Source of the DNA: Chloroflexota bacterium
GTDB lineage: Bacteria; Chloroflexota; Anaerolineae; Anaerolineales; UBA11579
Assembly (NCBI GenBank): GCA_009391835.1
Contig: QWJF01000011.1
Location: 1-48,173 of the forward strand
Reading direction: 5' to 3'
DNA: 48,173 bases
Below, piece by piece: positions 1 through 48,173 of this stretch (position 1 is the stretch's first letter; every line of letters starts with the position of its first letter). The notes beneath the pieces were generated by a model. That model made no database searches. It saw nothing but the letters and a program-made list of their open reading frames with translations, and was not told the DNA's origin. Both the position numbers and the translations under genes were made by a program.

Positions 1-101
1 ATAAGCCTGGCGATCTCCCTCTGGGTCATTCCCACTGCCAGCGAACGGCTCACTTCCTCGCGCTCGCTGGTGCTTAGGCGCATGTATTTTGTGTTTTGCA
101 T
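1..101 (-). CDS. IS30-like transposase, N-terminal fragment (runs off left edge)
   Basis: The reading frame opens with ATG at 101 and runs leftward off the window, so only about 33 residues are visible. They include a phrase of the form RLSTSEREEVSRSL followed by GMTQREIARL. This is the helix-turn-helix opening typical of IS30-family transposases (ER..I...L..G.SQREIA), but other HTH recombinases or regulators begin similarly. The protein would bind the element ends and cut and join DNA with a DDE domain, which would lie outside the window. The element end would fall between this gene and the sigma factor gene at 202. Family assignment rests on a short stretch only. Confidence 0.5.
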   Translation of the reverse strand, partial: MQNTKYMRLSTSEREEVSRSLAVGMTQREIARL

Positions 102-123
102 ACGAACGAATTATCCTTCATTC

Positions 124-148
124 GTTGCACTAAATGTCTGACTCCACC
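124..148. repeat. possible IS30-type terminal inverted repeat
   Basis: Upstream of the transposase start lies a segment beginning GTTGCACT and ending CTCCACC. It resembles in style the roughly 25-bp terminal repeats of IS30-family elements. The partner repeat is outside the window, so neither the pairing nor a target duplication can be tested here. Confidence 0.25.
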
Positions 149-201
149 TTGTTAACCAGGTTGTGTGATACTTTTGGGCTAATCCTCAATAAGTAAGTGA
201 A

Positions 202-741
202 ATGTCCTCACAAACATCCGCAGACATAGGGGTAACTTCAATGGCCTCAGAGGTTGACTGGCAGGAGCTTTACCGGACGCTGTTGCCCAAGGTTTTCCAT
301 TATTTTTCCTATCGTGTAGGCGACACACAGGCCGCTGAAGACCTGACGGCGATTACTTTTGAGCGGGCCTGGCGTCATCGAGGCCGCTATCGGAAGGACC
401 TGGGCAAATTTCAGGCCTGGGTGTTTGGGATTGCCAACAAGGTGTTTCTCGAGCACTTGCGCAGCCCGAAAAACGACGTCTCTTTGGATGAAGTTCGTTT
501 GCCGGGGGAGGGGCTCGTTGACGCCGGGACGGAGGCGCGCGACGATTTTGAGCGCTTGAGTCTGCTGCTGGGCCAGATTCCGGACGAAGACCGCCAATTG
601 CTGGCTTTGAAATATGGCGCTGAACTGACCAACAGAGCCATCGCCAAACTCACCCGGATGAGCGAGAGCAACGTGGGAACGCGTTTGCATCGCCTTGTGC
701 TCAAACTAAGAAGTCAATGGGAGCAGGATTATGAACGATAA
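202..741 (+). CDS. ECF-type RNA polymerase sigma factor
   Basis: This 179-residue protein is a group 4 (ECF) sigma-70 factor that would direct RNA polymerase to a small stress or envelope regulon. Region 2 lies at about residues 20-90, with the phrase AAEDLTAITFERAW and then FQAWVFGIANKVF. Region 4 lies at about 120-175, with LPDE-like IPDEDRQLLALKY and a helix-turn-helix around NRAIAKLTRMSESNVGTRLHR. The gene overlaps the next gene by 11 bases, the usual arrangement of a sigma factor with its membrane-bound partner. No strong ribosome-binding site precedes the ATG at 202, and an in-frame ATG at 241 is an alternative start. It is related in style to the sigma gene at 47022 (both have LTA..F.RA.RH in region 2). 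Confidence 0.85.
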   Translation: MSSQTSADIGVTSMASEVDWQELYRTLLPKVFHYFSYRVGDTQAAEDLTAITFERAWRHRGRYRKDLGKFQAWVFGIANKVFLEHLRSPKNDVSLDEVRLPGEGLVDAGTEARDDFERLSLLLGQIPDEDRQLLALKYGAELTNRAIAKLTRMSESNVGTRLHRLVLKLRSQWEQDYER

Positions 742-1612
742 ATTTCTATACGATGCACGGCCGAAAAATCGTCGGGGTTTTGCACAAGCACTGTATGCCA
801 AGCTAACAGATGCAGAGCCGCAATTGACTCGCTGGCAGGCTTTCATCGGGAACCGCGCGGCGGTGGTTACCAGTGCCCTGGCTTTACTGCTGCTGGCGGC
901 AGTGGCCTATCAAATTCTCTCCCCGCGCTTCCATCACGAAGCTCAAATCAACGGCATTGACATCTACGAGATGGATTACCGCATCGTGCTTCAGCCGGAT
1001 TGGGCCGCTCCGTTAGTTGAGGACGCCCCCGAGGCGCTTTCGGAACCTGGCGAGTCGAGAGGGCTAATCAGCGTCTATACAGCGATGGACCAATTGCCTT
1101 ATCGCATTAAGCTGCCGACCTATTTTCCGGAGGGCATGGAGTTGTTTTAGGAAATCTATAATAATCCTGATCTCTGGAATTACTGGTTTATTCTGCAGTG
1201 GAGTGACCCTGAGACAAAGCGCAGTTTTACAATGATGGTTCATGAAATACAGCAATATACGGTTGAGGAATTGCGTGTAGTGCCCGGCGCTTGGGAAACC
1301 ATTGATTTGGGTGGGATTCAAGGTTTGCTGGTGCGCGGCAATTTCGAGCCGCCCTTTGATTCGGAGGAAGAGTACATGGCCTTCGCTGATTCCGAAGAGC
1401 GCTTTACCTACGCCTACTGGAACGTAGCGTTGGGGCTGCGCCTACTCTGGGTGGATAATGGCGTTTACTACGAACTTGTCAGTCCGAATATGGCAATCTC
1501 TCCGGCCGACTTCAAGCTCCAAGGTCAAGATACGCTGGATTACATGTTGCCGAGCATTTCAGAGGATGAGTTGATCCGGATAGCTGAATCAATTGTCAGC
1601 CAATCCGACTAG
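731..1612 (+). pseudogene. membrane-anchored anti-sigma-like protein interrupted by an amber codon
   Basis: The reading frame starts at 731, overlapping the ECF sigma gene, and would encode 293 residues. An in-frame TAG at 1148-1150 (codon 140) interrupts it, and the same frame continues open to TAG at 1612. The first part has a cytoplasmic tail and one transmembrane helix (about residues 46-64). Just before the stop is a motif of the type YRIKLPTYFPEG, seen in DUF4367-like extracytoplasmic domains of anti-sigma or lipoprotein-sorting proteins. The continuation (EIYNNPDLW onward) reads smoothly as the rest of that domain, so a single substitution or a sequencing error explains the break best. 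Context suggests an anti-sigma role. If the stop is real, the sensor domain is lost while the membrane anchor remains. Confidence 0.7.
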
Positions 1613-1613
1613 T

Positions 1614-1644
1614 AAAAAGCCCCGGCAAACGCCGGGGCTTTTTT
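1614..1644. terminator. bidirectional intrinsic terminator
   Basis: A 13-bp arm AAAAAGCCCCGGC at 1614-1626, a loop AAAC, and the complementary arm at 1631-1643 run into a T tract. It sits between convergent genes (stop at 1612, and stop at 1643 on the other strand) and can serve both. Confidence 0.93.
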
Positions 1645-2338
1645 ATTTGGGTGGGTTCAGAATCATATTCAGCCGCTTAAGTTGGGCTTTATTCAGCCCG
1701 TTATCACTTTCGCTCTTAGTCACCACGCCCTTGAGCTTTTTGGCCAGTACGGCCGGGAAGGGCGCGTCCCCGGTTTGCACGTTGGCCTGATCCGAGAGAA
1801 ACACCACCGCGGCCTGCACGTGCAGTGGATCCTTTGCGTCCCAGTGTTTTTCGAGCAGGCGATCCAGCAGCCCGGCCTCGATCATGGCCTCAAAATGCGG
1901 ACGCCCCAGGCGCTCCTGGGTGAAGCGCTGCCAGAATCGTTTGAAAATATTACCGCCGCGTAAATCCCAGCGCTGCTTTTCCTTGTTGAAGAAAATCTCT
2001 CCCGAAGTGAATTTGGGCAGCAGGAGCCACAGCCCAGCCGGGCCAATCAACAGATGTTGGGCGGGGCTGCGCTGATGGTAGATCGTGTAGCTGTCGTCGA
2101 GCGATTTCAGGGCGCTGTTGATGGCCAGGTCGGGGCGCTTGCTCCAACGCCCAAAATAGAGGCCGAGTTGCACGAGCAGGATGCCGCCCAGCAGGAAAAG
2201 GAAATAGCGGCCGAGTTGGCCATCCGTGTTGAACAGCACGAATACGGCGGCGACCAGCATGAGCATGCCGCCCAGGTTGGCCACCAGGGCGAGGCGGCTG
2301 TTGCGCCGGTAGAGGGCTTCGTTGTCAATGATTTTCAT
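1643..2338 (-). CDS. two-helix membrane protein with NERD-like domain
   Basis: The protein has 231 residues. Two hydrophobic helices lie near the N terminus (about residues 18-36 and 42-62). A soluble domain follows with HLLIGPAGLWLLLPKF, which resembles the opening strands of NERD (nuclease-related) domains, where a conserved 'iGP.GvfvI' phrase occurs. The catalytic residues of a PD-(D/E)XK-like fold cannot be confirmed by eye. The gene starts four bases after the plsX stop and is surely cotranscribed with it. Its function is unknown, and the NERD resemblance is an inference from a short motif. Confidence 0.7.
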   Translation of the reverse strand: MKIIDNEALYRRNSRLALVANLGGMLMLVAAVFVLFNTDGQLGRYFLFLLGGILLVQLGLYFGRWSKRPDLAINSALKSLDDSYTIYHQRSPAQHLLIGPAGLWLLLPKFTSGEIFFNKEKQRWDLRGGNIFKRFWQRFTQERLGRPHFEAMIEAGLLDRLLEKHWDAKDPLHVQAAVVFLSDQANVQTGDAPFPAVLAKKLKGVVTKSESDNGLNKAQLKRLNMILNPPK

Positions 2339-2342
2339 TAGG

Positions 2343-3332
2343 TCAGGCGACTTCCAGGGCGCTTTCGATGGCTTCTCGTAAGGAGTTGATCAGGCCGACT
2401 TTCACAGATTGGCGCGCCAGCTTGATGGCGCTGAACAGCGCGGTGCCATCCGAGCGGCCGTGGCCCACGAAGACCAGCCCGTTAAGACCCAGCAGGGGCG
2501 CGGCGCCCACCTGGCGAGAGTCCAGATCTTTGCGCAATTCGTTGAAGGCAGGGCGGGCCAGCAGGCCACCGATCTTTGTGCGCGTCGAGGCCATCATCTC
2601 CGTGCGCAATCGGTCGGTGATGAATTTGGCGACAGCTTCGCTACCCTTCATCAGCACGTTGCCGGTGAAGCCGTCGGTGACGGCCACATCCGCATCGCCG
2701 CCGAATATCTCTTTGCCCTCCACGTTGCCAATAAAGTTCAGTGAGCTGGCTTCCAGCAGTGGGTAGGTCTCCTTGACCAGTTCGTTGCCCTTGCCGGCCT
2801 CCTCCCCGTTGGAGACCAAGCCGACGCGCGGATTCTTTACGCCCAATACCTGCTCGGCGTAAACGGATCCCATCAGCGCAAATTGCAGCAAATATTCAGG
2901 CTTACATTCGGCGTTGGCGCCGATATCCAGCACGACGCAATGACCGGAGGCAGTGGGGAAGAGCACACTGAGCGCCGGGCGCCTGACGCCCTTCATGCGT
3001 TTCAGCCGCGCCAGCCCGATGCCCAGCGCACCGGCTGTGTTGCCGGCGGTTACCAAGGCGTCGGCCTCCCCGTTGGAGATTAGGTCCATGCCGACACCCA
3101 TCGAATTCTTGACTCGGCGGAGCACGCCGTGCGAGATATGGTCGGACATCTCGAAGACCTCATCAGCATGCACCAACTCGATATTTTTGGCGCTGCCGAG
3201 CATGGGGGCGAGCACCTGACGATCGCCGACCAGGATCAGGGGTTCGTCAAATTCGCGACTGGCTTGAAGGGCAGCCTGCACCTCTGGCTCGGGATGCTGG
3301 TCGCTGCCCATTGCATCGAGCACGATGCGCAT
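2343..3332 (-). CDS. plsX: phosphate acyltransferase PlsX
   Basis: PlsX converts acyl-ACP and phosphate to acyl-phosphate, the acyl donor for PlsY in the first step of phospholipid synthesis. The 329-residue product begins MRIVLDAMGSDQHPEPEV, the family signature. It also has ALVTAGNTAGALG, ALSVLFPTASG and a C-terminal GLNGLVFVGHGRSDGTA, all typical of PlsX. A longer frame reaches 3431, but the start at 3332 is preceded by CGGAGGACGC and matches the family N terminus. The gene is followed closely by the NERD-like membrane gene. It lies divergent from tRNA-Leu rather than in the usual plsX-fab cluster, which here begins several kilobases away. Confidence 0.96.
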   Translation of the reverse strand: MRIVLDAMGSDQHPEPEVQAALQASREFDEPLILVGDRQVLAPMLGSAKNIELVHADEVFEMSDHISHGVLRRVKNSMGVGMDLISNGEADALVTAGNTAGALGIGLARLKRMKGVRRPALSVLFPTASGHCVVLDIGANAECKPEYLLQFALMGSVYAEQVLGVKNPRVGLVSNGEEAGKGNELVKETYPLLEASSLNFIGNVEGKEIFGGDADVAVTDGFTGNVLMKGSEAVAKFITDRLRTEMMASTRTKIGGLLARPAFNELRKDLDSRQVGAAPLLGLNGLVFVGHGRSDGTALFSAIKLARQSVKVGLINSLREAIESALEVA

Positions 3333-3363
3333 GCGTCCTCCGTGGGTTAAATTGGGGGCTGGG

Positions 3364-3391
3364 TTGACATTGGTAACCCGGAGATTATAAT
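3364..3391 (+). promoter_or_regulatory. sigma-A promoter of tRNA-Leu
   Basis: A perfect TTGACA (3364-3369) and a perfect TATAAT (3386-3391) are separated by 16 bp. They place the transcription start a few bases before the mature tRNA 5' end at 3402. It is one of the two strongest promoters visible in the window. Confidence 0.93.
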
Positions 3392-3401
3392 ACCTCGGCC
3401 A

Positions 3402-3483
3402 GCGCTGGTGCTGGAACTGGTAGACAGGCACGGTTGAGGGCCGTGTGCCTTCGGGCGTGAGGGTTCGATTCCCTCCCAGCGCA
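3402..3483 (+). tRNA. tRNA-Leu (anticodon GAG)
   Basis: The acceptor stem GCGCTGG (3402-3408) pairs with CCAGCGC (3476-3482), and the discriminator base is A3483. The anticodon stem is CACGG/CCGTG with loop TTGAGGG, so the anticodon at 3436-3438 is GAG, reading CTC and CTT. A long variable arm, as in all tRNA-Leu, sits at about 3446-3458. The T arm is GAGGG-TTCGATT-CCCTC. The 3' CCA is not encoded. Confidence 0.96.
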
Positions 3484-3488
3484 CTCGA

Positions 3489-3519
3489 TGGGCCTGCATT
3501 CGCAGGCCCATTTTCTTTT
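3489..3519 (+). terminator. intrinsic terminator of tRNA-Leu
   Basis: TGGGCCTGC (3489-3497) pairs with GCAGGCCCA (3502-3510) over a four-base loop. It is followed by TTTTCTTTT. It ends the tRNA transcript just before the nnr start at 3539. Confidence 0.9.
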
Positions 3520-3526
3520 CAAGCCG

Positions 3527-3532
3527 TATAAT
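3527..3532 (+). promoter_or_regulatory. -10 element, TATAAT six bases before an ATG (leaderless candidate)
   Basis: A perfect TATAAT ends six bases before the ATG at 3539, so transcription from this element would begin at or next to the start codon. No good -35 hexamer is visible at the expected distance, and the tRNA terminator overlaps that region. Confidence 0.5.
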
Positions 3533-3538
3533 CCAAAC

Positions 3539-5068
3539 ATGGCAAAACTTGTTTCCGTAGCGGAGATGGTGTCGGTTGAGCGGGCAGCGAACGCGGCCGG
3601 CTTGAGCCATGCTCAGATGATGGAGAACGCCGGGCGCAACCTGGCGGAGACACTGCTTGCGTTCAGCCAGGACGAGGAAAGCTCGGTGCTGGCGCTGGTC
3701 GGTAAGGGCAACAACGGGGGCGACTCGTTGGTGGCGCTAGCGGCGCTGGCCGAACAGGGTTGGCAGACCAGTGCCTATCTCGTTGAGCGGGAAAGAGATG
3801 ACTATGTTGAGCGGCTGGAAGATAGCGGTGGACTCGTGCTGGAGCACGGCAATATCGGCGTGCTTCGAGAAGCGATTGCGGGCCACGAGATGCTACTGGA
3901 CGGACTGCTGGGTACCGGAATCACATTGCCGCTGCGCGCGCCCATCCCTGAAATGCTGGCCGCCGCCAAAGAGACGCTGGATGACCTCGACGGTGCGCCC
4001 TTGGTGATCGCCGTGGATTGCCCCTCGGGAATGGATTGTGACAACGGCGAGGCGGCCTCCGAAACACTGGCAGCAGACCTGACGGTGTGCATGGCGGCGG
4101 TCAAAAACGGCATGCTGTACCCACAGGCTTTTAATTTGCTGGGCGAGCTGGCGATTGTGGAAATAGGACTGCTGGAGGATCTGCCCGAATGGACGGCCAT
4201 TCAGCGCTACGCGATTGACGAGGCGATGGCGCTGGAGGCACTGCCAGAGCGTCGCCCTGATTCGCATAAAGGCAGTTTTGGCACCGCTTTGATTGTGGCG
4301 GGCTCCGGACATTATCCGGGGGCGGCCTTGCTTGCCGGGCGCGCCGCAGCCCGCAGCGGGGCCGGTTTGATCCGTGTGGCGACAACGGCACCAGTACAGG
4401 CCATGCTGGCCGGGCACATGCCGGAGGCCACCTGGCTGCCCCTGCCCGATGCCGAGGGCTGGATTGCCGCTGAGGCTGCAGAAGTGATCGCGGGTGAGCT
4501 GAAGACGGCATCGGTGATTCTGATGGGGCCCGGCTTTGGTTTGGAAGATACTACGCGCGCGTTTGTGAGCCATTTGCTGGCATCGAAAATTTTGCCCCCG
4601 ATGGTGGTGGATGCAGATGGATTGAAGCTGTTGGCTAAAATTAAGGATGGGCCAAGGCGCCTGCCCGCTGATTCAATCTTGACGCCACACCCCGGCGAGA
4701 TGGCCATACTCACGGGCTTGGCTCTGGCGGAAATTCAAAGCGATCGAGAAGGGCTGGCTCGGCGTTTTGCTGGCGAATGGGGTCAGGTGCTGGTGCTAAA
4801 GGGGGCTTTTACAGTGGTGGCCGCGCCCGATGGGCGTACGGCGATCTTGCCGTTGGCTAGCTCAGCCCTGGCCACAGCCGGGACCGGAGACGTGCTGGCC
4901 GGCATTATTACGGGATTGCGCGCCCAAGGCGTGGCGCCGTTTGAAGCTGCTTGTACAGGCATTTGGCTGCACGGGGAAGCTGGGCTGCAAGCCGCTTACT
5001 ATCAAGGCAGTGAAGCCAGCGTGGTTGCGGGGGATTTGCTGGATGAACTGGGAGAGTTGCTCGGCTAG
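3539..5068 (+). CDS. nnr: bifunctional NAD(P)H-hydrate epimerase / ADP-dependent NAD(P)H-hydrate dehydratase
   Basis: The 509-residue enzyme repairs damaged hydrated NAD(P)H (NAD(P)HX). The N-terminal epimerase half (about 1-215) has MMENAGRNLAE, GKGNNGGDSLVAL and VAVDCPSGMDCDNGE. The C-terminal ribokinase-like dehydratase half (about 225-509) has GSFGTALIVAGSGHYPGAA, DADGLKLL, TPHPGEMAILTG and STALATAGTGDVLAGIITG-like residues forming the nucleotide site. The start at 3539 gives the family N terminus (LVSVAEM...ERAANAAGLS). A frame-extended start at 3488 would lie inside the tRNA terminator. No Shine-Dalgarno sequence is present, and a TATAAT lies six bases upstream, so the mRNA may be leaderless. 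Confidence 0.95.
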   Translation: MAKLVSVAEMVSVERAANAAGLSHAQMMENAGRNLAETLLAFSQDEESSVLALVGKGNNGGDSLVALAALAEQGWQTSAYLVERERDDYVERLEDSGGLVLEHGNIGVLREAIAGHEMLLDGLLGTGITLPLRAPIPEMLAAAKETLDDLDGAPLVIAVDCPSGMDCDNGEAASETLAADLTVCMAAVKNGMLYPQAFNLLGELAIVEIGLLEDLPEWTAIQRYAIDEAMALEALPERRPDSHKGSFGTALIVAGSGHYPGAALLAGRAAARSGAGLIRVATTAPVQAMLAGHMPEATWLPLPDAEGWIAAEAAEVIAGELKTASVILMGPGFGLEDTTRAFVSHLLASKILPPMVVDADGLKLLAKIKDGPRRLPADSILTPHPGEMAILTGLALAEIQSDREGLARRFAGEWGQVLVLKGAFTVVAAPDGRTAILPLASSALATAGTGDVLAGIITGLRAQGVAPFEAACTGIWLHGEAGLQAAYYQGSEASVVAGDLLDELGELLG

Positions 5069-5090
5069 ATTATGCCAGGAGCCTGCAAAC

Positions 5091-5120
5091 AAAAAAGGGC
5101 TGCATGTGCAGCCCTTTTTT
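5091..5120. terminator. bidirectional intrinsic terminator
   Basis: AAAAAAGGGCTGC (5091-5103), a four-base loop, then GCAGCCCTTTTTT (5108-5120). It separates nnr from the convergent YtxH gene. Confidence 0.93.
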
Positions 5121-5134
5121 GTTTGGGTGGATGT

Positions 5135-5530
5135 TTAGGATTTCTTGCTATCGGATTTGCCGCTGGAATTGGCTTTCTTCGTCTTCGGCGGGGCTTTGGC
5201 GGCCTCGATAACGTTTTCCACGCGGCTGCGCTGCTCTTCCAGCACTACCTGGCCACGCTCGCGCAATTCCTCGGCGCGCTGGCGGGCCATCTGAGCCAAT
5301 TCGTCGGCCCGTGAGCGGGCTTCGCCAGCGGCGGCTTCCGCATGGGCATAAGCAGCTTCAAGGGACTCGGTGGTCTTATCCTTGAGTTCGCCGCCTTTTT
5401 CCTTGAGCATGGCGCGGGTCTCTTCGCCGGATTGCGGCGCCATCAGCAAGGCTACTGCTGAGCCGATGAGGCCGCCCACCAGAAAACCGGACAGAAAATT
5501 CCCGAGGTCACTACCATTTCGATCTGACAT
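5135..5530 (-). CDS. YtxH-family membrane-anchored protein
   Basis: This 131-residue protein has an N-terminal hydrophobic, glycine-rich segment (NFLSGFLVGGLIGSAVALL, about residues 12-30). It is followed at once by MAPQSGEETR, the hallmark of YtxH-family general-stress proteins. The rest is a long Ala/Glu/Arg-rich helix likely to form a coiled coil, ending in a lysine/serine-rich tail. Its molecular role in the family is unknown. The neighbouring upstream gene (5559-6017) encodes another small membrane protein with an amphipathic C-terminal region, and the pair probably act together at the cell envelope. Confidence 0.85.
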   Translation of the reverse strand: MSDRNGSDLGNFLSGFLVGGLIGSAVALLMAPQSGEETRAMLKEKGGELKDKTTESLEAAYAHAEAAAGEARSRADELAQMARQRAEELRERGQVVLEEQRSRVENVIEAAKAPPKTKKANSSGKSDSKKS

Positions 5531-5558
5531 GTTGTACTCCTTTTTATCTAAGTTAATT

Positions 5559-6017
5559 TCAGTTTTTTCGGCGGAAGTTGAGCATGTCCGCCGCGCGGCG
5601 CACAGCCGCCATTGTTGAATTGACTTTCATCACCGGGCCAACCAGGTTTTGGCTCAGGAAAGCTGCCGTGCCCCGCAAGGTGTCGGCGGCGCGGCTGGTG
5701 GATTCGAGGATGGGTCGTACCTCGTTTTGGATCAAATTGATCAACCTGGCAAGTTGCACCAGCAGGATGACCAAGGCGAGGCCAATAATCATAAATTCCA
5801 ACACAAGCACGATGATGAAAATATCACGCAGCGTCTCGGTGGGGGCACCCGGCTGAAGCAAGAAGATTACGGCGTAGATGAGCCCGGCAAGCAGCAGAAC
5901 TGCAAAAGCGACCAGCGCAAACGCCATGAGGCGTTGACGCCCCAAGCTGGAAGCTCCGCTATCCAACCGCGGAGTACCGCGTCCGTTTTCGTCCCCTGAG
6001 TATGTTCGTTCGGCCAT
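5559..6017 (-). CDS. small membrane protein, two transmembrane helices (DUF948-like C terminus)
   Basis: The 152-residue protein has a polar N terminus and two hydrophobic helices (about residues 30-53 and 66-90). A helical C-terminal part (LARLINLIQNEVRPILEST, then RGTAAFLSQNLVGPVM) resembles DUF948-type proteins, often found beside YtxH proteins. It lies upstream of the YtxH gene, in the same direction, with a 28-base gap. A TATAAT lies eight bases before the ATG, so the leader would be at most one or two bases. The function is not known. Confidence 0.75.
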   Translation of the reverse strand: MAERTYSGDENGRGTPRLDSGASSLGRQRLMAFALVAFAVLLLAGLIYAVIFLLQPGAPTETLRDIFIIVLVLEFMIIGLALVILLVQLARLINLIQNEVRPILESTSRAADTLRGTAAFLSQNLVGPVMKVNSTMAAVRRAADMLNFRRKN

Positions 6018-6088
6018 AAGAATCTATTATAGCGTACGGGTTTCGGGAACTAACTCGACGAGAATTAGCTAAGCTGCTATTAACCCAG

Positions 6089-7351
6089 CTATTCGGACCA
6101 GGCGACTACCTGATCTTCAATGATCTGCCCATTGGCGCCCCCGCCTTCGACAAAACGAAGGTCTTTGGTGGCTTCAAGGTGCAGGCATTGGGCGTCGGCG
6201 CAGTAGCGGTAGGCCAGCGGAGCGGCGAAATTGGTGGGGCTATAGAGCTTGTAGGCATAGTGCCCGCCGCCCAGGGGCCACATTGGGAGGGGAGTGCCCC
6301 AATCCACCAACTTGAACTGGATATAGGCCCCGCCCTCGATGAGGCCGACCAGATCGAACCAGATGGGTTCAGAGGTGCCGACCGTCCAGCCAGGGATGCG
6401 ATCCTCGATCACCCGGCCCTCGTCCTCAGCAGACAGGATTAGCTGGCGCAAAATAAAATCGCCGTCGTCGTCATGTTCGGCGTTCCAGAAGCCATCCCCC
6501 AGCGTGTATTTGTAGCGTATATCTTTGCCCACAGGCAAGTCCAGGGACAGCGAGTAACGGCCATCTTCGAGAATAGTGAACGCTGGGGCGCTGGCAAATT
6601 GCTGCAGGTCGCCGGCAATGTGCAGCGGTACGCCGGGCACGCTGCCCTCAGGAGGCTGCGCCACCAATACGACGGTCACCGTTTCAAGCGGATTCAATGC
6701 AATCTGAGCGGGGGTATCCGTATCGGCGGCCACCAAAGCACCCTGCTGGAAGGAGCGATAGCGCCCGGTGGGATCGATGATTACCAGGTTGTGCAAGCCC
6801 TGCGGCAGGCGGCCCAGCAAGAAATAACCATCGGATGCGGTTTCGGTTTGCAGGCCCCCGGCGCCCACGTGAATGCCGGCGAGAGGCTGGCCGGCCTCAT
6901 CGGTAATGATTCCACTGAGTTGGCCGCCAGCCGGAGACGTGGGCAGGTCTGCCCAGGCGACCACCAGATCGTGTGCAATGTGTCCGGGCCCATCCGCCAG
7001 ATAGAAGCGTCCGGGGAGCAGTTGCCCGTTTAGGCTGATTTCTTCCACGGATTGCTCAGATTGGCGGGCGTAGCGATAGGTGAGACGCGTGCCCAAGGGC
7101 ACGGATAATGTCAGGCTAAAACTGCGCTCGCCGTCGGTCACCATCTTGATGGCTTCAGAGTTGAATGAGGCGCCCGTTACTTCGTCTAGCAAGACCAGGT
7201 TAACGCCATCACGCTCTGGGGTGTTCTCGGGCACCAGCACATTGAAGCTTACTTCGACACTGGCTGGGAGGTTGAAGTTGCTCAGTGCCGGTCCGGACCC
7301 ACACCCAGTGAGCAAAACGAGCAGAACGGCTGTGATGGCGATGCGCTTCAT
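6089..7351 (-). CDS. secreted lipoprotein with carboxypeptidase-regulatory-like and carbohydrate-module-like domains
   Basis: The product has 420 residues from the ATG at 7351. It has a type II signal peptide with lipobox LTGC (Cys17), so it is lipid-anchored outside the membrane. Residues about 140-215 (SGIITDEAGQPLAGIHV, SDGYFLLGRLPQGLHNLVI) form a carboxypeptidase-D regulatory-like beta domain. Flanking segments repeat phrases such as LTYRYAR, IRYKYTLGDGFWN and LAYRYCADAQC, reminiscent of starch-binding or CBM48-like beta-sandwiches used to bind glycans. No catalytic domain is seen. The ATG overlaps the tatC stop as ATGA, so it is translationally coupled to the Tat operon. The longer frame to 7528 is rejected because it would bury the signal peptide. 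Confidence 0.8.
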   Translation of the reverse strand: MKRIAITAVLLVLLTGCGSGPALSNFNLPASVEVSFNVLVPENTPERDGVNLVLLDEVTGASFNSEAIKMVTDGERSFSLTLSVPLGTRLTYRYARQSEQSVEEISLNGQLLPGRFYLADGPGHIAHDLVVAWADLPTSPAGGQLSGIITDEAGQPLAGIHVGAGGLQTETASDGYFLLGRLPQGLHNLVIIDPTGRYRSFQQGALVAADTDTPAQIALNPLETVTVVLVAQPPEGSVPGVPLHIAGDLQQFASAPAFTILEDGRYSLSLDLPVGKDIRYKYTLGDGFWNAEHDDDGDFILRQLILSAEDEGRVIEDRIPGWTVGTSEPIWFDLVGLIEGGAYIQFKLVDWGTPLPMWPLGGGHYAYKLYSPTNFAAPLAYRYCADAQCLHLEATKDLRFVEGGGANGQIIEDQVVAWSE

Positions 7352-8229
7352 ACGAGCCCCTTCTTCTTCAGGCGCGCTCGGCGCTGGCCTTCTGCCAGGC
7401 TGGCCGTGCCGACACTCATAAAATAGAGTAAGACGAGCGGGACCCAAACGAGCAGCATATTGATGGGATCGATTGTGGGGGTGATCGCCGCGGCCAGCAC
7501 GGATAGCAGCACCACGGCGATGCGCCATTGAGCGCGCAGCAGCCGGGCGGGCAGGATGCCCATTGCGGCCAGCACGTAAGCCACCAATGGAAACTCAAAG
7601 GCGACGCCGATCCAGAACATCAATCCGGTGGCAAAAGCAATGTAAGACGAGGGCCGCACGAGCGTGGGGATGCCCATAAAACCGAGCAGGAAGGGCAACG
7701 CCTCGGGCAGGATGTAGTAATAGGTGAAAGCCATACCTCCCAAGAAGAAGATCGCCACCAAGGGAATAGCCAGCAGCCCGGTGATGCGCGCCCGGCGTGA
7801 TAGGCCGGGCGCGGCGAAGAGCAAGAGTTCCAGGCTGATGTAGGGCAGCGTAACGGCGAAGGCGGTGATCAGGGTGACGCGCATGATGACGCCAATCGGC
7901 TCGGTAACTTCAATGGCTTGCAACTCTGAGATGCCGCCAATGGGGGCGGCCAGCCAATCCAGGAGCTGGGAGGAATAGACAAACACAAAGCCGGCTACCA
8001 GAATTAGGGCCACCGCCGAGCGCAATAGGTGGCCGCGCAGGGCAGCAAGGTGAACGAGCAAATCGCCCGGGTTTTCAACCGCTTTTTGCACGGTCTCGCC
8101 GATAGGGGTATCTTCAGGGTCTTCACTGGAGAGCGTTTTCCAGCCTTCGGCGATGCCGCGCGCCATCCAGGCAAGTAGTCGAAGTGGAGAGGTTAACAGC
8201 CACCAGAGGGCGCGCAATAATCCGCGCAT
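7348..8229 (-). CDS. tatC: Sec-independent protein translocase TatC
   Basis: TatC is the polytopic membrane receptor for twin-arginine signal peptides. The 293-residue protein has six predicted helices between about residues 70 and 275 and a conserved opening DLLVHLAALRGHLLRS (the family's 'hL.eLR.r'). Also conserved are the LLFAAPGLSRRAR cytoplasmic loop and FEFPLVAYVLAAMGIL. An unusual N-terminal extension of about 50 residues (MRGLLRALWW..., with an amphipathic helix) precedes the core. It directly abuts tatA/B (no spacer) and overlaps the lipoprotein gene downstream, forming a tatA-tatC-lipoprotein unit. Confidence 0.95.
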   Translation of the reverse strand: MRGLLRALWWLLTSPLRLLAWMARGIAEGWKTLSSEDPEDTPIGETVQKAVENPGDLLVHLAALRGHLLRSAVALILVAGFVFVYSSQLLDWLAAPIGGISELQAIEVTEPIGVIMRVTLITAFAVTLPYISLELLLFAAPGLSRRARITGLLAIPLVAIFFLGGMAFTYYYILPEALPFLLGFMGIPTLVRPSSYIAFATGLMFWIGVAFEFPLVAYVLAAMGILPARLLRAQWRIAVVLLSVLAAAITPTIDPINMLLVWVPLVLLYFMSVGTASLAEGQRRARLKKKGLV

Positions 8230-8589
8230 TTACTCGTCCTCGGGTGCAGGTGGGGGGCTTTCATCCTCTTGCTCGCCTGTGCGCGTCCAGGCCACAAACT
8301 TACGATCCAGATCTTTGATGGCGCGGCGGCCCTCACTGAGGTTGCGATTCACATCACTGCGCAAATCGTCAAAATCGTCAATCCCCGCTTGGCGGGCAAG
8401 GCTATCTGGCAGTGAGCGCAGTTCGCGGCTGGCGCGCAGCATGGCATGCCAAGCATCCGATTGGCGCAGGTGGCGCAGGCTGCGACCCAGGGTGGCGCCC
8501 ATTTTGACCATATCGCCGGGGCCAAAGACCACCAGCAGGATGATGAGGATGGCGATTAATTCAAGGGGGCCAATGCCGAAAATTTCCAA
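8230..8589 (-). CDS. tatA: Tat translocase subunit TatA/TatB
   Basis: This 119-residue protein has the short N-terminal membrane helix (IGPLELIAILIILLVVFGPG) followed by an amphipathic helix (MVKMGATLGRSLRHLRQ). This is the architecture of TatA/TatB, which form the pore or receptor complex with TatC. Its length, long helical tail and acidic C terminus (ending PPPAPEDE) fit TatB or a single bifunctional TatA. The sequence alone does not settle which. It abuts tatC downstream and follows nusB by two bases. Confidence 0.88.
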   Translation of the reverse strand: MEIFGIGPLELIAILIILLVVFGPGDMVKMGATLGRSLRHLRQSDAWHAMLRASRELRSLPDSLARQAGIDDFDDLRSDVNRNLSEGRRAIKDLDRKFVAWTRTGEQEDESPPPAPEDE

Positions 8590-8591
8590 AT

Positions 8592-9071
8592 TCAGGCCCC
8601 TGGCTCCTCGCCCGTGGACAGTTCGCCAGTTGAAAGCTCAGCAAGAGCTTTGAAAGCCTGGTGGATTTCGTTGATGCGCTCCGCGAGCCCGCCAAGCACG
8701 CCGTTGACGAAGCGGGGTGCGCTATCCGAACCGTAGCGCTTGGCCAACTCAACAGCTTCATTGATCGCCACCTTAACGGGCGTTTGTTTGGTCACGGCGA
8801 ATTCCCAGAGAGCGATGCGCAACAAATTGCGATCAATGATGGAGACCTGGTCAATAGGCCATTCGGGGGCGAGTTCGGCGATATAGTCATCCAGGGCTGC
8901 GCGCAGCGGCTCCACGCCGCGCACCAAATCTTCGGCAAAGGCAGCCGTTTTGGCATCCAACGCATATTCGGCCAAGCGCGCTTTGAGCACCTCGTCAACC
9001 GGGTGTTCGGCCAGGTCAATTTCGTAGAGCGCTTGGAGAGCCAGGCTGCGCGCCCGGGTGCGCGATTTCAT
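8592..9071 (-). CDS. nusB: transcription antitermination factor NusB
   Basis: NusB binds boxA RNA with S10 and takes part in rRNA antitermination. The 159-residue product matches the family: an N-terminal TRARSLALQALYEID, a central IDQVSIIDRNLLRIALWE, then INEAVELAKRYGSDSAPRFVNGVLGGLA. A polar tail carries a small repeat (LSTGELSTGE). The gene lies between the Asp23 gene (nine-base gap) and tatA. The Asp23-nusB pairing is common in Gram-positive-type genomes. Confidence 0.96.
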   Translation of the reverse strand: MKSRTRARSLALQALYEIDLAEHPVDEVLKARLAEYALDAKTAAFAEDLVRGVEPLRAALDDYIAELAPEWPIDQVSIIDRNLLRIALWEFAVTKQTPVKVAINEAVELAKRYGSDSAPRFVNGVLGGLAERINEIHQAFKALAELSTGELSTGEEPGA

Positions 9072-9080
9072 GAGGGGGTC

Positions 9081-9436
9081 TCAGTCGTTAGAGGGAAAAT
9101 CGATATCTTCGATATGGATATTGATCTGGCCGGCTTGCATGCCGACCATTTCAGTGAGGGCGCGGGCCACGTCGTCTTGGATTGTGCGGCTCACCTGGCG
9201 CAAGTTGACATCGTTTTGAGGATTACGTAAATATCCAGGTTCACGATGTCGCCTTCTGTTTTTACCTGGACACCCTCCAGGGCTTGCTTGGGGCGCGCCC
9301 ATTGCTTGAACTGGCTTGGCGTGGCGCCCATGCGGCTGACGCCCTCCACGCTGAGCGCCGTCAGGCGCGCAAGGTTGAGCAGCACCTGAGAGGCGATGGT
9401 GGTGGAACCGGGGGTAGGGGAAGTGGCAGTGGGCAT
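9081..9436 (-). pseudogene. Asp23/Gls24-family alkaline shock protein, frameshifted
   Basis: Two overlapping frames together encode one 118-residue Asp23-family protein. The first (from 9436) gives TTIASQVLLNLARLTALSVEGV, the family N terminus, and runs to NLDIYVILK. The second continues NDVNLRQVSRTIQDDVARAL...INIHIEDIDF, the family C terminus. The join is at a run of four T on the plus strand (9214-9217), and one additional base there restores a single frame. The likely explanation is a homopolymer error in the assembly, but a -1 slip on AAA-A during translation would also join them, and a true mutation is possible. Asp23 proteins are membrane-associated envelope-stress proteins. The neighbour is nusB. 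Confidence 0.82.
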
Positions 9437-9440
9437 TGGG

Positions 9441-10205
9441 CTAGAACATCGCCATGCCGCCGTCTACGGCGAGCGTTTGGCCCGTGATGTAAGCGGCCTC
9501 ATCGGAGGCGAGGAAGGCCACCGCGTAGGCGATTTCTGCGGGCTCGCCTTTGCGGCCCAGGGGGATCTGCTCAATAAAACTTTCGCGTATCTCTTCGGAG
9601 ACGCCTTCCCAAATTTCGGTATCCACGTAACCTGCGGCGACTGCATTGACCGTGATCTTGCGGCTGGCAATCTCTCGCGCCAGCGCTTTGGTAAAGCCGA
9701 TTTGCCCAGCCTTGGACGCCGAATAATTGGTTTGACCGGCGTTGCCAATCTGCCCGGAGATGGAAGTAATGTTGATGATGCGGCCAAAATGGGCCTTCAT
9801 CATCGGGCGAACAGCGGCCTTGGAGCAGTTGAAGGTGCCCTTGAGGTTGGTGGCGATCACTGCGTCGAAATCCTCCTCCGACATGCGCAAAATGAGCGTA
9901 TCGCGCGTAATCCCGGCGTTGTTGACCAAAATATCAATCTTCTCGAATTTGTCTATGGCCGCCTGGATTAGCGCGGCGGCTTGCTCAATGTCGGCCACAT
10001 TGGCCTGGACGGCCAACGCTTGCCCGCCGCCCTTCTCGATCTCGGCGACCACTTCATCAGCAGCTTTGGAAGCGCGGTTGTAATTCACCACGATGCGGGC
10101 GCCACGCGCGGCCAACTCCAGCGCGATGGCACGGCCGATGCCGCGCGAACCGCCGGTAACGACGGCGACGCGGCCCTCCAATGATTTCGTCTGTGATGCG
10201 GCCAT
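9441..10205 (-). CDS. fabG: 3-oxoacyl-ACP reductase FabG
   Basis: FabG reduces 3-oxoacyl-ACP with NADPH in type II fatty acid synthesis. The 254-residue SDR-fold protein has the cofactor motif TGGSRGIGRA (residues 17-26), NNAGIT (95-100), and the Ser148, Tyr161, Lys165 triad in INITSISG...NYSASKAG. It ends in GQTLAVDGGMAMF as FabG does. The start at 10205 is preceded by a GGAGA Shine-Dalgarno sequence, and a TATAAT on the minus strand lies at 10231-10236. It follows fabD in the same direction. Confidence 0.95.
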   Translation of the reverse strand: MAASQTKSLEGRVAVVTGGSRGIGRAIALELAARGARIVVNYNRASKAADEVVAEIEKGGGQALAVQANVADIEQAAALIQAAIDKFEKIDILVNNAGITRDTLILRMSEEDFDAVIATNLKGTFNCSKAAVRPMMKAHFGRIINITSISGQIGNAGQTNYSASKAGQIGFTKALAREIASRKITVNAVAAGYVDTEIWEGVSEEIRESFIEQIPLGRKGEPAEIAYAVAFLASDEAAYITGQTLAVDGGMAMF

Positions 10206-10246
10206 CTGGGTCTCCGATGCGAATTGAGGGATTATACCAAGCGGCT

Positions 10247-11197
10247 CTACTCGTCCCCGGCAAGCTTCTCAAAATCGGCGGGTTCACCTAGGGCGATGCC
10301 CTGCGCGTCGGGGTCGATGCGTTTGAGCAGGCCAGTGAGCACAGATCCGCTGCCCAACTCAATGAAGGTGCGCACGCCCTGGGCGCGCATAAATTGAACC
10401 GACTGGGTCCAGCGGACGCGCGAGGTGAGCTGGGCCTGCAAATCGGAGCGGATACTGGCGATATCGTCCATCGTGCTGGCCTCCACGTTGCCGATTACCC
10501 ACAGGACCGGATCGCGCAGACCCGATTCGTTGATCGCTTCGGTGAAGGCCTTTTGGGCAGGGGCCATTAAATGGGAATGGGCGGCGATGCTGACCGCCAG
10601 CGGCAGGGCGCGCCTGGCGCCGAATTCCTTAGCGGTCTGGATGGCGCGTTCAACGGCGGCCGAATGCCCGGAAATGACCACCTGGCCGGGGCAATTGTCG
10701 TTGGCAATTTCGACGATCTCGCCGTTGATGGAGGCGTCTACGGCGGCCATCTCCGCCTGGTGGATATCCAGCCCGAGGATGGCGGCCATGCCGCCGGGAT
10801 TATCTTCGCCGGCGCGCTTCATCAATTCGCCGCGGCGGCGCACCAGCTCCAGCGCTTCGGGGAAATCGAGCGCTTCGGCAGCCACCAGCGCGCTGAGTTC
10901 GCCGAGCGAATGCCCGGCCACGAAGGCGGGTTTGAGATCAGGATACTGTTCTTTGAAAACGCGCAGAGCGGCTACCGAATGGACCAGCAGAGCGGGTTGG
11001 GTGTTGATTGTGTCGTTGAGATCGTCTTCGGGGCCTTCCCAGGCGAGCGTTGAGAGAGCAAAGCCGAGCAGCTCGTCGGCTTCCTCGAAGATGGCTTTGG
11101 CGGCCGGGTAGTGGGCGGCCAGCGCCTGGCCCATGCCGACCTTTTGCGAGCCCTGGCCGGGGAAGACGAAGGCGCTGTTTTGGGGAATGAATTTCAT
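10247..11197 (-). CDS. fabD: malonyl-CoA:ACP transacylase FabD
   Basis: FabD loads malonyl groups onto ACP. The 316-residue protein has the N-terminal FVFPGQGSQKVGMG, the nucleophile elbow GHSLGE with Ser97, and the active-site His207 in IAAHSHLM. The C-terminal FIELGSGSVLTGLLKRI is also typical. It is the first gene of a fabD-fabG pair with a minus-strand TATAAT (11237-11242) about 40 bases before the start. The downstream fabG begins 41 bases after the stop. Confidence 0.96.
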   Translation of the reverse strand: MKFIPQNSAFVFPGQGSQKVGMGQALAAHYPAAKAIFEEADELLGFALSTLAWEGPEDDLNDTINTQPALLVHSVAALRVFKEQYPDLKPAFVAGHSLGELSALVAAEALDFPEALELVRRRGELMKRAGEDNPGGMAAILGLDIHQAEMAAVDASINGEIVEIANDNCPGQVVISGHSAAVERAIQTAKEFGARRALPLAVSIAAHSHLMAPAQKAFTEAINESGLRDPVLWVIGNVEASTMDDIASIRSDLQAQLTSRVRWTQSVQFMRAQGVRTFIELGSGSVLTGLLKRIDPDAQGIALGEPADFEKLAGDE

Positions 11198-11261
11198 GGG
11201 CGAGAATCCTAATTGGTGTGAAATGGCGATGCCTTGATTATAGTAAAGACTCGGGCGAGGG

Positions 11262-11293
11262 AAAACGAAAAGAGCCCCGCAATGCGAGGCTCT
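11262..11293 (-). terminator. intrinsic terminator of rpmF
   Basis: An inverted repeat AGAGCCCCGC (11271-11280) / GCGAGGCTCT (11284-11293), with one mismatch and a three-base loop, is followed on the minus strand by TTTTCGTTTT. It ends rpmF transcription before fabD. Confidence 0.82.
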
Positions 11294-11309
11294 CAGTGGG
11301 CAAAGGGGT

Positions 11310-11495
11310 TTATTCGCGTTCTACAGCGATAACTTCGCGGCCTTTGTAGTAGCCGCAGTTGAGGCAGACACGGTGCGGCAGGCGCTTCTCGCCGCAGTTC
11401 GAGCAGCTCACCAAGTTGCGCGCTTCGAGGGCATCGTGCGCTCGGCGGCGATCTCGGCGTCCTTTAGAAACTTTTCGTTTTGGTAGTGGGGTCAT
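11310..11495 (-). CDS. rpmF: 50S ribosomal protein L32
   Basis: This 61-residue basic protein starts TPLPKRKVSKGRRDRRRAH. It carries a zinc ribbon with two CxxC pairs (CSNC and CLNC), the form of L32 that keeps its metal site. It is transcribed from its own consensus promoter (11549-11577) and ends at a terminator, so it is separate from fabD despite the classical neighbourhood. Confidence 0.97.
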   Translation of the reverse strand: MTPLPKRKVSKGRRDRRRAHDALEARNLVSCSNCGEKRLPHRVCLNCGYYKGREVIAVERE

Positions 11496-11524
11496 GCGAC
11501 CACTCCTTTGGTTTTCAGCAAAAT

Positions 11525-11541
11525 GCCTGCTTTCCGCAGGC
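11525..11541 (-). promoter_or_regulatory. hairpin in the rpmF leader
   Basis: GCCTGC and GCAGGC arms with a five-base loop lie in the 5' leader between the promoter and the L32 start. It could be a regulatory or stabilising hairpin; no target is proven. Confidence 0.35.
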
Positions 11542-11548
11542 GCACGGG

Positions 11549-11577
11549 ATTATACAGGGGGTGTGCGGAGGTGTCAA
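11549..11577 (-). promoter_or_regulatory. consensus sigma-A promoter of rpmF
   Basis: On the minus strand, TTGACA (11577-11572) and TATAAT (11554-11549) are separated by exactly 17 bp, matching consensus at all twelve positions. Confidence 0.93.
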
Positions 11578-11770
11578 GCAATACAAGTGTAACTTATGTC
11601 AAGATTAAGAGGAAGGAGCTGGGCTTTGAAGTGTTTGGATTCATACAAATTAAATCTTGAATCGCTCCTCAAAAAATCCCCAGCACCAGGCGATTTTGGT
11701 CAGATAGATCAATGGCATTAGGTAAATATAGCGGGCAAATTTTCGCCACGAGGCGAGGAGTTGAGTCTTC

Positions 11771-12688
11771 TTAGTCTCCACGATCCAGCCCCACATCCTC
11801 CCAACTCGAACTGTCTTCGCGGCTTTCCAAATGGGTGAGCATGTTGACATTGGGCAGCGTAGCGCGGATATCCGCTTCGATCTGTTCCAGCAATTGATGG
11901 CCGCGGTGCACGCTCCAATCGCCGGGGACCAACACATGCAATGAAACGAAACGGCGTGGCCCGGATTGGCGGGTGCGCAACGCGTGGTAGGCGATGCCGT
12001 CTTCCTGCGTATAACGCTTGAGGGTTTCCTGCAATTTTTTCAATTCGGCGGGGGGCAGGGCGGTATCCATCAAGCCCAGCACCGATTTGCGCACGATGCG
12101 CCCGCCGGAGCGGGTGATGTTGGCGGCAACGAGGATTGCCACGATGGGATCCAGAAGCTGCCAACCTGAGATTGCGACCAGGCCCACACCAACCAGTACA
12201 CCCACCGAGGTCCATACATCGGTGAACAGATGCTGAGCGTTGGCCTCCAGTGTGGGCGATTCGTGGCGGCGGGCGGTGCGCAACAAAACCAGCGCAATGA
12301 CCAGGTTGATGGCCGAAGCGAGCATGGAGATGCCCAGGCCGATGCCCAGTTGCTGCAAGGGTTGGGGAGCGAGCAGGCGCTGCACGGCGGCGTAGGCAAT
12401 GCTAACGGCGGCAATCAAGATTAAGCCGCCCTCCACACCACTCGAAAAATATTCGGCTTTGCTGTGGCCGTAAGCGTGCTCTTCATCCGGCGGCTGCGAA
12501 GCCCAATTCAGCATCGCAATGGCGGTGAAGGCGCCGGCCAGATTTACGAAGGATTCGAGCGCATCCGAGAGCAGCCCCACGGAGCCGGTCAGCCAGTAGG
12601 CGCCCGCTTTGAGCAGGATGGTGACCAGCGCGGCCGCCAGCGAGAGCCAAGCGTAGCGTATGAGGAATACCCTGTTGGAAACTTGCAT
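11771..12688 (-). CDS. cation diffusion facilitator (CDF) family efflux transporter
   Basis: This 305-residue protein would export divalent metals (Zn, Co, Mn or Fe) in exchange for protons. It has six hydrophobic helices. Metal-site signatures are [16 protein letters not shown] in helix 2 and [14 protein letters not shown] in helix 5, followed by a cytoplasmic domain with [33 protein letters not shown] links helices 2 and 3. The frame is open far upstream into prfB, but the true start is ATG at 12688 or 12691. A TATAAT ends six bases before the ATG at 12688, with no Shine-Dalgarno sequence, which suggests a leaderless mRNA. The metal specificity is not readable. Confidence 0.92.
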
Positions 12689-12694
12689 CATTGG

Positions 12695-12700
12695 ATTATA
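12695..12700 (-). promoter_or_regulatory. -10 element, TATAAT six bases before an ATG (leaderless candidate)
   Basis: The minus-strand TATAAT is separated by CCAATG from the CDF start at 12688. It lies just beyond the end of prfB (12732). Confidence 0.5.
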
Positions 12701-12731
12701 GGCGTATTCGAGCCTAGCGAAGAAAGCGGGC

Positions 12732-13821
12732 TTAGCCCTTGCTGCCCACCTGCGAGCGAAGATAGGCTTCGATGAAGCCGGTGATATCGCCATCCAGCAC
12801 GCCCGAAGCGTTGCCTGCCTCATGGTCCGTGCGATGATCCTTGACCATTTGGTAGGGGTGCAACACGTAGGAGCGGATCTGGCTGCCCCATTCCGTTTTT
12901 TGGTAATCCCCGCGCAATTCGGCCATTTCTTTACTAGCCTTTTCGCGCTCGATCTGCAGCAGTCGCGCCTTGAGCACCTTGAGGGCGTTGTCGCGGTTTT
13001 GGGTCTGGGAGCGCTCGTTTTGGGAGGAGGCCACCACACCGCTGGGGACATGGGTTATGCGGATGGCGGTTTGGTTCTTTTGCACGCTCTGGCCGCCAGC
13101 CCCGCTGGAGAGAAAGGTGTCGATCTTGAGATCTTTCTCGTCCAGATCAATCTCGGCATCCTCCACCTGAGGAAGTACTTCCACCTGCGCAAAAGAAGTG
13201 TGGCGGCGCTTTGAGGCGTCGTAGGGCGAGATGCGCACCAGGCGGTGCACGCCCTTCTCGGCGCGCAGGTAGCCGTAGGCATAGGCGCCCTCAACACCAA
13301 TCGTGACGCTCTTGATGCCGGCTTCCTCTCCCTCGCTCAAGTCGAGGATTTGGCTTTTGTAGCCCTGCTGCTCGATCCAGCGCAGATACATCCGCTGCAG
13401 CATCATGGCCCAATCTTGAGCCTCGGTACCGCCCGCACCGGCGTTGATACTGAGCAGTGCGTCGCCAGAATCGTATTCGCCGGAGAGTAGCGTGCGCAGT
13501 TCGCGCTGATCCACCAGCGGCTCAATGGCATCCGCTTCGGCTTGCAACTCGGTTTGCAGACTGTCGTCGCCCAATTCGGCGAGTTCGAGCGCATAAGCCA
13601 CGCGTTTCTCCAGCGCGCGCCAGGCTTCCACCTCGTTGCGCAGGTCGGAGATGCGCTTCATCAATTTTTTTGCGTTTTGGGGATCATCCCATAAATCGGG
13701 CGCCTGGGATTGCTGCTCCAGCCCGACAAGATCCCGCTCCATTTTGGCTAAGTCAAAGACTCTCCAGGAGGGATTGGATGCGCTGCTGGGCGTCGTTCAG
13801 GCGAGAAATGATTTCGTGCAT
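12732..13821 (-). CDS. prfB: peptide chain release factor 2, with +1 programmed frameshift
   Basis: RF2 recognises UGA and UAA stop codons. The first 22 codons (from ATG 13821, with a GAGGT Shine-Dalgarno sequence) end at an in-frame TGA. After a +1 shift at CTT-TGA-C the frame continues for 340 residues, giving 362 in all. The catalytic GGQ sits in [15 protein letters not shown]. The codon-recognition loop is SPY in [14 protein letters not shown], where E. coli RF2 has SPF. The minus-strand TATAAT at 13853-13858 is a likely promoter. Calling the gene from the ATG at 13742 would lose the regulated N terminus. Confidence 0.96.
13751..13765 (-). promoter_or_regulatory. prfB programmed frameshift site (CTT TGA C)
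   Basis: The minus strand reads GGAGAGTCTTTGACTTAGCC. A Shine-Dalgarno-like GGAG lies three bases before the CTT, the stop is TGA followed by C, and the +1 frame is open. Low RF2 would favour the shift, so RF2 regulates its own synthesis, as known in most bacteria. Confidence 0.94.
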
Positions 13822-13893
13822 AATGACCTCGGGTGGGTAACTTTCAACCGTCATTATAGCCAATCGCAGAAGAATCTCCCTGTTGCGCGATGC

Positions 13894-13899
13894 TATAAT
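13894..13899 (+). promoter_or_regulatory. -10 element, TATAAT six bases before an ATG (leaderless candidate)
   Basis: TATAAT is followed by CGCGGC and then the moaC ATG at 13906. There is no Shine-Dalgarno sequence in between. The divergent prfB promoter lies about 40 bases away. Confidence 0.55.
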
Positions 13900-13905
13900 C
13901 GCGGC

Positions 13906-14385
13906 ATGTCTGAGCCCAAATTGACGCATGTAGATGAGAGAGGCCGCGCCCGCATGGTGGATGTGGGCGGAAAACCCGCCACCCAGCGCACGGCTGTGGC
14001 TGAGGGCCAGGTTCTGATGAGCGCTGAGACGCTTGCACTGATCCGTGAGGGGGCGCTCAAGAAGGGCGATGCCCTGAGCGTGGCGCAGATCGCCGGCATC
14101 CAGGCCGCCAAACGCACCGCGGAGTTGATCCCTTTCTGCCATCCCGTGCCCCTCGACCAGATTGCGGTTGATTTTGAACTGGACGATGCCTTACCCGGCG
14201 TGCGCATCCGGGCCACGGCGCACTGTACGGCGAAAACAGGCGTGGAGATGGAGGCGCTCACTGCGGTGTCCGTGGCGGCGCTCACGATCTACGATATGGC
14301 CAAATCCGCCGAAAAGACCATGCGTATAGCCGAAATCCGTTTGGTCAAGAAAACAGGCGGCAAGAGCGGGGATTTTGAAACGTGA
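13906..14385 (+). CDS. moaC: cyclic pyranopterin monophosphate synthase MoaC
   Basis: MoaC converts 3',8-cyclo-GTP to cyclic pyranopterin monophosphate in molybdenum cofactor synthesis. The 159-residue product starts [20 protein letters not shown] and has [41 protein letters not shown] and the C-terminal [19 protein letters not shown], all diagnostic. The start at 13906 follows a TATAAT by six bases and lacks a Shine-Dalgarno sequence. The gene heads an overlapping operon with a 56-residue protein and a MoaD-MoaE fusion. No moaA is in the window. Confidence 0.97.
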
Positions 14386-14552
14386 CCGAGAAGGAGCGAT
14401 GGCTGCGGCGCGCCAAGAAGCTGGACAAAAAGAAACAAGCCATGCATATCTCGGGCCGCAGCGTGTTCACGCTGCAGGAGATTCTGCGCCGCAAAGCCGA
14501 GCGCGCTCGGCAGGGCAAGGCGCGGCAGAAAGAATTGAAATCCGATGAATAA
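14382..14552 (+). CDS. small basic protein in the moa operon (56 aa, GTG start)
   Basis: A GTG at 14382 overlaps the moaC stop (GTGA). The frame runs 56 codons to a TAA at 14552, which overlaps the moaD-moaE start at 14545 by eight bases. The product is rich in Lys, Arg and Glu (for example [15 protein letters not shown] and then [16 protein letters not shown]) and looks helical. I do not recognise the family. The gapless, doubly overlapping position between two moa genes is the main evidence that it is translated. Confidence 0.6.
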
Positions 14553-15246
14553 GGTCGAGTTGCTCTTTTTTGCCACTTTGAAGGAAAAGGCAGGGACGAC
14601 CCGCTCTAGTATGGAAATTCCCGAGAAGGCCAGCGTGAAGGAATTCAAAAGTCTCCTGCGCGAGAAATTCCCGGCATTGCCCGCGGGCGGCTCCTCCATC
14701 CTGGTGGCGATCAATAGAGAATATGCCTTTGATGACGAAGAGATTCCGAAGGATGCAGAGATCGCCCTGTTCCCGCCAGTGAGCGGCGGCTCGGCGCCCA
14801 CAATTTTTTCCATCACCGAAAACGAGATTGATCTAAACGCTATGCTGGCACAAATCACGCTGCCCACCACAGGCGCGGCCTGTTTTTTTAGCGGGATGGT
14901 GCGCAGTGTCACCACACGCGGTGAAGGCTACGCAACCGAGCATCTCGAATACGAGGCCTACGTGCCGATGGCCGAAGCCAAAATTCAGCAGGTGGCGGAG
15001 GAAATTCGCGCCCAGTGGCCCGAAGTAGAGGGGATTGCCATTGTGCAGCGGGTGGGGCTGCTGCAACCCGGCACGCCCACCGTGTTGATTGCCTGCACGG
15101 CCGGGCATCGCGACAGCGGCGTTTTTGAGGCTGCCCGCTACGGGATTGATCGCCTCAAGCAGATCGTGCCGATATGGAAGAAGGAAATCGGCACCCACGG
15201 GGAAATATGGGTGGAAGGCGAATACGTACCCAGCCAGGGGGATTAG
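14545..15246 (+). CDS. MoaD-MoaE fusion, molybdopterin synthase
   Basis: The 233-residue protein joins the small and large subunits of molybdopterin synthase, which inserts two sulfurs into cyclic pyranopterin monophosphate. Residues 1-82 are MoaD (ubiquitin-like fold), ending ALFPPVSGG. The GG at 81-82 is the usual C-terminal diglycine that is thiocarboxylated. Residues 85-233 are MoaE, with ACFFSGMVRS, LEYEAYVPMAEAKI, and the catalytic lysine segment RLKQIVPIWKKEIG. Because the diglycine is internal, cleavage after it is required for sulfur transfer, as reported for mycobacterial MoaX. It follows the 56-residue gene with an overlap and abuts the next gene. Confidence 0.93.
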   Translation: MNKVELLFFATLKEKAGTTRSSMEIPEKASVKEFKSLLREKFPALPAGGSSILVAINREYAFDDEEIPKDAEIALFPPVSGGSAPTIFSITENEIDLNAMLAQITLPTTGAACFFSGMVRSVTTRGEGYATEHLEYEAYVPMAEAKIQQVAEEIRAQWPEVEGIAIVQRVGLLQPGTPTVLIACTAGHRDSGVFEAARYGIDRLKQIVPIWKKEIGTHGEIWVEGEYVPSQGD

Positions 15247-16338
15247 ATGACGCACTATCATTGCAGCAATTGCCATCGCCCCTATCCTGAAGATGGCAGC
15301 CCCCATCTCTGTCTCCATTGTGGGGGCGTGTTTAGCGTTGATGGTCCAATCAGCTATTCGCAGGACAAGCTGGATCAGGATGCACGCGGCCTCTGGCGTT
15401 ACCGCTACACTTTCGGCTTGAGCAAGGCAGCCCCAATTATCACACTTGGCGAAGGCGATACGCCGCTGGCGCAGGCCGAGGCCTTCAAGCGCTCGATTCA
15501 TTTCAAACTTGAATTCCTCAACCCCACTGGCTCCTTTAAGGATCGCGGCACCGCGCCCCTGATCAGTGAATTGCTGGTGCGTGGGGTTGAGCGCGCGGTG
15601 GAGGATTCGTCGGGGAATGCAGGCGCCTCCTTTGCGGCGTACGCGGCCCGCGCCGGGATCGGCGCGCGGGTCTTCGTCCCCGATTCGGCCTCCGGTCCCA
15701 AGCGCGCCCAGATTGAGGCTTATGGGGCAGAATTGGTGAGCATCCTAGGGCCGCGCTCTGAAGCCGCCAGTGCCGTGCGCCGCGCCGCCGAGGGGGGAGA
15801 GGTGTATGCCAGCCACGCGTTGCTTCCCTACGGGTTAGCGGGCATCGCGACCATTGCGTATGAGCTTGTTGAGCAGTTGGGCCAGGTTCCCGGTTGCGTC
15901 ATCGCCCCGGTGGGGCACGGCAGCCTGCTTCTGGGCCTCGCCAAGGGATTTGAGGCGTTGAGGGCCGCAGGTATAATTGAGGGCCAGCCCCAATTAATCG
16001 GTGTGCAGGCCCGCGCTTGCGCCCCCTTGTGGGCGGTTGCCAATATGGGCGCGGCCGGGCTGGCCTGGATGACCGAAGGACAAACGTTGGCAGAAGGCGT
16101 GCGGGTCAGTAAGCCGGCACGCGGTGATGAATTATTGCGCCATATCGCCGAAAGCCAGGGCAGCATGTTGGCGGTTGAGGAAGAAGAAATCCTGGCTGGC
16201 CGCGACGCACTGGCTGGTTTGGGGTTTTATGTTGAGCCGACCTCTGCGATTGTTTGGGGGGCGTTGGAGCAGGTGGCGGCGGAATGCCCGGACCCTATTG
16301 TGGTGTTATTGAGTGGTTCGGGATTGAAGGCGGTTTAG
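15247..16338 (+). CDS. threonine synthase-like PLP enzyme with zinc ribbon
   Basis: The 363-residue protein has an N-terminal zinc ribbon (Cys6, Cys9, Cys22, Cys25) followed by a fold-type II PLP domain. It has GEGDTPL (68-74), NPTGSFKDRG with the PLP lysine Lys98, and EDSSGNAGASFAAYAARAG. Threonine synthases that convert O-phosphohomoserine to threonine have this layout. Cysteate synthase and other thrC paralogues do too, so the substrate is uncertain. The ATG directly follows the moaD-moaE stop with no spacer, so it is in the moa operon. Confidence 0.85.
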   Translation: MTHYHCSNCHRPYPEDGSPHLCLHCGGVFSVDGPISYSQDKLDQDARGLWRYRYTFGLSKAAPIITLGEGDTPLAQAEAFKRSIHFKLEFLNPTGSFKDRGTAPLISELLVRGVERAVEDSSGNAGASFAAYAARAGIGARVFVPDSASGPKRAQIEAYGAELVSILGPRSEAASAVRRAAEGGEVYASHALLPYGLAGIATIAYELVEQLGQVPGCVIAPVGHGSLLLGLAKGFEALRAAGIIEGQPQLIGVQARACAPLWAVANMGAAGLAWMTEGQTLAEGVRVSKPARGDELLRHIAESQGSMLAVEEEEILAGRDALAGLGFYVEPTSAIVWGALEQVAAECPDPIVVLLSGSGLKAV

Positions 16339-16360
16339 CAGCGATTCAAGAGGAGTAAGC

Positions 16361-17596
16361 ATGACAGAGAAAATCGTGATTACCGGCACTGGAACGGTCA
16401 ATGCCCTGGGCCACAGCGTCCAGGAAAGCTGGGAAAAGGCCTTGAATGGCGTATCTGGAATTGGCCCGATCACTCTTTTTGACGACAGCGAATTCCCCGT
16501 GCATGTGGCCTGTGAAGTCAAGAATTTTGAACCCGACAAGTTTTTGGAGGCGCGCGAAGTTCGGCGCCGCGATCGCTACCAACTGCTAGGGGCGATGGCT
16601 GCGCAGGAAGCGATGGCGCAATCCGGGCTGGAGATCACCGAAGAAAACGCGCCGCGCGTGGGGACTGTGATCTCGGCTGCGATTGGCGGGATTACTGCGA
16701 TGGAGCAGGGTATTTTGGACATCAATCGGGACGGCCCGCGCCGCGCCAGCCCTTTTCTTATTCCGATGATGATGCCCAATGGGGCGGCCGGATTGGCAGG
16801 CATTGACCACGGCGCCAAAGGCCCGGCTTTGTCCGTGGCTTCGGCCTGTGCTTCCGGCCAGGATGGCATCGGCGTGGCTTGGATGATGTTGCGCGCCGGC
16901 ATGTTGGACGCAGTGATCGCGGGTGCTGCCGAGGCAACCATCACTCAAATTGCAGTGGCGGCGTTTGATCGCATGGGCGCCATGTCTCGCCGCAGTGTGG
17001 ACGAGGGCACGCCCAGCCCCTTCGACAAAAACCGAGATGGCCTGGTCATTGGCGAGGGCGCCGGCGTCTTGATCCTCGAAACCGAAAGTCATGCCAAAGC
17101 GCGCGGCGCAGAGATTCTGGCCGAGCTGGCCGGCTACGGGTCCTCGGCGGATGCTTATCACATTACCGCGCCCCACGATCAGGGTGTTGGCGGGGCGCAG
17201 GCGATAAAGATGGCTATGGATCAAGCGGAAATGTCGCTCGACGCTGTGGGCTATATCAATGCCCACGGCACCGGTACACAGCTCAACGATCTTTCCGAGA
17301 CGCGCGCGATTAAGAGCGTGTTTGGCGAAAAGGCCTATGATGTGGCCATTTCCTCGACGAAATCAATGACCGGACATATGATGGGTGCCACGGGCGCATT
17401 TGAAACCATCATGTGCGTCCAAGCGGTGCGCAACAACCTGATCCCGCCCACGATTAATTACGTGGAAGTTGATCCGGAATGCGATCTGGATTATGTGCCC
17501 AATGAAGCGCGCGAAGTGGAAGTGAACGCGACCCTCACCAACGCGTTCGGCTTTGGCGGCCACAACGCGGTGATTGCAGTGCGCAAGTATGGTTGA
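16361..17596 (+). CDS. fabF: 3-oxoacyl-ACP synthase II FabF
   Basis: FabF elongates acyl-ACP with malonyl-ACP. The 411-residue protein has the thiolase-fold triad Cys163 (SVASACASGQDG), His302 (NAHGTGTQLND) and His339 (KSMTGHMMGATGAFE), and ends NAFGFGGHNAVIAVRKY. It is preceded by GAGGAG and follows the threonine-synthase-like gene by 22 bases. The usual acpP partner is not beside it. It is followed 88 bases later by rnc. Confidence 0.96.
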   Translation: MTEKIVITGTGTVNALGHSVQESWEKALNGVSGIGPITLFDDSEFPVHVACEVKNFEPDKFLEAREVRRRDRYQLLGAMAAQEAMAQSGLEITEENAPRVGTVISAAIGGITAMEQGILDINRDGPRRASPFLIPMMMPNGAAGLAGIDHGAKGPALSVASACASGQDGIGVAWMMLRAGMLDAVIAGAAEATITQIAVAAFDRMGAMSRRSVDEGTPSPFDKNRDGLVIGEGAGVLILETESHAKARGAEILAELAGYGSSADAYHITAPHDQGVGGAQAIKMAMDQAEMSLDAVGYINAHGTGTQLNDLSETRAIKSVFGEKAYDVAISSTKSMTGHMMGATGAFETIMCVQAVRNNLIPPTINYVEVDPECDLDYVPNEAREVEVNATLTNAFGFGGHNAVIAVRKYG

Positions 17597-17616
17597 TTCT
17601 ATTTTCAAATTTGACC

Positions 17617-17673
17617 GGAACTAACGGAACGCCAGCCACTCGAAATTCGGGTGGTTAGCGCTCCCTGAGTTCC
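17617..17673 (+). promoter_or_regulatory. long imperfect hairpin before rnc (candidate RNase III substrate)
   Basis: The segment is symmetrical around position 17645. Bases 17617-17643 pair with 17647-17673, giving 23 pairs (two G-U) and four single mismatches, with a loop of about three bases. The outer pairs are GGAACT/AGTTCC, then GGA/TCC, CGC/GCG and CCAC/GTGG. No T run follows, so it is not a terminator. It ends one base before AGGAGG (17674-17679... the rnc ribosome-binding site begins at 17675 within it). Long stems in rnc leaders are cut by RNase III in other bacteria, lowering rnc expression. That function here is an inference. Confidence 0.75.
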
Positions 17674-17684
17674 AGGAGGCATCA

Positions 17685-18416
17685 ATGCTTTCTGTGGAAG
17701 ACTCTGGGTTGGAAACTCCCCAGGCATTTGCAAAGCGCCTGGCTTTACCTGTGGACGACGTGCTGTTGCTCAGCCGCGCGCTCACCCACCGTTCCTACCT
17801 GAACGAAAATCCCGAAGCTTTGGAAGACAATGAACGCCTGGAATTCCTGGGCGATGCCGTCCTCGATTTTGTGGTGGGCGCCTGGTTGTATCGGCACTTC
17901 CCCGAAATGTCGGAAGGGGAAATGACGCGTTTGCGCGCCGCATTGGTGCGCACGGAGCAATTGGGTGATTTCGCGTTACAGATTGAACTGGGCCGTGCCT
18001 TGCGCTTGGGCCACGGGGAGGAAGAGAGTGGTGGTCGCTCCCGGCCCGCCATGTTGTGCGCCGCCTTTGAGGCGGTGATTGGTGCGCTCTATTTGGACGC
18101 CGGTGTGGGCGCAGTCGAAACTTTCGTCAACCCCATGCTGGATGAAGCCACCGCCGAAATCAGCACGGCCCACGGCGACCGCGATCCGAAGAGTCTGCTG
18201 CAGGAATGGGTGCAGGCGCGCGGCGAGCCTACGCCAATCTACGAGATTGTGGCGGAAAGCGGCCCGGATCATGATAAATTCTTTGAAGTTGAAGTGACTG
18301 TAGGCGGAAAGTCACTGGCGCGCGGCGAAGGTCGCAACAAGCAGGCGGCCAGCAAGGTAGCTGCAAGCACTGCACTTCAACATTTGAACGCCAAGGAGAT
18401 GGCCGACTCTGTGTAG
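17685..18416 (+). CDS. rnc: ribonuclease III
   Basis: RNase III cleaves double-stranded RNA, including rRNA precursors. The 243-residue protein has the signature NERLEFLGDAVLDFVVG (residues 49-65) with catalytic acidic residues, a second acidic helix AAFEAVIGALYLDAGV, and a C-terminal dsRNA-binding domain (about 165-240, GRNKQAASKVAASTALQHL). The ATG at 17685 follows AGGAGGCATCA. A 57-nt hairpin lies directly upstream. It is followed without a gap by smc, a conserved rnc-smc order. Confidence 0.97.
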   Translation: MLSVEDSGLETPQAFAKRLALPVDDVLLLSRALTHRSYLNENPEALEDNERLEFLGDAVLDFVVGAWLYRHFPEMSEGEMTRLRAALVRTEQLGDFALQIELGRALRLGHGEEESGGRSRPAMLCAAFEAVIGALYLDAGVGAVETFVNPMLDEATAEISTAHGDRDPKSLLQEWVQARGEPTPIYEIVAESGPDHDKFFEVEVTVGGKSLARGEGRNKQAASKVAASTALQHLNAKEMADSV

Positions 18417-18431
18417 TTGGTGAGCAAACCA

Positions 18432-21400
18432 GTGAACAATCTTCGTCTCACATCCCTCGAACTGAATGGATACAAAACCTTTGCCAGCTCGACCCGCTTT
18501 GAATTTGCCGGACCGGTCACGGCTGTGGTTGGCCCCAATGGTTCCGGGAAATCCAATATTGCGGATGCCCTGCGCTGGGTGCTTGGGGAGCAATCCTACA
18601 GCCTTTTGCGCGGTCGTAAAACCGAGGACATGATCTTTTCGGGCTCCGAAAAGCGCCCGCGTGCCGGCATGGCTTCCGCCACAGTAACCTTCGACAATAG
18701 CGAAGGTTGGCTGCCGATTGATTTCTCCGAAGTTTCGATTACGCGTCGCGCCTATCGCGATGGCCAGAACGAATATTTGATTAACCAGCAAAAAGTGCGT
18801 TTGCGGGATGTCAACGAATTGCTGTCTCAATCGGCACTGGCCGAACGCACCTATACCGTGATTGGTCAGGGCCTTGTTGATACGGCGCTCACGCTGAGCT
18901 CAGACGAGCGCCGAAAGCTTTTTGAGGAAGCTGCCGGAATCGGCTTATATCGCAATCGCAAAGAGCAAGCTGAGCGACGGTTGGATGCTACCCGGCGCAA
19001 TCTTGAGCGCGTGGCCGACATCATGGCCGAACTCAAGCCGCGCCTGCGCAGCCTGGAACGCCAGGCTCAACGGGCCACAGAATACGCTACGTTGCGCGCG
19101 GACCTGCGCGAAAGCCTGCGAGCCTGGTATGGTTTTCAATGGCATCACGCTCAGAGAGGACTCAAGGCTGTGCGTGAAGAGGCCATTGCGCGAGAGGAAA
19201 ATCTGGGCCTGGCCCGGCAAAACCAACGCGAGTTGAATAACGAGTTGGCGCAGTTGCGCAACCAGGCGCAGGAGTTACGCGTTGAATTGAACAACTGGCA
19301 TCGCCGCCTTTCCGAATTGCACGCCGGGCGCGAAAGTTCCAGCCGGGAGTTAGCAGTGGCCAACGAACGCCAACGCGCCCTGGCCGAGCGACGGCTGGCT
19401 TTGGGGGAGGAGCGCCAACGCTTGGAAGCTGAATTGGGCGGGTTGCGTGTGCGCCTGGAGACCGTGGAAGCCGAAAAGAAACGCCTGGAGGCAGAAACGG
19501 CTGATTCGCAATCTCGGCTGAGTGAAGCCCAGAAGACTCTTGCAGAGCACATTCAAATGCAACAGGACAGTGAGGCACAGAATCGCGCTGTACGCGATCA
19601 GCTTGCTGAAACGCAGGGCCAGTTGGTTACCCTCGAGGCGCAACGCAACGAAACCCTGGCGCGCCAGGGGCGTGATCAAAACGAACTGATCGAACTTGAA
19701 AAAATGCTGGCAGATATCGCCGAGCAAATCAAGATTGCTGATCAAGATGGCGTTGCGCAAAATACTGACGTGGCTGAGCGCGAGGAAGCCTTGGCTAAAT
19801 TTAATCGGGATCTTGAAAAACAAGAATCTCGGGTCAGCGAGATGCTGGCTACCCGCCAGGAAATGGAAACAAAGTACGCCGAATTGCTTAGCCGGCAAGC
19901 TCGCCTTGCGGCTGAAATCAAAGGACTTGAGGAGGCCGATGTGGCGGCGGCGGGTTTTGCGGATGGCGCCAAGCGCTTGTTGGAAGCTGCACGAGCCAAA
20001 CGATTAAAACTTGCGCCTGGCACGCTGGGGCGCGAATTGACTGTTCCGGCCAAGCTTGAGGCGGCCATAGCTGCCGCACTGGGCGCCTATATGGACGCTG
20101 TGTTGGTTCAAGCAGGTGGATCCCCAGATCAGGTGCTCGAGGTGCTCGAGCAGGACGATTCTTCGGCTGCTGTGCTGCCCTTAGCGGGGCTTTCTCCCTC
20201 CCAGGCGTTGGCTTCCCAAAATGGGAAGGGTGTGCTGGGTGTGGCTGCTGAATTGGTGCAGGCGCCGGCTGAATTGGCGCAAGCGGTTGAATTGCTGTTG
20301 GGACAGGTGTTGGTCGTCGAAGATCGCCGCGTTGCCCAGCGCGTGATTGTCGATTTGCCGGCTCAGGCGCGCGTGGTCACACTTCGTGGTGAATTGTTCC
20401 ACCGCGGCGGGCAATTTGAGGTGCGCTCGTCGAAGGCCGCAGCACCATTGGCCCGGCCGCGCCAGGCGCGTGAACTTCGGGAGCAGCTCTCCAAAGTGGA
20501 ACAAGAGCTGGCCTCCTTCGAGGAGAAGCGCTCAGCCCTCGAAAAGGAGCTTGTTTCCAGCCAGGAGAAGCAGCAAGCGTTGCGCAGCCAGGCTGAGGCG
20601 GCAGCCACTGAGGCGGAGGTGGCGCGCCGAGCTCAGCAATCTTCCAGACTGGATAGCGAACAGATGCTGCGCCAACTAGATTGGTTCAAATCCCAACAGC
20701 GCAACCTGACCCGGCAAATTGAACAGGCAACGGAAGCCTTTGAGGTGTTTGATCGTCAGGAAGAAACGTTCGGCACACGCATCCGTGAGCTACAGCAGCG
20801 TATTGAAATTCAAGCCGGCGCAACGACCGAATTGCCCCTAGACGAACATCGCGCCCAGGTGGCGCATTGGGAAATGCGGTTGGCAGTTAGCCAGCGTGCT
20901 TTGCAAGAAGTGCAGCGCCGCTACGAAGAGGGACAGGCCCAGATCACCCAGGCCCAGGAGCAGCTTGCCGCCCAGGAACAGCGGCGCGCCGAATTGGAGC
21001 AGCAAGAAGCCGAAATTGAAACCCAAAAGTTGCAGTTTGGCGCTTCAGAAGGCGAGGTGAGCGAGGAATTAGTCGATATCCAGGCTAGGATTTCCCCCGC
21101 CGAAGAGCAACTTACCCGTACAGATGTCCAATTGCAATCCTTGCTTCCCGCTGAAGCGGAAGCCCAGAAATCCCTGAGCCAGGCGGAACGCAATCATACG
21201 CAGGCGCAGATTGCGCTGGCGCGCCAGCAAGAGAGCCTTGCTACCCTGCGCCAACGAATTGAAGATGATTTCGGCCTAGTGGCCTTTGAATACGACGACA
21301 CCGTCTCGGGCCCCACGCCCCTGCCGCTGGGCGACCTGGTTGAAAAATTGCCTGTGTTAGAGGAATTGGATCCCGAATTGGAGAACACGCTGAAAGAACA

Positions 21401-22037
21401 GCGCGCCCAGTTGCGCCGCCTCGGCTCGGTAAATCCCGAAGCGCAGCAGGAATATGTCTCTGTTAAAGACCGCTTTGAGGACATGCAGGCCCAGGTGGAT
21501 GATCTTGAAACCGCGGAGAGGGATCTGAAGGAAGTGATCACTGAATTGGAAGTGCTCATGGATCGTGAATTCCGAATCACGTTTGATTTGGTGGCGGCGG
21601 AGTTTCGCGTGATCTTTGAGCGATTGTTCGGAGGTGGCGCGGCGCGGCTGCTACTCACCGAGGAAGGCGAAATGGCCGAATCAGGCATTGATATTGAAGC
21701 CCGCTTGCCAGGAAAGCGGGCTCAGCGGCTGGCGTTACTCTCGGGCGGGGAACGCAGCCTGACCGCCGCCGCTTTGGTATTCGCGCTGCTGAAAGCTTCG
21801 CCCACGCCATTTTGCGTGATGGACGAAGTGGATGCGATGCTGGACGAGGCCAACGTGGGCCGCTTCACTGAATTGCTCGATGAGCTGAGCAAAACTACAC
21901 AATTCGTGCTCATCACGCACAACCGCAACACGGTACAGGTGGCAGACGTCATATATGGAATCACGATGGGCCGGGACACAGCCAGCCAGGTGATCAGCCT
22001 CAAATTGGATGAAGTGGATGAACGTTATTCAACTTGA
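18432..22037 (+). CDS. smc: chromosome segregation protein SMC
   Basis: SMC forms the ATPase ring of condensin-like complexes. From GTG at 18432 the product has 1201 residues, starting NNLRLTSLELNGYKTFA. Upstream TTG (18417) and GTG (18420) codons are alternatives, but GGTGA lies eight bases before 18432. The N-terminal Walker A is GPNGSGKSN. Two long coiled coils (about 165-490 and 660-1000, rich in Glu, Gln, Arg and Leu) flank a hinge around 500-640. The C-terminal part has the ABC signature LLSGGERSLTAAAL and Walker B FCVMDEVDAMLDEANV. The gene directly follows rnc. ScpA and ScpB are not in the window. Confidence 0.97.
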   Translation: MNNLRLTSLELNGYKTFASSTRFEFAGPVTAVVGPNGSGKSNIADALRWVLGEQSYSLLRGRKTEDMIFSGSEKRPRAGMASATVTFDNSEGWLPIDFSEVSITRRAYRDGQNEYLINQQKVRLRDVNELLSQSALAERTYTVIGQGLVDTALTLSSDERRKLFEEAAGIGLYRNRKEQAERRLDATRRNLERVADIMAELKPRLRSLERQAQRATEYATLRADLRESLRAWYGFQWHHAQRGLKAVREEAIAREENLGLARQNQRELNNELAQLRNQAQELRVELNNWHRRLSELHAGRESSSRELAVANERQRALAERRLALGEERQRLEAELGGLRVRLETVEAEKKRLEAETADSQSRLSEAQKTLAEHIQMQQDSEAQNRAVRDQLAETQGQLVTLEAQRNETLARQGRDQNELIELEKMLADIAEQIKIADQDGVAQNTDVAEREEALAKFNRDLEKQESRVSEMLATRQEMETKYAELLSRQARLAAEIKGLEEADVAAAGFADGAKRLLEAARAKRLKLAPGTLGRELTVPAKLEAAIAAALGAYMDAVLVQAGGSPDQVLEVLEQDDSSAAVLPLAGLSPSQALASQNGKGVLGVAAELVQAPAELAQAVELLLGQVLVVEDRRVAQRVIVDLPAQARVVTLRGELFHRGGQFEVRSSKAAAPLARPRQARELREQLSKVEQELASFEEKRSALEKELVSSQEKQQALRSQAEAAATEAEVARRAQQSSRLDSEQMLRQLDWFKSQQRNLTRQIEQATEAFEVFDRQEETFGTRIRELQQRIEIQAGATTELPLDEHRAQVAHWEMRLAVSQRALQEVQRRYEEGQAQITQAQEQLAAQEQRRAELEQQEAEIETQKLQFGASEGEVSEELVDIQARISPAEEQLTRTDVQLQSLLPAEAEAQKSLSQAERNHTQAQIALARQQESLATLRQRIEDDFGLVAFEYDDTVSGPTPLPLGDLVEKLPVLEELDPELENTLKEQRAQLRRLGSVNPEAQQEYVSVKDRFEDMQAQVDDLETAERDLKEVITELEVLMDREFRITFDLVAAEFRVIFERLFGGGAARLLLTEEGEMAESGIDIEARLPGKRAQRLALLSGGERSLTAAALVFALLKASPTPFCVMDEVDAMLDEANVGRFTELLDELSKTTQFVLITHNRNTVQVADVIYGITMGRDTASQVISLKLDEVDERYST

Positions 22038-22097
22038 CCGCAACAAATGTTTGGGCTGTGCGTATATTGATATATAGATTGCTTTAGGAGAAAAAAA

Positions 22098-22295
22098 ATG
22101 AATAGAACAATCCGAGGCTCCTTGCGGCGCTCGCAATCCAACCGAATTATCGCCGGTGTGTGCAGTGGGCTGGGCGAATTCTTTGGAATCAGCGCGTTTT
22201 GGTTCCGCCTTTTCTTTTTGCTGGCCCTAATACCGGGCGGTGTTCCCGGCATAGCAACCTACTTGTTGTGTTGGGTCATCATCCCCAAGGGATAA
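22098..22295 (+). CDS. PspC-domain membrane protein
   Basis: This 65-residue protein is essentially one PspC domain: RRSQSNRIIAGVCSGLGEFFGI, then a hydrophobic stretch of about 25 residues and YLLCWVIIPKG. PspC proteins sit in the membrane and in some bacteria act in phage-shock or envelope stress responses. A strong GGAG ribosome-binding site precedes the ATG. It stands alone after smc and ends at a strong terminator. Confidence 0.92.
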   Translation: MNRTIRGSLRRSQSNRIIAGVCSGLGEFFGISAFWFRLFFLLALIPGGVPGIATYLLCWVIIPKG

Positions 22296-22310
22296 GCTCT
22301 CACGACCACA

Positions 22311-22338
22311 AAAAAGTCGGCCAAATGGCCGACTTTTT
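22311..22338. terminator. bidirectional intrinsic terminator
   Basis: AAAAAGTCGGCC (22311-22322), loop AAAT, GGCCGACTTTTT (22327-22338). It separates the PspC gene from the convergent foldase gene. Confidence 0.94.
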
Positions 22339-22355
22339 GATTCATCCTTGTGGTT

Positions 22356-23657
22356 TTACTGGGTTAATTTGTACTGCGCAGGGATATCCGGCTCGTCTGG
22401 CGTGATGCCAAACCATATATCACTAAATATCTCCCACTCATAATCATTTCGTAAGCCTTGTACATAGTCCTGAAAGATTGCGTTTCGCGCTTGGGCCCAG
22501 GCTGACGGGGTCAGCGGCCGGTCTTCGTGCCCTAGCGCCTGGATTATGTGCCAGCCAAATGCGCTCTCTAGGGGTTGGCTGATATCCCCAACTTCGAGCG
22601 CAAAAGCCGCCTCAGCGAAGGGCTGCACCATCGCATCAAAAGCGAACCAACCCAAGTCGCCGCCACTATCCTTATTGGAGGTATCAATGGAGAATTCAGC
22701 CGCCAACTCGGCCCAATCAGCGCCGGCCTCAAGCTGGGTCAGGATGTCCTCAGCGACGGCTTCATCTTCTGGATTTACAAGGATGTGCCGGGCCCAAACC
22801 TGCTCCTGGGTGGTGGGCTCCTCTGCGGTAAGCAATTCGAAAAGCGCGTCGCGGTAGAGGTTGGCAAATACCAGGGATCGAAGGTGCTCGCCCGTGAAGC
22901 CAAGATCGCGTTCCTGTAGTGCGACGTAATCGGCCATGTCCGTGGCGTAGGCGTCTGCGGTATATGGCGTGGCGGTCAGCGTGGCTGTTGGGTTGGCGAT
23001 CTCTTCCAAGGTTGGGGTGGGGCTGGCGCTCTCGCCATCTTCGCTGCTAAAGGTGGGAATGGCGGTCGCGGTGGGCGTAATCGTAACAATGCTTAATTGG
23101 GTATCAGACAGTGTGGAAGTCGCCAGCATGGTGGGCACAAATGGCGGAGTGGGGGTGCCGTTGGGGAAAAAAGCAAACAGATTCTCGAGTTCATGATCAA
23201 TATCGGCTTCACTGAACTGGATCCCCAACTTTTGCCCCTCGAGGATGATGAGGTGGTCGTCCACCAATTGGTTAATCGTGCTGCTGCCCACTGAAGAGGG
23301 CAGCAGCTGGAATTGAAGCTGGCTCATCTGGCTGAGGAGCTGCTGCTGCAATTGGGGACTGGACGCAAAAAGCTGGTAGTTTTGGAAGGCCTGCAAATAG
23401 GTATTCACAATCTGCTGGCGGTTAACGCGCACCCGGCTCTGGAATTCTGCGCCAGTGATTTCCTGCCCCTCAACTTCGGCCACCACAACGCGGGGATCTA
23501 GGAAATTTTGCTTGAGAAATCCGTAGCCAACTAGGCCAATCACGGTTAGAACTATGACGGCCGTGATGATGACCAGGGTGCGGTTATACATACGCTCGCG
23601 TTGCAAGCCAACCAAATGCTTGCGATTTTGTTTTGGTTGTGTCTTCTTATCTGCCAT
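22356..23657 (-). CDS. membrane-anchored parvulin-type peptidylprolyl isomerase (SurA/PrsA-like)
   Basis: The 433-residue protein has one N-terminal transmembrane helix (about 27-49) with the rest outside. An N-terminal SurA-like chaperone domain (GAEFQSRVRVNRQQIV, INQLVDDHLIILEGQKLGI) is followed by a Thr/Pro/Ser-rich insertion (about 165-240, for example TITPTATAIPTFSS). A parvulin rotamase domain lies at about 285-380 (VWARHILVNPEDEA, SGGDLGWFAFDAMVQPF, FGWHIIQALGHED). It would fold secreted proteins. The gene is convergent with the PspC gene and downstream of ssb, with a 31-base gap. Confidence 0.92.
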   Translation of the reverse strand: MADKKTQPKQNRKHLVGLQRERMYNRTLVIITAVIVLTVIGLVGYGFLKQNFLDPRVVVAEVEGQEITGAEFQSRVRVNRQQIVNTYLQAFQNYQLFASSPQLQQQLLSQMSQLQFQLLPSSVGSSTINQLVDDHLIILEGQKLGIQFSEADIDHELENLFAFFPNGTPTPPFVPTMLATSTLSDTQLSIVTITPTATAIPTFSSEDGESASPTPTLEEIANPTATLTATPYTADAYATDMADYVALQERDLGFTGEHLRSLVFANLYRDALFELLTAEEPTTQEQVWARHILVNPEDEAVAEDILTQLEAGADWAELAAEFSIDTSNKDSGGDLGWFAFDAMVQPFAEAAFALEVGDISQPLESAFGWHIIQALGHEDRPLTPSAWAQARNAIFQDYVQGLRNDYEWEIFSDIWFGITPDEPDIPAQYKLTQ

Positions 23658-23688
23658 ATAGGGTTTGTTGCCTTCTTATGGGTTGGGG

Positions 23689-24099
23689 CTAAAAGGGGAA
23701 TTCTTCCTCTTCATCGCCATAGTCGCTGCCGGATGCTTCGTCGGCCTGATCTTCTTCGCGATCACGGCGATCGCCTAGCATAATCATTTCGCGCGCCACC
23801 AATTCGGTGCTGCTGCGCTTGTTGCCGTCGTCGTCTTCCCAGCGCCGGGTTTGCATGCGGCCTTCAATATAGACCTGCTGACCCTTTTTGAGGTATTGAT
23901 TGCAAATTTCTGCCAGGCTGGCCCAAGCCACCACGTTGAACCATTCGGTTTCGGTTCGCCGTTCACCGTCCGACGTGTTCCAGGAACGGCTGGTGGCAAC
24001 GCTGAAGGTGGTCACCGGGCGTCCCGAGGGCGTGAAACGCATTTCGGGATCGCGGCCTAAATTGCCGATGATCATTACCTTGTTCAGTCCTCTGCTCAT
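23689..24099 (-). CDS. ssb: single-stranded DNA-binding protein
   Basis: This 136-residue OB-fold protein starts SRGLNKVMIIGNLGRDPEMR and contains WFNVVAWASLAEICNQYLKKGQQVYIEGR. It ends in the acidic tip EEEEFPF that binds repair and replication partners. The start at 24099 follows a perfect AAGGAGG; the longer frame to 24120 is rejected. It follows rpsF, as in many bacteria, but rpsR does not come next. Confidence 0.97.
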   Translation of the reverse strand: MSRGLNKVMIIGNLGRDPEMRFTPSGRPVTTFSVATSRSWNTSDGERRTETEWFNVVAWASLAEICNQYLKKGQQVYIEGRMQTRRWEDDDGNKRSSTELVAREMIMLGDRRDREEDQADEASGSDYGDEEEEFPF

Positions 24100-24158
24100 C
24101 TTTCCTCCTTGGGGGTCCAAGTCTGGTCAATGCAAGCGTTGGCGCGGGATTGGGTTGC

Positions 24159-24464
24159 TTAGCTTGCGGCTTTTTCGTCTTCTTCAACGCTCACGATCAT
24201 GAAGCGCATAACGGATTCCTGCAATCGTAACTGGCGTTCCAGTTCAGCGACTGCGCTGGCTTCCATAGTGGCGTGCAAAAGCACATAATTGCCTTCAGTT
24301 TGTTTGCGAATTTCGTAGGCCATTTTGCGCTTCCCCCAGATATCCGTTTTGACAATTTTGCCCCCGCCGTCTTTTACCCAAGTCGCGACCTGCTCATTGA
24401 GTTTCTTGAAGGCGGCTTCCTCGCGATCCGGATGAATGATGTAAGTAATTTCGTAGTTGCGCAT
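24159..24464 (-). CDS. rpsF: 30S ribosomal protein S6
   Basis: The 101-residue protein starts MRNYEITYIIHPDREE and has WGKRKMAYEIRKQTEGNYVLLH, the S6 signature. In the ribosome it pairs with S18. The start at 24464 is preceded by AAAGGAGCAGC. It is followed by ssb in the same operon, but rpsR is absent downstream. The leader of about 80 bases holds a short hairpin at 24519-24536. Confidence 0.96.
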   Translation of the reverse strand: MRNYEITYIIHPDREEAAFKKLNEQVATWVKDGGGKIVKTDIWGKRKMAYEIRKQTEGNYVLLHATMEASAVAELERQLRLQESVMRFMIVSVEEDEKAAS

Positions 24465-24518
24465 GCTGCTCCTTTCCACGGGTTTGCCCCTGTTTGCGCG
24501 TACAACCAGGAGCGGACA

Positions 24519-24536
24519 CGTTGATTTGGTTCAACG
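24519..24536 (-). promoter_or_regulatory. hairpin in rpsF leader
   Basis: CGTTGA and TCAACG pair over a six-base loop about 55 bases before the S6 start. In several bacteria S6-S18 represses its own mRNA through leader structure. The likeness here is only positional. Confidence 0.3.
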
Positions 24537-24562
24537 CGGGCGCAAGTGTAGCATAGCGGCAT

Positions 24563-25386
24563 TTATTTGGCTAGGGAGGCTATCGGCTGACGGGCGATAA
24601 ACATTCCTGTATTTTTGGTGACCTTTAGTATTCCCTCTTTGCGTAGTTTGTTCGCAAGAAAATTTTCCATGGTTTTTAGTTCTCGGTTATTGAATTCGGC
24701 CAGCAAACCTGATGATTTGATGAAATCCAAGAGCGGCTGTACTTCAGTAATATCGAGCGAGTCGTCCTTATTGTAAAAATCTGTGAGAAACATTGAGCCA
24801 GTAAGCTCTGCCCATTTGCGAGACTAAAACCGTACATGCCGTCTAGGGCTCGCTGCGCATCCCGACGCTCTGGCAGTGCCTCGCGGACCCAGCTCCAGAT
24901 TTCGTTGAGGTGATCGTTTCCGTTCGTGGTTGCACAAAGGGCACCCTTCGGCGTTAGGATGCGGTCAATTTCGCGCAAGGCAAGGTCAATATTGGGTAGA
25001 TGGTAAAGCATATGATTGGCAATGACGAGGTCGAAACCCTCGCGAGAAAACGGGGCATTTTGGGCATCACTACAAATGAACTTAAAGGTGGGCAAACTTG
25101 ACAAATTTTCCCTGGCAGTTGAGGCCATGCCGGGAGAAATATCACTAAGTAAAACCGTTAGTGTGTTTAGGTTATTGGGTTGGTTTTCCACCCAAAGATT
25201 ACCCGGGCCACAACCTAATTCAAGCACGCGCGAGCCTTTGGTTAATTCCAGGTGGCTGAAAACCCAGCCATGCCAACTACCTTTATTTGTGCTGAAACGT
25301 TCGTGCAGGCTAATGCGAGCGTTTAGATTTTCGTCGGTTTTGTACTGCTTCCTTCGGAGGTATCCGGGGTTTGAGAAATTTTGCAT
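24563..25386 (-). pseudogene. SAM-dependent methyltransferase, frameshifted
   Basis: Two frames join to give one 274-residue class I methyltransferase. The N-terminal part (from 25386) has the AdoMet motif VLELGCGPGNLW and then LVIANHMLYHLPNIDLALREI. The C-terminal part resumes in another frame as NKDDSLDITEVQPLLDFI and ends KNTGMFIARQPI, which resembles the usual tail of these enzymes (LeVT...PLL.YI...; ITKDSGLFIA). The break is at a run of five A on the plus strand (24775-24779), and one more base restores the frame. The substrate is unknown. The region is more A/T-rich than its neighbours, suggesting later acquisition. A homopolymer error in the assembly is the simplest explanation. Confidence 0.8.
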
Positions 25387-25399
25387 GAAAGCGTCGGTA

Positions 25400-25780
25400 T
25401 TACTCCAGCGTCAGTAGATAGGCAACGAGCGCATCGATCTCGTGATCTTCGAAGATTTGTGCAAATGTCTTTGGCATCACATCCGGGAAGCCTTCGTTGA
25501 TGTAGGCATCCGGCTGGCGAATTGAAGTTTCAATATAGTCAGCCGCGGATTGACCCGGCACCCGGCTTGCGGCAGTTTGAGCGATGCCCGCCAGGCTGGG
25601 GCCGACAATGGTCAGGTCCGGCTGGGTTGCGTGGCAGGAGGCACATTGTTGCGTAAACAGGCCCTGACCGACCTGCGCTTCGGCGCTCAAGGCTCCCCCC
25701 GATCCCTGCCCTGAACAAGCACTGAGCACCGCGATCAGCGCAATTAACACCGCAATAGGCGTAGTTCGACGGGCTACCAT
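25400..25780 (-). CDS. lipoprotein cytochrome c
   Basis: The 126-residue protein has a type II signal peptide with lipobox LSAC (Cys22). It carries a single haem c site CASCH (Cys46, Cys49, His50) and a likely axial methionine in PDVMPKTFAQ. It would be an externally anchored electron carrier of class I type. Its start overlaps the stop of the E1 gene by seven bases, so the two are cotranscribed, although they have no obvious biochemical link. Confidence 0.92.
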   Translation of the reverse strand: MVARRTTPIAVLIALIAVLSACSGQGSGGALSAEAQVGQGLFTQQCASCHATQPDLTIVGPSLAGIAQTAASRVPGQSAADYIETSIRQPDAYINEGFPDVMPKTFAQIFEDHEIDALVAYLLTLE

Positions 25781-27861
25781 GCCAACAGTTCCTTCATCCG
25801 CGTGTGCAGAACTTCGATAGTGGGAATGACGGTGCTCATCAATGGAATGTTATAAGGGATCGGCACATCCGGCACGGCCACCCGCTGAACAGGAGCATCC
25901 AAAAAGGAAAACGCATCCTGGGCAATCGTCGCCGCGATCTCGGCCCCAAAGCCGCCCGTGAGCGCATCTTCATGGGCAATCAGGCAGCGGGATGTTTTGC
26001 GCACCGAGGCCAGCACCGTCTCTCGATCCCAGGGAATGATGGTGCGCAAATCCAGGATTTCTACGGCATCCCCAAAGGGCTCGGCGGATTCCAGGCAACG
26101 GTGCAGCATCTCGCCCCATGTGACCACTGTTAATCGGCTGCCCGTCTGTACGATGGCCGCTTTGCCAAACTCCAACGCGTAGTCGTCGCCGGGATAGGGG
26201 CGGCGTCCGGGTGGCGAGTCGTAAAGGGCGCGATGCTCCAGGAAGAGGGTCGGATCCTGGCCGCGCAGCGCGGCCCGCAGGAGCCCGACCGCGTCGGCCG
26301 CGTTCGAGGGCATCGCCACGCGCCATCCCAGGCTGTGCGCATAGATGGCCTCTGCGGACACCGAATGCCAGGGATCGCCCGTTTTTTTGCTATAGCCCAC
26401 CGGGATGCGGACTACCACACCCGCTGAGAATTTTCCGGCTGTGCGCCAACGCACCCAGCCCAAATCGTTGATTTGTTCGGTAGCCGGATCGGCATATTTA
26501 CGGAATTGAATTTCAGGCAGCGGCGTAAGCCCAGCCAGGGCGAGGCCTGTGGCGCGCCCAATAATGCCTTCCTCGGAGAGCGAGGTATCGAATACGCGCC
26601 GCTCGCCGTATTTGGCTTGCAAGTCCAGCGTTACGCGGTGCACACCGCCGCGTGGCCCCACGTCTTCGCCGAAGATCATCAGGCGCGGATTGGCCTCCAA
26701 TTCGGCTTCCATTGCGCGCCGGATGGCTTCGGACATGTTGATGCGCGGCCCATCCTGCGCTGGAAGCGCACTAAAGTTGAGCTGAGGACGCTCGGGTGCA
26801 GGAGGGACTTGCGCCACGTATCCAGTGCTGCTGAAGAGATGCTTTTGGGCTGAATCGAGCGCTGGGTCGGGGCTTTCCGCAGCTTCTGCCAACTCTGTGC
26901 GTACCTCATCTTCCACTTCGGTTTGCAGCGCCTCCCAATCGAGCCGACCTTGTAGGTATGCGCTTAGCGTCAGCAGCGGATCGCGGCTCTGCTCCTCCTT
27001 GAGCTGCGCCTTGCTTTTGTACGCGGTTTGGTCTTCGCCAAAGGTGTGTCCCTGCAAGCGCGGCACATTTAAGCGCAGCAGGCAGGTGCCCTTTCCGGTG
27101 CGCACATAAGTCACCGCGTCGCCAACCAACTCGGCGGCCTCTGCGGGAGCCGTGCCCGAGCCGCTCAGAATGTGCAGATTTTGGAAAGCGGCCAAATTGC
27201 CAGCAATGTCTCCCCCGGGGGTTTGAAATTGTTTGGGCACGGAAATGCCATAATCGTTATCCTCAATAAAGAAGAGCATCGGCAGTTCCAGCGTGGTGGC
27301 AATGGTCAGGGCGGCCCAAAATCCATTGGTGGCCACGGAGCCGTCGCCACCCAATGCGACGCTGATTGCGCCCTTCCAGCTTTTTTCCTTCAATTCCTCC
27401 TGGTAATAGCGGATCGCCTGTGCCCAACCAGCCGCCGGCGTGTACTGTGCGCCCACATCGCCCGATGAGGGTAAGACGGTAACGCCATTGCGCGGCGACA
27501 TGGAATACACCACGCCCACATCCCGCCCTTCAGAAGGCGATCCCGTGCGGGCCAATCCGGAGGCAAAGGCTTCGCGCGCGGTCAGGCCCGAGGCCAGCAT
27601 GAAGGGCCGTGAGCGGTAATACACAGTGGCCGCATCGTGCGAATGATCCATCTGTAGGCCGAGGAGCACCTGGGCCAGTTCGTGCCCCTTGGACGAAAAT
27701 TGGTAGGGGACTTTGCCCTGCGGGGCAAGCTCGTTTTCTTCGATTAGATCAATGCTGCGCGAAGTCAGCACCAAGCGCGCTACGCGCGCCCAATCTGTCT
27801 TGGGCTTTGCGGGAGGCGCAGATTTGCGTTGGGCCGGGGACTTGGATGTAGTGTTTGGCAT
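25774..27861 (-). CDS. 2-oxoacid dehydrogenase E1, fused alpha and beta subunits
   Basis: The 695-residue protein fuses the alpha and beta chains of a thiamin-diphosphate E1, as in branched-chain 2-oxoacid dehydrogenase. The alpha part (about 20-365) has FSSKGHELAQVLLGLQ, YYRSRPFMLASGL, and the ThDP motif from GDGSVATNGFW (172-182) to Asn202. The beta part (about 370-695) has INMSEAIRRAMEAELE, IFGEDVGPRGGVHRVT and FDTSLSEEGIIG. Which 2-oxoacid it uses is not clear, since pyruvate E1 is similar. E2 and E3 genes are not nearby. The cytochrome gene follows with an overlap. Confidence 0.9.
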   Translation of the reverse strand: MPNTTSKSPAQRKSAPPAKPKTDWARVARLVLTSRSIDLIEENELAPQGKVPYQFSSKGHELAQVLLGLQMDHSHDAATVYYRSRPFMLASGLTAREAFASGLARTGSPSEGRDVGVVYSMSPRNGVTVLPSSGDVGAQYTPAAGWAQAIRYYQEELKEKSWKGAISVALGGDGSVATNGFWAALTIATTLELPMLFFIEDNDYGISVPKQFQTPGGDIAGNLAAFQNLHILSGSGTAPAEAAELVGDAVTYVRTGKGTCLLRLNVPRLQGHTFGEDQTAYKSKAQLKEEQSRDPLLTLSAYLQGRLDWEALQTEVEDEVRTELAEAAESPDPALDSAQKHLFSSTGYVAQVPPAPERPQLNFSALPAQDGPRINMSEAIRRAMEAELEANPRLMIFGEDVGPRGGVHRVTLDLQAKYGERRVFDTSLSEEGIIGRATGLALAGLTPLPEIQFRKYADPATEQINDLGWVRWRTAGKFSAGVVVRIPVGYSKKTGDPWHSVSAEAIYAHSLGWRVAMPSNAADAVGLLRAALRGQDPTLFLEHRALYDSPPGRRPYPGDDYALEFGKAAIVQTGSRLTVVTWGEMLHRCLESAEPFGDAVEILDLRTIIPWDRETVLASVRKTSRCLIAHEDALTGGFGAEIAATIAQDAFSFLDAPVQRVAVPDVPIPYNIPLMSTVIPTIEVLHTRMKELLAW

Positions 27862-27949
27862 CGAATTGATTCTAGTATAGGCTCAAATGGCTGGCAAGAT
27901 GGCAGCTTGGGTGATGGACATCGGCGCTATTCTAACCGCTAGGCTTTGC

Positions 27950-29143
27950 TCAGCCCTGGAAGGCGCGCGGCCCAGTTCGGCTGCGGGGTGGGGGCAGATC
28001 GAAAAGCCCCAGTTGGAAATTGGGCTGACGGCCGTTGACCAACACATAGGGCTTCATGCGGGTGGTGACGATGCCCAATTGGCGAAGATCGTCCAACGAA
28101 GCAATCCGGTGACGGCGGCGTGCTTTCAGGATCGTCATTGCCCCCTGCACGCCGATGCCCGGCACCATCAAGAGTTGTTCCCGGCTGGCGGTGTTGAGTT
28201 CAATCGGAGTATGCAGCAGGTTTTGCTCTGCCCAGGCGGTTTTGGGGTCCTTGTTCAGAGGCAGCTTGCCGCTTTGGTCGAAGGGCATATCTTCCAGGCC
28301 GAAGCCGTAATCCCGTAGGAGAAAGGACGATTGGTAAAGGCGGTGTTCGCGGATGGGATCCTCGGGCGCGTGGCCTTCCAGCGGGGTATCCGCAATGGGC
28401 ACAAAGCCTGAATAGTAGGTGCGGCTCAAGCCCAACTGCTTGTATAAATATTCGGAGGTGGAGAGCAACTCCAAATCGCTCTCCCCGGATGGCCCCACCA
28501 CAAATTGCGTGATCGTTGATGCCCATCGACCGTTCCAGGAACCGCGTGGCTCTTCAGTCTTGCGAATCTCCTGCGACCATTTCAGCGGCGCCAAGAGCTC
28601 CTCTGTGAATTGCTTCATCGGCGCCAAACTCGGTAAGCGACCCGGGTTGGCCGCTTCCAAGTTCACGCTGATGCGGCTGCCCAATTGCATTGCCCGACGG
28701 ACTTGATCGCGCTCCGATCCTGGCATCACCTTGAGATGCAGGTAGCCACGGTAACCCAGTTTGTTGCGTAGGATATCTGCGGTATCCAGCAAGCGGTCCT
28801 GAGTGCGCACCCCGCCCTTGATGATCCCTGAACTCAGGAATAGCCCTTCCACAGCCCCCGCCTCATAGACCGCTAGAAAAGTTTTTGCCAACTCTTCAGG
28901 TTTGAAGGTTTGGCGGTGCATTTTGCGCCCGGCGCGGAACACGCAGTAGTTGCAGTTGCGTTCGCACGCCGAAGTCAACATGGTTTTGAGCACCTTCATT
29001 TTCTTGCCGCCTGGCATGGCGACTTCGGCAATCGGAATTTGCGGCAGCTGCTGACCGCCGATCACAAGGTGACATTCCTGCTCGCCGTCTGCCTCGGTTT
29101 CCATGTCACTGGATAGGGAGGCAAGCTTGTCGAATTTGTCCAT
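27950..29143 (-). CDS. radical SAM protein with C-terminal helix-hairpin-helix (putative DNA modification/repair family)
   Basis: The 397-residue protein has a radical SAM cluster motif CERNCNYC (Cys60, Cys64, Cys67), then FLSSGIIKGGVRTQD. Near the C terminus (about 320-365) is a helix-hairpin-helix (ELNTASREQLLMVPGIGVQGAMTIL) of the kind that binds DNA non-specifically. This matches a family annotated as putative DNA modification or repair radical SAM proteins, whose members often sit next to a partner gene of the DUF4130 type. No such partner is seen here. The reaction is unknown. The gene is divergent from the enoyl-CoA hydratase gene. Confidence 0.88.
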   Translation of the reverse strand: MDKFDKLASLSSDMETEADGEQECHLVIGGQQLPQIPIAEVAMPGGKKMKVLKTMLTSACERNCNYCVFRAGRKMHRQTFKPEELAKTFLAVYEAGAVEGLFLSSGIIKGGVRTQDRLLDTADILRNKLGYRGYLHLKVMPGSERDQVRRAMQLGSRISVNLEAANPGRLPSLAPMKQFTEELLAPLKWSQEIRKTEEPRGSWNGRWASTITQFVVGPSGESDLELLSTSEYLYKQLGLSRTYYSGFVPIADTPLEGHAPEDPIREHRLYQSSFLLRDYGFGLEDMPFDQSGKLPLNKDPKTAWAEQNLLHTPIELNTASREQLLMVPGIGVQGAMTILKARRRHRIASLDDLRQLGIVTTRMKPYVLVNGRQPNFQLGLFDLPPPRSRTGPRAFQG

Positions 29144-29183
29144 GCGGCGAGTCTAGAACAAAAGTTCTTTAATGACAATCAGG

Positions 29184-29199
29184 TGTCAAGCCCTTGACA
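29184..29199. promoter_or_regulatory. palindromic operator candidate TGTCAAG-CC-CTTGACA
   Basis: A perfect 7-bp inverted repeat with a two-base spacer covers the -35 hexamer of the following gene. A direct repeat AGGTGT(C)AAGCC also occurs at 29181-29192 and 29199-29210. It has the form of a TetR-, GntR- or MarR-type site; no regulator gene is in the window. Confidence 0.5.
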
Positions 29200-29219
29200 G
29201 GTGTAAGCCTGCGTATAAT
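29194..29219 (+). promoter_or_regulatory. promoter of the enoyl-CoA hydratase gene
   Basis: TTGACA (29194-29199) and TATAAT (29214-29219) are perfect hexamers, but the spacer is only 14 bp, shorter than the usual 16-18. The short spacing may require an activator. Confidence 0.65.
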
Positions 29220-29243
29220 GGGTTGGATCTGAAAAGAGGTGCA

Positions 29244-30017
29244 ATGACCAAGAATTTTGTGATTGTTGAGCGGCAGGGCGCGGTAGCCGTACTACGCTTT
29301 AACCGCCCGGAGAAACTCAACGCCCTCAGCCCGGAAATGCTGGCGGCGATCGCGGGCAACGTGGAAACGCTGGATGCGGACGATGAGGTACGCGTCATCA
29401 TCCTGTACGGTGGTGAGCGTGCATTCGCCGCGGGCGCAGACATTGGGGCGATGGCCCAGCTTTCGCCTGTGGAGGTGGCCCAGGCGGGTACCCGGGAATA
29501 TTGGTTGCGCATCTGGGCCGTGGACACCCCATTGATTGCCGCGGTGAGCGGCTATGCCTATGGCGGGGGCTGTGAATTGGCGATGAGCTGCGATCTCATT
29601 GTGGCGGCGGAAACGGCTCGCTTTGCCCAACCCGAGATTAAATTAGGCATCATGCCCGGAGCAGGGGGCACCCAACGACTGGCGCGCGCCATTGGTCCGT
29701 ATCGGGCGATGGAGATGGTGCTCACCGGCGAACCGGTTGGTGCGCGTGAACTGCATGCAGCCGGATTGATTAACCGCTTGGTTCCAGTGGAGCGCATACT
29801 GGACGAGGCTCTGGAATTGGCCCAAACCATTGCTTCCCGGCCCGCTGTTGCCGTCAGCCAGGCGCGTAAGGCTGTACGCTATGGCGTAGAGCGCACCGTG
29901 AGCGAGGGGTTGGAGCTGGAGCGCACTAATTATGAGCTGCTTTATGGCACAGAGGACCAGGCCGAGGGCATGGAGGCCTTTCTTGAAAAACGCGATCCCG
30001 ACTTCAAACACCGCTAG
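29244..30017 (+). CDS. enoyl-CoA hydratase/isomerase (PaaF-like)
   Basis: This 257-residue crotonase-fold protein hydrates a 2-enoyl-CoA, probably in the phenylacetyl-CoA or fatty acid pathway encoded nearby. It has FNRPEKLNALS, the oxyanion-hole phrase ERAFAAGADIGAM, and both catalytic glutamates, in YGGGCELAMSCD and FAQPEIKLGIMPGAGGTQRL. The ATG at 29244 follows AAGAGGT; the frame extends upstream but without a start signal. It is followed by a GNAT gene and a 3-hydroxyacyl-CoA dehydrogenase gene. Confidence 0.93.
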   Translation: MTKNFVIVERQGAVAVLRFNRPEKLNALSPEMLAAIAGNVETLDADDEVRVIILYGGERAFAAGADIGAMAQLSPVEVAQAGTREYWLRIWAVDTPLIAAVSGYAYGGGCELAMSCDLIVAAETARFAQPEIKLGIMPGAGGTQRLARAIGPYRAMEMVLTGEPVGARELHAAGLINRLVPVERILDEALELAQTIASRPAVAVSQARKAVRYGVERTVSEGLELERTNYELLYGTEDQAEGMEAFLEKRDPDFKHR

Positions 30018-30079
30018 TGCGCATAGCCACACTGGAAATTACGGGTGCAATCACAATTGTGGAAAATCAGAGACCGAGA

Positions 30080-30625
30080 ATGAAACAAACTGGAATGGTG
30101 AATGTTGAGATTCGGGAACTGATGAAAAGCGATATTGATAGCATTGTTGCTAGCTTTGCTCAGTTGGGATGGAACAAACTTGAGCGACAATATCGAGCCT
30201 ATTTTGCGGAGCAAAAGGCAGGCGAGCGTCTTGTGTTAATAGGAATTTTGGATGGCGGTTTCGTCGGCTATCTAACCATAGTTTGGAAATCGGCGTATGA
30301 CCCATTTCGTAAAGAGGAAATCCCTGAAATCATGGATTTGAACGTTTTACCTAAGTATCGTAGGCAAGGAATAGCGACCCAGTTAATGGATGGAGCCGAG
30401 GAGAAAATTGCTAACCGTCATAGACATGCTGGCTTGGGGATTGGAATGACAGCCGATTATGGCGCAGCACAGCGGCTGTACGTATTGCGCGGTTATCTTC
30501 CTGACGGTCAGGGTCTTGCCTATGATGGGAAGACATTGGACTTTGGTGATAATGCCCACGTGGACGATTCACTAACCCTTTATTTTACGAAGGTACTTGT
30601 GCCTGGGTTAAGCAATGTCCAATAA
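30080..30625 (+). CDS. GNAT-family N-acetyltransferase
   Basis: The product has about 181 residues from ATG 30080 (ATG 30095 is also possible). GNAT features are IREL near the start, a central beta strand DLNVLPKYRRQGIATQLMD with the acetyl-CoA-binding R/Q-x-x-G-x-A motif, and AAQRLYVLRGYLPDG. The acceptor is unknown. The gene sits between two beta-oxidation-type genes and overlaps the next by 11 bases, yet is visibly more A/T-rich. It may be a late insertion into the operon. Confidence 0.82.
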   Translation: MKQTGMVNVEIRELMKSDIDSIVASFAQLGWNKLERQYRAYFAEQKAGERLVLIGILDGGFVGYLTIVWKSAYDPFRKEEIPEIMDLNVLPKYRRQGIATQLMDGAEEKIANRHRHAGLGIGMTADYGAAQRLYVLRGYLPDGQGLAYDGKTLDFGDNAHVDDSLTLYFTKVLVPGLSNVQ

Positions 30626-32159
30626 AACTAGCGGAATCGAAACTATAGGCATCGTCGGCGCCGGCACGATGGGCTCCGGCATTGCCCTCGCCGCCTTGTA
30701 TGCCGGTTTTGAAGTGGTGCTGCAAGACGAATTTTCAGAAGCCCTGCAGAAGGGCAACGCCTACATCCAAAAATTCCTCGAGAAGAAAGACCAGACGGAG
30801 CGAGCCAAGGCCCTTACGTTAGCCGACGATCTTAAAGCCCTCACCGGCTGCGATGTCGTTATTGAGGCCGCGCTTGAGCAGCTTGAGGTCAAGCACGAAA
30901 TTTTTGCCAAATTGGATGAGATTTGTGGACCCGATACGATCTTAGCCAGCAACACGAGCACCTTGTCGGTCACCGCAATTGCCGCCAACACCCAGCATCC
31001 TGAGCGGGTGGCCGGCATGCATTTCTTCAACCCTGCGCCAGTCCTTCCCCTGGTTGAAGTAATCCGCGCCGCCCAAACCAGCGACGCCACCATCGACGCG
31101 TTGATGGCCTTGGCTGAGGCGTTGGGCAAGACCCCGGTGCTGGTCAGCGACACACCCGGCTTCATCGTCAACCGCGTGGCGCGCCCCTTTTATGGCGAGG
31201 CTCTGCGCTTGCTTGGCGAAGGGGTCGCCAACCACGCCCAAATTGACCAAATCGTGGAACAAGGCGGCGGCTTTCGCATGGGGCCTTTCCGACTCATGGA
31301 TTTGATCGGCATTGATATCAATGCCGGAGCGATGCGTTCGATGTATGAGCAGACCTTTGGCGAGCCGCGTTATCGGCCGCATCCGATTCAAATGCAGAAG
31401 CTGGCGGAGGGTGCGCTGGGCCGCAAATCGGGCCGCGGCTTCTATACATATGCCGATGGGCAAGCAGAAGAAGTGTTTCCCGAGATAAAAGCGGACGGGG
31501 GTCAGAGCCAGTTAGTGATCTCGGAAGGCAGCTGGGCGCCGGGCCTGGCGGAATTGTGCGCCGAAGCCGGCTACGAGGTTGTCCCTGTCGCGGATGGGGA
31601 TCAAAAACCTGCGGCTTGCATCGTTGTCGCAGGCCGTGGGGAAGAAGCGGCTCGTCTGGTGAGTTGGTACGACCAGGCGCTGGATCCCGGAGTTCCGCTT
31701 ATTGTCCAGTGCGCCGACACCACCTTAAGTGAGATCGCCACCTGGATGCAAAATCCGCGGGGCCTGATCGGATTTGACGGGCTGTTCCTTGCCACGGGCA
31801 AAGTGGCTACGCTTTGTGCCTTGGAGGGTGTGAGCAGCGATTTGCGCGGAAAAGCAGAGGCGCTGTTTGCCGCGTTGGGCCGCCGTGTGATTTGGGTCGG
31901 CGAGAGTCCGGCCCTGGTGCTGCCCCGCATTGTGTGCCAGTTGGTGAATGAAGCCGCCTTCGCTGAGTTGGAAGGCGTGGTGGATGGCGAAACGATTGAT
32001 TTGGCGATGCGCCTGGGCGTCAACTACCCTCAGGGACCGCTGGAATGGGGTGCTGCATTGGGCCATGACAAAGTGCTTGCCGTGCTCGACCACCTGTATA
32101 CCGAATACCACGAAGAGCGCTATCGAGCCTGCATTCTTCTGCGGCGCTGGGCTCGCTAG
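30615..32159 (+). CDS. 3-hydroxyacyl-CoA dehydrogenase (PaaH-like)
   Basis: The 514-residue protein oxidises a 3-hydroxyacyl-CoA with NAD+. It has the Rossmann motif GIVGAGTMGSGIA (residues 12-24), NTSTLSVTAIA, the catalytic histidine in AGMHFFNPAPVLPLVEVI, and a first C-terminal HAD domain (DTPGFIVNRVARPFYGEALRL). A second such domain follows near the end (ALVLPRIVCQLVNEAAFAEL, then GVNYPQGPLEWG). The length of about 500 and the double C-terminal domain match PaaH (3-hydroxyadipyl-CoA dehydrogenase). It overlaps the convergent MFS gene by the four bases CTAG. Confidence 0.9.
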   Translation: MSNKTSGIETIGIVGAGTMGSGIALAALYAGFEVVLQDEFSEALQKGNAYIQKFLEKKDQTERAKALTLADDLKALTGCDVVIEAALEQLEVKHEIFAKLDEICGPDTILASNTSTLSVTAIAANTQHPERVAGMHFFNPAPVLPLVEVIRAAQTSDATIDALMALAEALGKTPVLVSDTPGFIVNRVARPFYGEALRLLGEGVANHAQIDQIVEQGGGFRMGPFRLMDLIGIDINAGAMRSMYEQTFGEPRYRPHPIQMQKLAEGALGRKSGRGFYTYADGQAEEVFPEIKADGGQSQLVISEGSWAPGLAELCAEAGYEVVPVADGDQKPAACIVVAGRGEEAARLVSWYDQALDPGVPLIVQCADTTLSEIATWMQNPRGLIGFDGLFLATGKVATLCALEGVSSDLRGKAEALFAALGRRVIWVGESPALVLPRIVCQLVNEAAFAELEGVVDGETIDLAMRLGVNYPQGPLEWGAALGHDKVLAVLDHLYTEYHEERYRACILLRRWAR

Positions 32160-33337
32160 GCGGTTTGCGCCGCGGCGCGTGGCAATTGCCGCCTTTGGCT
32201 AAGCACCACAATAAAGGCCACCACTACCAGACCCAGGCCGATCAAATTCAACCGGTCCCAGGAACTATAGAATAGGATGGACCCCGCGGAGAGCGACGCG
32301 GTAGCCTGCACTGCGAACACGATGAAATCGTTGCTGGCCTGTGTTTTGAAACGCTCCTCCGGCCGGTAGGTGTGTGTTAATAGCACGGTGCCGCCCACGA
32401 ATAGTAAATTCCAACCCAATCCCAGCAGCACCAGCGCCCACCAGAAGTGGATAAACTCGCGGCTATAAATCGCGACCACCGTGCAGGCTAAAAGCAACGT
32501 TGCGCCGGCAATCATGTTGCGGAACAAACCAAAACGTTCCAAAAGGAATCCCGTAACTAGCGAAGGCAAATACATCGCAATGAGGTGACTCTGGATGATT
32601 AGAGCGGTTTGGTCGAGGGAAAAATTGCCCAGGTTGCTCAGGTGCACGGGCGTAGCCGTCATGATGAAGGTCATCACACCGTAGCTCACCAGGCCAGCCA
32701 TCACCGCGATCAGGTAATTTGGCTGACGTGCAATTTCGGTCAAGGGGCGCCCGTTGGCCACTTTGATTTGGCTGGGTGGGGCCACGTCTCGCAGAAAGCT
32801 GAGCAGGAAAACCGACGCCGCGTAGAGCACTGCCAGGCTGATGAATGACCCTACGTAAAATTCGCCGAACAATCCCTGGGTACGGCGCGCCACCTCGGGT
32901 CCAAGAAAACCGGCGAAGATCCCGCCCAATAGCACGAAGGAAATTGCCCGGCCCGCATGGGCATGCTCCACGCTCTCCGCAGCGGCAAAGCGATACTGCT
33001 GCACGAAGGCTCCGTTCAGTCCAACCAGCATGCTGGCGAGGCTAAAGAGGACGAAATTGCGCTGGCTGAGCGCATAGGCACCCAACAGCGCGCCCAATCC
33101 TGCGATGCCCGCTGCCAGCATAAATCCTCGCCGTCGCCCGACGCGCCGCATGAGTAATGAGGCCGGGATCACGAATAGCGCCACGCCCAGCACCATAAAC
33201 GAGATGGGCAGCGTCGCCAAAGCCGGGGTAGGCGCCATTGCGCGGCCGGCGATGCCCCCCAGCAATACAATTATCGGCGGCCCCGATTGGCACAGGGCGA
33301 GCGAAATGGCAAGGATGGGAACATTGCGTGATTTCAT
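32156..33337 (-). CDS. major facilitator superfamily transporter
   Basis: The 393-residue protein has about 12 hydrophobic helices and the loop 2-3 motif (VGRRRGFMLAAGIAGLGALL). Its substrate cannot be read. The start at 33337 follows AAAAAGGAAAAAT, and a TATAAT lies about 37 bases upstream on the minus strand. A longer frame to 33475 is rejected because helix 1 begins at the shorter start. The gene lies between the two crotonase clusters, in opposite orientation, and could carry an aromatic or organic acid. Confidence 0.85.
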   Translation of the reverse strand: MKSRNVPILAISLALCQSGPPIIVLLGGIAGRAMAPTPALATLPISFMVLGVALFVIPASLLMRRVGRRRGFMLAAGIAGLGALLGAYALSQRNFVLFSLASMLVGLNGAFVQQYRFAAAESVEHAHAGRAISFVLLGGIFAGFLGPEVARRTQGLFGEFYVGSFISLAVLYAASVFLLSFLRDVAPPSQIKVANGRPLTEIARQPNYLIAVMAGLVSYGVMTFIMTATPVHLSNLGNFSLDQTALIIQSHLIAMYLPSLVTGFLLERFGLFRNMIAGATLLLACTVVAIYSREFIHFWWALVLLGLGWNLLFVGGTVLLTHTYRPEERFKTQASNDFIVFAVQATASLSAGSILFYSSWDRLNLIGLGLVVVAFIVVLSQRRQLPRAAAQTA

Positions 33338-33429
33338 ATTTTTCCTTTTTTGGGCGACGAAGGCTGGCGGCATTATAATCCTCGAAACCCTGCTTCCCAC
33401 AATGGCCCCGCCCTGCGCAAGCCTTTGGA

Positions 33430-33435
33430 TATAAT
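33430..33435 (+). promoter_or_regulatory. -10 element, TATAAT six bases before an ATG (leaderless candidate)
   Basis: TATAAT is followed by CGCCCC and the ATG at 33442, with no Shine-Dalgarno sequence. It would drive the crotonase-aldehyde dehydrogenase-paaABCD operon. Confidence 0.55.
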
Positions 33436-33441
33436 CGCCCC

Positions 33442-34335
33442 ATGCCCCAACGTTCTTACACAGGCCAACCCGCATCCAGTTTCAATTTCAAAGCCATTCG
33501 CTATGAAAAGAGTGATGGCCGCGCCACGGTCACCTTCAACCGCCCCAAGGTGCTCAACTGCGTTAACCACCAGATGCTGACCGAATTGAGCGTCGCATTT
33601 AAGGACGCCTCTTGGGATGATGAAGTCGCGGTTCTCGTTCTCACTGGGGAGGGAGAACGAGCTTTCTGCACCGGCGCCGATCTGGAGGAGCAAAAGCAAT
33701 TCCTGCAGCGCCCGCGCGATTATTGGAAATGGATGGGCGATTTCATCGAGGTTCACGAGCGCCTGCGCAATCTTGGCAAGCCCAGTATTGCCAGCCTCAA
33801 CGGTATCGTAGTTGGCGGCGGCAACGAGTTCAACATCAGCTGCGACTTAGCCGTTGCGGCGGACGATATCTATATTCGCCAGGTGGGCACCAGCCACGGC
33901 AGCGTCGCCCTAGCCGGCGCTACCCAGTTCCTGCCGCTCATCGTTGGCGATCGCCGCGCCCGCGAGATACTGCTGCTCAACGAGGAGATTCCCGCGCCTA
34001 AAGCCGAACAATGGGGGCTGGTCAATTGGTCGGTGCCGCGCGCTGAGCTGGGCACCAAAGTGGATGAAATTGTTGAGAAGCTCAAAGCCAAGTTCCCGGA
34101 GAAAACTCGCTATACCAAACAGCAGCTCAATTTTTGGCGCGATTTCAGTTGGCACAGCACCATCGGTCACGGTCGCGATTGGCTCGCCATCCACAACACC
34201 AGTCCCGAAACCTGGGAGGGCGTTCAGTCCTTCGATGAGAAGCGCCCGCCTGATTACGAATCCATCCGTCGCCGCTGGGCTGACGATCAGGCTCCCGAAT
34301 GGCTGGATGGAAAAATTCCCGATATTGAGGAGTAG
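33442..34335 (+). CDS. crotonase-family enzyme, first gene of the paa operon
   Basis: This 297-residue crotonase-fold protein has VTFNRPKVLNCVNHQML, GERAFCTGADLEEQ and a first-glutamate region VVGGGNEFNISCDLAVAADD. Where hydratases have the second catalytic glutamate (PEI/PEV), this one reads VGTSHGSVALAGATQFLPL, with no Glu. Such HGS...GGAT...FLPL phrases occur in ring-opening hydrolases of the Oah/BamA group, so a hydrolase role is plausible. Candidates are oxepin-CoA hydrolysis or isomerisation (PaaG). It leads the operon with the aldehyde dehydrogenase and paaABCD. Confidence 0.85.
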   Translation: MPQRSYTGQPASSFNFKAIRYEKSDGRATVTFNRPKVLNCVNHQMLTELSVAFKDASWDDEVAVLVLTGEGERAFCTGADLEEQKQFLQRPRDYWKWMGDFIEVHERLRNLGKPSIASLNGIVVGGGNEFNISCDLAVAADDIYIRQVGTSHGSVALAGATQFLPLIVGDRRAREILLLNEEIPAPKAEQWGLVNWSVPRAELGTKVDEIVEKLKAKFPEKTRYTKQQLNFWRDFSWHSTIGHGRDWLAIHNTSPETWEGVQSFDEKRPPDYESIRRRWADDQAPEWLDGKIPDIEE

Positions 34336-34343
34336 ATTAATTT

Positions 34344-35870
34344 ATGGCGTTTAACATGTCCGAGGCAGAACTGAAAGACTCTACAAGAGCCTTCTTGGAT
34401 TCAGGTCCCAAGCAGCTCTTTATCAACAACGGGTGGGTAGCTCCCCAGAGCGGCGAATATTTCGCCAGCCTCAATCCTGCCAGCGGCAAACCCCTCGCCG
34501 AGATTGCTCTCGCCAACGAAGCGGACGTGGATGCGGCTGTGGCCGCCGCGCGTGCGGCTTTCAAGGGTCACTGGAGCCAGAAGTTCCTTGCTGGTGATCG
34601 GGCCGCGCTGCTCTTTAAATTGGCCGACCTCATCGACGCCCACGCTGACACCCTTGCTGAACTCGAAACTCTGGATAACGGTAAACCCTATCGCGTTTCC
34701 CGCAAAGGCGATTTGCCCTACGTAACCAAGCACCTTCGTTATCAGGCCGGTTGGGCAGACAAGATCGAGGGCAGCACCGTGCCGGTCACCTTCCCGAACC
34801 AGTTCGTCTACACCCGCCGCGAACCGCTCGGCGTGGTCGCTGCAATCATTCCCTGGAATTTCCCGCTCCTGATGGCGATCTGGAAGCTGGGCCCCGCGCT
34901 TACCGCCGGCAACACGCTCATTCTCAAGCCCGCCGAACAAACCCCGCTTAGCGCGCTTTACCTTGCCGATTTGGTCGCCGAAGCCGGCTTCCCGCCCGGT
35001 GTGGTCAACATCCTCACCGGGCCCGGCCTGCCGACCGGCGCGGCCCTGGCGGCCCACATGGATATCGACAAGTTGGCCTTTACTGGCTCCACCGCTGTGG
35101 GCGCCAAGATTATGGAGGCCGCCGCCAGGAGCAACCTGAAGCGCGTGAGTCTCGAGCTGGGCGGTAAATCTCCGAATGTGATCTTTGCCGATGCAGATAT
35201 CCCCGCCGCGGTGCGCGGCGCACAGTGGGCGGTCTTCAGCACTGCTGGCCAGGAGTGCGTGGCGGGCAGCCGTATCTTTGTTGAGCGCGCTATTTACAAT
35301 GAAGCATTGGATGCCCTCAAAGGGCATGTTGAAAAAATGCAGGTGAATCATGGATTTGCCGAAAAGGTGCATGTCGGCCCAATCATCACTGAAGCCCAAA
35401 TGAAACGTATCCAGGGCTACGTCACAGATGGCCAGAAAGCCGGCGCCGAGATCATTAGCGGTGGCGCCGCAATCAAGGATTTGGGGGATGGCTACTTCTT
35501 CGAACCCACCATTTTTGCTTATCAAGACGATAGCCTGCCGCTCGTCCAGGAGGAGATCTTCGGCCCGGTGGCCGCTGTGACCGCCTTCGACGATTGGGAT
35601 GAACTCATCCAACGTGCCAACAGCACCATGTATGGCCTCGCGGCCGGCGTCTGGACCCGCGATATCGCCAAAGGCCACAATTACGCCCATCAAGTGCAGG
35701 CCGGCACAGTGTGGATCAACGGTTACGGCATGATCGATCCTGCCGCGCCGTTTGGCGGCTACAAAATGTCGGGCTTTGGACGTGAAATGGGCAAAGAGTC
35801 CATTGAGCTTTACACGCAGGTCAAAACTGTTTGGGTCAACACCTACCAGGATACATCCAAGCCGGAGTAA
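34344..35870 (+). CDS. aldehyde dehydrogenase (paa operon)
   Basis: The 508-residue NAD(P)+-dependent aldehyde dehydrogenase has the general base Glu271 ([14 protein letters not shown]) and nucleophile Cys305 ([14 protein letters not shown]). It also has [19 protein letters not shown] and EIFGPVAAV. Position suggests a role in phenylacetate degradation. It could oxidise the ring-opened semialdehyde (the task of PaaZ's ALDH domain, or of stand-alone PacL), or it could be a phenylacetaldehyde dehydrogenase feeding the pathway. It lies eight bases after the crotonase gene and two bases before paaA. Confidence 0.93.
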
Positions 35871-35872
35871 GC

Positions 35873-36844
35873 ATGTACGGAGCAGATGTCGAACAGGTCG
35901 CAATCGAGCTTAACGAAGATCCGCAGAAACTCGCGGATTTCGAAGCCCGCATTGCGCGCGGCGAAAAAATCGAACCCGGCGATTGGATGCCCGCCGAATA
36001 TCGCCGCCAGCTTATCCGCATGATTTCCCAGCATGCGCACAGCGAAGTGGTCGGCATGTTGCCAGAAGGCGCTTGGATTACGCGTGCGCCCAACCTGCGC
36101 CGCAAGCTGATCCTGCTCGCCAAAGTACAGGATGAAGCCGGACACGGCCAATATCTTTACCACGCGGCAGAAACGCTGGGCGCCACCCGTGAAGAAATGC
36201 TGGATGCCTTGCTCACTGGCAAAGCCAAATATTCGAGCATCTTCAACTATCCCACCTTGAATTGGACTGACATCGGTACGATTGGCTGGCTGGTGGATGG
36301 CGCTGCGATTTTGAACCAGACCATGCTGGCGCGTTGCTCCTACGGGCCTTACTCACGGGCAATGGTGCGCATTTGTATGGAAGAGAACTTTCACAAGAAG
36401 CAAGGCCAGGAGATGGTCATTCGCTATTCGCAGGGCTCAGCCAGGCAGCGCCAAATGATCCAGGATGCGATTACCCGCTGGTGGTGGCCCACGTTGATGA
36501 TGTTTGGCCCGCACGATGCCGATTCGCCCAACAGCGGCGTGCTCATCCGTTGGGGCATCAAAACCCGCACCAACGACGAACTCCGCCAGGATTTCATCAA
36601 TCAACTGGTTCCTGATTTGCAGGCCTGCGGCATCCAGCTGCCCGACCCCGACCTGCGCTACGACGAGCAGAGCGGGAACTGGCAGATTGGCGAGATTGAT
36701 TGGGATGAGTTCTGGCGCGTAATCAAAGGGGATGGCCCCATGAATGCCGAGCGCATGGCTGCCCGGCGCAAAGCCCACGACGACGGACTCTGGGTGCGCG
36801 AAGCGCTCAGTGCCTATGCTGAAAAGCATTCCCCTCTAAACTAG
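35873..36844 (+). CDS. paaA: phenylacetyl-CoA 1,2-epoxidase subunit PaaA
   Basis: PaaA is the catalytic diiron subunit that epoxidises the aromatic ring of phenylacetyl-CoA with O2. The 323-residue protein carries likely iron ligands: Glu58, then Glu88 and His91 in [20 protein letters not shown], with a second EExxH-like set in [14 protein letters not shown]. It also has [11 protein letters not shown] and [14 protein letters not shown], as known PaaA does. The start at 35873 follows GGAGTAAGC; a frame beginning inside the aldehyde dehydrogenase gene is rejected. It is the first of four tightly packed paa genes. Confidence 0.97.
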
Positions 36845-36854
36845 CGACTTGACA

Positions 36855-37412
36855 ATGGCAGACACTCAGTGGCCGCGTTTCATGGTGTTCGAAAGAGACC
36901 AACCCGATCACCCCTGGAAGCACAATGGCAGCGTGCATGCGCCGGATTTGGAAATGGCATTGCTGAATGCCCGCGATGTGTTTTCCCGCCGGCCTGAACA
37001 GGCAGGCATGTTCGTCGTCCCTATGGCCGCCATTCTCACCCAAACACGCGAGCAACTCGCCGAGAATCCGCTTGTTGTGAAAAAGCTGCAGGAAGGTCAA
37101 GCCAGCTCCGCCTCCAGCAGTCTGCCCTATATGATTTTTGCCAAAACCTTTGAACAGGGCCCCTGCGAGTACGTTGCCGAAATCAGCGCCGAGTCTCCTG
37201 AGGCCGCGCTAGCTGTTGCCATTGCGACAACAGCCGTCAAGAATCCCCTCTGGTGGTGGGCCTTCGCGGCCTCCACGGTTCTTGCCTCCGATGCTGCCGA
37301 TGCCGAATCGATGTTCGCACCCGCTCGCAAGAAGTCCTATAAATCATCCAACGAATACCCGGTCGTTACCATGATGCGCCAGATTCGCGCCAAGGGCAAA
37401 CTGGAGGATTGA
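36855..37412 (+). CDS. paaB: phenylacetyl-CoA 1,2-epoxidase subunit PaaB, tandem-domain form
   Basis: PaaB is a small structural subunit of the epoxidase, usually near 95 residues; this product has 185. Residues about 1-70 match it: WPRFMVFERDQPDHPWKHNG then VHAPDLEMALLNARDVFSRR and MFVVPMAAI. The second half repeats the same pattern loosely (YMIFAKTFEQ, then EISAESPEAALAVAIATTAV and WWWAFAASTVL), which suggests an internal duplication. It overlaps paaC as TGATG. A TTG six bases upstream is an alternative start; there is no clear Shine-Dalgarno sequence. Confidence 0.9.
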   Translation: MADTQWPRFMVFERDQPDHPWKHNGSVHAPDLEMALLNARDVFSRRPEQAGMFVVPMAAILTQTREQLAENPLVVKKLQEGQASSASSSLPYMIFAKTFEQGPCEYVAEISAESPEAALAVAIATTAVKNPLWWWAFAASTVLASDAADAESMFAPARKKSYKSSNEYPVVTMMRQIRAKGKLED

Positions 37413-38149
37413 TGGCCAGCCCTATTGCGGATTACCTGCTTGCACTCGCAGACGATGAATTGATCCTGGGTCACCGTGCTTCGGAGTGGTGCGGCCACGC
37501 GCCCATCCTCGAGGAGGATATTGCCTTTGCCAACCTGGCCCTCGACGAGATCGGCCATGCTCGCCTTTGGTTGGAATTGGCCGCCAAAGAAATGGGCGAA
37601 GACCCTGCCAAATATCCCGACCAACAGGTCTATTTTCGTGCCCCTGACGATTTCCGCAACAGTCAACTGGTAGAACTTCCCAATGGCGATTGGGCCTTCA
37701 CCATGCTGCGTCAATATATGTTCGATGCCTTTGAGACCCAACGCTTGGACGCTTTGAGTGCAGTGAACCATTCCGGTATGGCTGAGGTGGCTGCCAGTAT
37801 CCGCAACGAAGAACTCTATCATCTGCGCCATACCCAGGCTTGGGTTCGTCGCCTGGCCCTCGGCACCGAAGAGAGTGCCGCGCGTTCCCAAGCCGCGCTC
37901 AACGCCCTCTGGCCTTACGCCCAGCAGTTGGCACAGCCACTTCCCGGAGAATCTCAGGATGTGCCGTCTTCCTCGGATATCTTTGATGCGTGGCGAAATA
38001 TGGTGGTTCCTTTTATTGAGGAGCGCGTACTCATCATTCCTGAAGTTTCTGGTTTTATCGGTGACCGTACTCAGCACAGTGACCATCTTGCGCCCATGAT
38101 TGCCGACATGCAGGAAGTCGCCCGCGTTGAGCCGGAGGCAATATGGTGA
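37412..38149 (+). CDS. paaC: phenylacetyl-CoA 1,2-epoxidase subunit PaaC
   Basis: PaaC is the ferritin-like structural partner of PaaA. The 245-residue protein has YLLALADDELILGHRASEWCG, APILEEDIAFANLALDEIGHARLWL-type helices, and NEELYHLRHTQAWVRRLALG. These match the family in order and length. It begins within the paaB stop (TGATG) and ends overlapping paaD. Confidence 0.96.
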   Translation: MASPIADYLLALADDELILGHRASEWCGHAPILEEDIAFANLALDEIGHARLWLELAAKEMGEDPAKYPDQQVYFRAPDDFRNSQLVELPNGDWAFTMLRQYMFDAFETQRLDALSAVNHSGMAEVAASIRNEELYHLRHTQAWVRRLALGTEESAARSQAALNALWPYAQQLAQPLPGESQDVPSSSDIFDAWRNMVVPFIEERVLIIPEVSGFIGDRTQHSDHLAPMIADMQEVARVEPEAIW

Positions 38150-38643
38150 TGCAAACGCTTCCCGCGCTCACCGAGGCGTCTGTGTGGCGGGCGCTTGAGG
38201 AGATTCCCGATCCGGAGCTGCCCGTTGTGAACCTGGTGGAGCTGGGCATTGTGCGCGCCATCCGTTTCAATGCCGATGCTGTCCAGGTCGTCATCACCCC
38301 GACCTTCGCGGGCTGCCCGGCCTACGAGGTAATGAGCGAACAGATTCGCGCCCGGATTGAACAAGAGGGCGCCGCCCGCGTCGAGGTCGTCGTCCGCCAC
38401 GATCCACCGTGGACCTCGGAGTGGATCACCGAAGCGGCGCGCGCCAAACTCAAGGCCGCCGGACTGGCCCCGCCCCCGCGCCACACGGGCAATCTCATCC
38501 AAGTGCTGCTCGAGCCCGTCGCCTGCCCGCGTTGCGAATCCACCCAAACCAGCCTGCGCAATAGCTTCGGCACCACGCCCTGCCGCATGATCTATACCTG
38601 CAACAATTGCCTTGAACCCTTCGAGTTGTTCAAGCCCCTATAA
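38143..38643 (+). CDS. paaD: PaaD, iron-sulfur/metal assembly factor of the epoxidase
   Basis: PaaD is needed for maturation of the epoxidase system. The 166-residue protein has an N-terminal MIP18/DUF59-like domain (IPDPELPVVNLVELGIVRAI, then TPTFAGCPAYEVMSEQI). It ends in a zinc-ribbon-like tail with two CxxC pairs (CPRC and CNNC). GGAGG lies four bases before ATG 38143; ATG 38149 is an alternative that would make a TGATG overlap with paaC. The reductase gene paaE, usually next, is missing. Confidence 0.95.
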   Translation: MVMQTLPALTEASVWRALEEIPDPELPVVNLVELGIVRAIRFNADAVQVVITPTFAGCPAYEVMSEQIRARIEQEGAARVEVVVRHDPPWTSEWITEAARAKLKAAGLAPPPRHTGNLIQVLLEPVACPRCESTQTSLRNSFGTTPCRMIYTCNNCLEPFELFKPL

Positions 38644-38652
38644 GGATGCCCT

Positions 38653-38952
38653 ATGAAATTAATCGCACTTTACAAGCAGCCAGACGATCCGGAGGCCTTT
38701 GACACGGCCTATTTTGGCCAGCACATCCCGCTCATCAAAGAGGTTCCCGGCCTCCTTGATGTGAAAGCCGTGAAGCCCACCCGGGTGCTGGTTGGGGAAG
38801 ACGCGCCCTACCTGATCGCCGAAATGTCCTTTGCAGATAAAGACGCCCTCAAAGCTGGATTGAATTCGCCCGAAATGGCGGCGGCAGGCGAAAACCTGGA
38901 TTCCTTTGCCAAAGGTCAATACACGCTTATGATGGGCGAAGACCAACCTTAA
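38653..38952 (+). CDS. EthD-family small protein
   Basis: This 99-residue ferredoxin-like alpha-beta protein has MKLIALYKQPDDPEAFDTAYF and HIPLIKEVPGLLDVK. These match the EthD family (dimeric barrels found with oxygenase systems). The reaction is unknown, though members assist degradation of ethers and aromatics. It follows paaD by nine bases and is the likely last gene of the operon. Confidence 0.88.
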   Translation: MKLIALYKQPDDPEAFDTAYFGQHIPLIKEVPGLLDVKAVKPTRVLVGEDAPYLIAEMSFADKDALKAGLNSPEMAAAGENLDSFAKGQYTLMMGEDQP

Positions 38953-39052
38953 CCAAATCAGTTATACAGAAGAGCTTTATCGAATAGAGGCTTGATATAT
39001 TCCAGAGAGCCCCTGCAAGCGATTGACAGTCTCCGTCCACTATCATCTCAAT

Positions 39053-39913
39053 ATGACGAACCCAAAACTGCGGACTCTGCAGGAATATCGCGCTTATCTC
39101 CACGACGAAATTTCCACAATTGATAATCCAGAAGCTGGTTTCTTTGGACCGGGAAGCATGGCCTGGCGTCTAAACCGGGAGGTCGTCCTCGCGCTTGTGG
39201 TGCTACGTGCATTGCTGATGCAAGTCGCCCATCCAAAGGTTGCCCAGGCTATTGCTGATCATAGTGATTTTCGCCGTCGACCTTATTCTCGCGCCCTGGC
39301 TACATTGCGTGCCCAGCAAACTATCGTGTTTGGTACCTGTGATCAAGCTGCCCAGGCGTTGATTCGCATCTATTCGCGTCACACCCAAGTTGTAGGCGAA
39401 GGAGAGGTGGGTTATTACGAAGCTAACGACCCCGAACTTCTTTTTTGGGTCTACGCAACACTGATTGATTCAATGCTCTACGCATACCGCACCTTCCTTC
39501 CCAACCTTACCATCTCCGAATGGACCGTGTTTTATGAAGAGGGAAAATATTTTGCGCAGCTTATTGGCATCCCAAGCGAACTGGTTCCTCTAGATTTAGC
39601 TGCATTCGAAGGTTGGATGGCTAATCAGCTCAGCGGCACCGAAATCCATGTCACCAAAGATGCGGTAGAAATTGCACACAGCTTACTCGGTTTGCCGTTG
39701 CGCCTGGCTTGGCCCCTAACTTCGCTGCTTGCCGCAGGGTCGCTGCCTAAAGAACTGCGCGCAGGTTTTGGCCTTCCTTGGACAGCAATGCGTGGCCGCA
39801 TCTATGCGTCAGTTGCGGCGCTGTTACGCGCCGCGTTTCGCTGGCTGCCAGGTTTTCTCCACATACCACCGGTTTATTACATGGCGTTGTGGCGAGTGGG
39901 TCGCTCTAAATAG
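39053..39913 (+). CDS. MpaB/DUF2236-family protein (latex-clearing-like oxygenase family)
   Basis: From ATG 39053 the product has 286 residues. It has FFGPGSMAWRLNREVVLALV near the start, MQVAHPKVAQAIADHSDF, and RHTQVVGEGEVGYYEANDPELLFWVYATLIDS, characteristic of the DUF2236 family. The family includes MpaB-type and haem-dependent Lcp rubber oxygenases; Arg and His residues contribute to haem or substrate binding in Lcp. The specific reaction is not known. A TTG-extended start at 39023 is possible but less likely. Its relation to the paa operon is unclear. Confidence 0.88.
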   Translation: MTNPKLRTLQEYRAYLHDEISTIDNPEAGFFGPGSMAWRLNREVVLALVVLRALLMQVAHPKVAQAIADHSDFRRRPYSRALATLRAQQTIVFGTCDQAAQALIRIYSRHTQVVGEGEVGYYEANDPELLFWVYATLIDSMLYAYRTFLPNLTISEWTVFYEEGKYFAQLIGIPSELVPLDLAAFEGWMANQLSGTEIHVTKDAVEIAHSLLGLPLRLAWPLTSLLAAGSLPKELRAGFGLPWTAMRGRIYASVAALLRAAFRWLPGFLHIPPVYYMALWRVGRSK

Positions 39914-39989
39914 TCCTTCTCGTCCAACTTATCATTCGGCCAGCGTATAATCTCTGCAACCCTTTTCTTTAACTCCAGGTGGAGGCATC

Positions 39990-40772
39990 ATGGATTCCAT
40001 TCTCACGTTTGGCACTTGCTTAATTGCGCTTGTGGTCTTGCTTGGCATTTTCCTGAGCTTCGGCGCTGTCAAGCAGCTTTATCAGTATGAACGCGGCGTG
40101 GTCTTTACGCTCGGCCGCTATACGGGCATCCGCGAGCCCGGCATCACCTTCATCATCCCTGTCATGCAATCCATGCGCAAGGTTGATATGCGTATCAAGA
40201 CCGCTGACATCCCCCGCCAGGAAGTGATGACCCGCGACAACATTCCTATGCTGGTTAACGCAGTCGTCTACTTCAAAGTCATGGATCCGGAAGCGGTGAT
40301 CATCAAGATCGAAGACCACGTTTTTGCTGTGCGCCAATACACGCAAGCTGCGCTGCGCGACGTGATCGGCAACAGCGAAATGGATCAGGTGCTGACTGAG
40401 CGCGAACAGATTGCGGAGAGTATCAAGCAAATCGTGGACGCTGAAACTAACGGCTGGGGTGTTGATGTTGAAGCGATCAAGATTCAGGAAGTGGAACTGC
40501 CCGCCGAAATGAAACGGGCGATGGCTAAGCAGGCCGAAGCCGAGCGCGAGCGCCGCGCCATGATCATCAACTCCCAGGGTGAACTCACTGCCTCGGATAA
40601 CCTGAGCAAGGCTGCCGAAGTGCTGGCCCGCTCCCCCGGCGCGCTGCATTTGCGCACTCTGCAAACCATCCGCGATATTGCCTCAGATCCCTCAGAGAAA
40701 ATAGTGCTCTTCCTGCCCTCGGAGTTGGGCAATCTGGTGAGTTCGCTGGTTAGCGGCGATAAGAAGAAATAG
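39990..40772 (+). CDS. slipin/stomatin-family SPFH protein
   Basis: The 260-residue membrane protein has one N-terminal helix (about 5-27) and an SPFH domain (YERGVVFTLGRYTGIREPGI, then VMTRDNIPMLVNAVVYFKV). A helical segment rich in Ala/Glu follows (EMKRAMAKQAEAERERRAMI). Such slipins form oligomers at membrane microdomains. The usual partner, an NfeD-type protein, is not next to it; instead a HUMPS-family gene overlaps its stop (TAGTG). A TATAAT (39946-39951) and the Shine-Dalgarno sequence GGTGGAGG precede it. Confidence 0.93.
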   Translation: MDSILTFGTCLIALVVLLGIFLSFGAVKQLYQYERGVVFTLGRYTGIREPGITFIIPVMQSMRKVDMRIKTADIPRQEVMTRDNIPMLVNAVVYFKVMDPEAVIIKIEDHVFAVRQYTQAALRDVIGNSEMDQVLTEREQIAESIKQIVDAETNGWGVDVEAIKIQEVELPAEMKRAMAKQAEAERERRAMIINSQGELTASDNLSKAAEVLARSPGALHLRTLQTIRDIASDPSEKIVLFLPSELGNLVSSLVSGDKKK

Positions 40773-41446
40773 TGCGCAGTGCGCTAGACCACCGCGTTCG
40801 CTACCTTCAGATTGCTTTTAACCATGATCTGAACACTGCGCTGCGCATTCTGCCCTCCGTGCCTCGGAGTGAGCGCATTCTCATCGAGGCCGGCACTCCC
40901 TTTATCAAACGCGAGGGCATGCGCGGTGTGCAAGCCATGCGCCGTCTTTGGGGCGGCACCTTAATCGCAGATATGAAGGTGGCCGACGGCGCCCAGGCTG
41001 AGATTGAAATGGCCCGTAACGCCGGCGCGGATGGTCTCACCGCCCTCGGCGATTCGCCCACCGAAACACTCGATCTCTTTATTGAAACCTGCCGCAGCCT
41101 CGACATGATCTCGATGGTGGATCTCCTTGGGGTGGACGATCCACTTCAAGTGGTCCGTACGCTCAGCAGCCCACCAGACGTGATGGTGCTGCACCGCGGC
41201 CGCGATGAAGAAAGCAGCCAGGGCAAACTCATCGAATATCGCCACGTCAACCGTATCCGCAGCAAGTTCGATGTTAGCATCTCGGCCGCCGGCGGCGTAG
41301 ACCTCAAGGAAGCCCGAAGCGCTATCTTTAACGGGGCCAACATCGTGGTCGTGAACCTGGTGCGTCCCGGCGATCCCTGGCGCGGTATCTCCACCACGGA
41401 TGACATCCACGCCATCGCCAGCACATTTTTGGAGACTATCGAATAG
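40772..41446 (+). CDS. HUMPS/orotidine-5'-phosphate decarboxylase-fold protein (3-hexulose-6-phosphate synthase-like)
   Basis: The 224-residue TIM-barrel protein starts with GTG at 40772, overlapping the slipin stop. It has the active-site triad motif DMKVADGAQAEIEMARNAGAD (D-x-K-x-x-D). A phosphate-binding end includes SISAAGGVDLKEA and GANIVVVNLVRPG. The family includes hexulose-6-phosphate synthase and keto-gulonate-phosphate decarboxylase. Without the partner isomerase (PHI) nearby, the substrate is open. The pairing with a slipin is unusual. Confidence 0.85.
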   Translation: MRSALDHRVRYLQIAFNHDLNTALRILPSVPRSERILIEAGTPFIKREGMRGVQAMRRLWGGTLIADMKVADGAQAEIEMARNAGADGLTALGDSPTETLDLFIETCRSLDMISMVDLLGVDDPLQVVRTLSSPPDVMVLHRGRDEESSQGKLIEYRHVNRIRSKFDVSISAAGGVDLKEARSAIFNGANIVVVNLVRPGDPWRGISTTDDIHAIASTFLETIE

Positions 41447-41468
41447 CTGTCAACTGGTGTTAAATGAA

Positions 41469-41496
41469 AAAGAGCGCGGCATTTGCCGCGCTCTTT
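41469..41496. terminator. bidirectional intrinsic terminator
   Basis: AAAGAGCGCGGC (41469-41480), loop ATTT, GCCGCGCTCTTT (41485-41496). It separates the HUMPS gene from the convergent PAS-UbiA gene. Confidence 0.92.
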
Positions 41497-41513
41497 GAGT
41501 TAGAAGGAGAGGC

Positions 41514-42818
41514 TTATAGACCAAGCAATTGCGTGATGGAGCCGCTCCAGTAAAGCCCGGCGGCCATCAGGAAGCCGGCAATCGCGTGCAGTTTGATGGT
41601 TGCCACATTAGCCCGCACCAGGGAGCGCTCGGCGTAATCTTTGAGGATCACCTGGCTGGCACGAATCGCCAACGGCGCGCCGCCCAGGATCAGCAGGGCG
41701 CCCAGCGGAAACAAGCCACTGACCAGCGTCCAGTAGAGCGCCAGCCCAAAGGCGGCGACCATAAGCAGCACGTAGCCCCAGCGCGCATTTTTGCGCCCCA
41801 ACACCACCACAAGGTTGATCTTGCCGCTAGCTTCATCCGCTTCCAAGTCGGGGAACTGGTTGATCCACAGAATCGCGATGGTCAGCAGCCCGATGGGCAC
41901 GCCCACCAGGAAATCGGTCAGCGCCACGCTGCTGGTCAGCGCGTACACGGTTCCGGCCACGGCCAGTGGACCGAAACTCAGCCCCACAACCAATTCACCC
42001 AGACCACGGCGGGCCGCCAGCCGGAGCGGCGGTGCGGTGTAGAAATAAGCAAAGAAAGCCCCTACCAGCCCGAAGACCAACACGCCAGTCCCGCTCTGCA
42101 CAAAGAGCACCGCCCCCAGGACTGCCGAGATAAGCAAGGACATGCTGGCGACAATGAAGAGTTGGCGCTCGGTTACTAGGCCCAATTCAACGGAGCGACT
42201 GCCGCCCGAATAGGGAAGGAAGTAGTCGTTGTTGGCTTCGTCGGTGCCGCTGGTCCAGTCGAAGTAATCGTTAAAGGTGTTGGCGGCTACGTGCAGGAAG
42301 ATGCCTGCGAAGAGCGCCGTCAGGAATTTGGCGGTCGGGAAGGGGCTGACCAGGGCGCGCGTCGCCACCCAGGCTGCGCCGATCAGGATTGGCACGATGA
42401 CCGCTGTCAGGAAGGGCGCCCGTGTGATCACCAGCCAGGTAAAAATCTTGGTCATCACGCTTATTGCAGGCATGGCTTCCCTGGGCTCCATCTGCGGCAG
42501 TTCTTCCGTGACACCGCAAAAGCCTACTTGTACGCCATCTTTGTAGGTCGGCGTGACACGGATTTCCGCCGCAAAGGGGGTGCCGTCTTTGCGCACAAAA
42601 ACGGTGCGAGCCACATGTTCGCCGCTGGTTGAGGCGTTTGCCAGCCAGGTGGGCACGTGCTCTAACACCACTTGCCCAGGGGAAAACAGCGACACTCGTT
42701 TCTTGCCAACGATCTCGTCCTTCGTGTAGCCAAACATTTGCTCTGAGCCGTCCCCAAATGTTTCGATGCGGCCCTCCATATCGCAGGTGATAACGCTTTT
42801 TTCTAAACTTTTGGCCAT
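41514..42818 (-). CDS. PAS domain fused to UbiA-family prenyltransferase
   Basis: The 434-residue protein begins with a soluble PAS sensor domain (about 1-105): VITCDMEGRIETFGDGSEQM, GYTKDEIVGKKRVSLFSPG, FVRKDGTPFAAEIRVTP. It is followed by a UbiA/MenA-like membrane prenyltransferase with about nine helices (120-434). The first Asp-rich motif is NDYFDWTSGTDEANN (183-197), the second is QFPDLEADEASGK. MenA-like enzymes attach a polyprenyl chain in menaquinone synthesis. The pairing with a PAS domain would allow control by redox, light or a ligand, a speculation. A promoter and an AGGAG ribosome-binding site precede it. Confidence 0.93.
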   Translation of the reverse strand: MAKSLEKSVITCDMEGRIETFGDGSEQMFGYTKDEIVGKKRVSLFSPGQVVLEHVPTWLANASTSGEHVARTVFVRKDGTPFAAEIRVTPTYKDGVQVGFCGVTEELPQMEPREAMPAISVMTKIFTWLVITRAPFLTAVIVPILIGAAWVATRALVSPFPTAKFLTALFAGIFLHVAANTFNDYFDWTSGTDEANNDYFLPYSGGSRSVELGLVTERQLFIVASMSLLISAVLGAVLFVQSGTGVLVFGLVGAFFAYFYTAPPLRLAARRGLGELVVGLSFGPLAVAGTVYALTSSVALTDFLVGVPIGLLTIAILWINQFPDLEADEASGKINLVVVLGRKNARWGYVLLMVAAFGLALYWTLVSGLFPLGALLILGGAPLAIRASQVILKDYAERSLVRANVATIKLHAIAGFLMAAGLYWSGSITQLLGL

Positions 42819-42873
42819 GAGTGCTCCTTTTGATTTGGCGATTTCAAAATCAATCTATGTGTAAATTATCACA

Positions 42874-42902
42874 AGCATAGCACGCAGTCTGAGTTCTGGC
42901 AA
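42874..42902 (-). promoter_or_regulatory. promoter of the PAS-UbiA gene
   Basis: On the minus strand TTGCCA (42902-42897), 17 bp, TATGCT (42879-42874). Five of six bases match the consensus at -35 and four of six at -10. Confidence 0.55.
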
Positions 42903-42931
42903 ACTTTGAAAGTTGCGCGAATCTACATAAA

Positions 42932-42962
42932 AATAAAAGGGCCCGAAGGCCTCCTTTTTTAT
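42932..42962 (-). terminator. intrinsic terminator of the GIN-domain gene
   Basis: AAAAGGGCC, loop CGAA, GGCCTCCTTTTTT with a bulge, between the stop of the GIN-domain gene at 42979 and the PAS-UbiA gene start. The minus-strand side ends in a T-rich run (TTTTATTTTTATG). Confidence 0.75.
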
Positions 42963-42978
42963 TTCGCAATTGACTGGC

Positions 42979-43935
42979 TTAGTTCCCCCTAAGTGTAACG
43001 GATCCAAGCCCACTAATTTGCCTACTCACCTCAGGCGAACCATAGTAATCTACCGAGCCAGCGCCACTGATTTTTGCTGTCAGCTCTTCCGCAACTCGTA
43101 CGGTCGCGTTTCCAGCTCCATTGATTTGCACGTTGGCTGTCTGGCTTTTCAAATCATGGGCATCGAAATTTCCAAACCCGCTAATTTCCAGCCGCATAGT
43201 TTGAACAGTGCCATTCGCGTCGATATTTCCGGCTCCAGAGATTCGGCATTCAAAATTATCAGCGTTCAGGTCCTGGATCATGATATTGCCGGCGCCACCC
43301 AGGTGCAAACTTAGGGAGTCGGTAGTCAGGCCTAGGATTTCGAGTTCTCCCGCTGTTGGAAAGTGCACATCGGTCAAATTGACCACTGTGATTGTCAGGT
43401 GCACAGGTTCGCTTGGATTTACGCGATCCCGCCAATCGCTTTCACGGTTTTTGATGGTGAGCCGATCGCCCCGTACCTCGCTTTCCAATTGTTGGACTAG
43501 GTTGTCTTCCGCCTCGATAACGACAGATGACGAAGCTCCTTGACGAACTACGACTTGGGCCGGATATTCGATGGTGATTTCTTCAAAGTCGCCTAATTGG
43601 CGGCTTTCAGTCACCACATTTCCCGAACCTCGCACGCCGCCCCCACGGGCATCGAAGCTGAACTGCCAGAAATTGGCATCATTCCATCCCAATTGCGGCG
43701 CATATAAGACAGCCAACAGCAGACCGAGGACGGTGAGTGCAGAGATCGCCATTCCGCCCGAGGGCCAATAGCTGCGAACGATTAGGCCCAAGCCCGCTGC
43801 GATTAAAAGAAATGGCCAAGCATGAGTCAAAGCCCAAAGATTGGCGCTTGGCAGCTGCCCTAACGAGATCAACAGCCAGATGGTCCCAGCACCTATCAGC
43901 AAAAAGGGGAAGAAAAAATTGTTGCGTTCGTTCAT
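42979..43935 (-). CDS. membrane protein with GIN (DUF2807) domain
   Basis: The 318-residue protein starts with three or four hydrophobic helices (about 7-85), like the LiaF/DUF5668 membrane region. It is followed by a DUF2807 GIN domain from about 100 on: SRQLGDFEEITIEYPAQVVV, then repeats of the type LHLGGAGNIMIQDL, CRISGAGNIDANG, EISGFGNFDAHDL and KISGAGSVDYYG. Each repeat is one turn of a right-handed beta helix. Such domains occur with envelope-stress regulators. The gene starts 23 bases after the stop of the similar membrane gene at 43959. Confidence 0.9.
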   Translation of the reverse strand: MNERNNFFFPFLLIGAGTIWLLISLGQLPSANLWALTHAWPFLLIAAGLGLIVRSYWPSGGMAISALTVLGLLLAVLYAPQLGWNDANFWQFSFDARGGGVRGSGNVVTESRQLGDFEEITIEYPAQVVVRQGASSSVVIEAEDNLVQQLESEVRGDRLTIKNRESDWRDRVNPSEPVHLTITVVNLTDVHFPTAGELEILGLTTDSLSLHLGGAGNIMIQDLNADNFECRISGAGNIDANGTVQTMRLEISGFGNFDAHDLKSQTANVQINGAGNATVRVAEELTAKISGAGSVDYYGSPEVSRQISGLGSVTLRGN

Positions 43936-43958
43936 CGTTATAAACTCCTTAGAAAGTT

Positions 43959-44504
43959 TTATTTGTTGTTTGCGCCGCTCGAAGACAACAAACCTGAGCG
44001 AATTATCAAAAGGTAACTACCCAACAAGATCAACCCAATGGGAAAGGCAATTTGGGCCAGATCCGAAGAGTTAAAGATCATTTCGAAAAAAGCGCCAAAG
44101 ATCAAAAACATGACTGTCCCAATTTTCATCAGACTGACGCCACTGGTGCGCTGACTATCCACTGAGCGTCTTGAACCCATCAGAAAGATTCCAAATCCTA
44201 CCGAGAACAGTATTGTCGTCCAAGCATAGGCCCAGCTTTCCCAGTGCCCGGTAAGGTTTTGCAGGAAGAGCAGCAAGCCGATGCCGGTGATTATGGATGC
44301 TGGAATGGCAAGGGGGGCGGAAGATTCGCCGCCCGCAAACATGCCCGCGAAGAAAAGCAGACCAATACCAATGATGGTAAATGGCCAGTAATCACTCCAG
44401 AAATCAAAACCCGGAACCAGTTGGCCCATCAGAGCCAGGGCTCCAAACAACACAAGCAAGATCCCCGCAACTAGTGAACCAGTGTTTACAGCCTTTTCGT
44501 TCAT
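43959..44504 (-). CDS. LiaF/DUF5668-like membrane protein, six helices
   Basis: The 181-residue protein is mostly hydrophobic, with about six helices and the repeat phrase VAGILLVLFGALALMGQL, typical of DUF5668 membrane regions found in LiaF-like proteins. It has a strong AAGGAGATAG ribosome-binding site. It is cotranscribed with the GIN-domain gene and divergent from the ECF sigma gene. The function is unknown, but context points to cell-envelope stress. Confidence 0.82.
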   Translation of the reverse strand: MNEKAVNTGSLVAGILLVLFGALALMGQLVPGFDFWSDYWPFTIIGIGLLFFAGMFAGGESSAPLAIPASIITGIGLLLFLQNLTGHWESWAYAWTTILFSVGFGIFLMGSRRSVDSQRTSGVSLMKIGTVMFLIFGAFFEMIFNSSDLAQIAFPIGLILLGSYLLIIRSGLLSSSGANNK

Positions 44505-44646
44505 TATCTATCTCCTTCATAATTTTGTTGACGTCTAATCTGTAATACGTATTTCAAGCGAAAAAGGTGCAAAAGACGATTTGAAAGAAACGTGCAACTG
44601 TGTAACAGCTTTTGCGTATACACTAATGCAAACAAGGAGCGCTTCA

Positions 44647-45258
44647 TTGCGGCAAAACGAAGAACATCAACAACTGGAGCACAAATGGCTGGGCGAGGCA
44701 CTTGCCGGCAACATTGCCGCATTCTCTAACCTAGTGGACTTATATCAGCGCCCGGTCTACAACCTGTGCTTCCGAATGCTGGGCAATCCCCAGGAAGCGG
44801 AGGATGCCGCCCAGGAGGCCTTCCTGCGGGCGTTCAAAGCCATCAAACGCTACGATCCGCAGCGCAAATTTGCCTCCTGGCTGCTCAGCATCGCCGCCAA
44901 CTATTGCATTGATCAACACCGCAAAAGGCGCGTGGCCCAAGTGGATATCGAAGCGGTTGCTCCGGTTGATTTGGTGGAGCGCAGGCCGGGCGTGGAAACT
45001 GAGTTACTTGCCCGGGAAGCCAGTGATGATATTCAGACCTTGCTCACTTCGCTTAGCCCCGTGGATCGCGCCGCAGTTGTTTTGCACTACTGGCATGAAT
45101 ACTCGTATGAGGAGATTGCCACCGAATTGGAGCTAACCGAGAGCGCGGTAAAAAGCCGCTTGCACCGTGCCCGTAGATCGCTGGCCGATGCCTGGCACGA
45201 GCAGCGTTTGCCATCGGGCACTGTGGAAAGGAGGCAGCATGAAGCCGCAGCAGTTTGA
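44647..45258 (+). CDS. ECF RNA polymerase sigma factor (RpoE-like)
   Basis: The 203-residue protein from TTG 44647 (AAGGAG seven bases upstream) has region 2 (LVDLYQRPVYNLCFRMLGN then AEDAAQEAFLRAFKAIKRYD and FASWLLSIAANYCIDQHRK). Region 4 follows (LSPVDRAAVVLHYWHEYSYEEIA, then LTESAVKSRLHRARRSL). An upstream in-frame start at 44581 would lie in the promoter region. It overlaps the anti-sigma-like gene by 20 bases, forming a classical sigma/anti-sigma unit. Confidence 0.93.
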   Translation: MRQNEEHQQLEHKWLGEALAGNIAAFSNLVDLYQRPVYNLCFRMLGNPQEAEDAAQEAFLRAFKAIKRYDPQRKFASWLLSIAANYCIDQHRKRRVAQVDIEAVAPVDLVERRPGVETELLAREASDDIQTLLTSLSPVDRAAVVLHYWHEYSYEEIATELELTESAVKSRLHRARRSLADAWHEQRLPSGTVERRQHEAAAV

Positions 45259-45766
45259 CGACATGATTTTTTCGGATGAAAAGCTTTCTGAGGAGGAGAA
45301 ACGTGCCTTGGAGGCCCATATGAAAACAAATCCCGAATTACTTCGCCTGTACAAAAGTTGGGGCAATCTTAAGCCCCGCCTAGCAGAGAGCGAGATGTTA
45401 GCTCCGCGCCCCGGATTTACTCGTCGCTGGCAAACGCGCTGGGCACACGAGCAAGCCCAAGCCACACGACGACGAGCCATCTTGGCCGCGTCCCTGTTTG
45501 GCGGTCTGGCTTTGCTTATCCTCGCCATTTACATTCAACCCTCGCTGCCCAGTTTGGATGAAACCAAGAATATCTTCGTTTCCTTCCTCAATCAAGTGGC
45601 TGCCTGGCTGGCCTTGCTGCGCATTTCAACGGATGTGGCCAACTCGCTGTTGGGCAAATTGCCCGGCCCTGCCTGGGCCGCATTGAGCGCCGCCATTTTG
45701 GGACTGCCCTTGGCCTGGTTGGCCCTCTATCGAGAATTCGCCTTAAACAAAGGAACTATCTTATGA
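45239..45766 (+). CDS. anti-sigma-like membrane protein
   Basis: This 175-residue protein from ATG 45239 (GGAGG before it) has a cytoplasmic N terminus resembling anti-sigma zinc-finger-less domains (FDDMIFSDEKLSEEEKRALEA). It has one helix near 82-100 (ILAASLFGGLALLILAIYI) and a second near 145-165. It overlaps both neighbours. The pairing with the sigma factor makes it the likely inhibitor, although no conserved HxxxCxxC is present. Confidence 0.82.
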   Translation: MKPQQFDDMIFSDEKLSEEEKRALEAHMKTNPELLRLYKSWGNLKPRLAESEMLAPRPGFTRRWQTRWAHEQAQATRRRAILAASLFGGLALLILAIYIQPSLPSLDETKNIFVSFLNQVAAWLALLRISTDVANSLLGKLPGPAWAALSAAILGLPLAWLALYREFALNKGTIL

Positions 45767-46851
45767 AAACGATCCGCCTTATAACCCTCGCATCCCTGCT
45801 CCTGGCAATCTTTGCGCTGCCCGTCGGCGCGGCCGCTCAGGGAATCAACCTCCTTCCCAGTGGGGAAGACAAAGTCATCTTCGGCAGCCAGTTCACGCTT
45901 TATGCCGGAGAGCAGCTCCTCGGTGATTTGATCTCGTTTGGGGGATCGGTCACCCTTGAAGTGGGCTCCTACATGCAAGGCGATCTCGTGTCATTTGGCG
46001 GGAATGTGGATGCTGCCGGCGAGGTTACGGGTGATTTGATTGCCTTCGGCTCCAACATTGATCTCAGCGAGTCGGCCTCCATCGGTGGGGACTTGGCCCT
46101 GGTGGGCTCCTCGCTCGACCGTGCACCTGGCGCCCGCATTGCCGGGGACGTGATCACTGAAACCAACCTGAACATTAATCTCCCCTCGATTCCCTCTTTT
46201 GGCGGTGTACCGGGTATCGGGGATCGCGGCCGATTCAACACGGATGCGTTTCAGAGCTTTGGCAACCCCCGAAGCCTCGGGAGTGATGTAGCCAGTTCGT
46301 TGTTCAGCGCCCTGGCCTTTGCTGCTGTTGGGGTGCTAATTGTGCTCTTCATGCCCAAACACACCCGCCGAACCGCGGATGCCGCGCTGGCGCAGCCGAT
46401 TGCTGCCGGAGGATTGGCGCTGGTCGGCTTGATCGCCCTGCCTGTGCTGGTGCTTCTGATGAGCATTACCTTGATCTTGATCCCAGTGGCTTTCCTGCTG
46501 GTTCTACTGGTTGGCTTTGCCTGCATCTTTGGATGGGTGGCGATCAGCCTGGAAGTAGGCGAACGCCTTGTCCGCGCCATGAACATGGAATGGGACGCAC
46601 CCATTCAAGCTGGCGTGGGCGCGCTGGTGCTCACCTTCGGCATTTCCTTGATTGGGCTGGTGCCCTGCCTGGGTTGGCTGGTTAGCTGGGGTGGGGGTTT
46701 CCTCGTCCTTCTTTTGGGCCTGGGCGGTGTGATGCTTTCACGCTTCGGTACTCAGGAGTATCCTGTCGAAGTCGCGCTGGAAGCTGAACCAAAAGCGGCC
46801 AAAACGCCGGCCAAAAAGAAGGCTGGCTCCAAATCCAAATCGGCGAAATAA
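45763..46851 (+). CDS. secreted/membrane polymer-forming (bactofilin-like) protein
   Basis: The 362-residue protein has a signal peptide (ending GAAAQG, about 27 residues). A series of beta-helix-like turns follows from about 45 to 145 (LGDLISFGGSVTLEVGSY, MQGDLVSFGGNVDAAGE, VTGDLIAFGSNIDLSES, IGGDLALVGSSLDR), each about 18-20 residues, typical of bactofilin/polymer-forming proteins. Three or four membrane helices follow (180-330) and a lysine/alanine-rich tail. Its ATG overlaps the preceding stop as ATGA. It is the probable output of the sigma/anti-sigma pair, shaping the cell surface. Confidence 0.88.
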   Translation: MKTIRLITLASLLLAIFALPVGAAAQGINLLPSGEDKVIFGSQFTLYAGEQLLGDLISFGGSVTLEVGSYMQGDLVSFGGNVDAAGEVTGDLIAFGSNIDLSESASIGGDLALVGSSLDRAPGARIAGDVITETNLNINLPSIPSFGGVPGIGDRGRFNTDAFQSFGNPRSLGSDVASSLFSALAFAAVGVLIVLFMPKHTRRTADAALAQPIAAGGLALVGLIALPVLVLLMSITLILIPVAFLLVLLVGFACIFGWVAISLEVGERLVRAMNMEWDAPIQAGVGALVLTFGISLIGLVPCLGWLVSWGGGFLVLLLGLGGVMLSRFGTQEYPVEVALEAEPKAAKTPAKKKAGSKSKSAK

Positions 46852-46867
46852 CAAAATTCCGCTTTTC

Positions 46868-46896
46868 GCAAAAGCCCCGTGCTTTGGGGCTTTTGC
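46868..46896 (+). terminator. intrinsic terminator
   Basis: GCAAAAGCCCC (46868-46878), seven-base loop, GGGGCTTTTGC (46886-46896). It ends the sigma/anti-sigma/polymer-forming operon. Confidence 0.78.
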
Positions 46897-47021
46897 TCGT
46901 TAAATCTCCCAAAACGTCGGAATGATATACTTGCTTTAGTGACCCTCAAGGGCTCACAGAGCAACGAATTCATTGCGGCAGGGTTTATTTATGTAGAGCC
47001 CTTGCCAGGAAAGGTGGCTGG

Positions 47022-47618
47022 GTGTCCGAATTCCCAGAGGATAAGGCCCTCGCGTTGGCTTCGCAAGGAGACCGGGAGGCGTTTGGCGTTTTGTACGATG
47101 AGTACGCCGACCGCATCTATAACTACATTTACTACAGAACGGGCAACACGCTGGACGCTGAGGATCTCACCGCCCGAGTGTTTTACCGGGCGATGCGCCA
47201 CATCACCAATTACACGGACCGTGGTCTGCCATTTTCGGCATGGCTCTACCGCATAGCGCACAACCTGGTGGCCAACTGGCATCGCGATAGCAGCCGTCGC
47301 AAGGAAGTGGCACTCGACGATGGCTATCGCGCCAACAAGGGCGATGAACATCCAGAAGTCGCTTTGATGCAGAGCGAGGATGAAAACGCTTTGCTGCGTT
47401 TAATTCGAAACTTGCCCGAGGAGCGACAGCAATTGTTGATTTTGAAATTTGTAGAGCATATGTCCAATGCGGAAATTGGAGAGATTATGGATCGCACGGA
47501 GGGTGCAATTAAAAGTCTTTACCACCGCACGTTGCTTTCCCTGCGCGATGAGATCCGCAACGATCAGACAGGGCAGTTTCCCCAGGATGCCCTGGAAGCG
47601 CTGGACGCACTGAAATAG
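47022..47618 (+). CDS. ECF-type RNA polymerase sigma factor
   Basis: The 198-residue protein from GTG 47022 (AGGAAAGGTGG upstream) has region 2 (FGVLYDEYADRIYNYIYYR, DAEDLTARVFYRAMRHI, FSAWLYRIAHNLVANWHRD) and region 4 (LPEERQQLLILKFVEHMSNAEIG, then RTEGAIKSLYHRTLLSL). It is the third ECF factor in the window and resembles the one at 202 in region 2. It lies ten bases before a small membrane protein gene. Confidence 0.92.
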   Translation: MSEFPEDKALALASQGDREAFGVLYDEYADRIYNYIYYRTGNTLDAEDLTARVFYRAMRHITNYTDRGLPFSAWLYRIAHNLVANWHRDSSRRKEVALDDGYRANKGDEHPEVALMQSEDENALLRLIRNLPEERQQLLILKFVEHMSNAEIGEIMDRTEGAIKSLYHRTLLSLRDEIRNDQTGQFPQDALEALDALK

Positions 47619-47628
47619 GTAGGGTGTC

Positions 47629-47961
47629 ATGAAGATACGATGGCCTTGGAGACGCAAGAAAGAGCAGAAGGAGATCAGTTCCGTGGAGCTGATGCTCGAA
47701 TCGATTTTTACTCCGGTCGATCCGCGCCCTGCTTTCCTTGAAGATTTACGACAAAATCTGGTCGGCATGCCGGGCACCCTGGCAGCCGCAGGTCGCTCCA
47801 CCCTTCAGTTGATTTTGATGATTATTGGCGGCATTGTTGGCCTGTTGCTCTTCATCTTCGGCGGCTTTCGCGCCGTCCTTGCCTTGATTACGGGCATTAA
47901 AGGCGTGGGCGGCAAAGTAAAAACCCGCCGCCAACCCAAGAAGAAAGCGCCTTCAGCCTGA
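47629..47961 (+). CDS. small membrane protein downstream of ECF sigma gene
   Basis: The 110-residue protein has a charged N terminus (MKIRWPWRRKKEQKE), one hydrophobic helix (about 60-85: LILMIIGGIVGLLLFIFGGF) and a basic tail. Its cytoplasmic part (EISSVELMLESIFTPVDPRP) could contact the sigma factor, but it shows no known anti-sigma motif. Partnership is inferred from the ten-base spacing. Confidence 0.75.
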   Translation: MKIRWPWRRKKEQKEISSVELMLESIFTPVDPRPAFLEDLRQNLVGMPGTLAAAGRSTLQLILMIIGGIVGLLLFIFGGFRAVLALITGIKGVGGKVKTRRQPKKKAPSA

Positions 47962-48173
47962 CAGGGTAGGGGGCGCTGGGGTGAGCAATGCGTTGACCAC
48001 CTCCCGCGCTTCATCCAGCAAGTCCACGTCCAGTGGCCAATATGATTCCCCGTCTGGATCGTCTTTTTCCAATGATCTTGTCAGGTTAGCCAGGCGCTCC
48101 CGGAGCGTCTCTCCGAATAGAGTCGAATCCCGTAAATAGGACAGCCTCTCATAGCCAGTCCGGCCCGTATCAG
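47953..48173 (-). CDS. C-terminal fragment of an unrecognised protein (runs off right edge)
   Basis: A minus-strand frame is open from the window edge to TGA at 47953, giving about 72 residues. They include YERLSYLRDSTLFGETLRERL and then YWPLDVDLLDEAREVVNALL. It is acidic and helical, and not recognised. Its stop overlaps the end of the convergent small membrane gene by nine bases. The even codon structure and absence of stops are the only support. Confidence 0.5.
   Translation of the reverse strand, partial: DTGRTGYERLSYLRDSTLFGETLRERLANLTRSLEKDDPDGESYWPLDVDLLDEAREVVNALLTPAPPTLSG

Follow-up and report, generated by a model that had tools for sequence, protein, structure and literature searches.

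Does the gene for RNase III (rnc) in this Chloroflexota bacterium carry, in its own leader, a site through which the enzyme might control its own amount? The question is raised by a hairpin of 57 nt (17617-17673) in the window, i.e., the whole stretch of 48,173 nucleotides that was analyzed, which ends where the Shine-Dalgarno sequence (SD) of rnc begins; the rnc ATG is at 17685 (Table 1). Sequence and folding confirm the hairpin as it had originally been predicted, with 23 of the 27 facing positions of the two arms able to pair, two of them as G-U, and AGGAGG directly adjacent. The stem is not perfect; the minimum free energy structure of 17590-17700 consists of 6 bp, a 3 × 3 loop, 3 bp, a 1 × 1 loop, 3 bp, another 1 × 1 loop, 10 bp, and an AAA loop; the 22 pairs of this structure plus the central A-U of the 3 × 3 loop, which is able to pair, make up the 23 of 27. 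With -44.3 kcal/mol, these 111 nt fold more stably than their dinucleotide shuffles (-27.8 ± 3.5 kcal/mol, z = -4.67), none of 200 being as good. Hairpins were ranked over the window plus 400 kb of sampled sequence, and no gapless hairpin in the window scores higher than the rnc leader, although its lead is narrow (45 versus 44 for the next). Due to this margin the argument from the single sequence is moderate, and it is the comparative evidence that settles the reality of the hairpin. The second-best hairpin of the window, scoring nearly as high, is situated at 5086-5125.

Table 1. Features in and around the rnc leader, in coordinates of the window.
Feature	Position	Strand	Remarks
fabF, beta-ketoacyl-ACP synthase	16361..17596	+	Pfam PF00109/PF02801
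Weak -10-like hexamer TATTTT	17600..17605	+	4/6; 11 nt before hairpin
rnc leader hairpin, 5' arm	17617..17643	+	GGAACUAACGGAACGCCAGCCACUCGA
rnc leader hairpin, 3' arm	17647..17673	+	contains CUCCCUGAGUUC
Shine-Dalgarno AGGAGG	17674..17679	+	flush with stem foot
rnc, RNase III, RIIID + dsRBD, 243 aa	17685..18416	+	Pfam PF14622, PF00636, PF00035; PDB RNase III matches
smc	18417..22037	+	Pfam PF02463, PF06470

RNase III homologs are encoded in 56 of 61 related genomes, and in family f1 the hairpin is found in every genome with an rnc match. In an alignment of 24 leaders the arms are ungapped and the apical loops vary in length. In this alignment 91% of the cells are paired and 12 of 24 pairs show double changes, compared to 6.3 ± 1.4 in shuffled alignments (0 of 500 as good) and 4-6 with a slid partner; in a set of 80 leaders 90.2% of the pair cells form, 16 of 24 pairs show compensatory double changes (0 of 500 shuffles), and 165 cells with double changes stand against 51.5 ± 6.5 after shuffling, the shuffles of both sets being uncorrected for relatedness. 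The check originally proposed, whether leaders of homologous genes keep the stem with covarying pairs, thus comes out strongly positive. As judged from the alignments, the hairpin qualifies as a covarying cis-regulatory RNA, its pairs being kept through two-sided changes beyond what shuffled and slid controls give.

A covariance model (R1) built from the 24 rnc leaders was run on 301 genomes from the order, of which 150 match, and on a phylum sample of 301, in which 17 genomes match, all 17 belonging to the same order; R1 matches are missing from half of the order's genomes and from most of the class. Of the R1 matches, 97 could be placed relative to a listed rnc; every one directly precedes the gene on the same strand, at a distance of 5-77 nt (median 33 nt to the start of the protein match), and genomes with an rnc-linked match have no second good site. 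R1 matches on the opposite strand as well, because the element is nearly palindromic. Matches away from rnc in other genomes (G148, G295, G012, and others) are hairpins or chance matches; the 1-3.5 kb that were read contain no RNase III gene, and those viewed as sequence are palindromes or resemble coding sequence. One member of the class (G148) possesses, away from rnc, almost perfect palindromes, each some 60 nt long and with a CCTACGGG-like center (L114, 1293-1353; L115, 1419-1478), which are perhaps terminators or mobile palindromic elements. Another genome (G024) has two RNase III genes and the leader hairpin only at the intact one; the second RNase III-like gene (L106) contains one in-frame TGA. 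In G021, a seemingly very long reading frame for rnc could not be confirmed.

A control that does not depend on the model compares the 150 nt upstream of rnc with those of other genes in the sampled stretches, at a hairpin score of at least 36. Within the family, 23 of 23 rnc leaders reach this score versus 5 of 129 control genes, a set which includes rnc itself once, among its 5 positives (Fisher p = 1e-22). The corresponding numbers are 25 of 43 versus 6 of 88 for the rest of the order (p = 3e-10) and 22 of 99 versus 11 of 150 for the rest of the class (p = 8e-4). That such hairpins occur upstream of some other genes, as in the family control, and that the hairpin follows fabF might speak for a fabF terminator, a repeat element, or mere chance. 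We give practically no credence to this explanation, which is refuted by the covariation and by the persistence of the hairpin at rnc when the upstream gene changes. An intrinsic terminator was rejected, as had been anticipated, because the stem is followed by AGGAGGCATCA without a T run and is absent from the terminator scan; a repeat element was rejected because the genome holds one copy of the hairpin.

Some families outside the order have other long stems at this place. Leaders L173, L204, L189, L211, and L159 (from G204, G185, G165, G115, and G142) share one directly before rnc, with CUUCCCUGUG...CACAGGGAAGUUGAUCAG as its outer part, which suggests that another lineage of the class has a second kind of rnc leader element. 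Further long hairpins, unrelated in sequence, reach close to the start of rnc in L098 (G026, where the hairpin is nearly perfect), L202 (G118), L180 (G297), and L148 (G066); their arms measure 27-32 nt. Outside the order, the leaders of G234 and G161 resemble distant relatives of the rnc hairpin.

In leaders L005, L012, and L022-L024, a gene other than fabF lies upstream and the hairpin still precedes rnc; fabF is no constant partner of the hairpin among relatives. A coupling of fabF, rnc, and smc expression, which had been proposed for this hairpin, is not supported, in view of these leaders and of a -10-like box that most relatives have shortly before the hairpin. Such a hexamer (at least 5 of 6 positions, no more than 70 nt upstream) is present in 68 of 88 leaders, compared to 27.9 ± 3.8 after shuffling, at a median of 19 nt upstream of the stem, which makes it probable that a dedicated rnc mRNA begins not far before the hairpin. 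Better boxes (TACAAT, TAAAAT, or TATAAT) fill in most relatives the zone in which the window has its weak one. The window's own rnc promoter is uncertain, and with so weak a box transcription there may also come from fabF. The start codon of smc follows immediately after the rnc stop codon, and smc would be on the rnc transcript.

As a long double-stranded RNA is situated beside the rnc start, is found only at rnc, and is kept by compensatory change, negative autoregulation is the most economical account. We consider it likely that the hairpin serves RNase III as an autoregulatory operator, working like rncO of E. coli. Following the precedents from E. coli, Staphylococcus aureus, and Streptomyces, RNase III would bind and cut the leader stem of its own mRNA. 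The intact stem would protect the rnc mRNA, and after the cut one might expect faster decay, with the 5'-to-3' nuclease RNase J and RNase Y degrading the RNA. The output of rnc would then fall, such that the enzyme would sense its own amount and turn itself down. The operator reading rests on structure, covariation, linkage to rnc, the lack of a second site, the upstream box, and RNase J/Y; the incomplete spread of R1 matches through order and class and the weak box of the window weigh against it. RNase J and RNase Y are both present in the genome and no RNase E/G was found in its 83%-complete assembly, so RNase J would probably clear the cut mRNA, a task that falls to RNase E in E. coli.

The RNase III of this genome is 76% identical to that of an Anaerolineaceae MAG, its closest named relative, which points to the class Anaerolineae. 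Where an active-site Asp is usual, three residues ahead of the last catalytic Glu, it has an Ala; the two bacterial enzymes aligned first have Asp at this position. Most of the Anaerolineae RNases III read have Ala, Asn, Gly, Ser, or Cys there, and Asp is absent from this position in all family f1 sequences read. Judging by these residues, catalysis could be altered, and binding without efficient cutting is conceivable. RNase III sitting on a stem that abuts the SD might repress translation by binding only, with the missing Asp of most enzymes of the clade slowing cleavage. This is quite improbable, however, as the remaining catalytic acids (the NERLEFLGD motif and the later Glu) are retained, Asp is present in some hairpin-bearing genomes (G035, G205), and this Asp is described for the E. 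coli structure as not coordinating Mg directly (PMC9291653).

The two halves of the stem are conserved in different ways. In the upper stem, the sequence is almost wholly replaced between relatives and pairing is kept; conservation as a helix only is what one would expect of a dsRNA substrate. The lower stem keeps sequence as well as pairing (GAAC/GUUC, G11-C58, C14-G55, and G15-C54); in alignment columns, pairs 2-67, 3-66, 11-58, and 23-46 are invariant and pairs 4-65, 5-64, 14-55, 15-54, and 18-51 nearly so. This sequence conservation exceeds the needs of a generic dsRNA substrate and counts against the operator reading. We do not claim that the invariant pairs are two-fold symmetric contacts of an RNase III dimer, since only two invariant G positions fit. 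The invariant pairs of the lower stem suggest that something reads the sequence, as would be the case if the leader element served another ligand or protein in the manner of ribosomal-protein leaders or riboswitches, and not RNase III. We regard such an element as very unlikely: the hairpin is tied strictly to rnc and to no other gene, it forms one unbranched helix whose apical loop varies in length and sequence, its upper stem is kept only as a helix, and no Rfam family matches.

Where columns are unpaired, conservation is higher in the 3' arm than opposite them in the 5' arm (0.78 versus 0.14 bits at 13/56, 1.05 versus 0.53 at 7/62, and 1.33 versus 0.99 at 9/60), and the 3' strand is thus under some added constraint. 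Conservation of CUCCCUGAGUUC in this arm exceeds pairing needs; it is partly complementary to the SD, and the arm also holds CUCCC, a complement of the SD. In a translational switch, the intact long hairpin would leave the SD free and, once the 5' arm is cut off, the freed 3' arm would mask it, CUCCC UGAGUUC of the released arm pairing with GGGAGG of the SD. Such a switch, which would be a special form of the autoregulatory operator, appears rather unlikely, and it is improbable that a single cut would open the mRNA to RNase J and, through an anti-Shine-Dalgarno built into the 3' arm, also stop translation. Besides the more conserved 3' columns, the helices of each arm with its own SD are better than those of arms swapped among species (p = 0.002; 0.017-0.03 without GAAGG-type arms), although this test disregards phylogeny, and one genus combines the SD GGAAGG with the arm UCCUUC. 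In contrast, in-silico cuts do not lower the accessibility of the SD (mean 0.40 for the full leader and 0.43-0.50 after cutting), and arms in shuffled order pair almost equally well with it.

For 17590-17700 there is no match to Rfam rncO up to E = 10, and no Rfam family matches at its gathering score in the window or in 20 relatives; sub-threshold matches (microRNA precursors, a plastid element, and two bacterial sRNAs) were dismissed as generic hairpin similarity. As far as tested, the expectation of an example independent of E. coli holds. The open-access full-text literature contained no description of an rnc leader element or of RNase III autoregulation in Chloroflexota, subscription papers being mostly outside this search. 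There are few bacteria for which RNase III has been described to regulate itself, with differing sites, and this leader element, well supported computationally and absent from Rfam, is a candidate site of RNase III self-control across a Chloroflexota order. Its many natural variants, with a variable upper and an invariant lower stem, constitute an evolutionary data set on the features by which RNase III reads a natural substrate, and the other long stems at the same place in the class make a repeated evolution of rnc leader stems testable.

Control of its own mRNA by RNase III, as proposed here, is known from S. aureus and Streptomyces (PMC3386247; PMC10126417). In these bacteria, however, the enzyme cuts within the rnc coding region (PMC3386247; PMC8708148), whereas the stem studied here is in the leader. 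A more distant analogy is provided by the 5' UTR hairpins of DGCR8 in the Microprocessor, where an enzyme of the RNase III type keeps its own machinery in check by cutting (PMC2736397); those hairpins are eukaryotic and unrelated in sequence, and the likeness is one of analogy only. The closest counterpart is rncO, the operator in the 5' UTR of E. coli rnc (Bardwell 1989 and Matsunaga 1996, as cited in PMC3997798 and PMC8708148), in which RNase III cuts a 5' UTR stem of its own mRNA (PMC3386247; PMC8708148). In both systems the 5' leader of rnc forms a structured stem-loop, through which the enzyme is expected to destabilize its own message, and the Chloroflexota element would thus work like rncO. 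The stems themselves are unrelated, with no Rfam match between them, and gene order is rnc-era in the E. coli system versus rnc-smc here. In addition, the stem in Chloroflexota is flush with the SD, and decay would likely involve RNase J/Y rather than RNase E.
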